Of a stretch of 64,000 nt of DNA, positions 1-64,000 are shown piece by piece. Under the pieces are notes generated by a model. That model worked only from the letters and a program-made list of their open reading frames with translations. It did no database searches and was not told the DNA's origin. The position numbers were made by a program, and so were the translations under genes. The stretch is from Poseidonibacter lekithochrous (GTDB lineage Bacteria > Campylobacterota > Campylobacteria > Campylobacterales > Arcobacteraceae): the NCBI RefSeq assembly GCF_013283835.1, contig NZ_CP054052.1, positions 1,302,001 through 1,366,000 of the forward strand, written 5' to 3'. Each line of letters begins with the position of its first letter. The stretch's first letter is position 1.

Positions 1-20
1 TTTCTAACATTTCTTAACTT

Positions 21-2006
21 TTAGAACTTGTAAGATAGTGTTAACTTCATATTTCTTCCAGCTTCATAATCCCCGAAGAATGCACCTCTTCCTGAGCCTG
101 TTGATGAGGCATGTGAAATAAACTCTTTATTAAAGATATTATCAACTCCTGCAATTACAGATAAGTTTTTGATAGTTTCTGGTGTATAGTTTACTGCCAT
201 ATTATGTACAGAATATCCTGGTTTATTTTCAATTCCATTGATACTTCCTATATCTTTCTCTTTTTTTACAAAAATAGAGTTCCATGATGTATTTATATTA
301 GGTGTAACTTGATAATTTAGATTTAAACTTAAGCTATCCCCTGGTTCATAGTTCGTAGATTTGTTTGTTGCTGTAAAATTTGAATTAGAGTGAGCATATG
401 TTAATAATGAGCTAAAATCTCCTAGTTCATATTTAAAACTAGCTTCAACCCCATCTAAATCTAAGTCACCATTATTAGCTTTTGTTGCATACCATGTTCC
501 AGATACATTTGCCCAGTTAGTTACAATAGTATCTTTGATATTTGTTCTAAAGTATTTTACAGATAATCCAATATTATCAGCACCTAATACATTATCTTTG
601 ATATATCTAAATCCTATTTCTTTATTTATCCCTGTTTCAGCTTTTAAAGATTTAACTTCTGTACTTACTGTTCTTGATGAATCTAATACATCAACCATTT
701 CAACACCTTTGTAAAGTGTTGTTGCACTTGCAAGTAATGTTAGATTATCACTTATTAAATATTCAGCTGCTAAACCATAAGTGAATTTATTATCTTTAAT
801 TTTTCCATAAGCTCCATCAAAATCATAATGATTAAATCTAATTCCTGGTGTTAAAACTAAACCATTGTCAAAATCAATTGCATCTTCAATAAATAAAGCT
901 GATGATTTAGCTTCTTCTTTTTCCCCATATGCTGATCCTGCCCATGTTACATCACTTGATTGTTTATCATAAATACCACCATAAGTTAGTGTATGTAAAG
1001 TATTTCCAACATCTATATTAGATTGTGCTTTAGAGTTTAATCCAAGAGTTTTTACTTCACCTTTTAACTCTCCACTAAATGTAGGTCTAGGACTTCTTCC
1101 AACCCATGTTTCATGTCTTTTTAATTCATTAGTATTTGAATACACTGTTGTATCTAATAAAATCTTTTCCCCTAAATCAAGTTTATGTTTTAAAGTAATT
1201 GTATTTCTTGTATATTCTGTTGGGAAAGTTACTTCTCCTCCTGAGATTGTTGTATTTGCAGTTGAGCTAAAGTTTGGTCTTGGTAGATAATCACCTTCAT
1301 CTTTTAGTTTGTCATAAGATAATGAAATGCTCTGATTATCATTAATATCATAAGAAGCTTTTAATAAGGTATTTTGGTTTTTACCCTTAATTCCATATGT
1401 GTCTTCTCCTGATGGATATTGCCAGTTCCCTCTATCTAAGTAGTTATGATAAACTAAGAAATTTAAGTCTTCACTTGCATTTCCATAGGCTGTAATTGAA
1501 CCAGAAAGGCTTTTGTTTGAGTTATAAGATGAAGATATTCTTGCTCCAAAGTCTTTACCTTTTTCTAACATTTCTCTTCCATCTTTTGTTTCAAAGGCTA
1601 CAGAACCACCAAGACTTCCATTAATTACAGAGTTAGTACCTACTTGGATATTGGCTTTTTTTAAAATATCTGGATTGATTAACATATTTCCAATATGGTG
1701 GAACATATTTGCATTTTGTACTTTAGCTCCATCAATTGTAATATCTAGGTCATCATCTTGTAAACCTCTAATATTAATTCTATTATTAATAGAGTGAGTT
1801 CCCCCTACATCAACTCCTGGAATATCTCTTAATAAATCACTTAAGTGATCTGCTTGTTTTGTTGCAATTGACTCTTTTCCTAAATTAATTGATGAACTTA
1901 CAACTTCTGTTTCCCAAACATCAACCTGTGCTAATTGATCTGCTTGTGCATTAATTGTTGAAATGCTTAGAGCTGCAACGGCACTTAATAATATACTTCT
2001 TCTCAT
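21..2006 (-). CDS. TonB-dependent outer-membrane receptor
   Basis: Outer-membrane receptor expected to import an iron chelate, haem or another scarce ligand using TonB energy. The 661-residue protein starts with a signal peptide (about residues 1-22, ending INAQA). A plug domain follows, with the typical NRINIRGL and ITIDGAKV segments around residues 70-95, and then a long beta-barrel. It ends in the aromatic residue F (LTLSYKF), as expected for BAM-dependent barrels. A good Shine-Dalgarno (AAGGA) precedes the ATG, and a 19-bp Fur-like palindrome lies 15 bases upstream, so iron-repressed expression is likely. The divergent two-component pair starting at 2145 may respond to the same stimulus. 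Family assignment is secure. The ligand cannot be told from sequence alone; an HHIGN segment in the plug could contact ligand, but that is a guess. Confidence 0.93.
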   Translation of the reverse strand: MRRSILLSAVAALSISTINAQADQLAQVDVWETEVVSSSINLGKESIATKQADHLSDLLRDIPGVDVGGTHSINNRINIRGLQDDDLDITIDGAKVQNANMFHHIGNMLINPDILKKANIQVGTNSVINGSLGGSVAFETKDGREMLEKGKDFGARISSSYNSNKSLSGSITAYGNASEDLNFLVYHNYLDRGNWQYPSGEDTYGIKGKNQNTLLKASYDINDNQSISLSYDKLKDEGDYLPRPNFSSTANTTISGGEVTFPTEYTRNTITLKHKLDLGEKILLDTTVYSNTNELKRHETWVGRSPRPTFSGELKGEVKTLGLNSKAQSNIDVGNTLHTLTYGGIYDKQSSDVTWAGSAYGEKEEAKSSALFIEDAIDFDNGLVLTPGIRFNHYDFDGAYGKIKDNKFTYGLAAEYLISDNLTLLASATTLYKGVEMVDVLDSSRTVSTEVKSLKAETGINKEIGFRYIKDNVLGADNIGLSVKYFRTNIKDTIVTNWANVSGTWYATKANNGDLDLDGVEASFKYELGDFSSLLTYAHSNSNFTATNKSTNYEPGDSLSLNLNYQVTPNINTSWNSIFVKKEKDIGSINGIENKPGYSVHNMAVNYTPETIKNLSVIAGVDNIFNKEFISHASSTGSGRGAFFGDYEAGRNMKLTLSYKF

Positions 2007-2020
2007 TATTTTCCTTTTTT

Positions 2021-2039
2021 TTTGATAAAAGTTATCAAA
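2021..2039. promoter_or_regulatory. Fur-box-like perfect palindrome
   Basis: Two 8-base arms, TTTGATAA and TTATCAAA, flank a 3-base spacer just upstream of the TonB receptor start. Read as a 7-1-7 Fur site it is TGATAAA-A-GTTATCA, close to the consensus TGATAAT-N-ATTATCA. The placement 15-33 bases before the ATG would block transcription or translation start. Fur binding is inferred from motif and target gene. Confidence 0.6.
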
Positions 2040-2087
2040 AATACAAGTTTGGATTGTATTAGATTGTAACTTTCAAGTATCTTTAAA

Positions 2088-2104
2088 ATGATATTGAGTA
2101 TCAT
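2088..2104. promoter_or_regulatory. Second Fur-like palindrome in the divergent promoter region
   Basis: Arms ATGATA and TATCAT surround TTGAG. In 7-1-7 form this is TGATATT-G-AGTATCA, a weaker match to the Fur consensus than the palindrome at 2021. It lies 40 bases upstream of the response regulator start at 2145 and could control either divergent gene. Confidence 0.45.
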
Positions 2105-2144
2105 AACTACAATAAATCACACTCAAATCACAGAGGAATTATTA

Positions 2145-2864
2145 ATGACAAAATTAATGAATTTTGCAAAAAATGATATAGAAGTCTTAATTGTAGAAGA
2201 TGAAACAGTATTGGCAATTGGTATGGAAGCTTCTTTAGAAGACTTAGGTTATGAAGTATCTGGAATAGAAACAACAGCACAAAGAGCAGTAAATCATGCT
2301 AATGATAACTTACCTGATATTGTAATAATGGATATTAATTTAAAAGGCAAAGATTCTGGAATAGAAGCTGCAAAACAAATATGGAAGAAACATAAAATAC
2401 CTATAGTATTTCTGACTTCATATAGTGATGATGTAACTGTAAAAAATGCAATGGAGAGTGAACCTTACGGATATTTGATTAAACCTTGTCGTGATAAGGA
2501 TTTGGACATTGCTATAAAAATGGCTTTACATAAACATAACTATTTTTTTAAAAACAAAGAGTGTTTAATAGATGAATCAATAATTAATTTAAGTGAGAAC
2601 TTCAAATATGATAAAGCAAAAAGAATACTATTTCATAATAATAAACATGTAAAACTAACAGGGAATGAAGTTAAATTTTTTGATATTCTAAGTGAAAAAC
2701 CAGAAGAGTCTGTGAGTTTTGATAGGATTCTTAGTTTTATTTATAGAGATGAATACTCTGATATTGGAAAATTAAGAACCTTAGTATATAGGTTAAGAGC
2801 AAAATTGGAAGAAGAACTATTTGAGAATATTTATGAATTTGGTTATAGGTTAAAACTTGCCTAG
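2145..2864 (+). CDS. OmpR/PhoB-type response regulator
   Basis: Transcriptional response regulator, 239 aa. The receiver domain (residues about 12-130) shows the acidic pair ED in LIVEDE, the phosphoacceptor D in IVIMDINLKG, the T/S position in FLTSYS and the K in LIKPC. The C-terminal part (about 150-239) is a winged-helix DNA-binding domain ending in the usual YEFGYRL wing. I place the start at 2145 because GAGGAA lies 8 bases before that ATG; an upstream in-frame ATG at 2088 sits inside the Fur-like palindrome and has no ribosome site. The stop overlaps the next kinase gene by 8 bases, so the two are almost certainly a cognate pair. Target genes are unknown; the divergent TonB receptor is the obvious candidate. 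Confidence 0.9.
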   Translation: MTKLMNFAKNDIEVLIVEDETVLAIGMEASLEDLGYEVSGIETTAQRAVNHANDNLPDIVIMDINLKGKDSGIEAAKQIWKKHKIPIVFLTSYSDDVTVKNAMESEPYGYLIKPCRDKDLDIAIKMALHKHNYFFKNKECLIDESIINLSENFKYDKAKRILFHNNKHVKLTGNEVKFFDILSEKPEESVSFDRILSFIYRDEYSDIGKLRTLVYRLRAKLEEELFENIYEFGYRLKLA

Positions 2865-4728
2865 GAGTATTAAGTTTTCAAATTTATCAATTTCTGTTAA
2901 GTTACTCTTATCTCTTCTTGCTCTGGCAAGTGGTTTATTAACTATTCTTTTTTTACTAATTATTCCAAAAATGGAAAAAGAACAATACTCTTATAAAATA
3001 AAACAAGTAGAGCAAACTATTGCTTTAAATACTCAACAATTAAAACTATCAGTAGATTATATTATTAGTGATGGAAAAGCAAATGCCACAAGAATAAAAG
3101 ACTCTTTAGAATATAAAATACATAAAATTGAGGATAAATTACAGACTTTAGATGATAAGAATAAAGCTTTGTTTTTAAAGGAGCAAGGTAATAACTTAGG
3201 CTGTGAACTCTCTTTAATAGATAATAAAAGTAAAAAGCCAAAATATGAAATAAATGAATTATCAAATGATGGTTATATTCAATTCAAATCTAGAAATGCC
3301 ACTTTTAATAAATGGCATGTTTTTACAAAAAAAGAAGAAGAGAATTTATGTCCAACTCTTACAAAACATATAACGTATTCTAAAAAGTTTGATGAAAATA
3401 GTTCAATTTTTCTCTCTTGTAATACTGATGTTTTTTATAATCATGAACATAGTAAAGAGAGTGAGATAAAAAAATATATTCAAAAAAGCTTCTCTTATAC
3501 TAATCCTTTACATAAAGGTAAAACTTTTTTAATGTGGTTAAATGTAGAAGATGCAAGTAATGAGCCTTTATACAATAGAGAAGATAATATTAAAAACAAC
3601 AAATATTGTATTAGTAAACTATCAGATGTAGATGCCATAAAAACTGGTCTTTTAAGTGCAAAACAAATATTGGAAGCTAGTGAAGGAAAACCAATTATTC
3701 ATATGATGGATAAAGAAAATGATATAGGTAATTATAAATATAAAGCTATATCTTGGATTAGAAGTATTAATAATCATGAAAAAAGAAGATTGATTTTTGT
3801 TACAACTATCTATAAAGAAGATTTAGACAATAATATTGATTCTGTATTTTGGAAGATTTTACCAGCCTCTCTTTTGGCTTTAATTTTCTCAATTATTACA
3901 GGTTTCTTGTTATTTAGAAAATTCTCTAAGAGTTTAGATGTACTTGTAAAAACCTCAAAAGAAGTACGACTTGGAAATATTAATTTACGATCTAATATAA
4001 AAGGGAAAGATCATATTGGAGAGCTTGGACATACTTTTGATTTAATGCTTGATTCTATGGAAAACAATATTAAGAATCTAGATTCTAAAGTTGAATATAG
4101 AACTAGTGAGTTAAAAAAGTCTTTAGATGAAAAAAATACTTTGTTAAAAGAGATTCATCATCGAGTAAAAAATAATCTTAGTTTTACTATTAATTTAATA
4201 AAACTACAAAAAAGAAAAGTAAGTGATGAAAGTACAAAAGAGTTATTAACAGATGTAGAAGAGCGAATTTATATTATGGAACTTCTTCATAGAAAACTAT
4301 ATGAATCAAAAGATTTAAACTCGATACCTTTTAAAAAGTATATAAATGAACTAGTTGAAGATATTACATATGCTTACAATATTAATGATTTAAAATTAAA
4401 TATTGATATTGATGAGGTATTTATGGATATTGAACATGCCTTACCTTGTGGCTTAATTATTAATGAATGTATAACTAATTCCTTTAAATATGCATTTGGA
4501 GACAAAGAGAATGAATTTAGTATTATTTTTAGAAAAGAAAAAAATAAGTGCTTACTAGAAATATGGGATAATGGAAAAGGTTTACCTGATAATCTGGATA
4601 TTAATAAAACAAAAAGTCTAGGTTTAAGATTGATTTCCTCTATTTCTAAAGGGCAATTATTAGGACAGATTAAATATATTAATGACAAGGGTGTTAAGTT
4701 TATTATCACTTTTGATATTGAAGAATAA
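2857..4728 (+). CDS. Membrane sensor histidine kinase, HisKA_2 type
   Basis: Partner kinase of the preceding regulator, 623 aa. A first membrane helix (about 13-36) and a second (about 330-352) enclose a periplasmic sensor of roughly 290 residues that I do not recognise. A HAMP-like linker follows (about 352-405), then a HisKA_2 dimerisation/phosphoacceptor region with EIHHRVKNNL near residue 431. The ATPase domain carries the N box in IINECITNSFKYAF and the G box DNGKGLP. The start is TTG, giving MPRSIKF, with AGG 8 bases upstream inside the regulator gene. Overlap with that gene suggests translational coupling. HisKA_2 kinases are less common with OmpR-type partners than HisKA kinases, which makes the pairing slightly unusual. 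Confidence 0.88.
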   Translation: MPRSIKFSNLSISVKLLLSLLALASGLLTILFLLIIPKMEKEQYSYKIKQVEQTIALNTQQLKLSVDYIISDGKANATRIKDSLEYKIHKIEDKLQTLDDKNKALFLKEQGNNLGCELSLIDNKSKKPKYEINELSNDGYIQFKSRNATFNKWHVFTKKEEENLCPTLTKHITYSKKFDENSSIFLSCNTDVFYNHEHSKESEIKKYIQKSFSYTNPLHKGKTFLMWLNVEDASNEPLYNREDNIKNNKYCISKLSDVDAIKTGLLSAKQILEASEGKPIIHMMDKENDIGNYKYKAISWIRSINNHEKRRLIFVTTIYKEDLDNNIDSVFWKILPASLLALIFSIITGFLLFRKFSKSLDVLVKTSKEVRLGNINLRSNIKGKDHIGELGHTFDLMLDSMENNIKNLDSKVEYRTSELKKSLDEKNTLLKEIHHRVKNNLSFTINLIKLQKRKVSDESTKELLTDVEERIYIMELLHRKLYESKDLNSIPFKKYINELVEDITYAYNINDLKLNIDIDEVFMDIEHALPCGLIINECITNSFKYAFGDKENEFSIIFRKEKNKCLLEIWDNGKGLPDNLDINKTKSLGLRLISSISKGQLLGQIKYINDKGVKFIITFDIEE

Positions 4729-4768
4729 ATAAATAGGATTCTTTTACTCTTATTTAAGAATTATAGTA

Positions 4769-4795
4769 TATAATCTATTTGCGACTTAGTTGCAA
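4769..4795 (+). promoter_or_regulatory. Probable ribA promoter -10 and overlapping inverted repeat
   Basis: TATAAT at 4769-4774 is a good -10 hexamer. Directly after it, TTGCGAC and GTTGCAA (4779-4795) form an inverted repeat with one G.T position across a 3-base spacer, covering the likely transcription start. It may be an operator. It is far too small for an FMN riboswitch, which I looked for and do not see here. Confidence 0.45.
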
Positions 4796-4815
4796 TAATA
4801 CAAATGGAATATTTT

Positions 4816-5391
4816 ATGGATATATTAAAATCAAATATTGCAAAACTTCCTTCTAAACATGGGAAGTTTTTTATAAAAGCATATAAACAAAACGATCAAG
4901 AACACCTAGCAATTATGAGCGAAGACTTTGAGTCTTTGAGTTCTCCTTATGTTAGAGTTCACAGTGAATGTTTAACAGGTGATGCCTTAGGTAGTTTAAA
5001 ATGTGATTGTCAAAACCAATTAGAACTAGCTTTGGATTTTATTACAAATGAAGGTGGTTTAGTAATTTACCACAGACAAGAAGGTAGAAATATTGGTTTA
5101 TTAAATAAAATCAATGCTTATGCTTTACAAGATCAAGGTAGAAATACAGTTGAAGCAAATTTAGAACTTGGATTTGCAGAAGATGAAAGAGATTATAGTG
5201 TTGTAAAATTTATTTTAGAAGACCTAAATGTAAGTAAGTTAAAACTTATTACAAACAATCCGAAAAAAATAGAATATATTGAATCTTTAGGGGTTGAAAT
5301 ACAAGAAAGAATCCCAGCTGTTACAAAAACAAATAAATATAATAAAGACTATTTAGATACAAAAAAAGAACATTTTGGACACTATTTATAA
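4816..5391 (+). CDS. ribA: GTP cyclohydrolase II
   Basis: First enzyme of riboflavin synthesis, converting GTP to the diaminopyrimidine ribosylamino-phosphate with loss of formate and pyrophosphate. The zinc ligands are seen in SECLTGDALGSLKCDC (the C-x10-C-x-C pattern). Substrate and catalytic stretches YHRQEGRNIGLLNK, DQGRNTVEAN and LITNNPKK match E. coli RibA closely, as does the C-terminal LDTK...GHYL. It is a stand-alone RibA of about 191 aa, not the RibB-RibA fusion common elsewhere. I prefer the ATG at 4816 because GGAA lies 6 bases upstream; an in-frame ATG at 4804 has no ribosome site. It sits downstream of an apparently iron-controlled block; riboflavin output is iron-regulated in some bacteria, but the link here is only suggestive. 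Confidence 0.95.
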   Translation: MDILKSNIAKLPSKHGKFFIKAYKQNDQEHLAIMSEDFESLSSPYVRVHSECLTGDALGSLKCDCQNQLELALDFITNEGGLVIYHRQEGRNIGLLNKINAYALQDQGRNTVEANLELGFAEDERDYSVVKFILEDLNVSKLKLITNNPKKIEYIESLGVEIQERIPAVTKTNKYNKDYLDTKKEHFGHYL

Positions 5392-5414
5392 GAAGAAACT
5401 AGGCAGTTTCTTCT
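5391..5414. terminator. Hairpin terminator between ribA and the convergent zinc-ribbon gene
   Basis: Perfect 10-bp stem AGAAGAAACT / AGTTTCTTCT with loop AGGC, followed on the plus strand by a short T run. It terminates ribA. It also encodes the last residues of the convergent gene. Confidence 0.8.
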
Positions 5415-5764
5415 TTTTCTACTTCCTCATCCCATAATATAGATACTCCGTACTCTTCATCCGTTATCACATATTTGAAGTACTCACCTGTACCTTTTCT
5501 ACCATGAAGTCTTATTGTGGCTTGTCCATCTTTTAATAAGTTTTTCATTTCATATTCAGAAAAACTTCTTTTATTCCATCTTAAAAATGCATTTGAATAA
5601 ACTCTAAATCTACATGTTGAGTCTGCTGTGAATACGTATTGTTCACTTTCATCATACTCTTTTTTTGAATTTTGACATGAATAAAGTTTTACAGTTTTAC
5701 CTTGTGCTGTGATTTTTTTAGATGTAACAATTCCATCACAATAAGGGCAATTTCCTAATATCAT
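5399..5764 (-). CDS. Small zinc-ribbon protein like topoisomerase C-terminal repeats
   Basis: A 121-residue protein of unproven role. The N terminus has NCPYCDG and later cysteines in YSCQ and STCRFRV, giving a four-cysteine zinc-ribbon arrangement. The spacing and the following segment (F..Y....L..G..TIRLHG.KG) resemble the zinc-binding repeats at the C terminus of some type IA topoisomerases (Toprim_Crpt-like). A nucleic-acid-binding or accessory role is therefore plausible, but no catalytic domain is present. It stands alone between convergent ribA and the upstream chemoreceptor gene, and its acidic tail (EEVEKEE) overlaps the shared terminator. The reading frame is convincing; the family link is from memory of the pattern and is moderate. 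Confidence 0.7.
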   Translation of the reverse strand: MILGNCPYCDGIVTSKKITAQGKTVKLYSCQNSKKEYDESEQYVFTADSTCRFRVYSNAFLRWNKRSFSEYEMKNLLKDGQATIRLHGRKGTGEYFKYVITDEEYGVSILWDEEVEKEETA

Positions 5765-5864
5765 TTTGTTTAGTTCCTAGATGTTTGTTTAATAGTGGTA
5801 TTTTAGCAGATTAAAAATAGAGTTTAAAAAAATATGTCAATTTGTAAGATTAAAAGAAAAAAGC

Positions 5865-8126
5865 CTAAAGCTCTTTTCCTTCAAAATTGTTTTTTTCTAC
5901 ATTATGAACAACTTCAGATGCTATTTTATTTGTTTCAATAGCTATTTGATTTGTTTTTTGTGCAATTTGAGTGTTTTCTTGAGTATATGAATCTAATCTA
6001 TCTACAATATCTCCAATGAATCTCATTTTAGAGTCTTGTTCTTTTGCAGCATTTGTAACATCATCAATTAATTGATTTGTTTCATTGATTTTCTCTTCAA
6101 GTTCATTAAATCCTTCAATCATAGAATCACTAATTTTTTTACCTTCTTTTGTTTTAAGTGTAGCACTTTCAACTAAGTTTGTAATCTCTTTAGCTGCATC
6201 CGCAGATCTATTTGCTAGGTTTCGAACTTCTGCTGCAACTACTGCAAATCCTTTTCCAGCTTCACCTGCTGTTGCTGCTTCAACAGCTGCATTTAGTGAA
6301 AGAATATTTGTTTGGAAAGCAATTTGATCAATAATAGCAATTGCTTCATTAATTGCACTTACTTTGTCATTAATATCATCCATAGAAGTTGCAGTTTTAG
6401 AAGCTAGGTTTTTACCTTTATTTGCAGACTCTTTTGTGTACGATGAAATATTTGACATCTCACTAGCTTTTTGGTTTGTACTACTAATTGTTTGACTAAT
6501 ATCTTTAATTGCATTAGTTGTTTCATCTAATGATTCTGTTTGTTTAATTGCATTTTGATTTAAAATATTAACATCTCTTGTTAATTGTTCTGAACTATTT
6601 TTTAGTGTTAATCCATCTTTTTGATTAGATCTAAGCATATCTGTAATCATTTTATTCATAGAGATAATCTCTTTTCCAATCTCTCCATTTGCATTATCAT
6701 CAAGTCTTGCTCTAAAGTCATAGTTTGCATAACTCTCAAGAACTTTAGCTAACTGATTAATATCATTTCCTACAAAACATTCTAGTTTTTGTAACATTTC
6801 ATTAATTAATTCTTTTAATTCATTTAGAGATTTTGTACTAGAGTCTTTTGAAATTCTTCTACTTAAATGACCTTCTCCAACGCTATTTACAACGTCTTTT
6901 ACATCATTAATAAGTTCATTTTCTTCATTAATACTCTTTGTAATTGTTTTAACATTAGCATTAATATTTTTAGCCATTTTTCCAAACTCATCATCTTGAG
7001 TGATTTCAATTTCTTTAATATCATCAGTTTGTTTGTTTAAGAATTTGAAGAAATTATCTAATCCACGCTCAATTGTATTTAATTTGTTTGTTAATATTCT
7101 AGTTCCAATAAATACAACAATACCAATTAATAATGTTGTAATTAATCCTGCAAAGATTGAGAACTTCTCAATAACATAGGCATCTTCCAAATACTCTTCA
7201 TCAGGAACTGATAATCCAAATCCCCAGTTTATATCTGAATCACTAATTTCAAATGATGCAAGGTAGTTAAATGAAGGCTTATTATTGATTTCTGATTTAT
7301 TCTCAAAAAATAGATCTTTTTTGTTTTTGATATTTTTAATAATATCTTTTGAAATAGGAGTTTTATTGATTTGTTCTAGTTTTTTCCCATGGTTTTTAGC
7401 ATTTGGATGGGCAATTAATGTTCCTTGAGAAGTTAAAATATATCCATAACCACTGTCAAGAATTTTTAATTTAGAGATTTTTTGTACGATTTTATCTAAT
7501 GAAATATCGATTCCAACAACACCTACAAATTTACCTTTCTTGTACATAGGAATTGAAACTGTAGTATTTAATACATTTTTCCCATCTACTTCAAATTTAT
7601 ATGGTTCAGTAATAAATTCTTTTTTTGTTCTCTCAGGTTCTGTAATCCATTTATTGTTTTTAAGAACTGGATATTGCCATACAAGATTTATTTCACCATT
7701 ATTTTTCATTACATAAGGTGAGAATCTACCTGTTTCATCATGGGCATATCTATTAGCCATTCTTGAAATATTTGGATAAAACGAGTTTGGTTCAAAATAT
7801 GTCCAAACCCCAACAATATAAGGATTTTTTTCTAATATTGAACTCATAAGTTCAACAAGAACAGGTTTATCATACATTACATTTTCATTTAATGCAGTTT
7901 CTAGTGTTGCACTGAATGTTTTAATTAGAACAACCGATTTCTCGATGTCACCTTTGATTTCTAATGCATTTTTATAACCCAATTGCATCATATAGTCTTT
8001 AGATATTTTTTTACTATCTTTAAATGCTTTATTTGAGATTAGATATGTAGAGATTGTAGATAAGACAATTAATACAGATAATACACCAAATAATAACTTT
8101 TTACTAAAATTTAAATTATTAAACAT
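5865..8126 (-). CDS. Methyl-accepting chemotaxis protein with double-Cache sensor
   Basis: Chemoreceptor, 753 aa. A first membrane helix (about 10-32) and a second (about 325-347) enclose a periplasmic dCache_1-type sensor with the usual [13 protein letters not shown] and [16 protein letters not shown] segments. A HAMP region follows, then a long helical signalling domain. The highly conserved hairpin tip [20 protein letters not shown] lies near residue 630 and identifies an MCP that couples to CheW/CheA. There is no C-terminal pentapeptide for CheR/CheB docking. The ligand is unknown; I do not see the complete amino-acid-binding motif of dCache_1AA receptors. It is a single-gene unit flanked by convergent or same-strand genes with clear gaps. 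Confidence 0.95.
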
Positions 8127-8228
8127 TATACAAACCTTTTTTCCTAGTAATAATCAATTATTATATATAAAAAGTGTTTAGTTTTTGTTATTAAAAAGCA
8201 TTAATTTTGTAAATTTCGAAATTCGCTT

Positions 8229-8867
8229 TTATGGTGCTAGTCTAGATATTTCCCATTTGCCAGATTCGTTTTTTTCATATAGAAATCTATCATGTAATCT
8301 ATCTTGTCCACCTTGCCAAAATTCGACTCTTATAGGTTTAACAATATAGCCACCCCAAAATGATGGAAAAGGTACTTCCCCACTTGCAAATTTGTTTTTC
8401 ATTTCATCAAATTTTTGCTCTAATAAACTTCTTGATGAGATTACTTCACTTTGATGTGAAACCCAAGCTCCTAATTGACTTCCTTTTGGTCTTGCCAAGA
8501 AATATTTTAGGGATTTAGTTTTTGATATTTTTTCAATTGAACCTTCAATTTTTATTTGTCTTTCTAGTTCTAACCATGAAAAAAGTAGGGCTGATTTTGG
8601 ATTTTCTTCGATTTGTTGGGCTTTTTTACTTTTGTAGTTTGTAAAAAAAACAAAACCATCTTCATCAAAAGTTTTTAATAATACTGTTCTAATACTTGGC
8701 ATCATATCTTTACCAACTGTTGCTAAACTCATTGCATTTGGTTCACATAACTTTTCATTTAATGCATCATTAAACCATATTTCAAATTGTTTAAAAGGAT
8801 TAGTGTTTAGGTCTTTTTCTTCTAAACCTTTTGTAGTATATTTACCTCTAAGATGTGTTAAGTCCAA
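8229..8867 (-). CDS. pdxH: Pyridoxamine 5'-phosphate oxidase
   Basis: FMN enzyme that oxidises pyridoxine or pyridoxamine phosphate to pyridoxal phosphate with O2. The 212-residue length is close to the E. coli enzyme (218). Family blocks are plain: SIRTVLLK, GFVFFTNYKSKKAQQI (FMN and phosphate binding), GSQLGAW, PFPSFWGGY and the C-terminal QDRLHDR...ISRLAP. The start codon is TTG; AGGAG five bases before it supports that choice, and no better ATG exists nearby. It lies between two signalling genes with no operon partner of known B6 metabolism. SelA and other PLP enzymes elsewhere in the window would use the product. Confidence 0.95.
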   Translation of the reverse strand: MDLTHLRGKYTTKGLEEKDLNTNPFKQFEIWFNDALNEKLCEPNAMSLATVGKDMMPSIRTVLLKTFDEDGFVFFTNYKSKKAQQIEENPKSALLFSWLELERQIKIEGSIEKISKTKSLKYFLARPKGSQLGAWVSHQSEVISSRSLLEQKFDEMKNKFASGEVPFPSFWGGYIVKPIRVEFWQGGQDRLHDRFLYEKNESGKWEISRLAP

Positions 8868-8916
8868 AATATCTCCTAGTGTTGATAATATATTTTATCT
8901 AATACTATCTCAAAGT

Positions 8917-10998
8917 CTAAGATAAATATTCTGGTTTATGTAAAAAGAATCCTTGAGAATGAGTTATTCCTAACTCTTTTACCATTTCATGGATTTGCTC
9001 AGAGTGAACAAACTCAGCAACAATTTCAATTCCAAGTTTTTGAGCGAAGCTTACAATAGTTGAAACAGTTAAGTGTAAATTTTCATTCGTATCAATATCT
9101 CTAATTAGTGAGCCATCAATTTTTAGAATATCAATATTTAATTTAATAATATATTCAAAGTTTGAATATCCTGTTCCAAAGTCATCAATGGCTATTTTAC
9201 AGCCAATTCTTTTCATTTTTGTAATAAATGAAGATACTTCATCAAAGTTTTCAATACCTTCTGATTCTACAATTTCTAAGATTGCTTTTTTTGCTGTATT
9301 TGTTTCTATTAATTTATTTACTAAAAAATCTACAGTTTTTTTATTTGTTATATCTTGAATAGTAAGATTTATTGAGAACATTTTGTCTTTATCTTGAAAA
9401 TATGTACATGCTTTTTCTATCATGATTCTTGTCATATTTGGATAAAGTTTAGCTTTTTTCGCATGTTCTAAGAATTTAAATGGAGAAATAATAGTTCCAT
9501 CTTTTTGTTTCATTCTCATTAATGTTTCATATTTATATTCATTAGTATTATTGTTATAAATCTTTTGTGCATACATTAGTATAGAGTCGTGTTTTAGAGC
9601 ATATTTAATCTCTTTTGTAAAATTAATATTCTCTTTTAACTTCTCTTGAATATCAATTCTATCATTAAATACACATACTTCTAAGTTTTTCTCTTTGGCA
9701 TGAGATAAAGCCATTTCCGTATTAGTAATTAAAGTCTTTTTTCCCGTAGCAATTCCAATAGTAAGAGATAAGTTAAAAATATCATCATCTACTGTAAAGT
9801 CTACTTTTGCCATATGTTCAACAATTCTCTCACATGTTAAAGTAAGTTCTTTTAGTGAGAAATCACCTCTTGCTAAAATTGCAAAAATATCACCTGAAAT
9901 TCTATACATATTTAGATTAGTACTTTTGAATTTTAGTAACTCTGTTGCGAATTGTTCTAATATTCTATCTCCAACATCGATTCCATATGAATCATTTAAA
10001 TCCTTGAATCTATCAATATCTATGATTGCAAGTTTAGGAAATACCACACTTTTAAGATCTGTAATCATTTTTGATCTATTGTATAAATTACATAATTCAT
10101 CAATTGATTGTTTATAAATAATTTTATCTTTTTCATACAATGAACTTACATCATGTCTAATTCCAATAAACTCTGTAATTTCTGAGTTTTTATCTAAAAT
10201 TGGAATAATAGTTGTGTTTACATAATAAGAAGTACCATCTTTTCTTCTATTACAAATAATTGCTCTAAATATCTCTTTTTTTCTTACTGTTTCCCAAAGA
10301 TCTCTAAACACTTCATCTGGTACTTCAGGATGTCGTATAATGCTGTGCATTTTTCCTATAAGTTCATCTTCTTCATATCCAGAGATTGAGCAAAAATTAT
10401 CATTTACATAAGTAATTTCTCCATCAAGGTTTGTTTTTGAAACAATAGCACTTTCATCTAAGGCATTTTTATATTGTCCAAGTAGTGTCAAACTATCAAA
10501 TAAGTTTTCACTTGTTTTATCATGATCTTGTAAGTGGTTATTAATATCTTTTATATAATTATTTGAAGCTGTTAGTTCATGGTTCTTTTTTTCTATATTT
10601 GCTTCGAAGACTTTTCTTTTTTCTATATCTCTCCATGAAATATATAAATATTCTTCATCTTTTATTTTCATTGGTTTTAAAGTAATCTCAACCCAGAATG
10701 TTTCATTAGTAATTTTTTTATGTAACCATTCAAATCTAATTACCCCATTGTCATAAGAGTTTTGCATCATTTCATTTGCTTTTTGTTTTGAGCTTTTTCC
10801 ATCTGGTTGAAATTGAGGTGAAATATATGCAGGGTGAGTATCTATTAAATCATCTTTTGATGATATATTCAAGGCTTTTAATGCAGCTTTATTACAGTCT
10901 ACATATTTGAATCCTTTAACAAATAGAATTGGATCAACAGAGTTCTCAAAGAGAGTATCATAATGATCAATATTGTTAAAAGTAAAATTATTTTCCAT
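8917..10998 (-). CDS. PAS-PAS-degenerate GGDEF-EAL c-di-GMP phosphodiesterase
   Basis: Cytoplasmic protein of 693 aa with no membrane segment. PAS 1 is at about 8-130. PAS 2 (about 168-290) contains HSIIRHPEVP, as in Aer-like, possibly flavin-binding, PAS domains. The GGDEF domain has lost its signature: the motif is SGDIF near residue 372, so cyclase activity is unlikely, although IDIDRFKDLND is kept. The EAL domain keeps ETL for EAL (about 491), the metal pair in DDFGTGYS (about 606), LKID, AEFVH and QGFF, so c-di-GMP hydrolysis is likely. The last E of the usual EGVE loop is H here. I infer redox or oxygen control of c-di-GMP breakdown. It is monocistronic. Confidence 0.9.
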   Translation of the reverse strand: MENNFTFNNIDHYDTLFENSVDPILFVKGFKYVDCNKAALKALNISSKDDLIDTHPAYISPQFQPDGKSSKQKANEMMQNSYDNGVIRFEWLHKKITNETFWVEITLKPMKIKDEEYLYISWRDIEKRKVFEANIEKKNHELTASNNYIKDINNHLQDHDKTSENLFDSLTLLGQYKNALDESAIVSKTNLDGEITYVNDNFCSISGYEEDELIGKMHSIIRHPEVPDEVFRDLWETVRKKEIFRAIICNRRKDGTSYYVNTTIIPILDKNSEITEFIGIRHDVSSLYEKDKIIYKQSIDELCNLYNRSKMITDLKSVVFPKLAIIDIDRFKDLNDSYGIDVGDRILEQFATELLKFKSTNLNMYRISGDIFAILARGDFSLKELTLTCERIVEHMAKVDFTVDDDIFNLSLTIGIATGKKTLITNTEMALSHAKEKNLEVCVFNDRIDIQEKLKENINFTKEIKYALKHDSILMYAQKIYNNNTNEYKYETLMRMKQKDGTIISPFKFLEHAKKAKLYPNMTRIMIEKACTYFQDKDKMFSINLTIQDITNKKTVDFLVNKLIETNTAKKAILEIVESEGIENFDEVSSFITKMKRIGCKIAIDDFGTGYSNFEYIIKLNIDILKIDGSLIRDIDTNENLHLTVSTIVSFAQKLGIEIVAEFVHSEQIHEMVKELGITHSQGFFLHKPEYLS

Positions 10999-11066
10999 AT
11001 TTTATGTGGCCTTGTTTTATTAAAGTGTATAAATATATAACAATAAAACTTAAATAAAGCAAGGTG

Positions 11067-11099
11067 TTTCTCTATAAAAATAATTTTTTTATAGAGAAA
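11067..11099. terminator. Long AT-rich hairpin downstream of the HD phosphohydrolase gene
   Basis: A 14-bp stem, TTTCTCTATAAAAA against TTTTTATAGAGAAA, with a 5-base loop. It lies between the minus-strand HD gene and the next minus-strand gene and is the likely terminator of the PhoH-HD unit. Confidence 0.65.
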
Positions 11100-11107
11100 A
11101 GTGAAAA

Positions 11108-12817
11108 TTAGTCAAAAATCTTTAAAACTATCTCTTTTAGTTCTTTTTTCATAACATCATTCAATATTTTTTTATTTGAATAAATATAGAAAGGAACAGT
11201 GTTTAACATTGATTGTTTAAGTCTTTTTCTAAGAGTAGATACTTCATCAATATTAGTTAATTCTTCTCCATCATATAAACAGAAATCTTTTTGTATTCCT
11301 ATTTTAAAAGATACAACTTGAAAAGTAAAAAATAAATCATCTTTTTTATTTTCCCATCTTTTAATAAAAGAGTCTAATTCTTTTTGTAGGATTTTAGATT
11401 TATGTTCTGTAATATATCCAAAACTCTCTCTAAATTTGTATCTTTCAACTGTAGAAAATCCAAGTACTTTATAAAACTCATTTAAGTTTTTCCAAGGACT
11501 TCTGAATCTTCTTTTTCCAAATAGTACCTCTTCAAAAGAGTATAAATATTTTTTTTCATGAGCTTCTAAATCTTCTCTATCTTTGATTAAAAAATACTCA
11601 TGTTTAAATAATGAGATTAACCAGTTTTCATCTAACATAGAGATATTATCTAACTCTTTTTCTATGTTTTTATCTTTGAAATTCCAAAGCATAGAAATAT
11701 TATGTAAAATATCACTTTGTGTTTCTTCATCATTAAAATATTTTGTAGATAAATATTGAACAACATTTTCAAGTAGAGCATCAGTTTTTGCAATACCGTG
11801 ATTATAAATAACTTTTTTATATAAATTAAATCTCATTTCTAACATATGTTCAATATCAATTAAAGACATGTCAAAAAAGCTAAGATAAAAATTATTATTC
11901 TTTTTTACTAATACAGCTTGTTTTGTAATTCTAATATGATCATTAGGTCCAGTAATATATCCACTAGCTAACATATCTCTATTTACATAATCTAATCTAT
12001 CAGCATCAACTGTACTATCAATAAATTTATGTAAAACATTAAAATCAAAACCATTATAAACTTTGTCTTCAAAAATATATAATGATAGTTTTTCAATTAG
12101 TTTTATATACTCTTTGTCAATATTCTTTTTAAGAAGACTACTTACTTCGTATTGGAATAATAATGATAATAAGTTTTTACCAATTGCTTCATGTAATACT
12201 TTTGATGCATTGTTTGTAATGTCATCATATATATCTTTGAATTCAATCTCTTTTTGTACTAATACTTCTTGATTTAACTCTTTTTCTTTAATCTTGTTAT
12301 AGACTTTTTTTAGAGCATTTTCAATTTGATGAGAGAAGGGTAGATGTCCTACATCATGTAATAAACCAACAATTCTAATAGTTTGTAAAACAATACTATA
12401 TGTTGCTCTATGGGCTTTTGATTTTGTAGGAACTGTAAATTGATATAAAGCTTTATTATCAAAATATTCCATATCATCTAAATCTAATTTTAGGTCTTCT
12501 TCTTTTATTATTTGAATAATTACATCTTTTAATGAGTTTAAAAAATCATTTTTAGTTGTTTTATCCGCATTTAGTAAAGAGTTTTTAAACATAAAAGAAG
12601 CTAAATGCATAGTACCAAGAGAATGAATAAATCTCTTGGTTGTGATTGATGGATATGAAAAATATGCTAAAGCATTTTGTGTAATAAATTGTAATCTATT
12701 TACAACTTTTGTTTGTAAAATCTTGTCTTCAAGTTTTGTGTATTCGATATGATTATAAATTGTATCGTTAATTAGTCTATTTTGTATTTTATATTCCTTA
12801 TCTAGATCTTTTTTCAA
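11108..12817 (-). CDS. HD superfamily phosphohydrolase (dNTPase-like, COG1078)
   Basis: A 569-residue relative of bacterial SAMHD1/dGTPase-like enzymes, which remove triphosphate or phosphate from nucleotides. The opening NDTIYNHIEYTKLE, the metal histidine in RFIHSLGTMHLA (about 62), the HD pair in LLHDVGHLPFSH (about 154) and DADRLDYVNRDM (about 270) follow the COG1078 pattern. The C-terminal half is extended and less conserved, with long helical stretches. The gene starts with TTG inside the end of the PhoH gene (20-base overlap), so translation is probably coupled. Substrate is unproven: dNTP control or RNA/nucleotide turnover would fit the partner. Confidence 0.85.
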   Translation of the reverse strand: MKKDLDKEYKIQNRLINDTIYNHIEYTKLEDKILQTKVVNRLQFITQNALAYFSYPSITTKRFIHSLGTMHLASFMFKNSLLNADKTTKNDFLNSLKDVIIQIIKEEDLKLDLDDMEYFDNKALYQFTVPTKSKAHRATYSIVLQTIRIVGLLHDVGHLPFSHQIENALKKVYNKIKEKELNQEVLVQKEIEFKDIYDDITNNASKVLHEAIGKNLLSLLFQYEVSSLLKKNIDKEYIKLIEKLSLYIFEDKVYNGFDFNVLHKFIDSTVDADRLDYVNRDMLASGYITGPNDHIRITKQAVLVKKNNNFYLSFFDMSLIDIEHMLEMRFNLYKKVIYNHGIAKTDALLENVVQYLSTKYFNDEETQSDILHNISMLWNFKDKNIEKELDNISMLDENWLISLFKHEYFLIKDREDLEAHEKKYLYSFEEVLFGKRRFRSPWKNLNEFYKVLGFSTVERYKFRESFGYITEHKSKILQKELDSFIKRWENKKDDLFFTFQVVSFKIGIQKDFCLYDGEELTNIDEVSTLRKRLKQSMLNTVPFYIYSNKKILNDVMKKELKEIVLKIFD

Positions 12818-14174
12818 AGATTCTTTCTGTAAATTCAGCGAATTTACCTCTAACTGCTTTTTCTAGTTCTATTGCAAACATCTTAACTTCAGGATGTTCA
12901 AACTTAGTATGTTTAAGCAGAGTTGTTAATCCATTATTATATTTATTTAAATATAAATTATCGATTTGCCGATTCGAACCAATTACAACTGCCATACAAG
13001 ATTCATCTAGTCTTGATAGAATTAATTGTGTTGTATTCTCTGAGCTATTTTGCCATTCATCCATTATTACAATAGCACTAGATAGAGTTCTACCTCTAGC
13101 TTCTCCTGGCCATAATGTTTCCATACAATACTTTGATTCAAGTTCTGAGATTTTTGATTCTATTGATTCACTGTTCTCTCTATTTTCTGACTTTTTAAGA
13201 TGTTTTTTTGCAATAAACTCTAAAGTATCTTGTAATGCCATATTATAGATTCTAAACTTCTCATCATTTCCTGCTAAGTATCCAACATCAGCACCTTTAT
13301 CTAGGGACTCAATAGAGTTTCTAACATAAACAATTTTGTCATAATATCCTAAATCAATTAGTCTCATTGCGCAAACAATTGACATAAGAGTTTTCCCACT
13401 TCCTGCTTTTGCATCAATAACTAATAAGTCGTACATATTAGATAAAATTGCTTTTGTAAATAGTTTTTGTTTTAAATTTACTGGTTTTACATTTAGAGCT
13501 TTGAAGTCATTCTCTTTTAATAAATCAAGTTTTCCATTATGTGTAATTGCATATTCGCTATTACCATCAGAACTTTCAAATATATAAGAGAAGTTCTCTT
13601 GGGAGTGTTCAGGATCTATCTCTTCAACTGCTTTATTATCTAAGGAATTAAATATAGTAGAGTCTAGCTCTATATTTTTAACAAACTCAAATTTTGGTAC
13701 AGTTGATTTATCATCATGTAGAGTTTCTGTTTTGATACTTTTAAATAAAGCGAAGATTCTTGCATAAACATCTAATGATAAGAATATAGTTTGTGCACCT
13801 TTATAATACTCTTGTGCAATTGAAGCTACTTCAATGATTCTTTTATCATTACTTTCACTTAAATGTATTTGTTCTATTTGTGTGTCATATGTATCTTTTG
13901 AGATAATATCTAGATTAATTTCGTCATTTGAAAACTTTACCACTTTGAAACCAAGTTTATAGTCAACTTCCTTAATTTTCATCTTTGCTAATAATCTTGC
14001 AAATTCTCTTGAATAAAATCCTAGTTCATTTGTCAGCTTTTTTTTATCCTCTAATTCTAATAAAACTGTTTCAGGAATTACAATATGGTTGGTTTTATTG
14101 TCAGAGATTTTAAATAGATTCTGAAGATTTTGTAAGATGATGTTTGTGTCTAGTACATATACTTTTTCTTTCAT
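12798..14174 (-). CDS. PIN-PhoH fusion ATPase (PhoH2-like)
   Basis: A 458-residue protein joining an N-terminal PIN nuclease fold (VLDTNIIL at residue 6, later conserved acids around E46 and D154) to a C-terminal PhoH ATPase. Walker A is AKAGSGKT near 256, Walker B IVIMDEWQN near 370, with the sensor-like R in LSRLDES. PhoH2 proteins studied in actinobacteria couple ATP-driven RNA unwinding with RNA cleavage; the same activity is inferred here. It is the first gene of a two-gene unit with the overlapping HD phosphohydrolase, hinting at a joint role in RNA or nucleotide turnover. The upstream gap is shared with a divergent kinase. Confidence 0.9.
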   Translation of the reverse strand: MKEKVYVLDTNIILQNLQNLFKISDNKTNHIVIPETVLLELEDKKKLTNELGFYSREFARLLAKMKIKEVDYKLGFKVVKFSNDEINLDIISKDTYDTQIEQIHLSESNDKRIIEVASIAQEYYKGAQTIFLSLDVYARIFALFKSIKTETLHDDKSTVPKFEFVKNIELDSTIFNSLDNKAVEEIDPEHSQENFSYIFESSDGNSEYAITHNGKLDLLKENDFKALNVKPVNLKQKLFTKAILSNMYDLLVIDAKAGSGKTLMSIVCAMRLIDLGYYDKIVYVRNSIESLDKGADVGYLAGNDEKFRIYNMALQDTLEFIAKKHLKKSENRENSESIESKISELESKYCMETLWPGEARGRTLSSAIVIMDEWQNSSENTTQLILSRLDESCMAVVIGSNRQIDNLYLNKYNNGLTTLLKHTKFEHPEVKMFAIELEKAVRGKFAEFTERIFEKRSR

Positions 14175-14274
14175 ATTTCATTATAGCACGTATTGGTTAC
14201 AAAGTAATAACAAAATATGGCAATAAATAATCAAATAAAGTTTAAATTACTCTTGAATTATTTTTTTAAAGTAG

Positions 14275-14280
14275 TATAAT
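14275..14280 (+). promoter_or_regulatory. -10 hexamer for the PAS kinase gene
   Basis: TATAAT 35 bases before the TTG start at 14316; the region upstream is T-rich, as in Campylobacterota promoters, which lack a clear -35. Confidence 0.5.
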
Positions 14281-14315
14281 ATTTGCAAAAAACTAAATAA
14301 CATCAGGTCTTTACT

Positions 14316-15884
14316 TTGAACAGAATAAGAAGAAATAATATACACTACTTATTAAAAACATCTTTAGAACTAGCTAATGAGGCTATTTATTTAATTGATT
14401 CTAATGGTAAAATAATATTTGCAAATGCCACTGCCTGTACGGTTTTAGGCTATATGCGTAAAGAGGTATTAAAGCTTAATGTTTGGGATATAGATGGTAT
14501 TGTCTCAACAAAAAAAGAGTTCTTATCAAAACTAAAACTAATCAAAGAATATGACCCTGAAACTCCTATAAAAATACAATCTACACATAGAAAAAAAGAT
14601 GGTACTTATATGCCTGTTGAAATTAGCTCACGTGTAGTTCTTATCAATAATAAAGAGCATATAATCTCTTATGTTACTGATATAACTGACAAAGTTAATC
14701 AAGATGAAAAACTTAACTTATATTTTGAATTTATTAAAGAATCAAATGAAATTATAATCTTAGTGGATTTTGAAACACAAAAAATTGAGTTTGCAAATCA
14801 AGAGGCTTGTTTGGTTTTAGGTTATACCCTAGAAGAGTTTAAACAAGTGAGAATTTCTCAAATAAGAAAAGCCATTGGTGATAATGCTCAAATTCCAGGT
14901 GTATTTAAAGAGATATCTCAAACGAAAAACCTTATTACTTTAGGACAATATATATGTAAAGATGGAAGTAGCGTTTTTGTAGAAACATCTCTTAGTTTGA
15001 AAAACTTCCAAGGAAAAGATTATATTCTTGCTTTCTCAAGAGACATTAGTGATAGGCTAGAGTTAGAAAAAAGAAGAGAAGAAGTAAATACCAAACTTGC
15101 AAATTATAATAAAACCCTAAAAGATGAAGTATCAAAAATCAAAAAAGAACTAGTAGAGTATGAAGATATTATGCATAGACAATCTAAAATGGCTGCTATG
15201 GGAGAGATGTTAGAAAACATAGCTCATCAATGGAGACAACCTTTATCTGTTATTTCAGTACTATCAACGGGAATGCAAATTAATCATGAATCAGATAATC
15301 TAGACTCAGTTACTTTAAGTAATGGTTTAAATGATATTAATACAAGTGCTCAATACTTATCAAAAACTATTGATGATTTTAGAGATTTTTTCAAACCTAA
15401 TTATAATAAGAGTACTTTTCCTATTAGAGAAGTAGTTGAATATACTGTTAATCTTGTAAAAACAAAATTTGCATCTTTACATATTGTTATTGTTGAAAAT
15501 ATTATGGACTTAGATGTATATACTTTTAAAAATGAGTTAATTCAAGTAATTATTAATATTCTAAATAATGCTGGAGATGAATTAATTGAATCAAAAAATA
15601 AAAGAAAATTAATATTTATAGAAGCCTATACTAATGATAATTCCATTTTTATTAAAATAAAAGACAATGCAGGTGGAATTCCACCTCATATTCTCAATAG
15701 AATTTTTGAACCATACTTTACTACAAAACATAAATCTCAAGGAACAGGAATCGGACTGTTTATGAGTAATGAAATCATAAAGAAGCACATGAAAGGCGAT
15801 ATTATCGTAAAGAATAGAGAATTTATGTATGAAGATGCCTTATATAAAGGTGCTGAATTTATTATCAAACTGCCTCACCAATAA
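14316..15884 (+). CDS. Soluble PAS-PAS histidine kinase (HQWRQPL type)
   Basis: A 522-residue kinase with no membrane helix. Two PAS domains (about 8-125 and 130-250; the first has FANATACTVLGY, the second FANQEACLVLGY) are followed by a coiled coil. The phosphoacceptor box NIAHQWRQPLS lies near residue 301. The ATPase domain shows INILNNAGDEL (N box), DNAGGIP (G1) and GTGIGL (G2). The start is TTG with AGG eight bases before it. No regulator is fused, but a single-domain receiver gene follows about 140 bases downstream and is a candidate partner, although it has its own promoter. The PAS input is unknown. The core is a close relative of the kinases at 25423 and 43272. Confidence 0.9.
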   Translation: MNRIRRNNIHYLLKTSLELANEAIYLIDSNGKIIFANATACTVLGYMRKEVLKLNVWDIDGIVSTKKEFLSKLKLIKEYDPETPIKIQSTHRKKDGTYMPVEISSRVVLINNKEHIISYVTDITDKVNQDEKLNLYFEFIKESNEIIILVDFETQKIEFANQEACLVLGYTLEEFKQVRISQIRKAIGDNAQIPGVFKEISQTKNLITLGQYICKDGSSVFVETSLSLKNFQGKDYILAFSRDISDRLELEKRREEVNTKLANYNKTLKDEVSKIKKELVEYEDIMHRQSKMAAMGEMLENIAHQWRQPLSVISVLSTGMQINHESDNLDSVTLSNGLNDINTSAQYLSKTIDDFRDFFKPNYNKSTFPIREVVEYTVNLVKTKFASLHIVIVENIMDLDVYTFKNELIQVIINILNNAGDELIESKNKRKLIFIEAYTNDNSIFIKIKDNAGGIPPHILNRIFEPYFTTKHKSQGTGIGLFMSNEIIKKHMKGDIIVKNREFMYEDALYKGAEFIIKLPHQ

Positions 15885-15974
15885 AAAAATCTACTCAAAC
15901 TGTTTAAAAATAGAATAAATCAATAAATAATTTATTTTAACATTCCATTATTCTTACATTTTATTTAATTATCA

Positions 15975-15980
15975 TATAAT
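15975..15980 (+). promoter_or_regulatory. -10 hexamer of the five-gene signalling operon
   Basis: TATAAT 45 bases before the receiver gene start at 16025. It separates this operon from the PAS kinase gene upstream. Confidence 0.5.
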
Positions 15981-16024
15981 ATTTTAAATTTAAATAATTA
16001 TGTTTAGTATTAAAGGATATAAAA

Positions 16025-16408
16025 ATGAGGATTATGATTGTTGATGATTCCAAGGTCGCTAGACTTGGAGTTAAAAAATCATTACCTGCAAATATGATAG
16101 AAATCAATGATATTGAATTTGCTTCAAATGGACAAGAAGCAGTTGATAAATATAAAAATAATAAATTTGATTTAATTTTTATGGATTTGACAATGCCAAT
16201 AAAAAATGGATATGAAGCAACAAAAGAGATTAGTTCTCATGATAAAGATTCGTATATTATTGTAATTACTGCTGATATTCAAAATAAAGGTTTATCTCTT
16301 GCTAGAGAAAATGGGGCAAGAGATGTTATTAAAAAACCAATTGATCCAAGTAAACTAAATCATGTTTTAGTTGACTTTTTTAAAAATAGAGAAAAACAAA
16401 ATGGATAA
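16025..16408 (+). CDS. Single-domain CheY-like response regulator
   Basis: Receiver of 127 aa with no output domain. It has the acidic pair in MIVDDSK, phosphoacceptor D in IFMDLTMP, T in VITAD and K in IKKPIDP, so it should be phosphorylatable. AAAGGAT precedes the ATG. It overlaps the next gene, a CheC-like protein, by 8 bases. CheC-family proteins dephosphorylate CheY-P, so the pair looks like a regulator with its own phosphatase. The kinase could be the PAS kinase upstream (14316) or the CBS kinase at the end of the operon. Confidence 0.9.
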   Translation: MRIMIVDDSKVARLGVKKSLPANMIEINDIEFASNGQEAVDKYKNNKFDLIFMDLTMPIKNGYEATKEISSHDKDSYIIVITADIQNKGLSLARENGARDVIKKPIDPSKLNHVLVDFFKNREKQNG

Positions 16409-17018
16409 TATAATGGATTTTAATGAAGATGAAATAGATTTCTTACAAGAGTTATTAAATGTCTCTTTTGGAGGATCAACTGCGCTTATATCGAATATGT
16501 TAGATACTTTTGCAACTATGCATATACCAAAAATAAAAATGCTTAATATTAAAGAATTAAAAGATTTTATAAATAAGAACTTTAATGAATCAGAAGAGTA
16601 TGTGGTTTTTTCTCAGCAGTTCAGAGGTGGAATCGAAGGAGAAGCAGTTTTTATCTCTAATTACAACTCTATAAAACATTTAAGTGTGGTACTAAATGAA
16701 GATGATGAAGTCCAAGAAGTTGAAGATATTATTGATTTATCGTCAGAGTTATTAAACATTGTTAACTCAGCAACAATAAAAGATATGGCTAAAAATCTTG
16801 ATAAAGAGGTGTTTTTTGCACAACCTTCAATAAAAAGTGTAAGAAGTAATGAGATTATTGGTAATACAAATCTAACAAGTTATAAAACAATTATTGTTGT
16901 TTCAACTGTATTAGATTTTGAGAAAGAGGATATTACAGGTACTTTGTATGTACTTTTAAAACCTAAAACTATAGAGATTATAAAAAGAGCTGCCCAAGAG
17001 TTCTTTTCTGAGGTATAA
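16401..17018 (+). CDS. CheC-like phosphatase family protein
   Basis: A protein of about 205 aa with the two-fold CheC pattern. The first helix region is DFLQELLNVSFGGSTALIS and the second is ELLNIVNSATIKDMAKNL; each has the E..N pair used by CheC/CheX/FliY proteins to attack phospho-CheY. Between them lie the IPKIKML and PSI segments typical of the family. I take the ATG at 16401, which overlaps the receiver stop, over an upstream in-frame start at 16371. Functional inference: it dephosphorylates the adjacent CheY-like receiver, or modulates the other regulator of the operon. No membrane or flagellar motif is seen. Confidence 0.8.
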   Translation: MDNIMDFNEDEIDFLQELLNVSFGGSTALISNMLDTFATMHIPKIKMLNIKELKDFINKNFNESEEYVVFSQQFRGGIEGEAVFISNYNSIKHLSVVLNEDDEVQEVEDIIDLSSELLNIVNSATIKDMAKNLDKEVFFAQPSIKSVRSNEIIGNTNLTSYKTIIVVSTVLDFEKEDITGTLYVLLKPKTIEIIKRAAQEFFSEV

Positions 17019-17023
17019 AGACT

Positions 17024-18688
17024 ATGAAGTTTGATGAAATTTTTAGCGATACACAAATTCTGGAATATTTTAATTTTGGAATATGTATTTTAGATCCAGA
17101 TTTAAAAGTACAGTATTGGAATAGTTGGATATCTTTTTTTACTAAGATATCTCCAAATGAAATAAAAGGACAAAATCTAGAAGAGTTTTTTCCTAATATA
17201 AATATCAAGAAGTTAAAAAGACAAATAGTAGCCGCTATTAGTATTGACTCTGCTACATATTATACTTCAAAAGATGGTTATATATTTCCTATTGAATTAG
17301 ATGAAATTACAAATCCTATTTATAAATATATGCAACAACAAATTACAATTTTCCCAATTAGTGATAATTACGTATTATTAAGTATTGCAGATCAAACATC
17401 ACTAAAAGAAGCAAATAAAAAGATAAAAGAGTTTACACAAATTATTGAGAGAAAAAGAAAACTTTTAAAAGATAAATTAACTGGATTAGAAAATAGAAAT
17501 AAACTACTTTTAGATTTAGATATTGATGAGAATAAACAATTAGCACTATTTAATATCAAAGGTTTTAATGAAATAAACGATTTCTTTGGTTATGAATTAG
17601 GGGATAAGTATCTTATTTTTATTGCGAATAAGTTTTTAGAGTTTACAAAAGATTTAGATATTGATATTTTTAAATTAACAGCGGATGAGTATGTTTTATA
17701 CTCTGCTAATAATAAAACCTATACTAATGATGAGTTTATAGAAATTACTCAGAATATTCTAAAAGATTTAGAGAATCAATACTTTTTCAATGATTCTCAA
17801 CGATTAGCAATATACCTAAGTGTTGGAGTATCTTTTTATCAAGATAAGATTTTAGAAACTGCTGATATCGCTATGAAAAAATCTAAACAAAAAAAAGAAC
17901 TTATTGTTTATGATGATAGTATCAATAGGGAAAAAGAGATACAAGAAAAACTAAAATGGTTTGAAGTTTTAGAAGAAGCTATAAGTTCAAATAAAATAAA
18001 AACATTTTTCCAACCAATTTTTAATATGCAAACTAAAGAAATAGAAAAATATGAAACTTTAGTTCGTTTAATAGATAAAAATGACAAAGTAATTTCTCCT
18101 TATTTTTTCTTGGATATTTCTAAACAAGCAAAACTATATAATGAAATCACAGCAACTGTGATCAATCAAAGTTTTGAGAAGTTTAAAGATAATGATTATG
18201 AATTTTCAATTAATTTTTCAGTAGAAGATATAGAACATGAACCAACTGTAAATCTTTTAGTTTCAAAACTTCAAGAGTATCCTTCAATTGCAAATAGGTT
18301 AGTTATTGAGCTTTTAGAAGATGAGGGAATTGAGAACTTTGAAATGATAAATGAGTTTATCTTAAAACTAAGAGCCTTTGGGGTTAAGTTTGCTATTGAT
18401 GATTTTGGAACTGGATATTCGAATTTTTCATATCTTCTAAAATTAGATATTGATTACCTAAAAATTGATGCTTCCCTAATCAAAAATATAAACCTTGATA
18501 CAAACTCTAAAAAGATTGTTGAAACATTAGTTGAGTTTAGTAAGAAAATTGGAGCAAAGACAATAGCTGAATTTGTTCATAATAAAGAAGTATTTGATGA
18601 TATTTCAGACATTGATATAAACTACGCACAAGGTTATTATATTGATGAACCACGGGCAAATATTGGATCAAAACCACTTTGGAAATAA
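17024..18688 (+). CDS. PAS-degenerate GGDEF-EAL c-di-GMP phosphodiesterase
   Basis: A 554-residue cytoplasmic protein. An N-terminal PAS domain (about 10-125) is followed by a GGDEF domain whose motif has become TADEY (near 220), so it is probably not a cyclase. The EAL domain has ETL (about 343), the catalytic acid in LLEDEGIENF, DDFGTGYS (about 458), LKID, AEFVH and AQGYY, so phosphodiesterase activity is likely. It starts 5 bases after the CheC-like gene and is followed by the OmpR-type regulator after about 24 bases. Layout and residue changes parallel the protein at 8917-10998, suggesting paralogues with different PAS inputs. Confidence 0.88.
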   Translation: MKFDEIFSDTQILEYFNFGICILDPDLKVQYWNSWISFFTKISPNEIKGQNLEEFFPNINIKKLKRQIVAAISIDSATYYTSKDGYIFPIELDEITNPIYKYMQQQITIFPISDNYVLLSIADQTSLKEANKKIKEFTQIIERKRKLLKDKLTGLENRNKLLLDLDIDENKQLALFNIKGFNEINDFFGYELGDKYLIFIANKFLEFTKDLDIDIFKLTADEYVLYSANNKTYTNDEFIEITQNILKDLENQYFFNDSQRLAIYLSVGVSFYQDKILETADIAMKKSKQKKELIVYDDSINREKEIQEKLKWFEVLEEAISSNKIKTFFQPIFNMQTKEIEKYETLVRLIDKNDKVISPYFFLDISKQAKLYNEITATVINQSFEKFKDNDYEFSINFSVEDIEHEPTVNLLVSKLQEYPSIANRLVIELLEDEGIENFEMINEFILKLRAFGVKFAIDDFGTGYSNFSYLLKLDIDYLKIDASLIKNINLDTNSKKIVETLVEFSKKIGAKTIAEFVHNKEVFDDISDIDINYAQGYYIDEPRANIGSKPLWK

Positions 18689-18712
18689 TAAATATATTTA
18701 AAAGGATAAGTT

Positions 18713-19423
18713 ATGGATCATAAGGAATTTATGACAAATATGTCAGAACTTTCAATTGTTTATATTGAAGATGATGTAAATATTAGAAAATATATTTGTG
18801 AATTTTTAAGTAGATATTGTAAAAATATATATGAAGCATCAAGTGCAGAAGAGGGTTATACTTTGTATAAAGAGCATAAACCTCAGATTCTTTTAGTAGA
18901 TATCAACCTTCCTAAGATGAGTGGAATGGAACTTATTTCATTAATTAGAGAGAATGATAAAAATACAAGAGTTATTATCTCTACGGCATATACAAATAAA
19001 GAGTTTACTATTGAAGCTGTAGAGTTGTTTATTACTAGGTATTTAGTAAAACCAATAACTAGTAAAGATTTAGTAGAAGCTTTCAAAAAAGCTATAAATG
19101 AGTTTCAAGAAGTGTTCCCTAATTTTGGAAATATTGATTTGGGTGAAAGCTTTTTTTATGATAGAAGAAAAAGAGTTTTATTCCAAGAGCTTGAGGAGAT
19201 TGGTTTACGAAAAAAAGAGATGCAAATCTTAGAGTTTTTTATTAAAAAGAATGAACAAATTATAAGTTATGAATCTTTACAGAATGAAGTTTGGGAAGAT
19301 GAGGTAATGACTGAAAACTCTATTAGAAGTCAGATTAGAAATATAAGACAAAAAACCCATCATGGGATTTTTTCAAATGTAAGTGGAGTAGGTTATAAAC
19401 TATATAAAAGTGAAAAACTATGA
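18713..19423 (+). CDS. OmpR-type response regulator
   Basis: A 236-residue regulator. The receiver (about 13-130) has the acidic cluster in YIEDDVN, phosphoacceptor D in ILLVDINLPKMSG, T in ISTAY and K in LVKPI. A winged-helix output domain (about 145-234) ends in VSGVGYKL. AAGGAT precedes the ATG. Its stop shares an ATGA overlap with the CBS kinase gene, so the two are the likely cognate pair of this operon. Target promoters are unknown. Confidence 0.9.
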   Translation: MDHKEFMTNMSELSIVYIEDDVNIRKYICEFLSRYCKNIYEASSAEEGYTLYKEHKPQILLVDINLPKMSGMELISLIRENDKNTRVIISTAYTNKEFTIEAVELFITRYLVKPITSKDLVEAFKKAINEFQEVFPNFGNIDLGESFFYDRRKRVLFQELEEIGLRKKEMQILEFFIKKNEQIISYESLQNEVWEDEVMTENSIRSQIRNIRQKTHHGIFSNVSGVGYKLYKSEKL

Positions 19424-21315
19424 ATAGCCTAAAAAAGATAGCTAATCAAGGTGAGTTTAGTATTGATGCAAACTCTTCTATCAAAGAAGCAATGGCTATT
19501 ATGCATAAAAATAAAAATGGTAGTGTTGTTTTAATTGAAAATCTAAAGCCGGTTGCTATTATTACTGAAAGTGATATTGTTAATACTTTAAAAGCTAATA
19601 TGAATCTAAATAAAAGATCTATTGAAATAGCTACAAGAAAAGTAATATCAACAAATGAGAATAGACCAGTTGAGTATGCTTTTGATTTATTAATACAACA
19701 TAGTATTAGAAGAATAATACTTGTTGATAATGAAGGTTTATACAAAGGTATAGTTCTTCAAAAAGATTTATTTGAATATCTAGAAGAAGATGTATATAAA
19801 ATTGATTTAAAAGTATCTGATATTATTAAAACTGATCATTCAATACAAACAGTTCAAATGGATGATACTATTAAAAAAGCCGTAAGTATTATGCAAAAAT
19901 ATCAAATAGGTTCAGTTGTAGTTTTAGATGGTAATACTCATGTGGGAATTATTACTGAAAAAGATATTTTAAAACTTACTTATTATGAGGTTGAGTTATC
20001 TCAAAAAGTAGCTACATGTATGAGTTCTCCAATTATTAGCGTAAAGGTTGATACTCTAGTAACAAATGTTATTGAGTTAATGAAAGTACAAAGTATTAGA
20101 AGAGTTGTAGTTTTAGATAATAAAGAAAAAATAGTAGCAATTGTTACAAATAGAGATATTCTAAAACATATCAAAGGTAACTATACAAGAATTCTACAGA
20201 ATAAAATCAAACATGCCCAAGAGATAATGGACTTTTTGCCTGAACCAATTATTGAAATCTTTTATTCTAAGAATGAAGAAGTGATTTATTGGATGAATGA
20301 ACAAGCTCATAAACTATTTGGAAATGACTTAATTGAACAAAAAGTTACAAGACTATTCAAGTTAGAAGATTGGGAAGAGATTAAAAGCTTTTTATTAAGA
20401 AAAAAACAACTAAAAAATAAATCAGTTGAAATAAAAGGTTCTATCTACGAAATATCTGGAACAATCTCAAAGAATGTAAATACTAATTTTATTAAATTAA
20501 TTTTTAAAGATGTAACAAATTATGAACAAGAAAAAACAAAACTTCAAAATCTAATTGATAATGAAATAGAGAGACGAATGGATAGTGAGTACTTGCTAAT
20601 GCAACAAGCAAAACTCGCTACCATGGGAGAAATGATAGGTCATATTGCACATCAATGGAGACAACCCCTAGCTCAATTAGGTGGGATTTTTATGAATCTA
20701 GAGTCTGCTTATGCTTTTAATGAACTAGATGAAAAGTACTTAAATCAAAGAGTTTTACATGGAAATGATTTATTAAAATATATGTCTAATACCATTGAAG
20801 ATTTTAGGAACTTTTTTGAACCAAATAGAACAAAAGAAGTTTTTGATTTATCTGAATATATTCAAAATGCTGTGAATATAATTAATGCTTCTTTAACATA
20901 TCATCATATTAATTTAGACTTTCATAAACCATCAAAGACTATTAATACTACTGGTTTTCCAAGTGAGTTTTCCCAAGTAATTCTAAATATCTTAGCTAAT
21001 GCACAAGATGTATTAGTTCAAGAAGATATTAAAAATCCCTTTATAAAAATAGTTCTTCGAGAGACAAAAGATAAGGTTTATATTGATATTGAAGATAATG
21101 GTGGAGGAATTAATCTAAGTGTTATTGATAAGGTATTTGATATTTATTTTACTACAAAATCAAAAAAAGAGGGTACTGGCTTAGGACTTTATATTTCTAA
21201 ATTAATTATTGAAACAAAATTATCTGGGGAAATTAATGTAAGTAATAGTGATGTAGGTGCTGTATTTACAATTGAGTTATCAAAGGATAATATTCTAAGT
21301 GATGAGGTACTTTAA
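19420..21315 (+). CDS. Histidine kinase with four CBS motifs
   Basis: A 631-residue soluble kinase. The N-terminal 250 residues are four consecutive CBS motifs (about 5-60, 70-120, 130-185 and 195-250), forming two Bateman modules; each ends in the usual IITESDI, VLQKDL, IITEKDI or VTNRDI element. A PAS-like segment (about 265-375) and a coiled coil lead to the HisKA box HIAHQWRQPLAQ near 410 and an ATPase domain with ILANAQDVL, DNGGGI and GTGLGL. CBS pairs usually bind adenine nucleotides, so I infer sensing of ATP/AMP or another adenosyl ligand. It is the last gene of the operon, overlapping the OmpR-type regulator by 4 bases. CBS domains on kinases are uncommon. Confidence 0.9.
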   Translation: MNSLKKIANQGEFSIDANSSIKEAMAIMHKNKNGSVVLIENLKPVAIITESDIVNTLKANMNLNKRSIEIATRKVISTNENRPVEYAFDLLIQHSIRRIILVDNEGLYKGIVLQKDLFEYLEEDVYKIDLKVSDIIKTDHSIQTVQMDDTIKKAVSIMQKYQIGSVVVLDGNTHVGIITEKDILKLTYYEVELSQKVATCMSSPIISVKVDTLVTNVIELMKVQSIRRVVVLDNKEKIVAIVTNRDILKHIKGNYTRILQNKIKHAQEIMDFLPEPIIEIFYSKNEEVIYWMNEQAHKLFGNDLIEQKVTRLFKLEDWEEIKSFLLRKKQLKNKSVEIKGSIYEISGTISKNVNTNFIKLIFKDVTNYEQEKTKLQNLIDNEIERRMDSEYLLMQQAKLATMGEMIGHIAHQWRQPLAQLGGIFMNLESAYAFNELDEKYLNQRVLHGNDLLKYMSNTIEDFRNFFEPNRTKEVFDLSEYIQNAVNIINASLTYHHINLDFHKPSKTINTTGFPSEFSQVILNILANAQDVLVQEDIKNPFIKIVLRETKDKVYIDIEDNGGGINLSVIDKVFDIYFTTKSKKEGTGLGLYISKLIIETKLSGEINVSNSDVGAVFTIELSKDNILSDEVL

Positions 21316-21337
21316 AACCCATGCGGTTTTAAAGTAC
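21307..21337. terminator. Bidirectional terminator between the CBS kinase and acetyltransferase genes
   Basis: A perfect 13-bp stem, GTACTTTAAAACC / GGTTTTAAAGTAC, with loop CATGC, between convergent genes; it overlaps the kinase stop codon. Confidence 0.75.
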
Positions 21338-21343
21338 AAAATT

Positions 21344-21964
21344 TTAAGCTGACTCAAGCTTTCTTGTTTGAAGCTCTTCTACTGCTGCATCAATATCATC
21401 AAAAGAAATATCTTTTAAATCTTCCACTGGCATATCCCACCATTGTAATTCTAATAATTTTTCAATTGTTTCTTCATCAAATCTATATTTTAATACTTTT
21501 GCTGGAACTCCACCTACAATAGCATAAGGGGGAACATCTTTAACTACAACAGATCCACCAGCAACAATAGCTCCATCTCCGATACTTAGACCTCTTTTTA
21601 CAACTGCTAAAGAACCAACCCATACATCATTACCAAAAATAGTCTCTTTTGGTCTAGTGATTTTCTTTTGATCAAAATCTTCAATATAATCAGGGAAGTG
21701 AAGTTTTAAATTGTATTGTATTGCTGATGAGCTTAACCAAGTTGTTGGGTGATCAAATGCACCTAATTCACAGTTTTTACCAATTGAACAATATTTCCCC
21801 ATTTTACTACCAGGAAATAAAGTAGTACCGCTATTAATAAATGTGTAGTTACCAATATTACATGAATGTTTTACATTTGCAGTTCCTACTAGTCTAACAG
21901 GGGCATTAAGTATTGTATTCTTACCAACTTTAGCTTCTTTTGAAATATAATTAATGTCTTTCAT
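21344..21964 (-). CDS. Hexapeptide-repeat acetyltransferase (CatB/LbH family)
   Basis: Acyl-CoA-dependent O-acetyltransferase, 206 aa, with left-handed beta-helix repeats throughout: ISKEAKVGKNTIL, CNIGNYTFI, MGKYCSIGKN, FGNDVWVGSLAVV, IGDGAIVAGGSVV. The catalytic histidine is likely the one in AFDHPTTW, and the end PPYAIVGGVPAKVLKYRF is the usual closing segment of CatB/xenobiotic and sugar acetyltransferases. It starts directly after the nucleotidyltransferase stop (TAA-ATG, no gap), so the two are co-expressed. A role in decorating a surface sugar or polyol is inferred from the partner; antibiotic acetylation is unlikely in this context. Confidence 0.85.
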   Translation of the reverse strand: MKDINYISKEAKVGKNTILNAPVRLVGTANVKHSCNIGNYTFINSGTTLFPGSKMGKYCSIGKNCELGAFDHPTTWLSSSAIQYNLKLHFPDYIEDFDQKKITRPKETIFGNDVWVGSLAVVKRGLSIGDGAIVAGGSVVVKDVPPYAIVGGVPAKVLKYRFDEETIEKLLELQWWDMPVEDLKDISFDDIDAAVEELQTRKLESA

Positions 21965-22357
21965 TTATATACCTTTTATTCTTTGTATTAGTTGTGTTGT
22001 GGAAACATCAGGTGTTCTTGGTAAGTATTGAACTTTACATATTTCGTTAAATTCATCAAATTTACCTGCCCAGTCATCTCCCATAATTAGCATGTCCGCG
22101 TCATATTTAAGTAAATATTCTTTTTTTAATTCTAATGATTCTTCTAAAAAAACATCATCTACGAAGTTTAATGAAGAGATTATTTTCATTCTTTCATCTT
22201 CTGAATATACAGGTGTTCTACCTTTTTTATTAAAATTTAATTTATCAGAAGAAATTCCAACTATTAATTCATCTGCGTATTTTGCAGCTCTTTCAAGAAT
22301 TTTTAGATGTCCATAGTGAAATATATCAAATGTGCCAAATGTTAAAACTCTTTTCAT
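21965..22357 (-). CDS. TagD-like cytidylyltransferase
   Basis: Small nucleotidyltransferase, 130 aa, close in layout to glycerol-3-phosphate cytidylyltransferase: GTFDIFHYGHLKIL (HxGH nucleotide site), then GRTPVYSEDERMKII (RTxGxST-like region altered) and DADMLIMGDDW. It would activate a phospho-polyol or similar group as a CDP or ADP derivative for a surface polymer. The usual TagD signature RTEGISTT is not present; the C terminus reads PRTPDVSTTQLI, so the signature survives as DVSTT. No polymerase, flippase or glycosyltransferase gene is nearby. Operon with the acetyltransferase. Substrate uncertain. Confidence 0.85.
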   Translation of the reverse strand: MKRVLTFGTFDIFHYGHLKILERAAKYADELIVGISSDKLNFNKKGRTPVYSEDERMKIISSLNFVDDVFLEESLELKKEYLLKYDADMLIMGDDWAGKFDEFNEICKVQYLPRTPDVSTTQLIQRIKGI

Positions 22358-22503
22358 TCTCTTTTCCTAAATATTAAATAAGTTTATTTATTATAGATAA
22401 ATAAAATGTAACAATAATGGAATATCTTATTTATTTATATTCATTTAAATAAGATTTGTTATTTTTTTATAAAAAATTATACGTTTTTTACATTTTATTA
22501 ATA

Positions 22504-22509
22504 TATAAT
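22504..22509 (+). promoter_or_regulatory. -10 hexamer of the diguanylate cyclase gene
   Basis: TATAAT 25 bases before the ATG at 22535, within a long AT-rich gap; AAGGTG supplies the ribosome site. Confidence 0.5.
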
Positions 22510-22534
22510 CACCTATTAATCTATAAGGTGAAAT

Positions 22535-23794
22535 ATGAAAAAAATATTAGTAGTTGATGATAGTAAAACAATATTATATGGTATAAAAGACAGTTTAGAA
22601 CAAAAAAGTGATTATGAAGTATATACGGCAATGTCATACAAAGAGTGTGCAGAAATTTTATTAGAACATAAAGGAAGGTTTGACGTAGCGTTATTAGATT
22701 ATAGTCTTCCTGATGCTAAAAATGGTGAGATTGTTGAATTTATTAGCAAGTTTAAAATTAAATCAGTTTTATTAACTGGTTCATCTTTGGATACAAATAA
22801 TAAAGTTTTCTCAACTGAAACAGTAGTTGATTATGTAATCAAAGATGGTAGTCAAGCTATTGATTATGCAACATCTATTGTAAATAGAATTGTTGAAAAT
22901 GAAAATGTAGAAGTTTTAATTGTGGATGATTCAAAAACATTTGCTCATAAAATGGAAGCTTTATGTGAACAATATAACCTACGAACTTCAGTTAGATATA
23001 GTGGAGAAGAAGGACTTAAAGCTTTAAATGAAAGATCTCATATAAAAGTAGTATTAGTAGATTATATGATGCCTGATATGAATGGTTTAGAGTTTACTTC
23101 AAAACTAAGAAAAAAATATAAAAAAGATGAAGTATCTGTTATTGCATTATCTGGTTCAGAAGATAAAGAACTAGTATCAAAATTCTTAAAATATGGCGCT
23201 AATGACTTTTTATATAAAGACTTCTCAAAAACAGAATTCTTCTCAAGAATTAATAGTAATATCGAAATTATTCAGTTATTTGACTCAATTAGAGATAAAG
23301 CTACAAGAGATCATATGACAGGAATGTTTAATAGAAGATATTTCTTTGAAACTGGTAGAGAAATGTATGAAAGAGCAAAAGCTAGAAAAGAGAATTTTGC
23401 TTTAGCAATGTTAGATATTGATAAGTTTAAAAATATCAATGATACATGGGGACATGATATTGGAGATATTGCTATTAAAGAAGTTGGTAAAATTCTTGCA
23501 AAATATCTAAATAAAGATTCATTAATTTCAAGAGTTGGTGGAGAAGAGTTTTGTATTATGATGCATAATAGACCAGAACAAGAAGTAATTCAAACTTTTG
23601 AAGAAATTAGAGAAGCCTTTGCAAAAAATGTAATCAAACTTGATAATTTAAACCTAAAATACACAGTTTCTATTGGTCTTTGTATTGATTTTGGAGAGTC
23701 ATTAGAACAAATGATGAAATTCTCTGATGTATCATTATATGAAGCAAAAGAAAAAGGTAGAAATAAAGTAATTATGTATGAAGGAATTATTTAA
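22535..23794 (+). CDS. Two-receiver diguanylate cyclase (PleD-like)
   Basis: A 419-residue regulator. Receiver 1 (about 1-120) has LVVDDSK, D in ALLDYSLPD and VIKDG. Receiver 2 (about 125-245) has LIVDDSK, D in VLVDYMMPDMNG, S in ALSGS and K in FLYKDF. A GGDEF domain (about 255-417) has an intact active site, VGGEEF near 334, with LDIDKFKNIND for the metal. It should therefore make c-di-GMP on phosphorylation. The inhibitory I-site (RxxD five residues before the motif) is missing: the equivalent positions read NKDS. This is the only clearly intact diguanylate cyclase in the window. It is monocistronic with its own promoter; the partner kinase is unknown. Confidence 0.93.
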   Translation: MKKILVVDDSKTILYGIKDSLEQKSDYEVYTAMSYKECAEILLEHKGRFDVALLDYSLPDAKNGEIVEFISKFKIKSVLLTGSSLDTNNKVFSTETVVDYVIKDGSQAIDYATSIVNRIVENENVEVLIVDDSKTFAHKMEALCEQYNLRTSVRYSGEEGLKALNERSHIKVVLVDYMMPDMNGLEFTSKLRKKYKKDEVSVIALSGSEDKELVSKFLKYGANDFLYKDFSKTEFFSRINSNIEIIQLFDSIRDKATRDHMTGMFNRRYFFETGREMYERAKARKENFALAMLDIDKFKNINDTWGHDIGDIAIKEVGKILAKYLNKDSLISRVGGEEFCIMMHNRPEQEVIQTFEEIREAFAKNVIKLDNLNLKYTVSIGLCIDFGESLEQMMKFSDVSLYEAKEKGRNKVIMYEGII

Positions 23795-23824
23795 ATTTTT
23801 TAATTCTTAGAAATAAATTTTAGC

Positions 23825-23830
23825 TATAAT
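23825..23830 (+). promoter_or_regulatory. -10 hexamer of the yitT-like gene
   Basis: TATAAT 40 bases before the start at 23870; AAGGA at 23853-23857 is the ribosome site. Confidence 0.45.
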
Positions 23831-23869
23831 TCTTATTGATAAAATTAATAATAAGGAATTATAGTTAGA

Positions 23870-24718
23870 ATGCGAGATCTCTTTAAATCCCCATCATTTC
23901 TTAACTTTGTATTTGTAGTAGTAGGTTCAGTTTTCTCTGCTATTGGTGTTGTATCTTTTTTAGTACCAAATAGTTTAATTACAGGAGGAACAGCTGGTTT
24001 AGCCCTGTTATTTCATCATGTAAGTTCTCTTACTATTGGTACTTGGATGTTTTTGATTAATGTACCTTTAGTTTTATTAGGTATTAGATACTTTGGTAAA
24101 ATGTATGCTGTAAAAAGTGTAGCTACTATTATATTTATTTCAGTGTTAATTGACTTTCTAAAAGAGTATATCTCTTTACCTCAAGCTACTTCTGAAACAT
24201 TACTTGCTTCTATTTTTGGAGGAGTTTTTATTGGTTTAGGTTTAGGTTTTATTATTCGTGGTAAATCCTCTGCTGGTGGAAGTTCAATTATCGCAACTAT
24301 TATTGCTTCAACTACTAAGTATAAAGCTTCTGAAGCAATGCTTTTTATTGATGCTGCGGTTATACTTCTTTCAATTTATGTTTTTGATGACATTGACAAA
24401 GCTCTATGGAGTATTGTAAGTATTTATGTAACATCAAAAATTGTAGATGTTATTCTAACTGGTCGTCCATCTAAAAAAGTAGTTCACCTTGTAACAGATA
24501 AAGTTGAAATACTAGCAAAAGAAGTAAAAGATAAATTAGGTCCTGAAGGAACTATTATAAAAGGTGAAAACCTATCTTCTGATGGTGAGAAAAAAATGAT
24601 ATTAATTGTTGTTGAAATATCAAAAATACAAGTTTTAAAAGAAATAGCTAAACGTAATGATCCTGAATCATTTTTAGTAATTAGTGAAGCTTCTGAATTG
24701 TTAGGAAGAGGTAACTAA
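23870..24718 (+). CDS. YitT family membrane protein
   Basis: A 282-residue integral membrane protein. About five or six helices fill residues 10-195, including the conserved glycine-rich stretches NSLITGGTAGLALL and FIGLGLGFIIRGKSSAGGSS, followed by a soluble C-terminal DUF2179 domain (about 205-280). YitT proteins are found widely, but their transport substrate is not established. The gene has its own promoter. It converges with the FMN reductase gene across a perfect palindromic terminator. Confidence 0.9.
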   Translation: MRDLFKSPSFLNFVFVVVGSVFSAIGVVSFLVPNSLITGGTAGLALLFHHVSSLTIGTWMFLINVPLVLLGIRYFGKMYAVKSVATIIFISVLIDFLKEYISLPQATSETLLASIFGGVFIGLGLGFIIRGKSSAGGSSIIATIIASTTKYKASEAMLFIDAAVILLSIYVFDDIDKALWSIVSIYVTSKIVDVILTGRPSKKVVHLVTDKVEILAKEVKDKLGPEGTIIKGENLSSDGEKKMILIVVEISKIQVLKEIAKRNDPESFLVISEASELLGRGN

Positions 24719-24744
24719 AGTTTAGGAATATTCCTAAACTTTAG
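24715..24744. terminator. Perfect 30-bp palindrome between convergent genes
   Basis: Each half is 15 bases (CTAAAGTTTAGGAAT and its exact complement). It spans the stop codons of yitT and the FMN reductase and acts most likely as a bidirectional terminator. Loss of a few central pairs gives a normal hairpin loop. Confidence 0.75.
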
Positions 24745-25243
24745 ATAATTTTGAAAGTTGCTCAATAATATTTTTTGCACTTTCTTCATTTAAAGGTTTT
24801 TCATAAGTAGTTAGAATCTCTCTAGCTAAAATATTTGCACCTAAATGTTGGAACATAATTCTCATAGCTTGAAGACCTTTTGCTCCACCTCCACCACTGT
24901 GAGTAGCTAAAGCAACGACTTTTTGCTCAAATGCATCTCTCCAGCTTTTTGTAGCTCTAGAAGTCCATGCCATTGCATTGTTTAATACAGGAGGCATTAC
25001 ACCATTATATTCAGGTGCAACAATAATAAATGCTTTTAAATCTAAAATATGGTTTGCTAAATCTAAAGCAACTTCTGGAATACCATTTGCTTCTTCTTCA
25101 ACTGTACTATATAAAGGTAGATTTAAATCTACAAGATTTATTAATTCTACTTCACAATTTAATTCATTTGCTATTTCTTCTAATTTTTTACCTAGGTTTC
25201 TATTGTTATTAGCACTTGCTACTAAAATTCCAATTTTTGACAT
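24734..25243 (-). CDS. NADPH-dependent FMN reductase-like flavoprotein
   Basis: Flavodoxin-fold reductase of 169 aa. The N terminus MSKIGILVASANNNRN matches the phosphate-binding loop of NADPH-dependent FMN/azo/quinone reductases, and APEYNGVMPPVLNNAMAW is the hallmark FMN-contacting block (PEYN). It transfers electrons from NAD(P)H to quinones, azo dyes, chromate or free flavin; the physiological acceptor is not evident. It is monocistronic. Confidence 0.9.
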   Translation of the reverse strand: MSKIGILVASANNNRNLGKKLEEIANELNCEVELINLVDLNLPLYSTVEEEANGIPEVALDLANHILDLKAFIIVAPEYNGVMPPVLNNAMAWTSRATKSWRDAFEQKVVALATHSGGGGAKGLQAMRIMFQHLGANILAREILTTYEKPLNEESAKNIIEQLSKLSKV

Positions 25244-25422
25244 AATTTATTTCCTTATAATTTATTGTATTTAATAAAAGTTTTTGATTATATCAAATAA
25301 TTACTTTTTTTTTGAATATAACGAATAATATAATATTTTTGTTAACTTTTTTTGAATATTTATTACATATCAAGTGTAATTCATGTAGTATAAAATACAA
25401 AATCATCTAAGATAGACAGCAT

Positions 25423-27327
25423 ATGGAAAATACAAAAGAAAAACAAATTTTAAAAATAATTAAATATACTCCGCCTATATTTACAATAATTATTTCAATT
25501 TTAATTACATTATTTTTATATTTTGATAATAAGAATACTTTTTTAGAACAAAAAACTAGAATAGAAAATGACTATATAAAAAGTCATAAGAAGATTATCA
25601 AAGATGAAGTTGATAGAGTTGCTAACTATATTGAATATTTACAAGTATCAACAGAAAAAGAATTAAAAAACTCAATTAAAAATAGAGTATATGAAGCTCA
25701 CAGTATTGCTACAAATATTTACAACAAACACAAAAACACAAAAACTAAAAAAGAAATATTTCAAGAAATCAAAACTGCATTAGAATCAATTCGATATAAC
25801 AATGGTCGAGGTTATTTCTTTATGGATAATGTAGATGGTGTAAAGGTTTTATATCCACTTGATAAAAATATAGAAAACAAAAATTTTTATAATTATGCGG
25901 ATGCAAAAGGTTATAAATTTGTTAGAACTATTGTAGAAACAATAAAAAATAAAACTGAAAGATTTGATGAATATTATTGGTATAAACCAAATCAAGGTAA
26001 AGAAAGTTTCAAGAAAATATCTTTTTACAAATACTTTGAACCGCTTAACTTAGCAATTGGTTCAGGTGAATATATTGATGAATATGAAAAAATGATGCAA
26101 AGAAAAGCCTTAGATTATATTAATTTGATTAGATATGGTAAAAATGGTTATGTTTTTGTAATTGATTATGATTCTATATATTTAAGCCATATTAAAAAAG
26201 AGTATCTAGGGAAAAGTGCTATTGCTAACAATGATACAAAAAAGATTACAAAAGTAATTGATGATTTAAAAAATATTGCAATTGAAGGTTCAGGGTTTTA
26301 TTCTTATGTTCAAAATTCAAAACCTGATACATCCTTAGCTACTAAGAAAATAAGTTATGTAAAGGGTTTTAATAAGTGGAAATGGATTATTGGTACTGGA
26401 TTCTATGAAGATGATATTTTAACAGAAGTACAAAAAAGTAAAGATGTTATTGATGAAAAGTATACTTCTTATATTCAAAATATTCTTTTACTTAGTGCTG
26501 TAATGACTTTAGTTTTATTATTTATTTCTATGTATATCTCAAAATTGTTAGAAGATAAGCTAAATGAGTATAAGAGTGAAATTAATAATAAACAAACTTT
26601 GCTTTTCCAACAATCAAAAATGGCTGCTATGGGTGAAATGATTGGTAATATTGCTCATCAATGGAGACAACCACTATCAACGATTACAACAGCATCAAGT
26701 GGTATGGTTTTACAAAAGCAGTTAGATGCATTAAGTGATGATTTTTTCTATGAAGCATCAAATAAAATTAATGCTTCAGCTCAATACTTATCCAAAACAA
26801 TTGATGATTTTAGGAACTTCTTTAGCCCTAATAAAGTGAAAAGTAACTTCTTATTAAAGAATACATTTTCAACTGCTTTAGACTTAATACAAGCTCAGTT
26901 TAAAACAAAAAGTATAAATATTGTTAAACATATTGAAAATGTAGAAATCATTTCATATGAAAATGAATTGATTCAAGCACTTATTAATATTCTAAATAAT
27001 GCAAGAGATGAATTACTAAAAGTTGATGATCATAGTAGATTTATATTCATTGATGTATATAAAAAAGATGATAAGATTAATATTTGTGTAAAAGATAGTG
27101 CAGGTGGAATTCCAAATGATATTATAAATAGAATTTTTGAACCATATTTTACAACGAAACATAAAGCTCAAGGTACAGGAATTGGTTTATATATGACTGA
27201 AGAGATTATTGTAAAACATCTTGAAGGTGAATTATTTGTAAGGAATAAGGATTTTATCTACCAAGATAAACCCCTAAGAGGTGCAGAGTTTAAAATCATT
27301 TTACCAATAGATGGGGATTTAATTTAA
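25423..27327 (+). CDS. Membrane histidine kinase with double Cache sensor
   Basis: A 634-residue kinase. Helices at about 15-34 and 345-367 enclose a periplasmic region made of two sCache_2-like modules. The first has GYFFMDNVDGVKVLYP and LAIGSGEY; the second has GYVFVIDYDSIYLSH and WIIGTGFY. A coiled coil leads to the box NIAHQWRQPLST near 410 and an ATPase domain with INILNNARDEL, DSAGGIP and GTGIGL. Such sensors usually bind small organic acids or similar ligands. There is no fused receiver and no adjacent regulator in the same orientation, so it is an orphan kinase. The catalytic core is very close to that of 14316. Confidence 0.92.
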   Translation: MENTKEKQILKIIKYTPPIFTIIISILITLFLYFDNKNTFLEQKTRIENDYIKSHKKIIKDEVDRVANYIEYLQVSTEKELKNSIKNRVYEAHSIATNIYNKHKNTKTKKEIFQEIKTALESIRYNNGRGYFFMDNVDGVKVLYPLDKNIENKNFYNYADAKGYKFVRTIVETIKNKTERFDEYYWYKPNQGKESFKKISFYKYFEPLNLAIGSGEYIDEYEKMMQRKALDYINLIRYGKNGYVFVIDYDSIYLSHIKKEYLGKSAIANNDTKKITKVIDDLKNIAIEGSGFYSYVQNSKPDTSLATKKISYVKGFNKWKWIIGTGFYEDDILTEVQKSKDVIDEKYTSYIQNILLLSAVMTLVLLFISMYISKLLEDKLNEYKSEINNKQTLLFQQSKMAAMGEMIGNIAHQWRQPLSTITTASSGMVLQKQLDALSDDFFYEASNKINASAQYLSKTIDDFRNFFSPNKVKSNFLLKNTFSTALDLIQAQFKTKSINIVKHIENVEIISYENELIQALINILNNARDELLKVDDHSRFIFIDVYKKDDKINICVKDSAGGIPNDIINRIFEPYFTTKHKAQGTGIGLYMTEEIIVKHLEGELFVRNKDFIYQDKPLRGAEFKIILPIDGDLI

Positions 27328-27332
27328 TCCCC
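27313..27332. terminator. Hairpin between convergent kinase genes
   Basis: Stem GGGGATT / AATCCCC with a 6-base AT loop, overlapping the stop codon of the double-Cache kinase and ending next to the convergent hybrid kinase gene. Confidence 0.65.
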
Positions 27333-30300
27333 TTATATTATCTCTTTAATTTTACTCTCCAGTATTTTATATTTATTTATTTGTGTCTCTTTATCTAAAT
27401 TTTTATTCTCAAAATCATCTAATATATTACAAATATCATCTAATCCAATATTTAAACAAGAGTTTTTAATGTAGTGTGCTTTTTGCTCAATTTTTATTTT
27501 ATCATCTGTATCTATAGTTTCTTTGAACTCTTCTAAATCCATTAATATTGTTTTTTTGAATTTATCAACTATCATAATTGTTATATTCTCACTAATCCCA
27601 AGTTTATTTGATATCTCTTGAATATTAATACTACTGTTATTTGAATTACTTGCTTTAGATATTTGTTCACTACTTTTATCTTCTATATCTACATTATCTC
27701 TTTGAATAAAAAACTCTTTTAGTATTTCAACTAAACGATCAGTATTAATTGGTTTACTTAAATATCCATTCATACCAAGTGATAGATATTTTTCTTCATC
27801 ACCTTTAATTGCATTAGCTGTTAATGCAATAATTGGAAGTTTTGTTAATTGTTTTTCTTCCTCATATTCTCGTATGTTTTTAAAGGCTTCTACTCCATCC
27901 ATAACAGGCATATTAATATCCATTAGAATCATATCAAAGTGAGTGTCTTTTCTTTTATTAAGAGCTTCTAAGCCATTTGAAACGATTGTAAAATCAATAT
28001 CCATACTTGTTAATATATATGAGATTAATTCTTGATTTGCACTATTGTCTTCTGCAATTAAAATTTTACCATCAAATTTTGCTTTATATTTTTTCTTTGG
28101 TGCTTCTTTACTTGGATTAACTTTTCTTAATAAGTCTTGTAAAGAGTCATTTACTTTTGATGCATAGAAAGGTAAAGCTAAAGCATGTTCATTCTGTTTT
28201 AGTTTTAATTTTTGTATCTCTTTTTCATATTCAAATAAAATTAATTTAGGAGTATTAGGATTAACTTCTCTTAATTTATTTAAACTGTCTATATTTTCAT
28301 CCTCATAAGAGTGTACAAGAATGTCAAAATTCTCAGTTGATTTAGAGTTTATTTCACCAAAGATATTAAGATATTTTTTTGCATAAATAAATAAATCTGA
28401 TTCATTATTGTAAACTCTAAAATTTAAGTGATGGAAATAGTTTCTTGCATTATGAGTAGCTTGTTCACAATTATCTAATGTTAAATCAAACCAGAATCTA
28501 GACCCTTCACCTATTTGACTCTCAATATGTATTCTTGAATCTAGTGACTCAACAATATGAGAACAAATACTAAGTCCTAATCCTGTACCTTCGTATTGTC
28601 TATTTGATTTATGATCTACTTGTTTAAATGGTGCGAAGACATTATCTAGTTCATTTTTTGGAATACCAATACCTGTATCACTTACTTCAAATCTAATAGA
28701 AATCCTATCTTTTCTTGATTCATTTAGTTTTATATTTAGATTTATCTCACCTTTTTGAGGAGTAAATTTAATAGCATTACTTAATAAGTTTGATAATACT
28801 TGTCTAATTCTAACCCCATCTGTTAAGATATACATAGGTATTTTATGGTCAAGATTAAATATTAATTTGATCTCTTTTTCAGATGCTTTTTTAGAGAATA
28901 GTTCAACAACATGTTCACTAATAAAATAGATATCAGTTTCCTCGATATTTATATCAAAGTTTCCACTCTCAATTTTTGAAATATCTAAAATATCATTAAT
29001 AATACCAAGAAGTGAATTTGCACTAGTTTGAATGATTTTTGATTGTTTAATACTTTGAGGACCTAACTCTTTTGATTTACATAAAATATCTGAGAAGCCA
29101 ATAATTGCATTTAATGGTGTTCTAATTTCATGACTCATATTTGCTAGGAAAGTAGATTTTGCTTCATCTGCTTTTTGTGCTTTTTTGATAGCTTCTTTTA
29201 AATAATCTGTTCTTTCACTAATTTGCTCTTCTAAATTGTGATTTATTTCAACTAGTTCTTTTGTTTTTTCATTTATCTTTTTTTCTAATTGTTCATTTAA
29301 TATATTTTGCTCTTGAACCAAAGACTTGATTTTTGATGCCATATTATTAAATGATTTTTCAAGATTTCCAATTTCATCATTTGAAGTCACTTTGATTTTG
29401 TAGTCAAAATCATTATTCGCAAATTTCTGTGTAGCAGTTAGAAGATTCTCTATTTTTCCACTTATATAGTTTGACATCCAAATAGCAATAGCAATTACTA
29501 AAAATAACATCACTAATGTGGCAATTGATAGCTCATTTATTAATGATTTAATAAAGTTATCTATTTCAAAACTATTTTCTAAAACAATCTCTTTCATTTG
29601 TTCTGTTTGAGTACTTAGAATTTTTGTGATGTTTCTTTTTGTAGAGTTTGCAGCAGCATGGAACTCTTCAACATTTGCTCCAATTGTTACAAATCCAAAA
29701 CCTCTTTTTGAGTTTGCATACTTACCTGTATAATATGGAATAGCAGCGGCTGTTGTTAGTTTCCACACCTTACTCCAATAAATAATAAAAGAACCATATC
29801 CACCATTTTGAGTAACTTGCATCCATCCTTGACATTGAGGAGCAAAGTTTAAGTATCTACAATCAAGACCAACATTACCATCTTTTAATAATTGAGGTAT
29901 ATTTGGTTTTTTCTTTAGACTCTGTTCTTGGAAAGTAGGGTAGTCTTTTAGGAATTCATTTATTTCTTTATTTGATTCTTTATATTTTAAAGCTAGGTCT
30001 TTACTAAGCCAAGGCATTTCTCTTTTACCTGTTTCTTTGTTATAGCCAACAATAAAATAATCCCTTGCATGAGATATGTTTTTACCTTCATAATCCCACA
30101 TAAAAGCATAGTTACCTTCACTTGCATCTGATATATTTTGTTTTGCATCACTTTTTGTAGGATTTGTTGTATCTGTAAACTGCATGATATGTTCATGGTC
30201 TAAAGCCAATGAAATAAATCCTACTTTTTGATTGTTCTTATATACAGGTGTAATAAATCTTACAATTCCTTCAAACTTTTTACCAAGAGGATTTTCTTTT

Positions 30301-31109
30301 CCAGCATAAGCATGTTTTTGTGGATCAAAAGATATTTTCATCTTTTGGGTTTTTGCTTTATTAAATGTTCCTATAACTTTTGATGCTACATATTCTCCAA
30401 TTACATCTGATACAAAAATCTCACCTTTTTTAAGTGTATGAAGTTTTTTGAAGTATGATTCTGAATTAATATAAGTATTTTTTTTATTTGATAAATCAAG
30501 CAGATTTTTGTTTATTTGTGAGATCTTGTATATCTCTTTTCCTGATAAATCAAAATAGTTTATCTCTTTGTATATTGGAATACTTTTTTTACTTAATTCT
30601 AAGGGATCAGTATAATTGAACTCTTTTTTATTATCTTCTAATAATGCAACCTTATTCTCTCTAATTGTTTTTTGTGGTTTTTGTGTACTTTCCCAAACAT
30701 TAGTTTTATAATTGTATTGATACTTTTCATGTACAATTATTTCTCTTTGTTTTGTTTTGTAAAAACTCTCCAAAGTTCTTTGTGATAAATCAATATTTGA
30801 TAAAAATAAAATATCCTTATCTCTTTCATATAAGAAGTCTGCAACTTTATTTGCTAACTCATATGATAAACGCTCCAGTGATAATTGAGATTTTTTATCA
30901 AGGTTTTTGATACTATCTTCAATTGAGGCATTTGCTGTATTTAAGATAATCTCTTTATTTTTATTAAATAAGTATCTTGTACTATTTTGTACATATTCAT
31001 CTAGTTTTATAGCTCCTTCATAAGCAATAAAAGCTATTAGTAATAATGGTAAAATTTTAATTAATACAAATAATAGAATCAGTTTTAATTTAATTGTTAG
31101 ATTTTTCAC
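27333..31109 (-). CDS. Large hybrid histidine kinase (Cache-HAMP-HK-REC-Hpt)
   Basis: A 1258-residue membrane sensor. Helix 1 (about 10-28) and helix 2 (about 528-550) bracket a very large periplasmic region of about 500 residues. This contains a dCache-type fold (GEIFVSDV, VRFITPVYKNNQKVGFISLALD, FGFVTIGANVEEF) plus an extra stretch rich in aromatic residues with a Cys pair (DCRYLNF...QCQGW). HAMP follows, then HisKA MSHEIRTPLNA near 658, an ATPase domain (DTGIGIP, GTGLGL), a receiver with D in MDINMPVMDG near 1070, and an Hpt domain with the histidine in KAHYIKNSCLN near 1211. The start is GTG, with GGGAG eight bases before it at the end of the preceding gene (3-base gap). It is the last gene of a three-gene operon. 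The phosphorelay is complete, so an external receiver must be the final target. Confidence 0.92.
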   Translation of the reverse strand: MKNLTIKLKLILLFVLIKILPLLLIAFIAYEGAIKLDEYVQNSTRYLFNKNKEIILNTANASIEDSIKNLDKKSQLSLERLSYELANKVADFLYERDKDILFLSNIDLSQRTLESFYKTKQREIIVHEKYQYNYKTNVWESTQKPQKTIRENKVALLEDNKKEFNYTDPLELSKKSIPIYKEINYFDLSGKEIYKISQINKNLLDLSNKKNTYINSESYFKKLHTLKKGEIFVSDVIGEYVASKVIGTFNKAKTQKMKISFDPQKHAYAGKENPLGKKFEGIVRFITPVYKNNQKVGFISLALDHEHIMQFTDTTNPTKSDAKQNISDASEGNYAFMWDYEGKNISHARDYFIVGYNKETGKREMPWLSKDLALKYKESNKEINEFLKDYPTFQEQSLKKKPNIPQLLKDGNVGLDCRYLNFAPQCQGWMQVTQNGGYGSFIIYWSKVWKLTTAAAIPYYTGKYANSKRGFGFVTIGANVEEFHAAANSTKRNITKILSTQTEQMKEIVLENSFEIDNFIKSLINELSIATLVMLFLVIAIAIWMSNYISGKIENLLTATQKFANNDFDYKIKVTSNDEIGNLEKSFNNMASKIKSLVQEQNILNEQLEKKINEKTKELVEINHNLEEQISERTDYLKEAIKKAQKADEAKSTFLANMSHEIRTPLNAIIGFSDILCKSKELGPQSIKQSKIIQTSANSLLGIINDILDISKIESGNFDINIEETDIYFISEHVVELFSKKASEKEIKLIFNLDHKIPMYILTDGVRIRQVLSNLLSNAIKFTPQKGEINLNIKLNESRKDRISIRFEVSDTGIGIPKNELDNVFAPFKQVDHKSNRQYEGTGLGLSICSHIVESLDSRIHIESQIGEGSRFWFDLTLDNCEQATHNARNYFHHLNFRVYNNESDLFIYAKKYLNIFGEINSKSTENFDILVHSYEDENIDSLNKLREVNPNTPKLILFEYEKEIQKLKLKQNEHALALPFYASKVNDSLQDLLRKVNPSKEAPKKKYKAKFDGKILIAEDNSANQELISYILTSMDIDFTIVSNGLEALNKRKDTHFDMILMDINMPVMDGVEAFKNIREYEEEKQLTKLPIIALTANAIKGDEEKYLSLGMNGYLSKPINTDRLVEILKEFFIQRDNVDIEDKSSEQISKASNSNNSSINIQEISNKLGISENITIMIVDKFKKTILMDLEEFKETIDTDDKIKIEQKAHYIKNSCLNIGLDDICNILDDFENKNLDKETQINKYKILESKIKEII

Positions 31110-31112
31110 TTC

Positions 31113-34112
31113 TTATTCTCCCACAATCAAATTAATTTTTGTTTCTAATTCATCATAAAGTGTTTTATACTCTAAAATATTCTCTTGGCTTTCTAGTTTT
31201 TGTAATAAATCACATATATCATCAAGTGCTACATTTAAACAAGAATTTTTAATATAATGGGCTTTTTCATTTATCTTTGTATTCTCTTTTTCTTCAACAT
31301 AAGTTTTTAGTTCAGCTAAATCACTAAGAATCTCTTTTTTAAACTTATTTACTATTAACTTAGCAATATTTGTGGAAACACCAATTCTTGTAGCAATTTT
31401 TTCTAAATCTATATCATTGTTTTCAGTTATAGTTTTTTTCTCTTCCATTTGTTCTTTTTCAATAGTTATATTATCTATAATTAAATACTTATCAAACATG
31501 ATTTTTAGTTCATTAGAGTTAATTGGTTTACTTAAATAGCCATCCATTCCAAGACTTAAGAACTTCTCTTTATCTCCTTTAATAGCGTTTGCTGTTAAGG
31601 CAATAATAGGAGTAGAGCTTAAATAGTTTTTTTCTTCATATTCTCTAATTGAGTTAAAAGCGCCAATTCCATCAAGAACCGGCATATTAATATCCATTAA
31701 CACTAAATCATATTTATTTTTAATGTACTCATTTAAAGCCTCTTGACCATTTGATTCAATCTTATAATTTACATTCATACTATCAAGGATATATGAGATA
31801 AGCTCTTGGTTAGCCATATTATCTTCTGCTATTAATACTTTCCCAGTATAAGATGATTCTTCGTCATTTGTTCTAATATCACAAGTCTTTTTTGTTTTCT
31901 TTTGCAGTTCTTGTAATGCATCATTTACTTTAGAAGCATAGAAAGGAAGTGCTAAGGCTTGTTCATTATCTTTGAAGGTGAACTTATCAATATCTTCTTC
32001 ATATTCAAATAATATTAGGATTGCTTCATCTTTATGTTGTTCTCTTAACATTTGTAGTTTTTCATTTGACTTATGAATACAACTATGAATTAGAATATCA
32101 TTAGTATTTTCACTACTCATATTAATAGTTCCAAAGATATTTAAATATCTTTTAATATAGTGGTATAAATCACTTTGAACATCACTTACTTGGAAGTTTA
32201 CTTGTTCTATATAATCTTTATTTGTATGTGTATGGTCATCACAAATTTCAAAGTCAATATCAAACCAGAAGTTAGTACCTTTTCCTATTTCACTCTCAAT
32301 ATGTATTTTAGAATTAAATAACTCAATAATATGAGTACATATACTTAATCCTAGACCAGTTCCTTGATACTCTCTGTTTGATTTATGGTCAACTTGAATA
32401 AAAGGTTGGAATACTTTGTCTATTTTTTCTTTTGGAATACCAATACCTGTATCTTTGATTTCAAATCTTATTGAGGCTTTGTTGTTTTGTATTTCTAACA
32501 TAGATATATTAATTTCAACTATTCCATGCTCTGGAGTGAATTTAATAGCATTACTAATTAGATTTGATAGCACTTGTCTAATTCGAACACCATCTGTTAA
32601 TAAACACATAGGAATTTTATAATCTAGATTAAAAATCAATCTAATATTTTTTTCAATGGCCCTTTTTGAGAATAGCTCAACAACATGTTCTGATACAAGA
32701 TAAATATCAGTTTCCTCAATACCAATATCAAAATTACCACTTTCAATTTTTGATACGTCTAGAATATCATTTATAATACTAAGTAGTGAGTTTGCACTAG
32801 TTTGAATAATCTGCGATTGTTTCATACTTTTGGCATCCATACCTTTTGATCTACATAAGATATCAGAGAAACCAATAATTGCATTAAGAGGGGTTCTAAT
32901 CTCGTGACTCATATTAGCTAAGAATGTAGATTTTGCTTCATCAGCTTTTTGTGCTTCTTTTTGAGCCCTAATTACTTTTGTAATATCTAGTCTAATTGCT
33001 AAAAATTCTTCAATTTCATTATCATAATTTAAAATAGGAACAATTGTAGATGCAACATAATAAGAACTTCCATCTTTTGCTTTGTTTTTTATTTGACCTT
33101 TCCAGATTTTTTTATCTTTAATTGTTTTCCATAAGTCCTCAAATATTGAATCTGGCATATCTGGATGTCTAATAATACTATGGCTGTTTCCTACTAACTC
33201 TTCCTCTGAGTATTGAGAAGTTCTAATAAACTCATCATTTACATAGGTAATGATCCCTTTATTATTTGTTTTAGAAAAAATAGCACTTGCATCAACTGCT
33301 TTTTTGTATTGATTTAATAATACATTAGAGCTTTCAAGAGATAGTGTTCTCTCTTCAACTTTCTTCTCTAAGTCTTGTTGTATTTTATTATTGTCTTTTT
33401 GTCTTTTAAAAGAAACTACTGTGTAGTGAATTGTTAATATTAGTATTAAAAGAACAAATATAGATAAAATTAATATTGTCTGTTCCCCTGATAAAATAAA
33501 CTCTTTAGGGTAAGGCATACTAATTTGTATTACACCTCTTACATCTCCAATTTTCCAATCATTCTTAGGTGTATCTGCTCTAGTATTATGGCATTTTACA
33601 CAAGATGGATCATAAAAAGTATCAGCTAGCGTTACTGTGAATCTTTTCTCATTATTATTTACAATGGTTTTGGTATAGATTTCATTTGGATTATTAATAA
33701 GCCAAGCAAGAGAATCTTTTTCAAATTCATTTAATACTCTATTTTTTCTATTAGGAAAAGGGTAGTTACTAAACATTTTTATTTTCATGTCTTTTTCTGG
33801 CATGATTTCACTTAGGTCATGGACTAAAGTAGCAGGTAAAGGAATAGTTTTAATTTTATCTTTATGGTCATAATTTATTTTAATAGAAGAATGTTTTTTA
33901 ACTTCTTTTATTACATTTTGAGTGTAGTAACTTCTTATGCTTTTTAGATTATTGATTATAGAAACAGCTTTATCTGTCATCTGTTTATTTTTGTTCTCAA
34001 CAGAATAATTAGGAAGAATATTAGCAAGAATAAAAATTAAAATAAGAGTAATAACAAAAATAGGACCAGTATAGGGATTAAGAAAAGGAGAAAGTACTTT
34101 TTTTATATTCAT
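31113..34112 (-). CDS. Hybrid histidine kinase with haem c-type CxxCH sensor (DUF3365-like)
   Basis: A 999-residue membrane hybrid kinase. Helices at about 15-33 and 210-232 enclose a DUF3365/Tll0287-like periplasmic domain containing CVKCH at residues 171-175, a covalent haem c attachment motif, in the family context DPSCVKCH...GDVRGVIQIS. A PAS domain (about 268-375) has the Aer-like HSIIRHPDMP. HisKA MSHEIRTPLNA lies near 402, then the ATPase domain, a receiver with MDINMPVLDG near 807 and Hpt KAHYIKNSCLN near 952. The likely stimulus is redox state, oxygen, NO or CO at the haem. From HisKA onward it is strikingly like the next gene, so the two arose by duplication with replacement of the sensor. 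Middle gene of the operon. Confidence 0.92.
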   Translation of the reverse strand: MNIKKVLSPFLNPYTGPIFVITLILIFILANILPNYSVENKNKQMTDKAVSIINNLKSIRSYYTQNVIKEVKKHSSIKINYDHKDKIKTIPLPATLVHDLSEIMPEKDMKIKMFSNYPFPNRKNRVLNEFEKDSLAWLINNPNEIYTKTIVNNNEKRFTVTLADTFYDPSCVKCHNTRADTPKNDWKIGDVRGVIQISMPYPKEFILSGEQTILILSIFVLLILILTIHYTVVSFKRQKDNNKIQQDLEKKVEERTLSLESSNVLLNQYKKAVDASAIFSKTNNKGIITYVNDEFIRTSQYSEEELVGNSHSIIRHPDMPDSIFEDLWKTIKDKKIWKGQIKNKAKDGSSYYVASTIVPILNYDNEIEEFLAIRLDITKVIRAQKEAQKADEAKSTFLANMSHEIRTPLNAIIGFSDILCRSKGMDAKSMKQSQIIQTSANSLLSIINDILDVSKIESGNFDIGIEETDIYLVSEHVVELFSKRAIEKNIRLIFNLDYKIPMCLLTDGVRIRQVLSNLISNAIKFTPEHGIVEINISMLEIQNNKASIRFEIKDTGIGIPKEKIDKVFQPFIQVDHKSNREYQGTGLGLSICTHIIELFNSKIHIESEIGKGTNFWFDIDFEICDDHTHTNKDYIEQVNFQVSDVQSDLYHYIKRYLNIFGTINMSSENTNDILIHSCIHKSNEKLQMLREQHKDEAILILFEYEEDIDKFTFKDNEQALALPFYASKVNDALQELQKKTKKTCDIRTNDEESSYTGKVLIAEDNMANQELISYILDSMNVNYKIESNGQEALNEYIKNKYDLVLMDINMPVLDGIGAFNSIREYEEKNYLSSTPIIALTANAIKGDKEKFLSLGMDGYLSKPINSNELKIMFDKYLIIDNITIEKEQMEEKKTITENNDIDLEKIATRIGVSTNIAKLIVNKFKKEILSDLAELKTYVEEKENTKINEKAHYIKNSCLNVALDDICDLLQKLESQENILEYKTLYDELETKINLIVGE

Positions 34113-34122
34113 TATTTACCTT

Positions 34123-35157
34123 TTACTGTTCTTGAAATGAGTCATAGATATTTTGAACTTCATTAATATTCTCTATAAATAAATCTACAATTTTTGGATC
34201 AAAGTGTTCACTTTTTTCTTTTACTAGAAAATCTACTGCATCTTGGAAAGACCAAGCTTCTTTATATGGACGATGTGAAGTCAAAGCATCAAATACATCT
34301 ACAATGGCTACTATTCTTCCAAAGATATGTATCTCTTCACCTTTTAATGAATTTGGGTAACCACAACCATTAAATTTTTCATGGTGTGTTAATGCAATAA
34401 CTGCTCCTGCTTGTAAATATTCACTATTAGAGTCTTTAAGTATTTCATATCCCATGTAAGCGTGTTTTTTCATTCTAGAGAATTCTAGTTCATTAAGTCT
34501 TGCAGGTTTTAAAAGAATTTTATCTTCAATTCCAACTTTTCCTAAATCATGAAAAGGTGAGGCATGATAAATTAAATCTTGTTCTTTTTGACTTAATCCA
34601 TATTCCCTAGCTAACATTCTTGAATAGTGAGCAACTCTTGATACATGAGAAGCAGTTTCTGGATCTTTGAATTCTGCTGTTTTACCTAAGATATTAAGTG
34701 TTTCATATTCTCTGTTTCTTAGTTTCTCAGTAGCTTTTGATACTTCATCTTCTAGTAGTTTTGCTTCATCTTTAAGAAGTAGGGTGTTTTTATATAAAGT
34801 AAGTAAGTTATTAACTCTTGCTTTAAAAAAAGTAGAGTTTACAGGTTTTGTTAAAAAGTCATTTGCTCCAGCTTCAAAGGCTAAAGTATGAATTTTTTCT
34901 TCATTGGCTGCTGTTATCATAATAATTGGTATAGTTGTATTACTTTTTCTAAACTCTTTAATAAAATCAAGACCGTTTAATTCTGGCATCATGTAGTCAA
35001 TGATAATCATATCAATTGGATTACTTAATACATATAAAAGAGCATCAAGTGGGTTATTAAAACTTTTTACATCTATTTGCATTTCTTGGCAGAATGCTTC
35101 TATTAAAAATAGATTATTTTCATTGTCATCTATAGAGATAATTTTCATATTACTCAT
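34123..35157 (-). CDS. REC-HD-GYP response regulator (c-di-GMP phosphodiesterase)
   Basis: A 344-residue regulator and first gene of the operon with the two hybrid kinases. The receiver (about 5-125) has SIDDNEN, D in IIDYMMPELNG and K in LTKPV. A short coiled coil leads to the HD-GYP domain: HDLGKVGIED near 200, then HHEKFNGCGYP near 269 and GRIVAIVDVFDALTS, so the metal and signature residues are all present (GCGYP for GxGYP). Predicted to hydrolyse c-di-GMP to GMP when phosphorylated, probably by the Hpt domains of the two downstream kinases. The nearest gene upstream is the last tRNA of the tRNA cluster. Confidence 0.92.
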   Translation of the reverse strand: MSNMKIISIDDNENNLFLIEAFCQEMQIDVKSFNNPLDALLYVLSNPIDMIIIDYMMPELNGLDFIKEFRKSNTTIPIIMITAANEEKIHTLAFEAGANDFLTKPVNSTFFKARVNNLLTLYKNTLLLKDEAKLLEDEVSKATEKLRNREYETLNILGKTAEFKDPETASHVSRVAHYSRMLAREYGLSQKEQDLIYHASPFHDLGKVGIEDKILLKPARLNELEFSRMKKHAYMGYEILKDSNSEYLQAGAVIALTHHEKFNGCGYPNSLKGEEIHIFGRIVAIVDVFDALTSHRPYKEAWSFQDAVDFLVKEKSEHFDPKIVDLFIENINEVQNIYDSFQEQ

Positions 35158-35392
35158 TATTTAAAAAACCTTTAGAATTTATTAGTGTGCTAATAAGATA
35201 TAAATAGTATTATAGTGAGGAATAGTATTTAAATAGTATTAGATTTATTTTTTAATAATTTTTTTCGAATAAATTTATACCATAAAATATTATAATTTTT
35301 TATTAAATAAATAATATAAATAATGTTTTTTAAACTTCTTGTTTGAACATTGAAATGAATTTTGATTGATTGTAATTTTGAGTATAACACAG

Positions 35393-35479
35393 TGGTGCGA
35401 ATGGTGAGAATCGAACTCACACTCCGAAACCGGAATTGGATTTTAAGTCCAACGCGTCTACCTATTCCGCCACACTCGC
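35393..35479 (-). tRNA. tRNA-Leu (TAA)
   Basis: 87 bases including encoded CCA. Acceptor GCGAGTG pairs with CATTCGC (one G.T), there is a long class II variable arm, the T loop is TTCGATT, and the anticodon TAA lies in loop CTTAAAA. Last gene of the four-tRNA cluster. Confidence 0.96.
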
Positions 35480-35508
35480 ACTAGTGTAATTGTGTTAATA
35501 TAAAAAAA

Positions 35509-35584
35509 TGGTGGCTCGAGACAGAATCGAACTGTCGACACATGGATTTTCAATCCATTGCTCTACCGACTGAGCTATCGCGCC
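35509..35584 (-). tRNA. tRNA-Phe (GAA)
   Basis: 76 bases including CCA. The anticodon GAA lies in loop TTGAAAA, with a normal D arm (GCTC/GAGC) and T arm (GACAG/CTGTC). The acceptor GGCGCGA against TCGAGCC leaves a G.A mismatch at position 4-69; all other pairs are Watson-Crick. Confidence 0.96.
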
Positions 35585-35598
35585 AAAATTTTTTAAAG

Positions 35599-35683
35599 TG
35601 GTGGGAAGAGAAGGACTCGAACCTTCGAAGCCGTAGGCGGCGGATTTACAATCCGCAGGATTTGACCACTCTCCAACCTTCCC
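35599..35683 (-). tRNA. tRNA-Tyr (GTA)
   Basis: 85 bases including CCA. Acceptor GGGAAGG pairs with TCTTCCC (one G.T), with the long variable arm of a class II tRNA and anticodon GTA in TTGTAAA. Confidence 0.96.
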
Positions 35684-35703
35684 GATAATAATACATAAAC
35701 AAA

Positions 35704-35778
35704 TGGATGGGGTAGAAGGATTCGAACCTTCGAATGACGGCACCAAAAGCCGTTGCCTTACCACTTGGCGATACCCCA
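35704..35778 (-). tRNA. tRNA-Gln (TTG)
   Basis: 75 bases including CCA. Acceptor TGGGGTA pairs with TACCCCA, discriminator T, anticodon TTG in loop TTTTGGT. First gene of the cluster, about a dozen bases after its predicted transcription start. Confidence 0.96.
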
Positions 35779-35796
35779 ATCGCTTATGTGGGTGAA

Positions 35797-35802
35797 ATTA
35801 TA
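35797..35802 (-). promoter_or_regulatory. -10 hexamer of the tRNA cluster
   Basis: Minus-strand TATAAT 18 bases upstream of tRNA-Gln; a single transcript Gln-Tyr-Phe-Leu is likely. Confidence 0.6.
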
Positions 35803-36073
35803 ATAGATACTTTATTAAAGTTTCCTTATATTTTTTGGAACTTATAATTATTTTTTAAAAACAATAAAAAGACTAGAAGAAGTTTGTTTTTTCATTAAAA
35901 AATGTTAAAAATTTTATAGATAAAAATAGTTTTTTTTGATTAGATACATGATTTGTTGTTTAATATATTGATTTAAAGAGGGAAAAAAGTAAAAAACTTG
36001 AGAAAAAAAATTGTTGAATTTTAATAAACTTTGAAAAAAAGTGAAAAGTTTTTAGAAATTAAGTAGTTTTTTT
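35803..36073. other. AT-rich spacer with no recognised feature
   Basis: Between the tRNA cluster and the terminator of the next gene. It is rich in A and T runs, and I see no open frame with a ribosome site, no repeat and no RNA gene. It may hold upstream promoter elements for the tRNAs. Confidence 0.6.
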
Positions 36074-36101
36074 ATAGTACAAGTTATAAAACTTGTACTA
36101 T
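36074..36101. terminator. Hairpin downstream of the 249-aa gene
   Basis: Perfect 12-bp stem, ATAGTACAAGTT / AACTTGTACTAT, loop ATAA, 13 bases beyond the minus-strand stop codon at 36115. Confidence 0.65.
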
Positions 36102-36114
36102 AAGATATTATTTT

Positions 36115-36864
36115 TTATTCGTAATGAGTTGGTACTGGTGGAAATTCTTTAAAAGATTCTTTAATTGCATTAGAAATTGTGTTTTTCAATTTAATATTTT
36201 GCATTGGATTTGAGAATTGTAAATATTCCAATGCTCCAGCTTTTGTTTTTTCTCTTTTGTATACAAAGGCAATTTTTTTACCAAGTTGTTCAACATTGTC
36301 ATATAAAGTTTTTGCATACTCATTAATGTATGGGAACTCTTTTTGACTAATTTTATCTCCCCATGCGAAATAAATAAATTTCCCATTAGGAATTAGATTT
36401 GCAGCATCTAAATACATAAGGTCTCTATCAAACTCTGTATTTTGCGCAGAATTGTATCTTTCTAAATCATCATTAAATTTCATTAGAAGTGTAGATGCAT
36501 CAATATGTTCTTCTACTAAGTTAAACATATTTCTAATTTCTACGATTTTACCCTTGCATGATTCGTTCATTGCTTGTTTAAAAGTAGTAATATATGTTTC
36601 TGCTTTAATTTCTACCATATCACCAAATTGATCAAAGTCTTGATCTAATAGAAATTTATTTGAATCGTAACCTACTGGAGTTACTACTGGATTATATAAG
36701 TATACAGTTCCAATAATATTCTTTTTTCTATCTTTGTTTGTTTTTAATTTTGCTTTTAACTCTTTTGTTGTGATTTCATCTTCATCATCATGGTTAAAAT
36801 ACATATAACTTGAAGTTAAAAATACTTCTTCGTATTTACTTTCAAATGTTCCAAAATATTGCAT
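36115..36864 (-). CDS. Conserved-looking hypothetical protein, 249 aa
   Basis: I do not recognise this protein. It is soluble, with no signal peptide or membrane helix. The N terminus MQYFGTFESKYEEVFLTSSYMYF is followed by a charged stretch (DDEDE) and then IGTVYLYNPVV. Later segments NMFNLVEEH and GKFIYFAWGDK recall the N-L-F and AWG elements of DUF1643 proteins, but the resemblance is too weak to name the family. It has its own terminator, and about 60 bases separate it from the lipoprotein gene upstream on the same strand. Base composition matches its neighbours, so there is no sign of recent transfer. Confidence 0.75.
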   Translation of the reverse strand: MQYFGTFESKYEEVFLTSSYMYFNHDDEDEITTKELKAKLKTNKDRKKNIIGTVYLYNPVVTPVGYDSNKFLLDQDFDQFGDMVEIKAETYITTFKQAMNESCKGKIVEIRNMFNLVEEHIDASTLLMKFNDDLERYNSAQNTEFDRDLMYLDAANLIPNGKFIYFAWGDKISQKEFPYINEYAKTLYDNVEQLGKKIAFVYKREKTKAGALEYLQFSNPMQNIKLKNTISNAIKESFKEFPPVPTHYE

Positions 36865-36927
36865 AAAAATCCTTGTTTTATTCTAATGGAATAGTAACAA
36901 ATCTTCTTAAATAGATTGCTTATACCA

Positions 36928-39072
36928 TTAGTTTTTTTCTCTTTGATATGTTTTTAGGTTTGCACACTCTTTAATTAACTCTTTGTAATACTTTGTATTA
37001 GAATAGTTTTCTTCTAGTTTATCAAAATATTTCCCATAACCTTTTTTGATGTAATCTTTATAGATATTACTTTTCATATATCTCCATAATCTATCAACTT
37101 CGTAAGAGTTTTCTTGATTATTGTAATAATTTATCTTTTTAGAATTATTTATATCAAATAGGACAAGTTCAGATTTTGCAAGCATATATGTGATTTTTGC
37201 TTTAAATTCTGCTTTTGTACTGTGATTAATAGCTTTTTTATAATATTTGATAGAATCATTAATCTTCTTTAGTTCTAAATTCTTGTGAGGAAAAGAATAA
37301 ACACTTCTATATACAACACTTAGGATATTAGAATTTCCAAAATAGCTTAAATTATATAAAGCATTTGCATAAAGGTAGTTATCCATAATACTATTTGGAT
37401 TTTTCTTTAGTTCATTTTTTATTACTAATAGTTTTTCTAAAAATTCTTTTACTGTGTAAGTATATTGTTTTCCACTTCTATTATTACCTTTGATTTTTAC
37501 ATTAAAAGGATTAAATTTAATTTTTTCACTCAAATAAGCGGAGTTTACTTCTAGTGCTTCTTTAAATTTTAGATTGTTAATAAGTATTTTTGTATAAGCT
37601 TTTTTTAGATTTTTACTTAGAATTATCTGCTTATCATTTGTTATGATATGTTTTTCTTCTAAATATTTATTTTGAAAATACTCTTCTAATTTTGATTGTT
37701 TTTTTGTATTAGAAAATACTTGAAGTTTTTCAATACTTTCTAAATCAAAAGAGTTACTATCTAAATAGTTTATGCTTTTACTTAATAGGGTTTTGAATTT
37801 ATCATTTTGTTTTTTATAAAGTTTAGTCAATTTTACAAAAGTATAGTCATGAATAGAATGACTTTTATGTTCTTTGTTTTCTAATAGTTTAGACATTTTT
37901 TTATATATAACATTCTCTGTGTTATAGTCTACTTTTTTTAGTGTGTTTAAATAAATAACATAACTTAAAGTTTGTGTTTCATGGTTGTTGTATTTTTTTG
38001 TAAGTCTTTTACTAAGTTCTTCTGCTTTTTGTATTTGTTTATCATATAAATAAAAATAAGCCAAAGATAAATGAACTAAATACATATCTTCTTTTTTTAC
38101 TGATTCTAAGTAAGTAATATATTTTTTTGTTTGGAAATCTCTTTCATATAATTTATGTTCATCAAAGTAGTGTTGAGTATATAAAAGCTGTCTATATAAA
38201 ATAAAATTATACCATTTCGAATTTTTATCTAGGGCTCTTATATTCTCTAATTCTTCTATAATATTACTATTAGTGTTTAAGGCTCTTAATGCATATAGTT
38301 TAGTTTTTTCATCTTTATTTTTACTAATAGAGTATAGTTCATCCCATAATTCATTTGAGTTTATATGATGAAAATTATAAAAAGATAAATGCCAATTAAT
38401 TCTATCTTTATTTAGTAACTTAGTGAATTCATATACTCCAAGCGCTGTTTGTTTGTCTTTTACTAAAATACCAGCATATAAAGCATGTATCCAATCTTTT
38501 ACAATAGTTTGTTTTTGCTCTTTTAATAAGTAACTGTATTTGTCATAAATATCTAAGGCTTGTTTATTTTTATAATGAGCTAGTCTTAATGTTAAATAGA
38601 AATATCTAAGCTTTAAATATGATGATTTTACAGAATCAATTTTTTTACTAGCTTCGTTTATTAGTAAGTCTACATCTATTTTCTTTTCGTTTTTTTCTTT
38701 ATTGTAATAATAGTTATTTGTAACTAGTTTTTCTTGTTTTTTTACAAATGATAGATAATCTAAGATTTCTTTGTTTTTAACTTTTTCAAGATTTTTTCTT
38801 TTATAAACAATTTCTTCAACTTCTTTAGAACTTAGTGTTTGGTCTAATTGTTTACTCCATTCACTAATATTTTCTTTTTTTGCTCTTTTTTCATAGTCCA
38901 TATAAATTTCATTGTAAGTTTGAGAATCTTTTAAATTTCCAGAGAAGTTAGAAAAAGCTTGAGTTCTCTCTTCTAGAAATACAAATTGTTTATCATGATA
39001 ACTCCAACCTGATGCACAAGCTAGTAGGGTGATTTGTATAAAAAGTATAAGAGTAGTTATTCTTAATATCAT
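36928..39072 (-). CDS. Large helical lipoprotein, TPR-like
   Basis: A 714-residue exported protein with a lipoprotein signal: a hydrophobic segment ending in LLACAS, with Cys19 as lipid attachment site. The mature part is almost entirely predicted helix, with recurring aromatic/leucine pairs (LRYFYLTLRLAHYKNKQALDIYDKYSYLL, LSLAYFYLYDKQIQKAEELSKRL given here as examples of TPR-like pairs), suggesting a tetratricopeptide-type solenoid facing the periplasm. It overlaps the preceding TIM-barrel-like gene by 4 bases, so the two products probably act together at the envelope. No enzyme motif is visible. Function unknown. Confidence 0.75.
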   Translation of the reverse strand: MILRITTLILFIQITLLACASGWSYHDKQFVFLEERTQAFSNFSGNLKDSQTYNEIYMDYEKRAKKENISEWSKQLDQTLSSKEVEEIVYKRKNLEKVKNKEILDYLSFVKKQEKLVTNNYYYNKEKNEKKIDVDLLINEASKKIDSVKSSYLKLRYFYLTLRLAHYKNKQALDIYDKYSYLLKEQKQTIVKDWIHALYAGILVKDKQTALGVYEFTKLLNKDRINWHLSFYNFHHINSNELWDELYSISKNKDEKTKLYALRALNTNSNIIEELENIRALDKNSKWYNFILYRQLLYTQHYFDEHKLYERDFQTKKYITYLESVKKEDMYLVHLSLAYFYLYDKQIQKAEELSKRLTKKYNNHETQTLSYVIYLNTLKKVDYNTENVIYKKMSKLLENKEHKSHSIHDYTFVKLTKLYKKQNDKFKTLLSKSINYLDSNSFDLESIEKLQVFSNTKKQSKLEEYFQNKYLEEKHIITNDKQIILSKNLKKAYTKILINNLKFKEALEVNSAYLSEKIKFNPFNVKIKGNNRSGKQYTYTVKEFLEKLLVIKNELKKNPNSIMDNYLYANALYNLSYFGNSNILSVVYRSVYSFPHKNLELKKINDSIKYYKKAINHSTKAEFKAKITYMLAKSELVLFDINNSKKINYYNNQENSYEVDRLWRYMKSNIYKDYIKKGYGKYFDKLEENYSNTKYYKELIKECANLKTYQREKN

Positions 39073-40007
39073 AGACTTTCCTTTAGTAATTGGCTTAAAT
39101 TATATTTGTTTTTATATGAATATCTATAATAAATGATTTCATTAAAACTATCTACATTTAAAGAATAAAAATCTTTTATGGCTTCTTGTAAATCTTCATA
39201 TTTAGAATCTTCAAATCTAAATAAATCATCTTTATAAATATATCTACCTTTAAAATAAGTACTTTTTTTGACTTTATAGATGTTTTCTGAAATTTTATCA
39301 AAATGGTTTTTGAAATCATCTTTTATTACTCCTTCAAAAATATCTAAAGGTTTTTTATCTCTAAACCAAATAGCTTGGGAGTATAAAGGAAGAGCTAGTT
39401 TTAATTTTAGTTTATATACATCAAAATTATAATGATACTTTTTTGCAATACTATTATCTAAAATAGAGTTTTTAGAGTTGAAATCTGTAATATCTGACAT
39501 ATTATAATACATCAATACTCCGTAATCCACAGGTGGTACGCCAGTCTTTTTAAAGTATTTGATTTGGTGTAATCTTATAGTTGCACTTATTGTTTTGTTT
39601 GTATCTTTTTTTAAAGCTTGTAATAAATTAAAATAATTAGATTTTGAAGTCAGTGACCAATCACAATCTATTTGTATCTCTTCAAAAGATGTATTTAGTC
39701 TTTTTATTTGTTTTAGAATAAGTTTTTCTATCTCTTTATAATCAACTTTTTTCATTGTTTCATTTGTAATATAAATTGTTGGAACAAAAGAGTTTTTAGG
39801 TTCTTTATTAAATTTTGTACTTACATATTCTAGTTTTTTAGAGAATGAAATATCAAGTACTTTTATATATAGTTTTTCATTTGTATTTTTTAAGTCATAG
39901 GTATTTTTCCAATGATAAAAACTATTTTGTATTTTTTTATCTTCGGTGAATAATATAGGAAATGAAATTATGATAATAAGTGAGAGAAAAAAAAGAAGTT
40001 TTTTCAT
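39069..40007 (-). CDS. Exported TIM-barrel-like protein of unknown function
   Basis: A 312-residue protein with an N-terminal signal peptide or anchor (about 1-20). The central part has IQIDCDWS, ISATIRLHQIKYF, GVPPVDYGVLMYYNMSD and KLALPLYSQAIWF, in the order and spacing of beta/alpha-barrel strands in GH18-like or DUF3142-like proteins. The acidic IQIDCDW is where a catalytic DxD or DxE motif would sit, but I cannot confirm catalysis. It is the first gene of a coupled pair with the large lipoprotein gene (4-base overlap). A role in handling an envelope polysaccharide is a guess from fold and location only. Confidence 0.7.
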   Translation of the reverse strand: MKKLLFFLSLIIIISFPILFTEDKKIQNSFYHWKNTYDLKNTNEKLYIKVLDISFSKKLEYVSTKFNKEPKNSFVPTIYITNETMKKVDYKEIEKLILKQIKRLNTSFEEIQIDCDWSLTSKSNYFNLLQALKKDTNKTISATIRLHQIKYFKKTGVPPVDYGVLMYYNMSDITDFNSKNSILDNSIAKKYHYNFDVYKLKLKLALPLYSQAIWFRDKKPLDIFEGVIKDDFKNHFDKISENIYKVKKSTYFKGRYIYKDDLFRFEDSKYEDLQEAIKDFYSLNVDSFNEIIYYRYSYKNKYNLSQLLKESL

Positions 40008-40063
40008 AAAAAGCCTAATAATTATATTAGGAGTATTATAGTTTATTGGCTTTAAAATAAAGC

Positions 40064-40738
40064 TTATTTAGAATAAGCCTTATTTAGTTTCTTTTCTAGT
40101 AGTTTTTGTAGATATCCAAAACTTACAACTAAAGCCCAATAAACTAAGGCAACTGCTAAGAAACTTTCAAAATATTTGAAAGAACTAGATGCTTCTAGTT
40201 GTGCTTTTGCCATGATTTCTGGAACTCCAAGAGTAAAAGCTAATGATGTACTTTTTAATAAGTCAATAAAGTTATTCATTAAACTAGGAATGGCAACTCT
40301 TATTGCTTGAGGCAAGATTATATAGATAAATGTTTGAGTTTGTGACATACCTAATGATTCAGCAGCTTCAAACTGTCCTTTTTCAATAGATGATATAGCT
40401 CCTCTTATTGCTTCTGCCATGTAAGCAGAGAAGTGAAGAGATAATCCTAATATAGATGCTGTATAAGCATCTAAGCTAGAAAAAGAAGGGAAAATCTGAG
40501 GAAGACCATAATACAATAGGAATAATTGAACTAATAATGGAGTCCCTCTAAAAAATGAGATATATACATCAGCAATTTGTGATAGTACTTTTGTATTGAA
40601 CGTCTTAATTATCGCGATTAGAACCGCGATAATTAGTGCAATAGCAGTAGAAATAAATGCCATGCTTAATGTAATATCTACATATTTTAATAAGATAGGG
40701 AATATCCCTAATGTATAATCTATATCGAATGTATTCAT
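40064..40738 (-). CDS. Polar amino acid ABC transporter permease
   Basis: Inner-membrane permease, 224 aa, of the HisM/GlnP/TcyL type, with about five helices. The start has the typical LLKYVDITLSMAFIS; FRGTPLLVQLFLLYYGLP and the coupling (EAA) loop EAAESLGMSQTQTFIYIILPQAIR are diagnostic. It overlaps the substrate-binding protein gene by one base (TAATG). No ATP-binding subunit gene follows; the next gene downstream is unrelated. The transporter must therefore use an ATPase encoded elsewhere. Confidence 0.93.
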   Translation of the reverse strand: MNTFDIDYTLGIFPILLKYVDITLSMAFISTAIALIIAVLIAIIKTFNTKVLSQIADVYISFFRGTPLLVQLFLLYYGLPQIFPSFSSLDAYTASILGLSLHFSAYMAEAIRGAISSIEKGQFEAAESLGMSQTQTFIYIILPQAIRVAIPSLMNNFIDLLKSTSLAFTLGVPEIMAKAQLEASSSFKYFESFLAVALVYWALVVSFGYLQKLLEKKLNKAYSK

Positions 40739-41514
40739 TATTTTTTTGTAATGTCTGTATTAAACCATTTCATAGAAATATTTTTTAATGTACCATCTGC
40801 TCTTAATTGATCAATTGCTTTATTTACATCATTTAATAATTCAGAACTTTTCTCATTTTTTAAGAATGGGAATGAATTAACTAATACTTTAATTGGCTCA
40901 CCAACTAATTTAAGTGGTAAGTTTCCTTTTTTGATAGCTTCAACAGCAGAAGTTCTATCTTCGATATATGCGTCAATTCTTTTTAATTTTACATCTTGTT
41001 GGAAACCATTTCCTTCATATGTAATAATTTCAATTTCATTGTTTTTATCATAAGCTCTTACGATATCAGCATAATTAGTACCAAGTCCAACACCTAATTT
41101 CTTACCTTTTAAGTCATCTAAAGAAGAAATTTCTGCTGTTTCATTGTGTACAATAATTTGTGCACCATCATATACATAAGGCGTAGCAAAATTATATTTT
41201 TCAATTCTTTTGTCTGTCATAGTGATTTGATTTGAAATAGTATCTATTTTAGATGTTTCTAACATTCCGAATAAACCAGAGAATTTTGAAGTTTTAAATT
41301 CTATTTCAGAATTAAGTTTTTCTCCAATTGCATTCCAAACGTCAATTTCGAAACCTTGTAGTTTATCATTTTCAAAGTATGTAAATGGATAATATCCACC
41401 TGATGTTCCTACTTTAATGATTTTTGTATTTTCTGTACTTGTTGCATCTTTTGAGTCACAAGCTACAAATAATAAAGATAGCATAGTAATAAAAGCTAAA
41501 GTTATCTTTTTCAT
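40738..41514 (-). CDS. Amino acid ABC transporter substrate-binding lipoprotein
   Basis: Periplasmic binding protein, SBP_bac_3 family, 258 aa. The lipoprotein signal ends LLFVACDSK (lipid on Cys19). Family marks are GGYYPFTYF, LQGFEIDVWNAIGEKL, DTISNQITMTDKR and LKGKKLGVGLGTNY. The NQITMT segment resembles the NQVG-T of cystine-binding proteins, so cystine is a possible ligand; polar amino acids in general are safer. It is the first gene of a two-gene operon with the permease. Confidence 0.9.
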   Translation of the reverse strand: MKKITLAFITMLSLLFVACDSKDATSTENTKIIKVGTSGGYYPFTYFENDKLQGFEIDVWNAIGEKLNSEIEFKTSKFSGLFGMLETSKIDTISNQITMTDKRIEKYNFATPYVYDGAQIIVHNETAEISSLDDLKGKKLGVGLGTNYADIVRAYDKNNEIEIITYEGNGFQQDVKLKRIDAYIEDRTSAVEAIKKGNLPLKLVGEPIKVLVNSFPFLKNEKSSELLNDVNKAIDQLRADGTLKNISMKWFNTDITKK

Positions 41515-41594
41515 AATAATCCTTTATATATAAATATTTGCCGTACTTTTACATATTTTAAATTAATTACTACTTACTAGTCAAGTATTTTTAA

Positions 41595-43220
41595 CTAAAA
41601 TGCATTAACTTTTTTTATTCTGTTCTTTTTTAGCCATTCTTCTTGCATATTCTTCATTTTTTTCTGAGAAGTTTTTTTTGTATATTTACTTTTTGTATGA
41701 GATGTTGCTTCATCTCCTTCTTTATATGTATAGTTTAAATTTAAAGAACTAAGATCAATTGCTTTTTTTGCTCTTGTTGCTGCAACATAATAAATATTAA
41801 GTTCTTCATTTATTCTTAGATGAGAAAGATTGTTTTTTGGATTAGAAATCTCTTTTTTGGAAATAAAATCATTTGTCATTACAACTTGGTCATATTCTAA
41901 ACCTTTTGATTTATGAGTTGTTGTAAATAAAATATCTGCATCTTCTTTTTTAGTAGTAAGTTTTTCTTTGATTTTTTTGTTTATGTCAAAGATATTATCT
42001 CCATAAGCATTAATAAATTTGATGACATTTAAATAATCTTGATTTTTTGTATCTTTTGCAAATTGTTCTAATTCATAGATTGACTCAAAATCTTTGATCT
42101 CATCTAGAGTAATTCTGTCATTCTTTTTTTGTTTTAGATAAAAAATAGAATAAACTGTTTGATTCATAAATGAGTATGAACCGTAACCACCTTCAAAATA
42201 TATCTTTTTATCTTCTTGAATATAATGAACAATTTCTTGAACTAAACCAAATGTAGATCTTGAAATAACTGTAAATTGTTTGTTAAAATCAATTGCTTCT
42301 TCTCCAATTTTTGTCTCATTTTCTGTACCATTTATATTTAATGGTTTGGTATCATTTATTTTATATAAAGTATTTAGGTTTCGCTCTAAGGTTTTTGCAT
42401 ATGTATTTGAAAACCTGAAACTATGTGTTAGTTCATAACTAGGTAGTTCTATTTTATTTAAAGCATTTAGGGCATATCTAAAAGAGTATATTTGCTGAAA
42501 GGAATCTCCAACATATATTCTTCTACAGTTTTGAGCTTCTACAATACCAATCATTACATCTGAAATATCTTGTGCTTCATCTACTAAGATTAAATCGTAT
42601 CCTAGGTTTGTACTAACTTTTTTATTTAGATAAAACATCTTTAGATAAAAATCATGTGTTGCATCTATTTGTTTGTTTTTCATAGCTGATAAAATATGTT
42701 TTAAATGTGCTAGGACTCTTGAACTATCTTTATTTATAAGCTCCAATATCTTAGCACTTAAATCAGACTGTTTTTTGTAAGAATCAAGAAGTTTACTATC
42801 TAATGCAATCAAAGAAGAGTTACAATAAAAATTAACCAAATCTTTTATTAGAGCAATATATTCAGGAATAGGGTAATACCCTTTTCTTTGATTGATTTTC
42901 TCTTCAAAGTCACATAAAATTCTTTCAATTACTTGTGCTTTTAAATCATGTGCTAGATTATATTGATAAGCTTGTATCTTACTATATGCTAGAGCATGAA
43001 TAGTACTTATTTGCATATTGTTTAGATTGTATTCATGCAGTTTTTCTTGTAGAGAAATCTGTAGAGATTTGTTATATGCTAAATAAAGAATATTTAGATT
43101 TGAATTCTTTTTTGCATATTCTAAAAGGGTTGTTGTTTTTCCACTACCTGCAACTGCATTTATTTTAAAAGATGCTTCTTTTGCATTTATAATATTTTCT
43201 TGTTCTTTAGTTAAAATCAT
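41595..43220 (-). CDS. UvrD/Rep-like superfamily I helicase
   Basis: ATP-dependent DNA helicase, 541 aa, shorter than UvrD or Rep (about 700). Motif I is AVAGSGKTTTLLE near residue 25, motif Ia LYLAYNKSLQ, motif II LVDEAQDISD near 213, motif III VGDSFQQIYSFRYA, motif IV SFRFS, motif V TTTHKSKGLEYD and motif VI YVAATRAKKAI. The compact form and motif III resemble FBH1-like helicases, linked to removal of recombinase from DNA. The C terminus is lysine-rich (KSKYTKKTSQKKMK). The start opens with ILTKEQENIINA, as usual. Stand-alone gene between transporter and kinase genes. Confidence 0.92.
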   Translation of the reverse strand: MILTKEQENIINAKEASFKINAVAGSGKTTTLLEYAKKNSNLNILYLAYNKSLQISLQEKLHEYNLNNMQISTIHALAYSKIQAYQYNLAHDLKAQVIERILCDFEEKINQRKGYYPIPEYIALIKDLVNFYCNSSLIALDSKLLDSYKKQSDLSAKILELINKDSSRVLAHLKHILSAMKNKQIDATHDFYLKMFYLNKKVSTNLGYDLILVDEAQDISDVMIGIVEAQNCRRIYVGDSFQQIYSFRYALNALNKIELPSYELTHSFRFSNTYAKTLERNLNTLYKINDTKPLNINGTENETKIGEEAIDFNKQFTVISRSTFGLVQEIVHYIQEDKKIYFEGGYGSYSFMNQTVYSIFYLKQKKNDRITLDEIKDFESIYELEQFAKDTKNQDYLNVIKFINAYGDNIFDINKKIKEKLTTKKEDADILFTTTHKSKGLEYDQVVMTNDFISKKEISNPKNNLSHLRINEELNIYYVAATRAKKAIDLSSLNLNYTYKEGDEATSHTKSKYTKKTSQKKMKNMQEEWLKKNRIKKVNAF

Positions 43221-43271
43221 TTTGAAATTGTATCAATCCTTTCTAAATAAGTAATAAAAAATAGAAATAAT

Positions 43272-45986
43272 TTAAGTATTTAGAGGGATTGTTATTACAA
43301 ACTGTGCACCGCTGTGAGTTTTATCTTTATATGAGTACTGAATGTTTTTGGCCTTTATACTACCTTCTAGTTGTTTATGAATAATTTGATAAGTCATATA
43401 TAAACCAATTCCAGTTCCTACTGATTCATGTTTTGTTGTGAAGTATGGTTCAAATATTTTGTTTAGAATATCTTCTTTGATTCCTTGACCATTATCTTTT
43501 ATTACAATATAAGCATTATGTTTATCTTTGTAAAGTGTTAAAAATACGTAAGACTCTTCTTGTTGTATGTCATTGTTTTCTAATATTGCATCTTTTGAAT
43601 TATTCAGAATATTAATTAAAGCTTGAATAATCAAGTTTTCATTCTGAGTTACTGTACATGGTTTTGTCTCAATGATTATTTTAATATTATTGTACTCAAA
43701 TGAATCTCTTACTAATTGATTCACTTTATTTAATGTATCTACTAAGTCTACATCTTTTATTGCATCTACATTTGGTTTCAAGAAGTTTTTAAAGTCTTCA
43801 ATAGTTTGAGATAAGTATTGTGCCGAATTATTGATATTATTCATTTGTGTTATAAGTGTTGACTCATCAAAGAATCCAAACTCTTTTTGTACTTTTATTC
43901 CTGTAGATATAGTACTGATTTGACTTAATGGTTGTCTCCATTGATGTGAGATATTTTCCAACATTTCACCAGTTGTTGATATTTTTGATTGTTGTAAAAT
44001 AAGTGCTTCTTTTTCTTTTATATCACTTAGGTCAATGATTGTAGAAACTCTTAATTTACCTTCTTTTGTATCTATACTTTTTCCTCTAACTAAAGCAGGA
44101 AAAGTTTTGTCGTCAGATTTTAGAAGTAGTACTTCATAAGGTTCTGTAAAAGAAAGTTGTAGTTTTTCAAAAAGAATAGTTTGAGAAGACATATCGATTA
44201 AATCGCTAAGTTCTTTATTTTGTAGTTGTTTTTTTGTTTGATAATCAAAAAGACTTAAAGCTCCTTGATTTACATCTTGAATAACACCATCTTTTGAGAT
44301 AATAATACCTTCCATTGTTGCATCTAGTATAGTCTGCATTTTATTATATGATTCTGTTAATTTCAGATTGTTTTTTCTTTGTACATATTGTCTATAAATT
44401 AAAAAAGAAAAAACTAATAAAACTAAAATGAAAGTTTCCCAAAATAGTTTATAATCAACTTTTTCTTCATATTTAACAGAAATATGTTTGTTTAGTAATT
44501 CTTGTTTTTTACTTTCACTTAGGTTATTGATTAGTTTATTTAGAATATTCTGAAGAAGTCTATTATCTTTTTGTACTGCCATATGTATATAAAGTTTTTC
44601 ATCAAATTTACTACCTATTTTTAATTCAGCAGGATAGTCTTTTTGAATTTTGTATGCAATTACTGGAAGTGCGTCAATAACTCCAAATAACTCACTCTTT
44701 TCTACTTTTTCTAGACCTTTATCAATACTGTCTATTTCTACAAAATCAAGATTCTTATATTTATTTTTTAGAATCTCACTATAACTATAATTTTTTACAA
44801 TACCAACTTTTTTATTTTTTAGATCTCTTATATTTATAATAAAAGGAGTACTATTTTTTGTTGATAGAACTAAAGGTGTATTTATATATGATTCTGTGAA
44901 GTTCATGATTTTTTCTCTATCTTTTGTTTTTACAACCATTGATAATAAATCACACTCTTTATTTTTGAATTCCTTTATAGATTGTGACCAAGAATTTGTT
45001 TTAATTAATTGTATTGGAGTATTTATCTTTTCTGCGAATTCTTTTAGAATATATTTTGTTATACCTTCTATTTGGCCTTTTTCATTTATCTTTTCAAAAG
45101 GCATCCATCTAGGATCAATACATAAATTAATAGCTTTTTTATTTTGTAAATAGTTTTTTTCTGTATTAGATATATTCACAACGTCAATATTCAGCTCTTT
45201 TAATTCTAAAATCCACTTGTTTGTAAGTTTGTCAATTTCATGAATTGCTATACTATTAAGTGATTTTTTGATGATATTGTATAACATCAAATCAATCTTT
45301 TTAATTCCAAAACGTAAATCCTCTTTTTTTATGCCAGTGAATTCATCAAGAGGTTTAATACTTGTGATTGATTGTGCTATTACAGCTTTTTTACCACTTG
45401 TATAAGAGGCTAGAAAATAGTCAATTTTACCTAAAGCTAAGGCTTTGGCTTTTTCATTACTACTAACATATTCAATTACATTAATACCCTGTTGTTTTAG
45501 TTGGTCTTTGTAATAAATAGAATAACTAATACCTACATTTTTCCCTTTTAGGTCTGCTATTGTTTTGTAGTTTTTGTCATTTTTTAATCCAAAAATAAAA
45601 GTAGGAATTTCATAATAGGGATTAGTAAATAAAGCAAATTTTTTTCTTTCATTAGTAAGAGATATTTCTGAAACCATATCAGTTTTATTTTCTTTAAAAT
45701 CTTTTAATATCACGTTCCATTTTTCTGTATAAATATCAAAATTTAATCCAGATATATAAGAAATTTTTTCTAATAAATCTTTTGTATAACCTTGATGTTT
45801 TTTATTTTCAATAAATGAAAAAGGTTTAAAGTTTGAAATCATACCAATTTTAATTACAGGACTTGAATAAATATATTCTAACTCTTCTTGAGTGAATAGT
45901 TCTTTTGGTTTGTGATCTGATGCATAAGCGTGAGAAAATAAGAGAAAGAATAATAGTGCAGTCAAAAGACGTAAAAGAGATTTCAT
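43272..45986 (-). CDS. Histidine kinase with two SBP_bac_3 sensor domains
   Basis: A 904-residue membrane kinase of the BvgS/EvgS input type. A signal peptide (1-22) precedes two periplasmic solute-binding modules: one at about 45-265 (KIGMISNFKPFSFIENKKHQGYTKDLL) and one at about 285-500 (CIDPRWMPFEKI, VGIVKNYSY). A helix (about 512-532) leads to a PAS domain (about 545-660), the box NISHQWRQPLSQI near 680 and an ATPase domain (INILNNSKDAI, DNGQGI, GTGIGL). The ligands are probably amino acids or related small molecules bound in Venus-flytrap clefts. There is no fused receiver and no adjacent regulator. It lies next to selB on the same strand, but the 97-base gap argues for separate transcription. 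Confidence 0.92.
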   Translation of the reverse strand: MKSLLRLLTALLFFLLFSHAYASDHKPKELFTQEELEYIYSSPVIKIGMISNFKPFSFIENKKHQGYTKDLLEKISYISGLNFDIYTEKWNVILKDFKENKTDMVSEISLTNERKKFALFTNPYYEIPTFIFGLKNDKNYKTIADLKGKNVGISYSIYYKDQLKQQGINVIEYVSSNEKAKALALGKIDYFLASYTSGKKAVIAQSITSIKPLDEFTGIKKEDLRFGIKKIDLMLYNIIKKSLNSIAIHEIDKLTNKWILELKELNIDVVNISNTEKNYLQNKKAINLCIDPRWMPFEKINEKGQIEGITKYILKEFAEKINTPIQLIKTNSWSQSIKEFKNKECDLLSMVVKTKDREKIMNFTESYINTPLVLSTKNSTPFIINIRDLKNKKVGIVKNYSYSEILKNKYKNLDFVEIDSIDKGLEKVEKSELFGVIDALPVIAYKIQKDYPAELKIGSKFDEKLYIHMAVQKDNRLLQNILNKLINNLSESKKQELLNKHISVKYEEKVDYKLFWETFILVLLVFSFLIYRQYVQRKNNLKLTESYNKMQTILDATMEGIIISKDGVIQDVNQGALSLFDYQTKKQLQNKELSDLIDMSSQTILFEKLQLSFTEPYEVLLLKSDDKTFPALVRGKSIDTKEGKLRVSTIIDLSDIKEKEALILQQSKISTTGEMLENISHQWRQPLSQISTISTGIKVQKEFGFFDESTLITQMNNINNSAQYLSQTIEDFKNFLKPNVDAIKDVDLVDTLNKVNQLVRDSFEYNNIKIIIETKPCTVTQNENLIIQALINILNNSKDAILENNDIQQEESYVFLTLYKDKHNAYIVIKDNGQGIKEDILNKIFEPYFTTKHESVGTGIGLYMTYQIIHKQLEGSIKAKNIQYSYKDKTHSGAQFVITIPLNT

Positions 45987-46083
45987 TATTATTTCCTCTT
46001 GCTATAAGCTTAGTTTATCTAGTATATTTACTATTTGCTTATAACAAGATTTATTGTTTTATAATAATAATTATATTTTTAAT

Positions 46084-47913
46084 CTATACAAAAACTCTCT
46101 TGTTTCCCTCTTTTTTGATGTTTGAGAAGTTATCTAGGTAATCTAAGTATGTAACAATATACTTTCTACTTAATTCATAATGTTCTTTAAAGTTGGCAAT
46201 TTCAATATAACCATCTTGTTTTATTATTTCTTTCATTGAAGCAATAAGTTTATTTAGACTTTCCCCATGAATAAATAGATTATGTTGTAGTCTAATAACT
46301 TGTTTTTTAGATGTTAATGACTTCAAGATATTATCTCCAAGTTTTCTATCTAAGTCTAAATCATCATAAATATTATAAGGAGCCGTGGGAGCTATATCTT
46401 CTTTTTCTAATCTTTGAAGTACAATATTTTCTAGATTTTTAGCAAAATCTTCTTTGATATTTGCATTTTTATATAAATTGTTTTCTTTTACTAAGAAGTT
46501 TTCTTCTTCAAGAATATCAAGTGCAGATTGAATGAAACCTTCACTTGCCCATTTTAGTCTTAGTTTTAATGATGTACTAGAAAGTAGGGCATAAGTATTT
46601 TTTGTATAAATATCTCTAATAAAATCTAAGATTAAATCTTTTGTTTCTATTGGATAGATAATTAATTCTTTCTCATCAATAAATACATTTTCTAAACTTC
46701 TACCAAATTCAATAGCTTGTTCATGAGATAATGCAAATCTTTGAGTTGAAGAGATAAGTCCTAGACCTTTTTTGTGTGCGTTTAATAACTCACGATATGC
46801 TTCTTCAAAATTGTTTTTATCTAAGGCTTCTAATAAAACTCTTTTTTGATTCTTTTTCATAGGATCAACAATAGGGTTTAATACTTTTGCCCCAGCAATA
46901 GTAGCGTTACCTTGTCTTAAAATGATTTTTTCACCAAATACACTATATAGGTTTTCATCTGCTTTAATCGTAGCAAAACCTTTTTCTAAACTAGTAGTTG
47001 AATCAAAAAGTAGTACTTTTACTTCAATTTTTTTAGAACCTATGAACATAGTATAGTTTTTGTTATGTTGTAAAGTTTTTTCTTTTAGAGCGCAAAAAGA
47101 GATATCAATCATATCAAAACCTCTTAAGTAACCTTTTTTTGTAATAAGATCACCTTTTTTGATATTAGAAGCATTGATTCCTTGAAGATTAATAGCAGCT
47201 CTATTTGAGATATTTGCTTCAATTACATTTTCATTATGTACTTGAATGTTCTTGATTTTACTCTCTTTTTGTGCATCACAAATAAATACTTTTTCATTTA
47301 GCTCACACATATGTCCTAGAACTGTTCCAGTTACAACTGTACCAATACCTTTTGGTGAGAATACTCTATCTACGTAGTATCTAAAGAAGTTTTCTTCTTG
47401 TTTTGAAGAGTTTTTAATAGTAAATAATTTGTCTTTTAATCTCTCAATTGATTTTTCATCATAAACAGAAACTGCTTGTAAGAATTTGATATCAAAGTCA
47501 TATTCACTTAAGAAGTTAAGAATATTTTGTTCTTGCTCTTTTAGCTCTTCTTCTGTAACTAAATCTTTTTTTGTAATAGTTACAATAATATCTTTTAACC
47601 CAAGAAGATTAATAATCTCAATATGCTCAACAGTCTGAGGTTTAATACCCTCGGCAGCACTAATTACAAGCATTACATAATCAAATCCAAATGCTCCTGC
47701 AATCATATTTTTTACAAGTTTTTCATGTCCTGGTACATCAATAAAAGCGATATTTTGTTGACCTTTTGAAAGATTAGAAAAAGATAAATCAATTGTTATA
47801 CCTCTTTGTTTCTCTTCATTTGTACTATCACCTTCATATCCATTCAAAGCTTTAATAAGAGCTGTTTTACCGTGGTCAATATGACCTGCTGTTCCAATAA
47901 TAATATTTGACAT
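46084..47913 (-). CDS. selB: Selenocysteine-specific elongation factor
   Basis: Brings Sec-tRNA(Sec) to the ribosome at UGA codons followed by a SECIS hairpin. The 609-residue length equals the E. coli protein (614). The GTPase has GTAGHIDHGKTALIKAL (G1), GITIDLSFS (G2), DVPGHE (G3) and TKKDL (G4). EF-Tu-like domains 2-3 follow (FSPKGIGTVVTGTV), then the C-terminal winged-helix repeats that grip the SECIS. It starts at the last base of the selA stop (TAATG), so it is translationally coupled to selA. Confidence 0.97.
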   Translation of the reverse strand: MSNIIIGTAGHIDHGKTALIKALNGYEGDSTNEEKQRGITIDLSFSNLSKGQQNIAFIDVPGHEKLVKNMIAGAFGFDYVMLVISAAEGIKPQTVEHIEIINLLGLKDIIVTITKKDLVTEEELKEQEQNILNFLSEYDFDIKFLQAVSVYDEKSIERLKDKLFTIKNSSKQEENFFRYYVDRVFSPKGIGTVVTGTVLGHMCELNEKVFICDAQKESKIKNIQVHNENVIEANISNRAAINLQGINASNIKKGDLITKKGYLRGFDMIDISFCALKEKTLQHNKNYTMFIGSKKIEVKVLLFDSTTSLEKGFATIKADENLYSVFGEKIILRQGNATIAGAKVLNPIVDPMKKNQKRVLLEALDKNNFEEAYRELLNAHKKGLGLISSTQRFALSHEQAIEFGRSLENVFIDEKELIIYPIETKDLILDFIRDIYTKNTYALLSSTSLKLRLKWASEGFIQSALDILEEENFLVKENNLYKNANIKEDFAKNLENIVLQRLEKEDIAPTAPYNIYDDLDLDRKLGDNILKSLTSKKQVIRLQHNLFIHGESLNKLIASMKEIIKQDGYIEIANFKEHYELSRKYIVTYLDYLDNFSNIKKEGNKRVFV

Positions 47914-49259
47914 TAGTTAAACACTCCTCTTATAATTGTTTCTATTTCTTTAATTTCTGATTCATTGATACTTCTAAAGTCTATTAGTACTTTTTCACTC
48001 TCAATTCTAACGATTAGATTCTTCGCTCTTAATAGTTGTTCAATCTTATTTGGTTTATAGTTTTTATACTCTAAACTTAATGCAACTGTTGGTATTTTCT
48101 TATTTGGAGTAGTTCCTCCGCCAATTAGTGATTGAGTGTGTATCACTTCACATTTACAAAGGTCTTGGATATTTTCTTTTAATAAGAATGCTCTTTTTTC
48201 TAAAACTTCTGTTTTTTCAAATAACATTTTTAATGTTGGAATATCTTCTATTTCACCTTTTAGGTATGAAGTTAGATTATCTTCTAGTAAGGCTAGAGTA
48301 ATTTTATCAACTCTTAGCATTCTTAATAATTGGTTCTTTTTAATCTTAGCAATTAATTCTTTTTTCCCTACAATTATTCCAGCTTGTACACTTCCTAGAA
48401 GTTTATCTCCTGAGAATGATAATAGTGATGGTTTATGTTCCATATATTTTAAAAGTGATGGTTCTGCTAAATCAAGATTGTATGGTAAGTCAATCATATG
48501 ACCGCTTCCCATATCGTAGTAGTCAATTACATTGTTATCATTTGCTACTTTGATAATATCTTCATATAAAACCTCTGAAGTAAAACCTTCAATAGAGTAG
48601 TTTGATTTATGAACTTTCATAAGCATAGATGTATTTTCATTTATAGCGTTTTCATAATCTCTTAAATGAGTTTTATTAGTTGTTCCAATCTCTTTTAGGT
48701 TTGCACCACTTTGAGTCATTACTTCTGGAACTCTAAAACTTCCACCAATCTCTACAAGTTCACCACGACTTACTACTACTTCTTTGTTTTTAGCAAAAGT
48801 ATTAAGTATTAGAAATACAGCACTTGCATTATTGTTTACAACAATAGCATCCTCACAACCAGTTAAGGATTGAAGAGTATCAACTATATGAGAGTATCTC
48901 TCTCCTCTTTTTCCCTCTTTAAGAGAGTATTCAAGATTGTTGTATGAAGTTGCAACTTCTTTTACCCTATCAAAACTTTCAGGATTGATAAGAGATCGTC
49001 CTAAGTTTGTATGTACAATAATTCCAGTTGCGTTGATTACTTTTTGTAATGATGGAGAATTTATTTGATTATATTGTTTTAATACTTGTTCTATTAATTC
49101 ATCGTATGTGAAATTTTCACATTCTTTATTTAATATATTTGTTCTAGTATTATTTATAACATCCTTTGCAATAGCCGTAATTAAAGGCTTTGCGCATGCT
49201 TCAAAAGCTTTGTCATTGACAAACTTGTCCACTTTTGGAAGGCTCTTCAGTAAATTCAT
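47913..49259 (-). CDS. selA: L-seryl-tRNA(Sec) selenium transferase
   Basis: PLP enzyme that converts Ser-tRNA(Sec) to Sec-tRNA(Sec) using selenophosphate. Family blocks are NATGIIVHTNLGRSLI, NNNASAVFL, YDMGSGHMIDL and the PLP lysine in SFSGDKLLGSVQAG. I set the start at the ATG at 49259 (MNLLKSLPKV), giving 448 aa, because AGGG lies 7 bases before it. The frame stays open a further 96 bases upstream, but that would run antisense through tRNA-Sec and has no ribosome site. Operon with selB; divergent from selC, with only about 57 bases between them. Confidence 0.97.
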   Translation of the reverse strand: MNLLKSLPKVDKFVNDKAFEACAKPLITAIAKDVINNTRTNILNKECENFTYDELIEQVLKQYNQINSPSLQKVINATGIIVHTNLGRSLINPESFDRVKEVATSYNNLEYSLKEGKRGERYSHIVDTLQSLTGCEDAIVVNNNASAVFLILNTFAKNKEVVVSRGELVEIGGSFRVPEVMTQSGANLKEIGTTNKTHLRDYENAINENTSMLMKVHKSNYSIEGFTSEVLYEDIIKVANDNNVIDYYDMGSGHMIDLPYNLDLAEPSLLKYMEHKPSLLSFSGDKLLGSVQAGIIVGKKELIAKIKKNQLLRMLRVDKITLALLEDNLTSYLKGEIEDIPTLKMLFEKTEVLEKRAFLLKENIQDLCKCEVIHTQSLIGGGTTPNKKIPTVALSLEYKNYKPNKIEQLLRAKNLIVRIESEKVLIDFRSINESEIKEIETIIRGVFN

Positions 49260-49295
49260 ATTTACCCTTTCAGATTCTTTTAAAAATATTTTGTG

Positions 49296-49301
49296 TAAGA
49301 T
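49296..49301 (+). promoter_or_regulatory. Possible -10 hexamer of selC
   Basis: TAAGAT about 16 bases before the tRNA-Sec 5' end. The selA and selC promoters must both fit in this short divergent gap. Confidence 0.35.
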
Positions 49302-49316
49302 TTCACTCTTCTTAAA

Positions 49317-49416
49317 CGGGGGGTATGTGATCCTGGTGGACACCGCAGGCTTCAACCCTGATCGGCGGTTTTTGTGTAAACGCCGCGGTAGGTTCGATTC
49401 CTACACCTTCTCGCCA
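49317..49416 (+). tRNA. selC: tRNA-Sec (TCA), selC
   Basis: About 100 bases including encoded GCCA. The anticodon TCA (49352-49354) lies in loop CTTCAAC on a CAGG/CCTG stem, and there is a long variable arm (GGCG...CGCC). The T arm GTAGG-TTCGATT-CCTAC is followed directly by an 8-base 3' acceptor strand, ACCTTCTC, as in 8+5 bacterial tRNA-Sec. The 5' strand is G-rich (CGGGGGGT), so the acceptor helix relies on three G.T pairs and leaves the terminal pair as C.C if the helix is 8 bp. The 5' end could instead be 49318. The D arm GTGATCC/GGACAC has a bulged A. Identity is firm; exact ends are not. Confidence 0.88.
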
Positions 49417-49612
49417 TTAACTAAAATGGCTACAACCCCCGAAGAATCATACTTTCTTACAAAATTGTTCTGAGATTTTATCCAATTAAATATTCATTAT
49501 TACTTAAGATAATAGTAAAGTTTTTTTTACTTTTTAATAATTTTAATATGTATATTTAAAAACTTTTTCTAAAATAAAATAAAAATTTATATTAATAAGG
49601 AATAAACAAATT

Positions 49613-49951
49613 ATGTCAATTACAAATACAAAAGAATTCCTATACTCTCATGGAGAGAAACTTATTGCTTTGGGATTCATACTTTTTATTACTTATGCTT
49701 TAATGAGTGAGATTTATACAAAAGATGTTTATGTGAAGCCAATAGGGTCTTTGGGCGGGTTTATAGCTAGTTTAGGCATGATTGGACAGCTACTTTATTA
49801 TAAAGAGTTTTTTCAAAAAGAAGGTTTGATTTTTGTAATACTAAAAATAGGGTATTACTTCATGTATTATTTTTCTTTTGTATTTTCTATTTTTATTTTA
49901 GTACACTTTTTTATATCTATTTATGATTTTCTTTTTGTATTTATTTCTTAG
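49613..49951 (+). CDS. Small membrane protein, unknown
   Basis: A 112-residue protein with about three hydrophobic segments (roughly 17-33, 44-60 and 70-110), the last being a long FYYFSFVFSIFILVHFF stretch. I recognise no family. AAGGA lies 13 bases before the ATG, rather far but usable. It sits between selC and selD on the plus strand, about 65 bases before the next unknown gene. The position in the selenium locus is notable, but nothing in the sequence ties it to selenium. Confidence 0.65.
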   Translation: MSITNTKEFLYSHGEKLIALGFILFITYALMSEIYTKDVYVKPIGSLGGFIASLGMIGQLLYYKEFFQKEGLIFVILKIGYYFMYYFSFVFSIFILVHFFISIYDFLFVFIS

Positions 49952-50015
49952 AAGTTTTTACTATATTTTTATATAAAATATTGTATTTTAAAAAAATAAA
50001 AAAAGAAGGACATAT

Positions 50016-50420
50016 ATGGAAGACTCTTGGCAACTAGTACCAACAAAAAACATAAATCAAATGTTGAGATTAAGAACAGATATAAATGAAGATAATCTTG
50101 ATGGAAAATTTAAAAACCTACTTGTTGTAAAACACAAATACCATGTAGCGGATGACATTATGTTTCCTGATCCTTCTTGTTTAGCTTTTTTTACAGCTTT
50201 TGAACAGAATCATTTAGTGAACTTTGAACAAAATGGTGAGTTGAAATTATTAGGTGTTGATATATTTGAGGGAACTATGAAGTTTTTCATTTATTGTGAT
50301 GATGCACAAAAGACAGTTTATGATTGTATTTCATTTCTAAAATCAAATCCACTTTTTAAATGTGAATTTGAAATTATTTTAAACGATAATGGAAACAGTA
50401 TCAAAAAGCTAAAAGCTTAA
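50016..50420 (+). CDS. DUF695-like small protein
   Basis: A 134-residue soluble protein opening MEDSWQLVPTKN. The pattern of an N-terminal Trp, then R.R.....NLDG, LLVVKHKYHV, FTAFEQN and FFIYCDDAQKT, resembles the DUF695 family, whose function is unknown. AAGGA before the ATG and a strong terminator after the stop support a real gene. It converges with selD and lies 65 bases after the small membrane protein gene, perhaps in one transcript with it. Confidence 0.75.
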   Translation: MEDSWQLVPTKNINQMLRLRTDINEDNLDGKFKNLLVVKHKYHVADDIMFPDPSCLAFFTAFEQNHLVNFEQNGELKLLGVDIFEGTMKFFIYCDDAQKTVYDCISFLKSNPLFKCEFEIILNDNGNSIKKLKA

Positions 50421-50431
50421 ATACAAAAAGA

Positions 50432-50457
50432 ATATTATAGTTAGTGAACTATAATAT
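50432..50457. terminator. Bidirectional terminator between the DUF695-like gene and selD
   Basis: Perfect 11-bp stem, ATATTATAGTT / AACTATAATAT, loop AGTG. It is followed by CTTTTG on the plus strand and by TTCTTTTTG on the minus strand, and overlaps the selD stop. Confidence 0.8.
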
Positions 50458-51478
50458 CTTTTGCTCCTTTTGGAATAACTTCTCCAATAACTGAAGCATA
50501 TCCGAAAGTTAAATCTTCTATCTCTTTTATATACTCTTTAGCATCATTTTTATCCATAGCAATTAATAAACCACCTGATGTCTGAGCATCACATAATAAT
50601 GATTTACAATAGTTGGATAAGTTATTCATATATAATACTTTATCTTCTAGATATTTAATATTTTTCTTTGTTCCACCAGGAATTACATCATCATTAGATA
50701 ATGATATAGCTTCCTCAATAATAGGAACACTTTGACATTCAATCATCATTGAAGTCAATTCATTTGTACACTCTAAGGCATGACCTAATAATCCAAATCC
50801 AGTAATATCTGTACAAGAACTAATATCATATTTTCTCATGATTTTAGATGGAAGATAGTTTAGTGCTTCCATAATATCTGCACAATGTTTCATTAATTCA
50901 ATTGGTAATAAATCTCTTTTTATAGCTGTAGTTAAAATCCCCATTCCAATTGGTTTTGTAAGAACTAAAACATGACCTATTTGGGCAGTATTGTTTCTTA
51001 CTATTTCATTTGGATGAATCATTCCAGTTACAGATAAACCATAATACATTTCAGGTGATTCAATAGTATGTCCACCTAAAAGTAAACCTCCACACTCTTT
51101 GATTTTTTCATTTCCACCATTTAGGATTTCTCCTAATGCTTCATAAGATAGGTTCTTTTTGTCAAAACCTACAATATTTAATGCTGTTTTTACTTCTGCA
51201 CCCATTGCAAAAACATCAGATAATGAGTTTGCAGCAGCAATTTTTCCATAAATATATGGATCATCAATAACAGGAGTAATAAAATCTAAAGTTTGTACCA
51301 TTGCTTGTTCATCATTAATTTGATAAACACTAGCGTCTTCGGCCGTATCAAAGCCAACTAAAATTCTGCTATCTGTTGGAGTTAAGTTGCAAATTGTTTG
51401 TTTCAAGTCCCCCGGACCCATTTTTGCGGCTCACCCAGCAGCTTTAACGAATTTAGTTAGTTTATATTCGTTATTCAT
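50441..51478 (-). CDS. selD: Selenide, water dikinase containing selenocysteine
   Basis: Makes selenophosphate, the selenium donor for SelA, from selenide and ATP. The full protein is 345 aa and starts at the ATG at 51478 (MNNEYKLTKF), with AAGGA before it. Codon 16 is an in-frame TGA (51431-51433) in the context AAG-U-AAKMGPGDL, exactly where E. coli SelD has its catalytic Cys17; the catalytic Lys follows at 19. This is therefore a selenoprotein, and a conventional gene call beginning at the ATG after the TGA loses the active site. Other family blocks are LVGFDTAEDASVYQ, ANSLSDVFAMGAEV, LLGGHTIES, CTDITGFGLLGHAL and CDAQTSGGLL. The SECIS hairpin lies just after the UGA. All its helpers (selA, selB, selC) are within the window. 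Confidence 0.96.
51405..51433 (-). promoter_or_regulatory. UGA(Sec) codon and SECIS hairpin of selD
   Basis: TGA at 51431-51433 is followed by a GC-rich hairpin at about 51405-51419: GGGTCC against GGACTT with a G-rich apical loop about 20 bases after the UGA. This is the distance and loop type of bacterial SECIS elements read by SelB. It is one of the few GC-rich spots in this AT-rich stretch. Confidence 0.8.
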
Positions 51479-51585
51479 TATATTCCTTATTTTGCATCTG
51501 TGATTATTAAAGTAGTAATTATTTTTAAGTTATACCATATCTAGGTAGTTATAGTATAAAAATGTTAGTTATTACACTTATGTAA

Positions 51586-51600
51586 ACCTAATACATAGGT
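51586..51600. promoter_or_regulatory. Palindrome ACCTA-N5-TAGGT upstream of selD and the NIT kinase
   Basis: Arms ACCTA and TAGGT around ATACA, in the 280-base divergent gap between selD and the NIT-domain kinase. The same arms and spacing recur at 62355-62369 before the putative selenate transporter. A second inverted repeat (GTAGA-N6-TCTAC, 51613-51628) lies beside it. Candidate operator; the regulator is unknown. Confidence 0.45.
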
Positions 51601-51727
51601 CAATGCAAATTAGTAGACAATATTCTACAAGCAAATGATTTAAGGTATGGTTAAATAGAGGTAAAATATTTTTTACTATAATTATCTTATTAAAATCATA
51701 CAAAAGTATTTATTTTTATTATGTTAG

Positions 51728-51733
51728 TATAAT
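51728..51733 (+). promoter_or_regulatory. -10 hexamer of the first kinase/HD-GYP cassette
   Basis: TATAAT 25 bases before the ATG at 51759. It likely drives 51759-55384 and, given the short gaps, perhaps through 62276. Confidence 0.5.
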
Positions 51734-51758
51734 TAAATATATTAAAAAAGGACTATTT

Positions 51759-53873
51759 ATGAGTCTCCAGAGTAAATTAATAGCAATTGCATCCTTATCA
51801 ATTATAATAATTTGTTTTCTCGGAATCAAAATAGTTGAAGATTCTTATGACAATTACAAACGTGCTCTAAGTATTGAAGAAATGATTGATTTATCTGATG
51901 ATATTTCTCACTTAGTACATGAAATGCAAAAAGAAAGAGGTCTTTCAGCTGCATTCATTATCTCTGGTGCAGATGTTTTTAGAGAAAGACTTGTTAATCA
52001 AAGAGTAAAAACAACAAAAGTATTCAAAGAATTTGAACATGTTTTTTATAAAAACATTGATTCTTACGATAATGAAATAAAAGAAAGAATAAAAAAAATA
52101 TTATCAATGTATAAAGATAATATTGATTTAAAAAGAATGTTAATCATAAATGAATCAATTGATGTTTTTGAAGTAATAGACTTTTTTACGAAGATAAATG
52201 ATGAATTTTTAAGTAATCTTTTATATCTATCCAAAATATCAAATAATCCAGAAATTACAAATGATTTAATTGCTTTTAACAATTTACTTCTATTAAAAGA
52301 TAGATTAGGACTTGAGAGAGCTATAGGTTCTATTGTTTTAGTTTGGAACTTTTCTGATGAATCTATATTTAGGTTCAAAGAAGTTGCAACCTCAATAGAA
52401 ATTTATAAAGACAATTTTTATTTTTATTTATCCCTCGAAAATAGACAATACTTCAAGGAAAAAATACAAAGCAGTAAGTTAGCTTATGTTGATGAGTTAA
52501 TAGAAAAGTTTATAAATTGGAATGGTAGAGATAATATAGATATTAGACCTATGTATTGGTTTGATAGTACTACAAAAAAAATAAATTTTTATCAAGAACA
52601 AAATTTATTTTTTATAAAACAACTAAAAAAAGATGTTTTTAATTATAAAAATAAATCAAAATCTGAACTAATTCTTTTATCAATTATTATGATTTCTTCA
52701 ATTTTAATTTTTACAATTTTTACATATTTGACGCAAAAAAGAATTTTAAAATCATTACATAACTTTAAAATTGGTTTATTATCATTCTTTGATTATTTAA
52801 ACCAAAAAAGTGAAAAAATCGAGGTTCTTAATGAGTCTACTAATGATGAATTTGCATCTATGTCAAAGATTGTTAATAAGAATATAGAAACAACTAAGAA
52901 AAATCTTGATGAAGATAAAGCTGTATTAAATGAAGCTATTGTAATTATAAAAGAGTTTGAAAAAGGTAATTTACACCAAAGATTAACAAGTGAAATATCA
53001 AATCCAATTTTAAATGAACTAAAAAATATCCTAAATCAAATGGCTAACAATTTAGAGTTAACAATTGAAGAATTACAACATACAAATGAAGAGTATGAAG
53101 TATCATTAGATAATTTAAAAAAGACACAAACACAATTAATTGAATCAGAAAAAATGGCAAGTTTAGGTGGATTAGTTGCTGGAGTAGCACACGAAATAAA
53201 TACTCCTGTAGGTATTGGTATTACAGGAAGTAGCCATTTCCTAGAGATGACTGATAAACTAAAAAAGTTATATGATAGTGATAATATGGGAGAAGATGAT
53301 TTTGAAGATTATCTAAATAGTTCTGTTGATTTAGCAAAACTAATTAATCTAAACTTATCAAAAGCAGCAGAATTAGTAAAAAGTTTTAAACAAATTGCTG
53401 TAGACCAAACTAGTGAAGAAAAAAGAACTTTTGCCTTAGAAAAGTATCTAAACGAGCTTTTATTAAGTATTGGAAATGTTTTAAAAAGAACAGAACTAGA
53501 AGTAGATATTCAGTGTGATTCAAATATTAAGATCTATTCTTATCCTGGTCTTTTATCTCAAATAATTACAAACTTGATAATGAATTCAATAATTCATGGT
53601 TATGATGAGATAAAACAAGGAAAAATAATTATAGATATAAAAGTAATAGATGAAAACTTAGTTATTAGCTATAAAGATGATGGTAAAGGTATTCCAAGTG
53701 AGAATCTACTTAAGATTTTTGATCCTTTTTTCACTACAAATAGAGAAAATGGTGGAAGTGGTTTAGGTTTAAATATAATATATAATATAATAACTAAACA
53801 ATTAAACGGAACGATAAAATGTAAAAGTAATGAACCTGTAGGTACAGAATTTTTAATTACTTTTAAAATATAA
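51759..53873 (+). CDS. Histidine kinase with NIT-type sensor
   Basis: A 704-residue membrane kinase. Helices at about 5-23 and 303-323 enclose a mostly helical periplasmic domain of NIT type (nitrate/nitrite-sensing family PF08376), recognised by LVHEMQKERGLSAAFIISGAD and the following R.....V....F pattern. A HAMP-like region and coiled coil precede the phosphoacceptor box GVAHEINTPVGIG near 476 and an ATPase domain (NLIMNSIIHGY, DDGKGIP, GSGLGLNI). It is followed after 14 bases by a REC-PAS-HD-GYP gene, its likely output. Nitrate sensing is known for some NIT domains; here the ligand could be nitrate, nitrite or another oxyanion, and its location beside selD makes a selenium oxyanion worth testing. 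Confidence 0.9.
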   Translation: MSLQSKLIAIASLSIIIICFLGIKIVEDSYDNYKRALSIEEMIDLSDDISHLVHEMQKERGLSAAFIISGADVFRERLVNQRVKTTKVFKEFEHVFYKNIDSYDNEIKERIKKILSMYKDNIDLKRMLIINESIDVFEVIDFFTKINDEFLSNLLYLSKISNNPEITNDLIAFNNLLLLKDRLGLERAIGSIVLVWNFSDESIFRFKEVATSIEIYKDNFYFYLSLENRQYFKEKIQSSKLAYVDELIEKFINWNGRDNIDIRPMYWFDSTTKKINFYQEQNLFFIKQLKKDVFNYKNKSKSELILLSIIMISSILIFTIFTYLTQKRILKSLHNFKIGLLSFFDYLNQKSEKIEVLNESTNDEFASMSKIVNKNIETTKKNLDEDKAVLNEAIVIIKEFEKGNLHQRLTSEISNPILNELKNILNQMANNLELTIEELQHTNEEYEVSLDNLKKTQTQLIESEKMASLGGLVAGVAHEINTPVGIGITGSSHFLEMTDKLKKLYDSDNMGEDDFEDYLNSSVDLAKLINLNLSKAAELVKSFKQIAVDQTSEEKRTFALEKYLNELLLSIGNVLKRTELEVDIQCDSNIKIYSYPGLLSQIITNLIMNSIIHGYDEIKQGKIIIDIKVIDENLVISYKDDGKGIPSENLLKIFDPFFTTNRENGGSGLGLNIIYNIITKQLNGTIKCKSNEPVGTEFLITFKI

Positions 53874-53887
53874 AATAGGAATAAATT

Positions 53888-55384
53888 ATGGGAAATATGA
53901 AATTCTCTAATAAAAATAAAATTTTAAATGATAATGCAGAAAAATGGAAAATCTTAATATCCGACGATGAAGAAGATGTTCATTTACTTACAAAAACTGT
54001 ATTAAAGAACTTTGAATATAAAAACAAACAATTAGAATTTATCAGCGCTTATAGTGGAAAAGATACTGTAGAAATATTAAAAGAAAATGATGATATTGTG
54101 TTAGTTCTATTAGATGTTATTATGGAAAATGATCATGCAGGATTAGAAGTAGTAAAACGAATAAGAGAAGAATTATGCAATGATTTTATCCAAATAATAT
54201 TACGTACAGGGCAATCTGGACAAGTACTAGAAGATGATGTAGTTATGAACTATGCAATTAATGATTATAAAGAAAAAACTGAATTAACATCTCAAAAACT
54301 TCTAACTACAATTACTACATCTATTCGTTCTTTTGAAAACATGAAAAATATAAAAAAACTAAACCATGAATTAGGTGGTTTATTATCTATTTATGATGAA
54401 TTTGTAATTGCCGCAAGAACTAATAAAGAAGGTGAAATTGTTTATGTTACAGAAGCATTTTGTGAACTTACTGGTTACACAAAAGAAGAACTTATTGGAA
54501 ATACTCATTCTCTATTAAAAAGTTCTAATACTGCACAAGAAGTATACGATGACTTATGGAATACAATTAGTTCTGGTAATGTTTGGAAAGGTGAAATTCA
54601 AGATAAAAGGAAAGATGGTAGTTTATACTGGTTATCAACTATTATTTCACCTGAATATGATGTTGAAGGAAACTTTTTATATTACACTGCAATTTCTCAA
54701 AATATTACAGAAAAAAAAGCTATTGAAAAAGCTAAAATTGAAATGGAATTAGCAAATAAAGAAATAGAATCTTTAAATGAAGAGATAATTGATACTCAAA
54801 AAGATGTTGTTTTCAGACTAGGAGCTATTGCCGAAGCTAGAAGTAAAGAAACAGGAATGCATGTAAAAAGAGTTGCAGAGTACTCAAAACTTTTAGCTTT
54901 ATACTCTGGTTTGAGTGAAGAAGAAGCTGATATTATAAAAATGGCAAGTCCAATGCATGATATTGGAAAAGTAGCAATTCCTGATAATATTTTGAATAAA
55001 CCAGGAAAATTTACAGATGAAGAGTTTGAAATTATGAAAACTCATGCTCAGATTGGTTATGAGATGTTAAAATCATCTCCAAAAACAATTTTAAAAGCAG
55101 CAGCTATAATTGCTCATCAGCATCAAGAAAAGTACGATGGTAGCGGATATCCTCAGAATTTAAAAGGTGAAGATATACATATATATGGTAGAATCACAGC
55201 ATTAGCAGATGTTTTTGATGCTTTAGGAAGTGAACGAGTATATAAGAGCGCTTGGAGTGATGAAGAAATATTTAAACTATTTAAAGAGCAAAGAGCTAAA
55301 CATTTTGATCCTAAATTAATAGATATTTTCTTTGAGCATCTAGATGAATTTTTAGATATTAGGGATACATTCGTGGACCAATAG
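53888..55384 (+). CDS. REC-PAS-HD-GYP response regulator
   Basis: A 498-residue output protein. The receiver (about 18-145) has ISDDEEDVH, D in LLDVIMEND near 75, T in LRTGQ and K in YKEKTEL. PAS (about 163-285) resembles Aer-type PAS (HSLLKSSN). A long helix leads to HD-GYP: MHDIGKVAIPD near 356 and HQEKYDGSGYP near 417, all signature residues present, so c-di-GMP hydrolysis is expected. It lies 14 bases after the NIT kinase gene. A paralogue with the same layout follows at 60777. Confidence 0.92.
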   Translation: MGNMKFSNKNKILNDNAEKWKILISDDEEDVHLLTKTVLKNFEYKNKQLEFISAYSGKDTVEILKENDDIVLVLLDVIMENDHAGLEVVKRIREELCNDFIQIILRTGQSGQVLEDDVVMNYAINDYKEKTELTSQKLLTTITTSIRSFENMKNIKKLNHELGGLLSIYDEFVIAARTNKEGEIVYVTEAFCELTGYTKEELIGNTHSLLKSSNTAQEVYDDLWNTISSGNVWKGEIQDKRKDGSLYWLSTIISPEYDVEGNFLYYTAISQNITEKKAIEKAKIEMELANKEIESLNEEIIDTQKDVVFRLGAIAEARSKETGMHVKRVAEYSKLLALYSGLSEEEADIIKMASPMHDIGKVAIPDNILNKPGKFTDEEFEIMKTHAQIGYEMLKSSPKTILKAAAIIAHQHQEKYDGSGYPQNLKGEDIHIYGRITALADVFDALGSERVYKSAWSDEEIFKLFKEQRAKHFDPKLIDIFFEHLDEFLDIRDTFVDQ

Positions 55385-55406
55385 TTTTCAAACAAAAGGT
55401 GACTTT

Positions 55407-58400
55407 ATGAGAATTATAAATTTCTTAATAATATTTTTGTTTATGCTAAATACTTTATTTGCAGAAGAGAAAAAAATAAAGATAGCTATTGTAAAAGATA
55501 TGTTTCCATACTCATTTATTGATGATGGAGGCTTTGTTCATGGTATCTTTGTTGATTATTGGAAACAATGGGCTAAAAAAAACAATAAAGAAATAGAATT
55601 TCTTGCTTACTCAAAAGAAGACTCTATTACTGCTTTAGATGAAGAAAAAGTAGATATTCATTCTGGTTTATTTAAAGACATAAACTTATCTCAAAAATTA
55701 GATTTTATTAATATTGTATACCCCTCTCAATCTTTTGTATATTTTGATTCAAGGTTTATAAATAAAATAAAAAGTATTAATGATATTAAAAATAAAAACA
55801 TTGGATTACTTAAAAACAATAAATATGAAGCATATCTAAAAAAAAACTTTCCAAATACAAAAATAAAAAAATATGAAACTCACAAGAAATTATATAAAGC
55901 TTTAGATTTACATGAGATAGATTTATTTATTAATGATTCTTTAGAAGTATGGTTTCAACTAATAAATAATTACAACTTTAATAAAGTATCAAAATTAGAT
56001 GATTTTAAATTGCAAAATTGGTTTTATTGGGCAATTAAAAAAGATAATCTTAAATTAAAAGAAGTTCTAAAAAATAGCACAAAAGAGGTTTCTTTAAGTG
56101 AGATAATTGATATTGAAAAAAAATGGATTGTAGATGATTCTTTTAGATATTTTGAGAAAAAACAAAAAAGTGATTTTCTAAATGCTAAAGAGCGAGAATG
56201 GTTAAAAAATAATTCAAATCTTAGTTTAGCGGTTGTAAAAGATTGGGATAGATATAGTTCTATTTCATCTTTAGGTGTTGTGGAAGGATTCCATATTGAT
56301 TTGATTAATAAAATTAATAAAATTTTAAATAGTCAAATAAAAATAAAGGTTTTAGACACTTGGTCCAAAGCATATGATTCTGTTATCACAGGCGAAACAT
56401 CAGGAATCCCAGGGCTATCATGGTCTAAGAATAGAGAAGAAATTTTTAATTTCACACCTTCTTATTATTATAGCCCTTACTTTATTGTTACTAGAAAGAG
56501 TAATAGAACAATAAAAAGTTTAAAAGATTTTAATAGTCATAAAGTTGCAACCTTCGAGAATTCTATTACTAATCTTATAATTAAAAAAGATGCACCAAAT
56601 GCCAATATTATGCACATTAACAGTATAAAGGGAATTCTAAAAGGAATAAATGAAGGAATTGTAGATGTGGCATTACTTGAGAATGCTAAAGTTATTGATT
56701 TAAATAAATACAATTTAAAAATTATTGATTCTATTTACAGTAAATATAGTGAGTTATCAATTGGTACATTAAAAAAGAATGAAATATTTAGTTCTATTCT
56801 TTCTAAAGCAATAAATAAAATAAGCCCAGATGAACTCTATTCTTTAAAACAAAAATGGTTAAAAAATAAGAAGAATTTTTCAAAAGAAGAAGTTTCTTTT
56901 ATTAATAACTCTAAAACTCTAAAAGTAGGAGTTGAAGATTGGACTGCAATTATTGGAATGAAGAATAATAAGGTGGAAGGAATTGCTGGAGAGATTGTTA
57001 TGAAGGCTTTTTCTAATTCAGGCTTAAAGTTTGAGTATATAAGAGGCACTTGGGATGAGTTGTTGGACTCATTTAAAAAAGGTAATATTGATATTTTACC
57101 TACGACTTTATATACAAAACAAAGAGATAAATATGGTGATTTTTCAAAACAATACTTATCCCTAAAAAACTATATTTATGTGAGATCAGATAATAAAAGT
57201 GTTAAATCTTTAAGTGATTTAAATAATAAGAAAATTGCAATTCAAAAAGATTTTGCAACAATTACTTTAATAAAAGAGAAGTTTCCTAATATAAATATTA
57301 TTGAAACAAAAGATTTAGAGGAGTCTATTCAATTTGTTCTTAATAATGAAGTTGATGCCTTATTTGAAATTCAAGTCTCAGTAGAGAGTAAATTAAGAGA
57401 ATTTCTAATCACTAATTTAAAACCTATTTCTCAAAATAGTATTAAATCTAAGGGCTTACATATTTTTATGAAAGAAGATAAAGATCTATTAAAAAGTATT
57501 TTAAATAAATCTTTGGACACAGTATCAGAAGTAGAGCGAAATCAAATCATATCAAAATGGTTAAATAAAGTAAATGTAAAAAAAGAGATAAATATTGCAT
57601 TAACGACAGAAAAAGCTCCTTATGTTTTAAGTGAGAAATATATAAGAGGAATTGAATATGATTTACTTAAAAAAATATTTGATTTAAACTCAATCAAAAT
57701 TAATAGAGTAAGAAAATTCCTAACACCAAAGATGAATACAGTTTTATTGCAGAATAATGATTTAGATTTAGCAGTTAATGTTAAAGAGAATAAAAAAGAT
57801 GGACTATTCTATTCTAAGCCTTTTATAGAGTTTAAAAATATTATTGTTTCAAGAAAAAAGGATAATATCCAAATTAATAAAGTAAGTGATTTATACAATA
57901 AAAAAGTTATTGCATTTTCTAATGCTCATAAGTATTTAGGAAAAGAGTACTTCACTTTATTTAATCTACAAAATAGACCTAGAAACTATAAAGAGTACGT
58001 TTTTCAAGATTATCAAGTAAAAGAGTTTTTAAATAAGAAAGCAGATTTGATTATCTTAGATGAAAATATATTCAAATGGCATTTTAATAAATTATCAAAA
58101 GATAAACTATCTGAATATAATTTTAATTATCTTTTATCAAAACCAAATAAATATAAAGTTGCTTTTCATAATCGGAATTTAAGAGATTTATTTAATCAAA
58201 ATCTTAAAATAATTAAAGAAAATGGTGATTATAAAGAGATAGTTGAAAACTATATTGAAGGTTATATTGAATCAAAATTAAAAATAAACTTTTTAATATC
58301 TTCTTTAGTTAGTAAATCTATTTTTGATGATAATCATATTGATTTAGAAAAAATTCTTAGTATATTTACTTCTTTACCATATATTGAAAAAATCGAAGTT

Positions 58401-60755
58401 TTTAATAATAAAGATATGTTAATATCAGAAGATTTTGAAATTGAAAGTACTAAGTTTACTCAACAAGATAGTTACTATCTAACTAATGACTTACCTCAAA
58501 AAGTAGGTTATATAAAAGTATATTTTAATAATAAGCTTTTAAAAAAACATAAAGACAATCACTCTTTTATTCCTCAAATAGATATATTTAGCGATCTTAA
58601 TGCTTATGAATATATATTAAGTGTTTATAAAAGATTTGGTTATATAAATAAAAGAATTAATTTTGATACTGATGAACTTTCTTTTCTAGAAAAGAAGAGA
58701 GTTCTTAAATTTTCAAGCTCCCATTGGCAACCTTTATCTATAACAGAAAATGATAAACATGATGGTTTATTTTCTGATTATCTGAAATTAGTTGAAAAAA
58801 GAACAAACCTAAAGTTTGAATATGTCAAAAGTAAAAACTGGTTAGATGTATTAGAAAAGTTTAAGAACAAAGAAATTGACTTAATACCAGGTATTGGAAA
58901 TAAGGCATTTAGTTTTGAGAAAGCTTTTGTTACTAAACCTGTAACTTCTTTTAAATATGCAATTGTTTCAAATAAGAATGAAAACTTTATTGATGGATTA
59001 AAAGATCTAAAAGGTAGAACAGTTGCTGTTCCAAAAGGTTATAGTTCTTATAAATTATTAAAAAGTAGTAATTTAGATATAGATATTATTGAAACAAAAG
59101 ATGAAAAAGAAGCTTTAACTTTAGTTTCAAGAAAAGAAGCTGACGCCTTTGTTGGACATAGTGCAATAGCTATTTATAATATTAAAAACAACTTCCCAGA
59201 GTTAAAAATAGTTGGTTTAACTAATGTGAAATTTTTACATCATTTTTTAGTTCAAGAAGATTACCCAGAATTGCAAAGTATTTTAAATAAAGTTATTACA
59301 AGTATTTCACCAAAAGAAAAACAAGATATAAAATATAAGTGGATTCAAACAGAAGTTTCAACTGCTGTTGATTATTCGGTAATTTATACAATAATTATTA
59401 TCTTTTCTGTAATTTTATTAATTGTTTTAATTTTTACAAGAAAATTATCACAAGCAAAAAAAGAGATTGAATTAAAAAATAAAAAGATTGAAAATACCAT
59501 AGAAACACTAGTAAATACTAAAAATGAATTAATAGCAAAATCAAAAGATTTAGAAGAACAAAAAGAGGCTTTCGAAACACTATTTTATGATGCAACTGAT
59601 GGTCTGAGCTTATTAAAAGATGGAAAGTTTATTGATTGTAATAATGCTGCTTTAAATATTTTAGAGTATAAAGATAAAGAGAAATTCTTAAATCTTGAGC
59701 CCCATGAATTATCACCAGAATATCAACCAGATGGCGAAAAATCAGAGTTTAAAGCTAAAAAACTAATCGAAGAGTGTTTAGAAATTGGTTCAAATAGATT
59801 TGAATGGATTCATCTAAAATCAACTGGTGAAGAAGTTTGGATATCTATACTTCTTACAAAAATTATATTAAATCATGAAACTATGCTTCATGTAGTATGG
59901 AGAGATATTTCTGATAAAAAAATACTTGAAAAACAAATTTTAGATAGAAACAATGAATTAGAAGATGCTAATAATGAACTAGAAATTTCTATTGATAACT
60001 TACAGCAAACACAAGAGCAATTAATTGAATCAGAAAAGATGGCAAGTCTTGGTGCTTTAGTAGCTGGTGTTGCACATGAAATCAATACTCCAATTGGTAT
60101 TGGTTTAACAGGAGCTAGTCATTTCCTAGAAATTTCTAATAAAATAAAAAAATTGTATAAAAATGATAAAATGACTCAGGAAAGTTTTGAAGACTTTTTA
60201 AATACATCAGACGAACTTGCTATTTTAATTAACTCAAATTTGAAAAAAGCGGCAAATTTAGTTAAAAGTTTCAAACAAGTTGCAGTTGATCAAACTAGTG
60301 AAGAAAAAAGAGAATTCTTATTACGTACATATATTGAAGAGATATTAGCAAGTATTCACAGTGTAACAAAAAAGACAAAACTGGATATTTTTATTTCTTG
60401 TGATGATGATATTAAAATAAATAGTTTTCCAGGAGCCATTTCTCAAGTATTAACAAATTTAATTATGAATTCAATTATTCATGGATATGAAAAAAGAGAA
60501 AAAGGTCTTTTATCTATTTATGTAACTAAAGAAGATAATCATATTAAGATACTTTATAAAGACGATGGAAGAGGAATCAAAGAAGAAAATATATCCAAAG
60601 TATTTAACCCATTTTTTACTACAAATAGAGAAAATGGTGGTAGTGGATTAGGCTTAAATATTATATATAATATTGTTACTACAAAACTAAATGGAAAAAT
60701 AACTTGTGAAAATAAAACAAAAGGTGTTGAGTTTATTATAACTTTTGAAGTATAA
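55407..60755 (+). CDS. Giant histidine kinase with five SBP_bac_3 sensor modules
   Basis: A 1782-residue membrane kinase, by far the largest gene here. A signal peptide (1-19) leads to consecutive solute-binding (Venus-flytrap) modules at about 22-250, 261-490, 491-722, 727-950 and 1091-1315. Most end in an alpha-helical KKWI, KQKWL, SKWL or KYKWI element, the usual module end. Modules 1-3 and 5 are clear (for example KVGVEDW, DILPTTLYTKQRDKYG, IDLIPGIG). Module 4 is more diverged, and a non-SBP linker of about 130 residues follows it. A helix (1325-1345), coiled coil, PAS (about 1388-1504), GVAHEINTPIGIG near 1555 and the ATPase domain complete it. From the H box on it is nearly the same as the NIT kinase. 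Partner: the HD-GYP protein 21 bases downstream. Confidence 0.93.
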   Translation: MRIINFLIIFLFMLNTLFAEEKKIKIAIVKDMFPYSFIDDGGFVHGIFVDYWKQWAKKNNKEIEFLAYSKEDSITALDEEKVDIHSGLFKDINLSQKLDFINIVYPSQSFVYFDSRFINKIKSINDIKNKNIGLLKNNKYEAYLKKNFPNTKIKKYETHKKLYKALDLHEIDLFINDSLEVWFQLINNYNFNKVSKLDDFKLQNWFYWAIKKDNLKLKEVLKNSTKEVSLSEIIDIEKKWIVDDSFRYFEKKQKSDFLNAKEREWLKNNSNLSLAVVKDWDRYSSISSLGVVEGFHIDLINKINKILNSQIKIKVLDTWSKAYDSVITGETSGIPGLSWSKNREEIFNFTPSYYYSPYFIVTRKSNRTIKSLKDFNSHKVATFENSITNLIIKKDAPNANIMHINSIKGILKGINEGIVDVALLENAKVIDLNKYNLKIIDSIYSKYSELSIGTLKKNEIFSSILSKAINKISPDELYSLKQKWLKNKKNFSKEEVSFINNSKTLKVGVEDWTAIIGMKNNKVEGIAGEIVMKAFSNSGLKFEYIRGTWDELLDSFKKGNIDILPTTLYTKQRDKYGDFSKQYLSLKNYIYVRSDNKSVKSLSDLNNKKIAIQKDFATITLIKEKFPNINIIETKDLEESIQFVLNNEVDALFEIQVSVESKLREFLITNLKPISQNSIKSKGLHIFMKEDKDLLKSILNKSLDTVSEVERNQIISKWLNKVNVKKEINIALTTEKAPYVLSEKYIRGIEYDLLKKIFDLNSIKINRVRKFLTPKMNTVLLQNNDLDLAVNVKENKKDGLFYSKPFIEFKNIIVSRKKDNIQINKVSDLYNKKVIAFSNAHKYLGKEYFTLFNLQNRPRNYKEYVFQDYQVKEFLNKKADLIILDENIFKWHFNKLSKDKLSEYNFNYLLSKPNKYKVAFHNRNLRDLFNQNLKIIKENGDYKEIVENYIEGYIESKLKINFLISSLVSKSIFDDNHIDLEKILSIFTSLPYIEKIEVFNNKDMLISEDFEIESTKFTQQDSYYLTNDLPQKVGYIKVYFNNKLLKKHKDNHSFIPQIDIFSDLNAYEYILSVYKRFGYINKRINFDTDELSFLEKKRVLKFSSSHWQPLSITENDKHDGLFSDYLKLVEKRTNLKFEYVKSKNWLDVLEKFKNKEIDLIPGIGNKAFSFEKAFVTKPVTSFKYAIVSNKNENFIDGLKDLKGRTVAVPKGYSSYKLLKSSNLDIDIIETKDEKEALTLVSRKEADAFVGHSAIAIYNIKNNFPELKIVGLTNVKFLHHFLVQEDYPELQSILNKVITSISPKEKQDIKYKWIQTEVSTAVDYSVIYTIIIIFSVILLIVLIFTRKLSQAKKEIELKNKKIENTIETLVNTKNELIAKSKDLEEQKEAFETLFYDATDGLSLLKDGKFIDCNNAALNILEYKDKEKFLNLEPHELSPEYQPDGEKSEFKAKKLIEECLEIGSNRFEWIHLKSTGEEVWISILLTKIILNHETMLHVVWRDISDKKILEKQILDRNNELEDANNELEISIDNLQQTQEQLIESEKMASLGALVAGVAHEINTPIGIGLTGASHFLEISNKIKKLYKNDKMTQESFEDFLNTSDELAILINSNLKKAANLVKSFKQVAVDQTSEEKREFLLRTYIEEILASIHSVTKKTKLDIFISCDDDIKINSFPGAISQVLTNLIMNSIIHGYEKREKGLLSIYVTKEDNHIKILYKDDGRGIKEENISKVFNPFFTTNRENGGSGLGLNIIYNIVTTKLNGKITCENKTKGVEFIITFEV

Positions 60756-60776
60756 TAAGACTAATAGGAATTAATT

Positions 60777-62276
60777 ATGGGAAAATTAAATTTTTACAAA
60801 GCTAATAAAGAAGTTGAAGAGAGCCATGAGACATGGAAGATCTTAATCGCTGACGATGAAGATGATGTTCACTCTCTAACTAAAACAGTATTAAAAAACT
60901 TTGTATATAAAAATAAAAAATTAGAATTTATCAGCACCTATAATGGGGAAGATACAATAAATGCAGTAAAAAATAATGATGATATTGTGCTTATTCTTCT
61001 TGATGTAATTATGGAAAATGATGATACAGGTTTGCAAGTAGTAAAAACAATTAGAGAAGAGTTGAAAAATCAATTTATACAGATTGTTCTTCGTACTGGA
61101 CAAGCAGGATTAGTTCCTGAAACAGAAGTTGTAATGAATTATGCAATTAACGATTATAAAGAAAAAACAGAATTAACTTCAAAAAAACTAATAACTACTA
61201 TTGTTTCTTCTATTAGATCTTATGAAAATATTACAGAGCTTGAAGAGAGTAAATCAAAAATAGAATTACTAAACTATGATTTAAATAAGTTAGTTAATTC
61301 ATTAGATAAGAATGTAATTACATGTAAAGTTAACAAAATAGGAAAACTAATTTATGTTAGTAGAGCTTTTTGTAAAGCTTTTGGATATGAAGAAGATGAA
61401 TTATTAGGACATTCAACTACTTCATTAATCCATGCAACTTTTGATAAAGATAAATTTGAAGAAATTAAACTTGCATATAGAGAATATAAACCTTGGCATG
61501 GGGAAGTGAAGTTTCAAACTAAAAATGGACAAACACTTTGGGCTTATGTTAGAAGAGAAGTAGAGTTAGATGGAAATGGAAACTTCTTAAATTATACAGT
61601 TATCTCACAAGATATTACTGCTCAAAAAGATATGCAAGAAGCAAAAAATGAAATAGAACTTTTAAATGAAGAGATTATTGATACACAAAAAGAAGTTGTA
61701 TTTAGATTAGGTGCTATTGCTGAAGCTAGAAGTAAAGAAACAGGAATGCATGTAAAAAGAGTTGCAGAGTATTCAAAGCTTTTAGCTAGATATTATGGAT
61801 TATCTAGTGAAGAGTGTGAAATTGTAAAACTTGCAAGTCCAATGCATGATATTGGAAAAGTGGCAATTCCTGATAATATATTAAATAAACCAGGAAAGTT
61901 TACACCTGAAGAGTTTGAAATTATGAAGACACATGCTCAAATTGGTTATGAGATGTTAAAAACTTCTAATAAGACAATTTTAAAAGCAGCAGCAATTATT
62001 GCCCACCAACATCAAGAGAAGTTTGATGGTTCAGGTTATCCTCAAGAGTTAAAGGGTGATGGAATTCATATTTATGGACGAATTACAGCTTTAGCTGATG
62101 TATTTGATGCATTAGGTAGTGATAGAGTTTATAAAAAAGCATGGGAAGATGAAGAAATCTTTGATTATTTTAAAGCGCAAAGAGATAAACATTTTGATCC
62201 AATTTTAGTAGATATCTTCTTTAAAAACTTAGATGAATTCCTAATTATTAGAGATAAATTCAAAGATACCTTATAA
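60777..62276 (+). CDS. REC-PAS-HD-GYP response regulator (second copy)
   Basis: A 499-residue paralogue of the protein at 53888, with the same order: receiver (IADDEDDVH, D in LLDVIMENDD), PAS (about 170-290; FCKAFGYEEDELLGHS) and HD-GYP (MHDIGKVAIPD near 358, HQEKFDGSGYP). The receiver and HD-GYP parts are almost identical between copies, while the PAS domain differs strongly (HSTTSLIHATFDKDKF instead of HSLLKSSN). Expected to degrade c-di-GMP on command of the five-module kinase upstream. The final DTL stop is followed by a weak A/T hairpin. Confidence 0.92.
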   Translation: MGKLNFYKANKEVEESHETWKILIADDEDDVHSLTKTVLKNFVYKNKKLEFISTYNGEDTINAVKNNDDIVLILLDVIMENDDTGLQVVKTIREELKNQFIQIVLRTGQAGLVPETEVVMNYAINDYKEKTELTSKKLITTIVSSIRSYENITELEESKSKIELLNYDLNKLVNSLDKNVITCKVNKIGKLIYVSRAFCKAFGYEEDELLGHSTTSLIHATFDKDKFEEIKLAYREYKPWHGEVKFQTKNGQTLWAYVRREVELDGNGNFLNYTVISQDITAQKDMQEAKNEIELLNEEIIDTQKEVVFRLGAIAEARSKETGMHVKRVAEYSKLLARYYGLSSEECEIVKLASPMHDIGKVAIPDNILNKPGKFTPEEFEIMKTHAQIGYEMLKTSNKTILKAAAIIAHQHQEKFDGSGYPQELKGDGIHIYGRITALADVFDALGSDRVYKKAWEDEEIFDYFKAQRDKHFDPILVDIFFKNLDEFLIIRDKFKDTL

Positions 62277-62354
62277 TTGTAAAAAAATTTTTACTATTAT
62301 TAAGAGGTATTTTATACAAGATATATTAATATTCCATTATAAATTAGCATATAG

Positions 62355-62369
62355 ACCTAAGGTTTAGGT
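62355..62369. promoter_or_regulatory. Palindrome ACCTA-N5-TAGGT in the selenate-transporter promoter
   Basis: ACCTAA and TTAGGT around GGT; it shares the ACCTA-N5-TAGGT frame with the site beside selD at 51586. It covers the -35 position relative to the -10-like TATGAT at 62381, as expected for an operator. Confidence 0.5.
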
Positions 62370-62380
62370 TGGACATAAAG

Positions 62381-62386
62381 TATGAT
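62381..62386 (+). promoter_or_regulatory. Possible -10 hexamer of the transporter operon
   Basis: TATGAT 59 bases before the ATG at 62445 and 12 bases after the palindrome. Confidence 0.4.
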
Positions 62387-62444
62387 TTATCTACATTATT
62401 AACTTTATTTCTTCATTATTGCTTCAAAAAATTTGAGGTTTTTT

Positions 62445-63290
62445 ATGAAAAAAATTCTTTTCACACTATTTGTACTTTCACAAGTACTGTTTTCACAAAC
62501 ATTTACATTTACTGCAATTCCAGATCAAGATGAAACTAAATTAAAAGAGAGATTCTCTAAGTTAGCTGTTTATCTTACTAAAGAATTAGGTGTTGACGTT
62601 AAGTTCGTTCCAGTTAAGTCATACTCTGCATCAGTTGCAGCATTTAGAAACAACCAAGTTCAATTAGCATGGTTTGGTGGATTTTCAGGTGTTAAAGCTA
62701 GAAAATTAGTTAAAGACTCACAAGCAATTGCACAAGGTGTTGAAGATCCAAACTTCTACTCTTATATTATTGCTCATAAAAGTACAGGAATTAACAAAGC
62801 AGAAAAATTATCTGATGCAGTAAAAGGTAAAACTTTTACATTTGGTTCAAAAGGTTCTACTTCTGGTAGATTAATGCCTGAGTATTATATTAGAGAAACT
62901 TTTAATGCTTCTCCAAATGATGTATTTAAAAAAGTTGGTTTTTCAGGAAATCACTCTAAAACAATCTCTTTAGTTCAAAGTGGTGCTTATGAATTAGGTG
63001 CTGTTAACTATAAAGTATGGGATAGAGAATTAAAAGCTGGAAATATTGATACTTCTAAAGTAAAAGTTATTTACAGAACTCCTGATTACTATGATTACAA
63101 CTTTACAATTAGATCTGACGTTGATAAAAACTATGGTGCTGGATTTATTAAAAAAGTACAAAATGCTATCTTAAAACTTGAAGACAAAGAGATTTTAAAT
63201 GCTTTCCCAAGAGCTAAGTTTGTTGAAGCAAAAAACTCTGATTATGACAAAGTTTATGAAACTGCTAAAAAAATTGGATTAATTGACTAA
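62445..63290 (+). CDS. PhnD-like ABC substrate-binding protein, putative selenate family
   Basis: Periplasmic binding protein of 281 aa with a signal peptide (1-18, ending LFSQ). The pattern FTAIPDQDETKLKERF, YLTKELGVDVKFVPVKSYSASVAAF, QLAWFGGFSGVKARK and AIAQGVEDPNFYSY is, from memory, that of the family annotated as putative selenate ABC transporter substrate-binding protein, a branch of the phosphonate/phosphite (PhnD) group often found with selD. I chose the ATG at 62445 because GAGG lies 6 bases before it; a TTG 12 bases upstream overlaps that site. Phosphite or phosphonate remain alternatives, but the local selABCD genes favour selenium. It overlaps the ATPase gene by one base. Confidence 0.85.
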   Translation: MKKILFTLFVLSQVLFSQTFTFTAIPDQDETKLKERFSKLAVYLTKELGVDVKFVPVKSYSASVAAFRNNQVQLAWFGGFSGVKARKLVKDSQAIAQGVEDPNFYSYIIAHKSTGINKAEKLSDAVKGKTFTFGSKGSTSGRLMPEYYIRETFNASPNDVFKKVGFSGNHSKTISLVQSGAYELGAVNYKVWDRELKAGNIDTSKVKVIYRTPDYYDYNFTIRSDVDKNYGAGFIKKVQNAILKLEDKEILNAFPRAKFVEAKNSDYDKVYETAKKIGLID

Positions 63291-63949
63291 TGATTTTTAA
63301 TTTAGAAAATGAAACAATCTCATACGAGAACAATAAAGTTTTAGATTCTATTAACTTATCAATCAAGAAGGGCGAAAAAATTGCTCTTCTTGGGTCAAGT
63401 GGTAGTGGGAAATCTACATTACTTAAAAGATTATATGAATTAAAAAGCGAAGAGGTATCTTATTTACCTCAAGATTTAGGTTTAGTAAATAATCTTTCTT
63501 CATATCACAATATCTATACTTCTAAACTTCAAAATAATTCAACGATTTATAATTTAGTAAATCTAATAAAACCATTTAAAAAAGAGTTAAATGAAGTTAC
63601 AAAGATTTTAAAAGAGCTTGAAATAGATGATAAGCTTTTAACAAAGTCTTTTAACTTATCAGGTGGACAAAAACAAAGAGTTTCAATTGCAAAATCAATC
63701 TACTCAGGTAAAAATATACTTTTAGCAGATGAACCAATTTCTGCATTAGATGAGTATATTTGTAAAAAGTCTATTGATATTATGCATAATTCTTTTGATA
63801 CTATTATTTGTGCAATGCACAATGTAGATTTAGCACTAGAGTCTTTCTCTAGAGTTATTGGTATTAAAAATGGAGAAATATTACTTGATAAACAAACTTG
63901 TGACATTACTAAAGATGATGTGAGTAGGCTTTATTATGTTACTACTTAA
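63290..63949 (+). CDS. ABC transporter ATP-binding protein, putative selenate/phosphonate type
   Basis: ATPase subunit, 219 aa. Walker A is LLGSSGSGKSTLL, the signature is NLSGGQKQRVSIAKS, Walker B is ILLADEPISALDE, and the switch histidine lies in CAMHNVD. The N terminus (NETISYENNKVLDSINLSIKKGEK) is PhnC-like; the protein is a little shorter than PhnC. Coupled by TAATG to the binding protein and overlapping the permease gene by 14 bases. Confidence 0.92.
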   Translation: MIFNLENETISYENNKVLDSINLSIKKGEKIALLGSSGSGKSTLLKRLYELKSEEVSYLPQDLGLVNNLSSYHNIYTSKLQNNSTIYNLVNLIKPFKKELNEVTKILKELEIDDKLLTKSFNLSGGQKQRVSIAKSIYSGKNILLADEPISALDEYICKKSIDIMHNSFDTIICAMHNVDLALESFSRVIGIKNGEILLDKQTCDITKDDVSRLYYVTT

Positions 63950-64000
63950 CAGTTCAAAAGAGTTAAATGTAAGTTTAATTTTTATTGCTGTTTTTATCTT
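63936..64000 (+). CDS. ABC transporter permease, 5' end only
   Basis: The window ends inside this gene. The ATG lies within the end of the ATPase gene, and the 21 visible residues (MLLLNSSKELNV, then a hydrophobic SLIFIAVFI) look like the first membrane helix of a PhnE-like permease. The call rests mainly on operon position. Confidence 0.6.
   Translation, partial: MLLLNSSKELNVSLIFIAVFI

Follow-up and report, generated by a model that had tools for sequence, protein, structure and literature searches.

The closest described systems are BvgS of Bordetella (4q0c) and EvgS of E. coli (9ilw). BvgS combines two tandem flytrap (VFT) modules with a single transmembrane (TM) helix, a PAS domain, a kinase and a C-terminal receiver-HPt phosphorelay, and it acts with a DNA-binding partner. 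EvgS has the same type of periplasmic module and the same order, VFT-TM-PAS-HK, again with two VFTs, a phosphorelay and a DNA-binding partner, EvgA. Domain make-up varies within the BvgS family; the number of VFT domains in BvgS homologs ranges from one to five, and tandem arrays of three, four and five have been discussed (PMC4352136). Kinases with two VFTs numbered more than 8,000 in 2018 (PMC5829827). How three to five flytraps in a BvgS-type chain are read out jointly was raised as a question in a 2015 structure paper (PMC4352136). Sensors of the CdgH and RmcA type (5gzs, 7ejg) couple periplasmic SBP_bac_3 modules to c-di-GMP turnover, as the system described here would, but their GGDEF/EAL output is in the same chain, whereas ours is a two-component relay to an HD-GYP regulator.

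The five-VFT protein is a BvgS-type kinase, complete in its domains, from a small subfamily of narrow taxonomic distribution. Its gene lies in a 64,000-nucleotide stretch of the Poseidonibacter lekithochrous genome, here called the window, as an intact open reading frame on the + strand (55407-60755; 1782 open codons, 1782 aa), and all features of the kinase given below are on that strand. Pfam found five SBP_bac_3 stretches (E=5.3e-62 for the whole protein) together with a single PAS domain; HATPase_c was matched clearly and HisKA weakly. A hydropathy scan identified a hydrophobic N-terminus as the signal sequence (residues 1-19, 55407..55463), followed by VFT1 (residues 20-250, 55464..56156), VFT2 (residues 262-488, 56190..56870), VFT3 (residues 495-722, 56889..57572), VFT4 (residues 724-955, 57576..58271), a segment without SBP similarity that we call INS (residues 956-1083, 58272..58655) and the membrane-proximal VFT5 (residues 1084-1318, 58656..59360). 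Behind this array are a TM helix (approximately residues 1324-1345, 59376..59441; hydropathy maximum 3.3), a cytoplasmic PAS domain (residues 1385-1508, 59559..59930; PAS_9 E=5.3e-11 at 1403-1503) and a histidine kinase, which is the BvgS-type layout. The DHp/HisKA region (residues 1548-1610, 60048..60236) has an intact phospho-acceptor motif, AHEINTP, and a HisKA score of 17.3 bits, under the Pfam cut-off of 26.9. The HATPase_c domain (residues 1677-1780, 60435..60746; E=4.3e-18) has its N, G1, F and G2 boxes.

The kinase differs from BvgS and EvgS in both sensor and output. It has five VFTs, with INS between VFT4 and VFT5. It ends after HATPase_c, at residue 1782, and lacks the C-terminal receiver-HPt phosphorelay of BvgS, and its probable partner is an HD-GYP regulator and not a DNA-binding protein. 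Against the EvgS equivalog NF007420 it scored 115.6 bits, compared to a curated cut-off of 1995.

All five modules are recognizable individually. An earlier note on this DNA had described five diverged SBP_bac_3 modules over about 1300 residues, with a non-SBP insert of about 130 residues between the fourth and fifth. Each module was cut out and scored singly, and VFT1 to VFT5 gave 47.4, 56.1, 65.1, 40.1 and 48.8 bits, all above the Pfam SBP_bac_3 cut-off of 26.4. The modules lie within residues 20-1318, the insert is 128 residues long and Pfam-negative, and the pairwise identity among the modules is only 21-29%, so this description held in each respect, as did the coordinates of the open reading frame.

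We assessed the flytrap fold of VFT1, VFT4 and VFT5 from sequence profiles and that of VFT2 and VFT3 from matches of a predicted structure. Profiles built from relatives were compared with solved structures. The VFT1 profile matched solved solute-binding structures over its full length (E=1.3e-28), and that of VFT4, the most divergent module, with a long branch in the module tree, matched GlnPQ SBD2 over positions 3-229 (E=9.9e-14). The VFT5 profile matched residues 328-558 of the BvgS chain, which are its membrane-proximal VFT (E=1.5e-48), and the EvgS structure 9ilw (E=1.6e-43); judged by these profiles, VFT5 is specifically BvgS/EvgS-like. VFT5 is also matched by Pfam Phosphonate-bd, the family of the neighboring transporter protein. 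Periplasmic-binding families cross-match, and we therefore discounted this match as evidence. The earlier note had proposed a flytrap count by structure prediction, which was achieved in part. In an AlphaFold model of modules 1-3 (pLDDT 58.5, a middling value), the VFT2 region resembled BvgS VFT2 (Z 15) and the VFT3 region resembled GlnBP structures (Z about 13.9), but module 1 was poorly modelled and the model of VFT4-INS-VFT5, built from five aligned sequences, reached a pLDDT of only 35.7.

The number of modules is not in itself new. Other sensor-like open reading frames in the same genome have one to three SBP_bac_3 modules, and five is at the upper end of the published range of one to five for BvgS homologs (PMC4352136), so we rejected module number alone as a novelty. 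The view in the earlier note that the arrangement is unusual therefore fails for the count itself; less usual than the count are a core kept in all relatives mapped, a probable HD-GYP output and the synteny with a putative selenate transporter. What is new here is the subfamily around the kinase. With its extra conserved domain, fixed module order and recurrent place next to a putative selenium-uptake operon, the kinase is an uncommon and presumably multi-input variant.

INS had no convincing match among the domains it was compared with. The segment gave no meaningful score against any Pfam family; 13 sequences of it were aligned, with 36-80% identity to the window. Profile comparisons of INS with VFT4 and with the cytoplasmic PAS domain gave nothing, and we rejected both a degenerate VFT and a PAS domain as candidates. 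Matches among solved structures, at E=0.39 and worse, were taken as chance. A first comparison with CHASE8, a periplasmic sensor domain, gave a probability of 70%, using an alignment that included a sequence found with INS itself. Once that sequence was removed, the weak resemblance of the first half of INS to CHASE8 had a probability of 19%, less than the 33% that a control comparison with VFT5 gave, and we did not file INS as CHASE8.

VFT4-INS-VFT5 is the constant core of the subfamily. It was found in the window protein and in 12 relatives, while VFT1, VFT2 or VFT3 may be missing, and five, four and three modules occur among the 12 relatives that were mapped. INS was present in 7 of 104 genomes of the window's family, across three Arcobacteraceae-like genera; two further weak matches in that sample look like chance. 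The order sample contained two more genomes that carry INS clearly and a third that does so less clearly, and no additional INS genomes were found in the phylum sample. The nearest ortholog of the kinase, from Arcobacter sp. UBA7394, is 84% identical and has the same gene order. Since members with five, four and three modules share one core, the role of each module is testable by comparison.

The modules are old and specialized. Modules at the same position in different proteins are mutual closest relatives by wide margins, and each of the five positions is a clade in the module tree (support 99-100%), with the final modules of other kinases placed beside VFT5. Since each position forms its own clade, the modules were distinct before these genera split. 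Recent duplication was rejected on the basis of these separate clades and the low identity between positions.

Residues in the ligand pockets differ by module position. In amino-acid-binding SBPs, two pocket residues hold the alpha-carboxylate and alpha-amino groups of the ligand, and we compared the corresponding positions across relatives in sequence alignments. VFT1 has the Arg in 7 of 9 relatives and the Asp in 8 of 9, with the Arg lost in the window protein. VFT2 and VFT3 keep only the carboxylate-holding Arg (11/11 and 12/12 relatives, respectively), VFT4 keeps only the Asp, and VFT5 has neither residue. The clear divergence of the modules makes different ligands plausible, and these position-specific residues would fit that view. 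It is also possible, although we consider it somewhat improbable, that only one or two of the five VFTs sense ligands, the majority binding nothing and serving as spacers or mechanical levers. BvgS is a precedent, as nicotinate acts through its VFT2, and the absence of the amino-acid pair from VFT4 and VFT5, the loss of the VFT1 Arg in the window lineage and the dispensability of distal modules in relatives all fit such a role. VFT1 is also the fastest-evolving module (69.7% identity and dN/dS 0.27 relative to the nearest ortholog). However, each position has its own conserved pocket residues, and all five modules are under purifying selection (dN/dS 0.08-0.27 against the nearest ortholog). 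We infer that the kinase senses several ligands. By analogy to BvgS, ligands at several different VFTs, or their absence, would alter how the periplasmic chain is packed, and the fixed core VFT4-INS-VFT5 would pass the net signal through the one TM helix, the PAS domain and a coiled coil to the kinase.

The most likely output of the kinase is an HD-GYP regulator. The probable cognate regulator, with REC, PAS and HD-GYP domains, is encoded 21 bases downstream (60777..62276, + strand). Directly preceding the kinase is a paralogous pair transcribed in the same direction, so that two pairs of kinase and REC-PAS-HD-GYP regulator stand in a row. The upstream kinase (51759..53873, + strand) has a NIT sensor domain of the nitrate/nitrite type (E=4.4e-32), and its kinase half is 63% identical to that of the five-VFT kinase; its paired regulator is at 53888..55384 (+ strand). 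In many relatives the kinase gene is likewise followed by a REC-HD-GYP gene, and in two genomes of another family (G345 and G252) a single protein joins the sensor half, VFT2-VFT3-VFT4-INS-VFT5, directly to PAS-HD-GYP. Because the regulator gene adjoins the kinase gene and the sensor half occurs naturally fused to PAS-HD-GYP, the output most likely belongs to the c-di-GMP branch. The kinase would phosphorylate the adjacent regulator and thereby tune that branch. Overall, we consider it probable that this BvgS-type kinase takes in several inputs and passes them on to an HD-GYP regulator, a judgment that leaves selenium aside. The subfamily offers a second comparison, between a kinase and a direct HD-GYP output on the same sensor.

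The phosphodiesterase activity of both regulators in the window is doubtful. The HD_5 profile matched the regulator strongly, but the adjacent regulator lacks the full canonical set of metal ligands, HD plus HHExxDGxGYP. The adjacent regulator keeps HDIGK, and both window regulators have HQE instead of HHE in HHExxDGxGYP, with Gln replacing the second His. In PmGH, alanine at the equivalent His (H277) essentially abolished activity (PMC4159591), and it is for this reason that we doubt the activity. Regulators of the transporter-linked relatives also have HQE, whereas HHE is retained in the fused forms and at the seven further HD-GYP sites that could be read in the window's genome. This distribution, together with the effect of H277A, would suit a regulator that is not a working phosphodiesterase and is instead a platform, controlled by phosphorylation, that binds c-di-GMP or a protein. 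We think such a platform unlikely, as the other visible metal-ligand motifs (ETGxH and HD) are present and Gln might still ligate metal.

The signaling cassette lies between selD and a putative selenate transporter. To our knowledge, signaling of selenium as a trace nutrient is poorly described. On the left of the cassette are selB, selA, tRNA-Sec and selD, all named from sequence, with selD (selenophosphate synthetase; 50441..51421, - strand) at the border. The called TTG start of selA (47913-49412) lies inside the opposite-strand tRNA-Sec gene (49318-49412), and the actual start codon is probably internal to the called frame. On the right are a putative selenate ABC transporter substrate-binding protein (62433..63290, + strand), which scored 387.8 bits against a cut-off of 250 for TIGR04553, a hypothetical equivalog as a selenate assignment, and the ATPase of the same operon (63290..63949, + strand; Pfam ABC_tran E=1.6e-22). 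In 8 of 8 congeners that lack the kinase, selD lies immediately next to the transporter and is divergent from it, and in the window the four-gene cassette occupies exactly the gap between them. All 7 family genomes with INS have the kinase-regulator pair immediately upstream of the TIGR04553 transporter (G000, G095, G036, G087 and G088, and as contig-end fragments in G089 and G090). Of the other 20 family genomes in which TIGR04553 scored above the cut-off, none has it there. This synteny spans only three genera, with copies related by descent or transfer.

The synteny speaks for linkage and does not point to a particular ligand. Based on it, we tentatively suggest that at least one input may be tied to selenium availability or to what the neighboring transporter carries, and we lean somewhat against this link ourselves. 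If it is true, the kinase would be part of a sensory system for a trace nutrient. Two papers on selenium utilization (PMC5029168 and PMC4607533) are silent on such a sensor, and their silence is no proof of absence. A serious possibility, just short of evenly balanced, is a general nutrient sensor for amino acids or organic acids that signals to HD-GYP, its position between selD and the transporter reflecting an insertion site or hitch-hiking and no selenium function. SBP_bac_3 modules are mostly amino-acid binders, VFT2 and VFT3 keep the carboxylate-holding Arg, and congeners have selD next to the transporter without any kinase. On the other hand, the adjacency that is repeated across three genera is to the transporter and not only to selD; it includes G087 and G088, where selD was not seen beside the transporter. 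Other subfamily copies in G087 and G088 do not adjoin the transporter, so not every member of the subfamily need have a selenium role, and these copies too would suit a general nutrient sensor. That INS is a new domain type within a string of up to five flytraps, and that the whole constitutes an undescribed class of receptor that brings selenium and other nutrient signals to c-di-GMP control, we regard as improbable.

Several subfamily members had other arrangements. In G087, kinases occur as tandem pairs at L076:4279-14311 (1751 and 1556 aa) and L078:2936-12721 (1635 and 1623 aa), and the second kinase of the latter pair is cut by the contig end. A further G087 member, at L081:4796-9107, is split into a sensor-PAS open reading frame of 1008 aa and a PAS-kinase open reading frame of 426 aa, while its G088 counterpart (L080) is a single protein of 1668 aa; the split is either a natural break or an assembly error. 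In more distant genomes (L099:4806-8270 and L100:2-1972), a VFT4-like module, a segment of INS length and VFT5-like modules are arranged differently, which hints at a core that predates the subfamily and extends beyond it.
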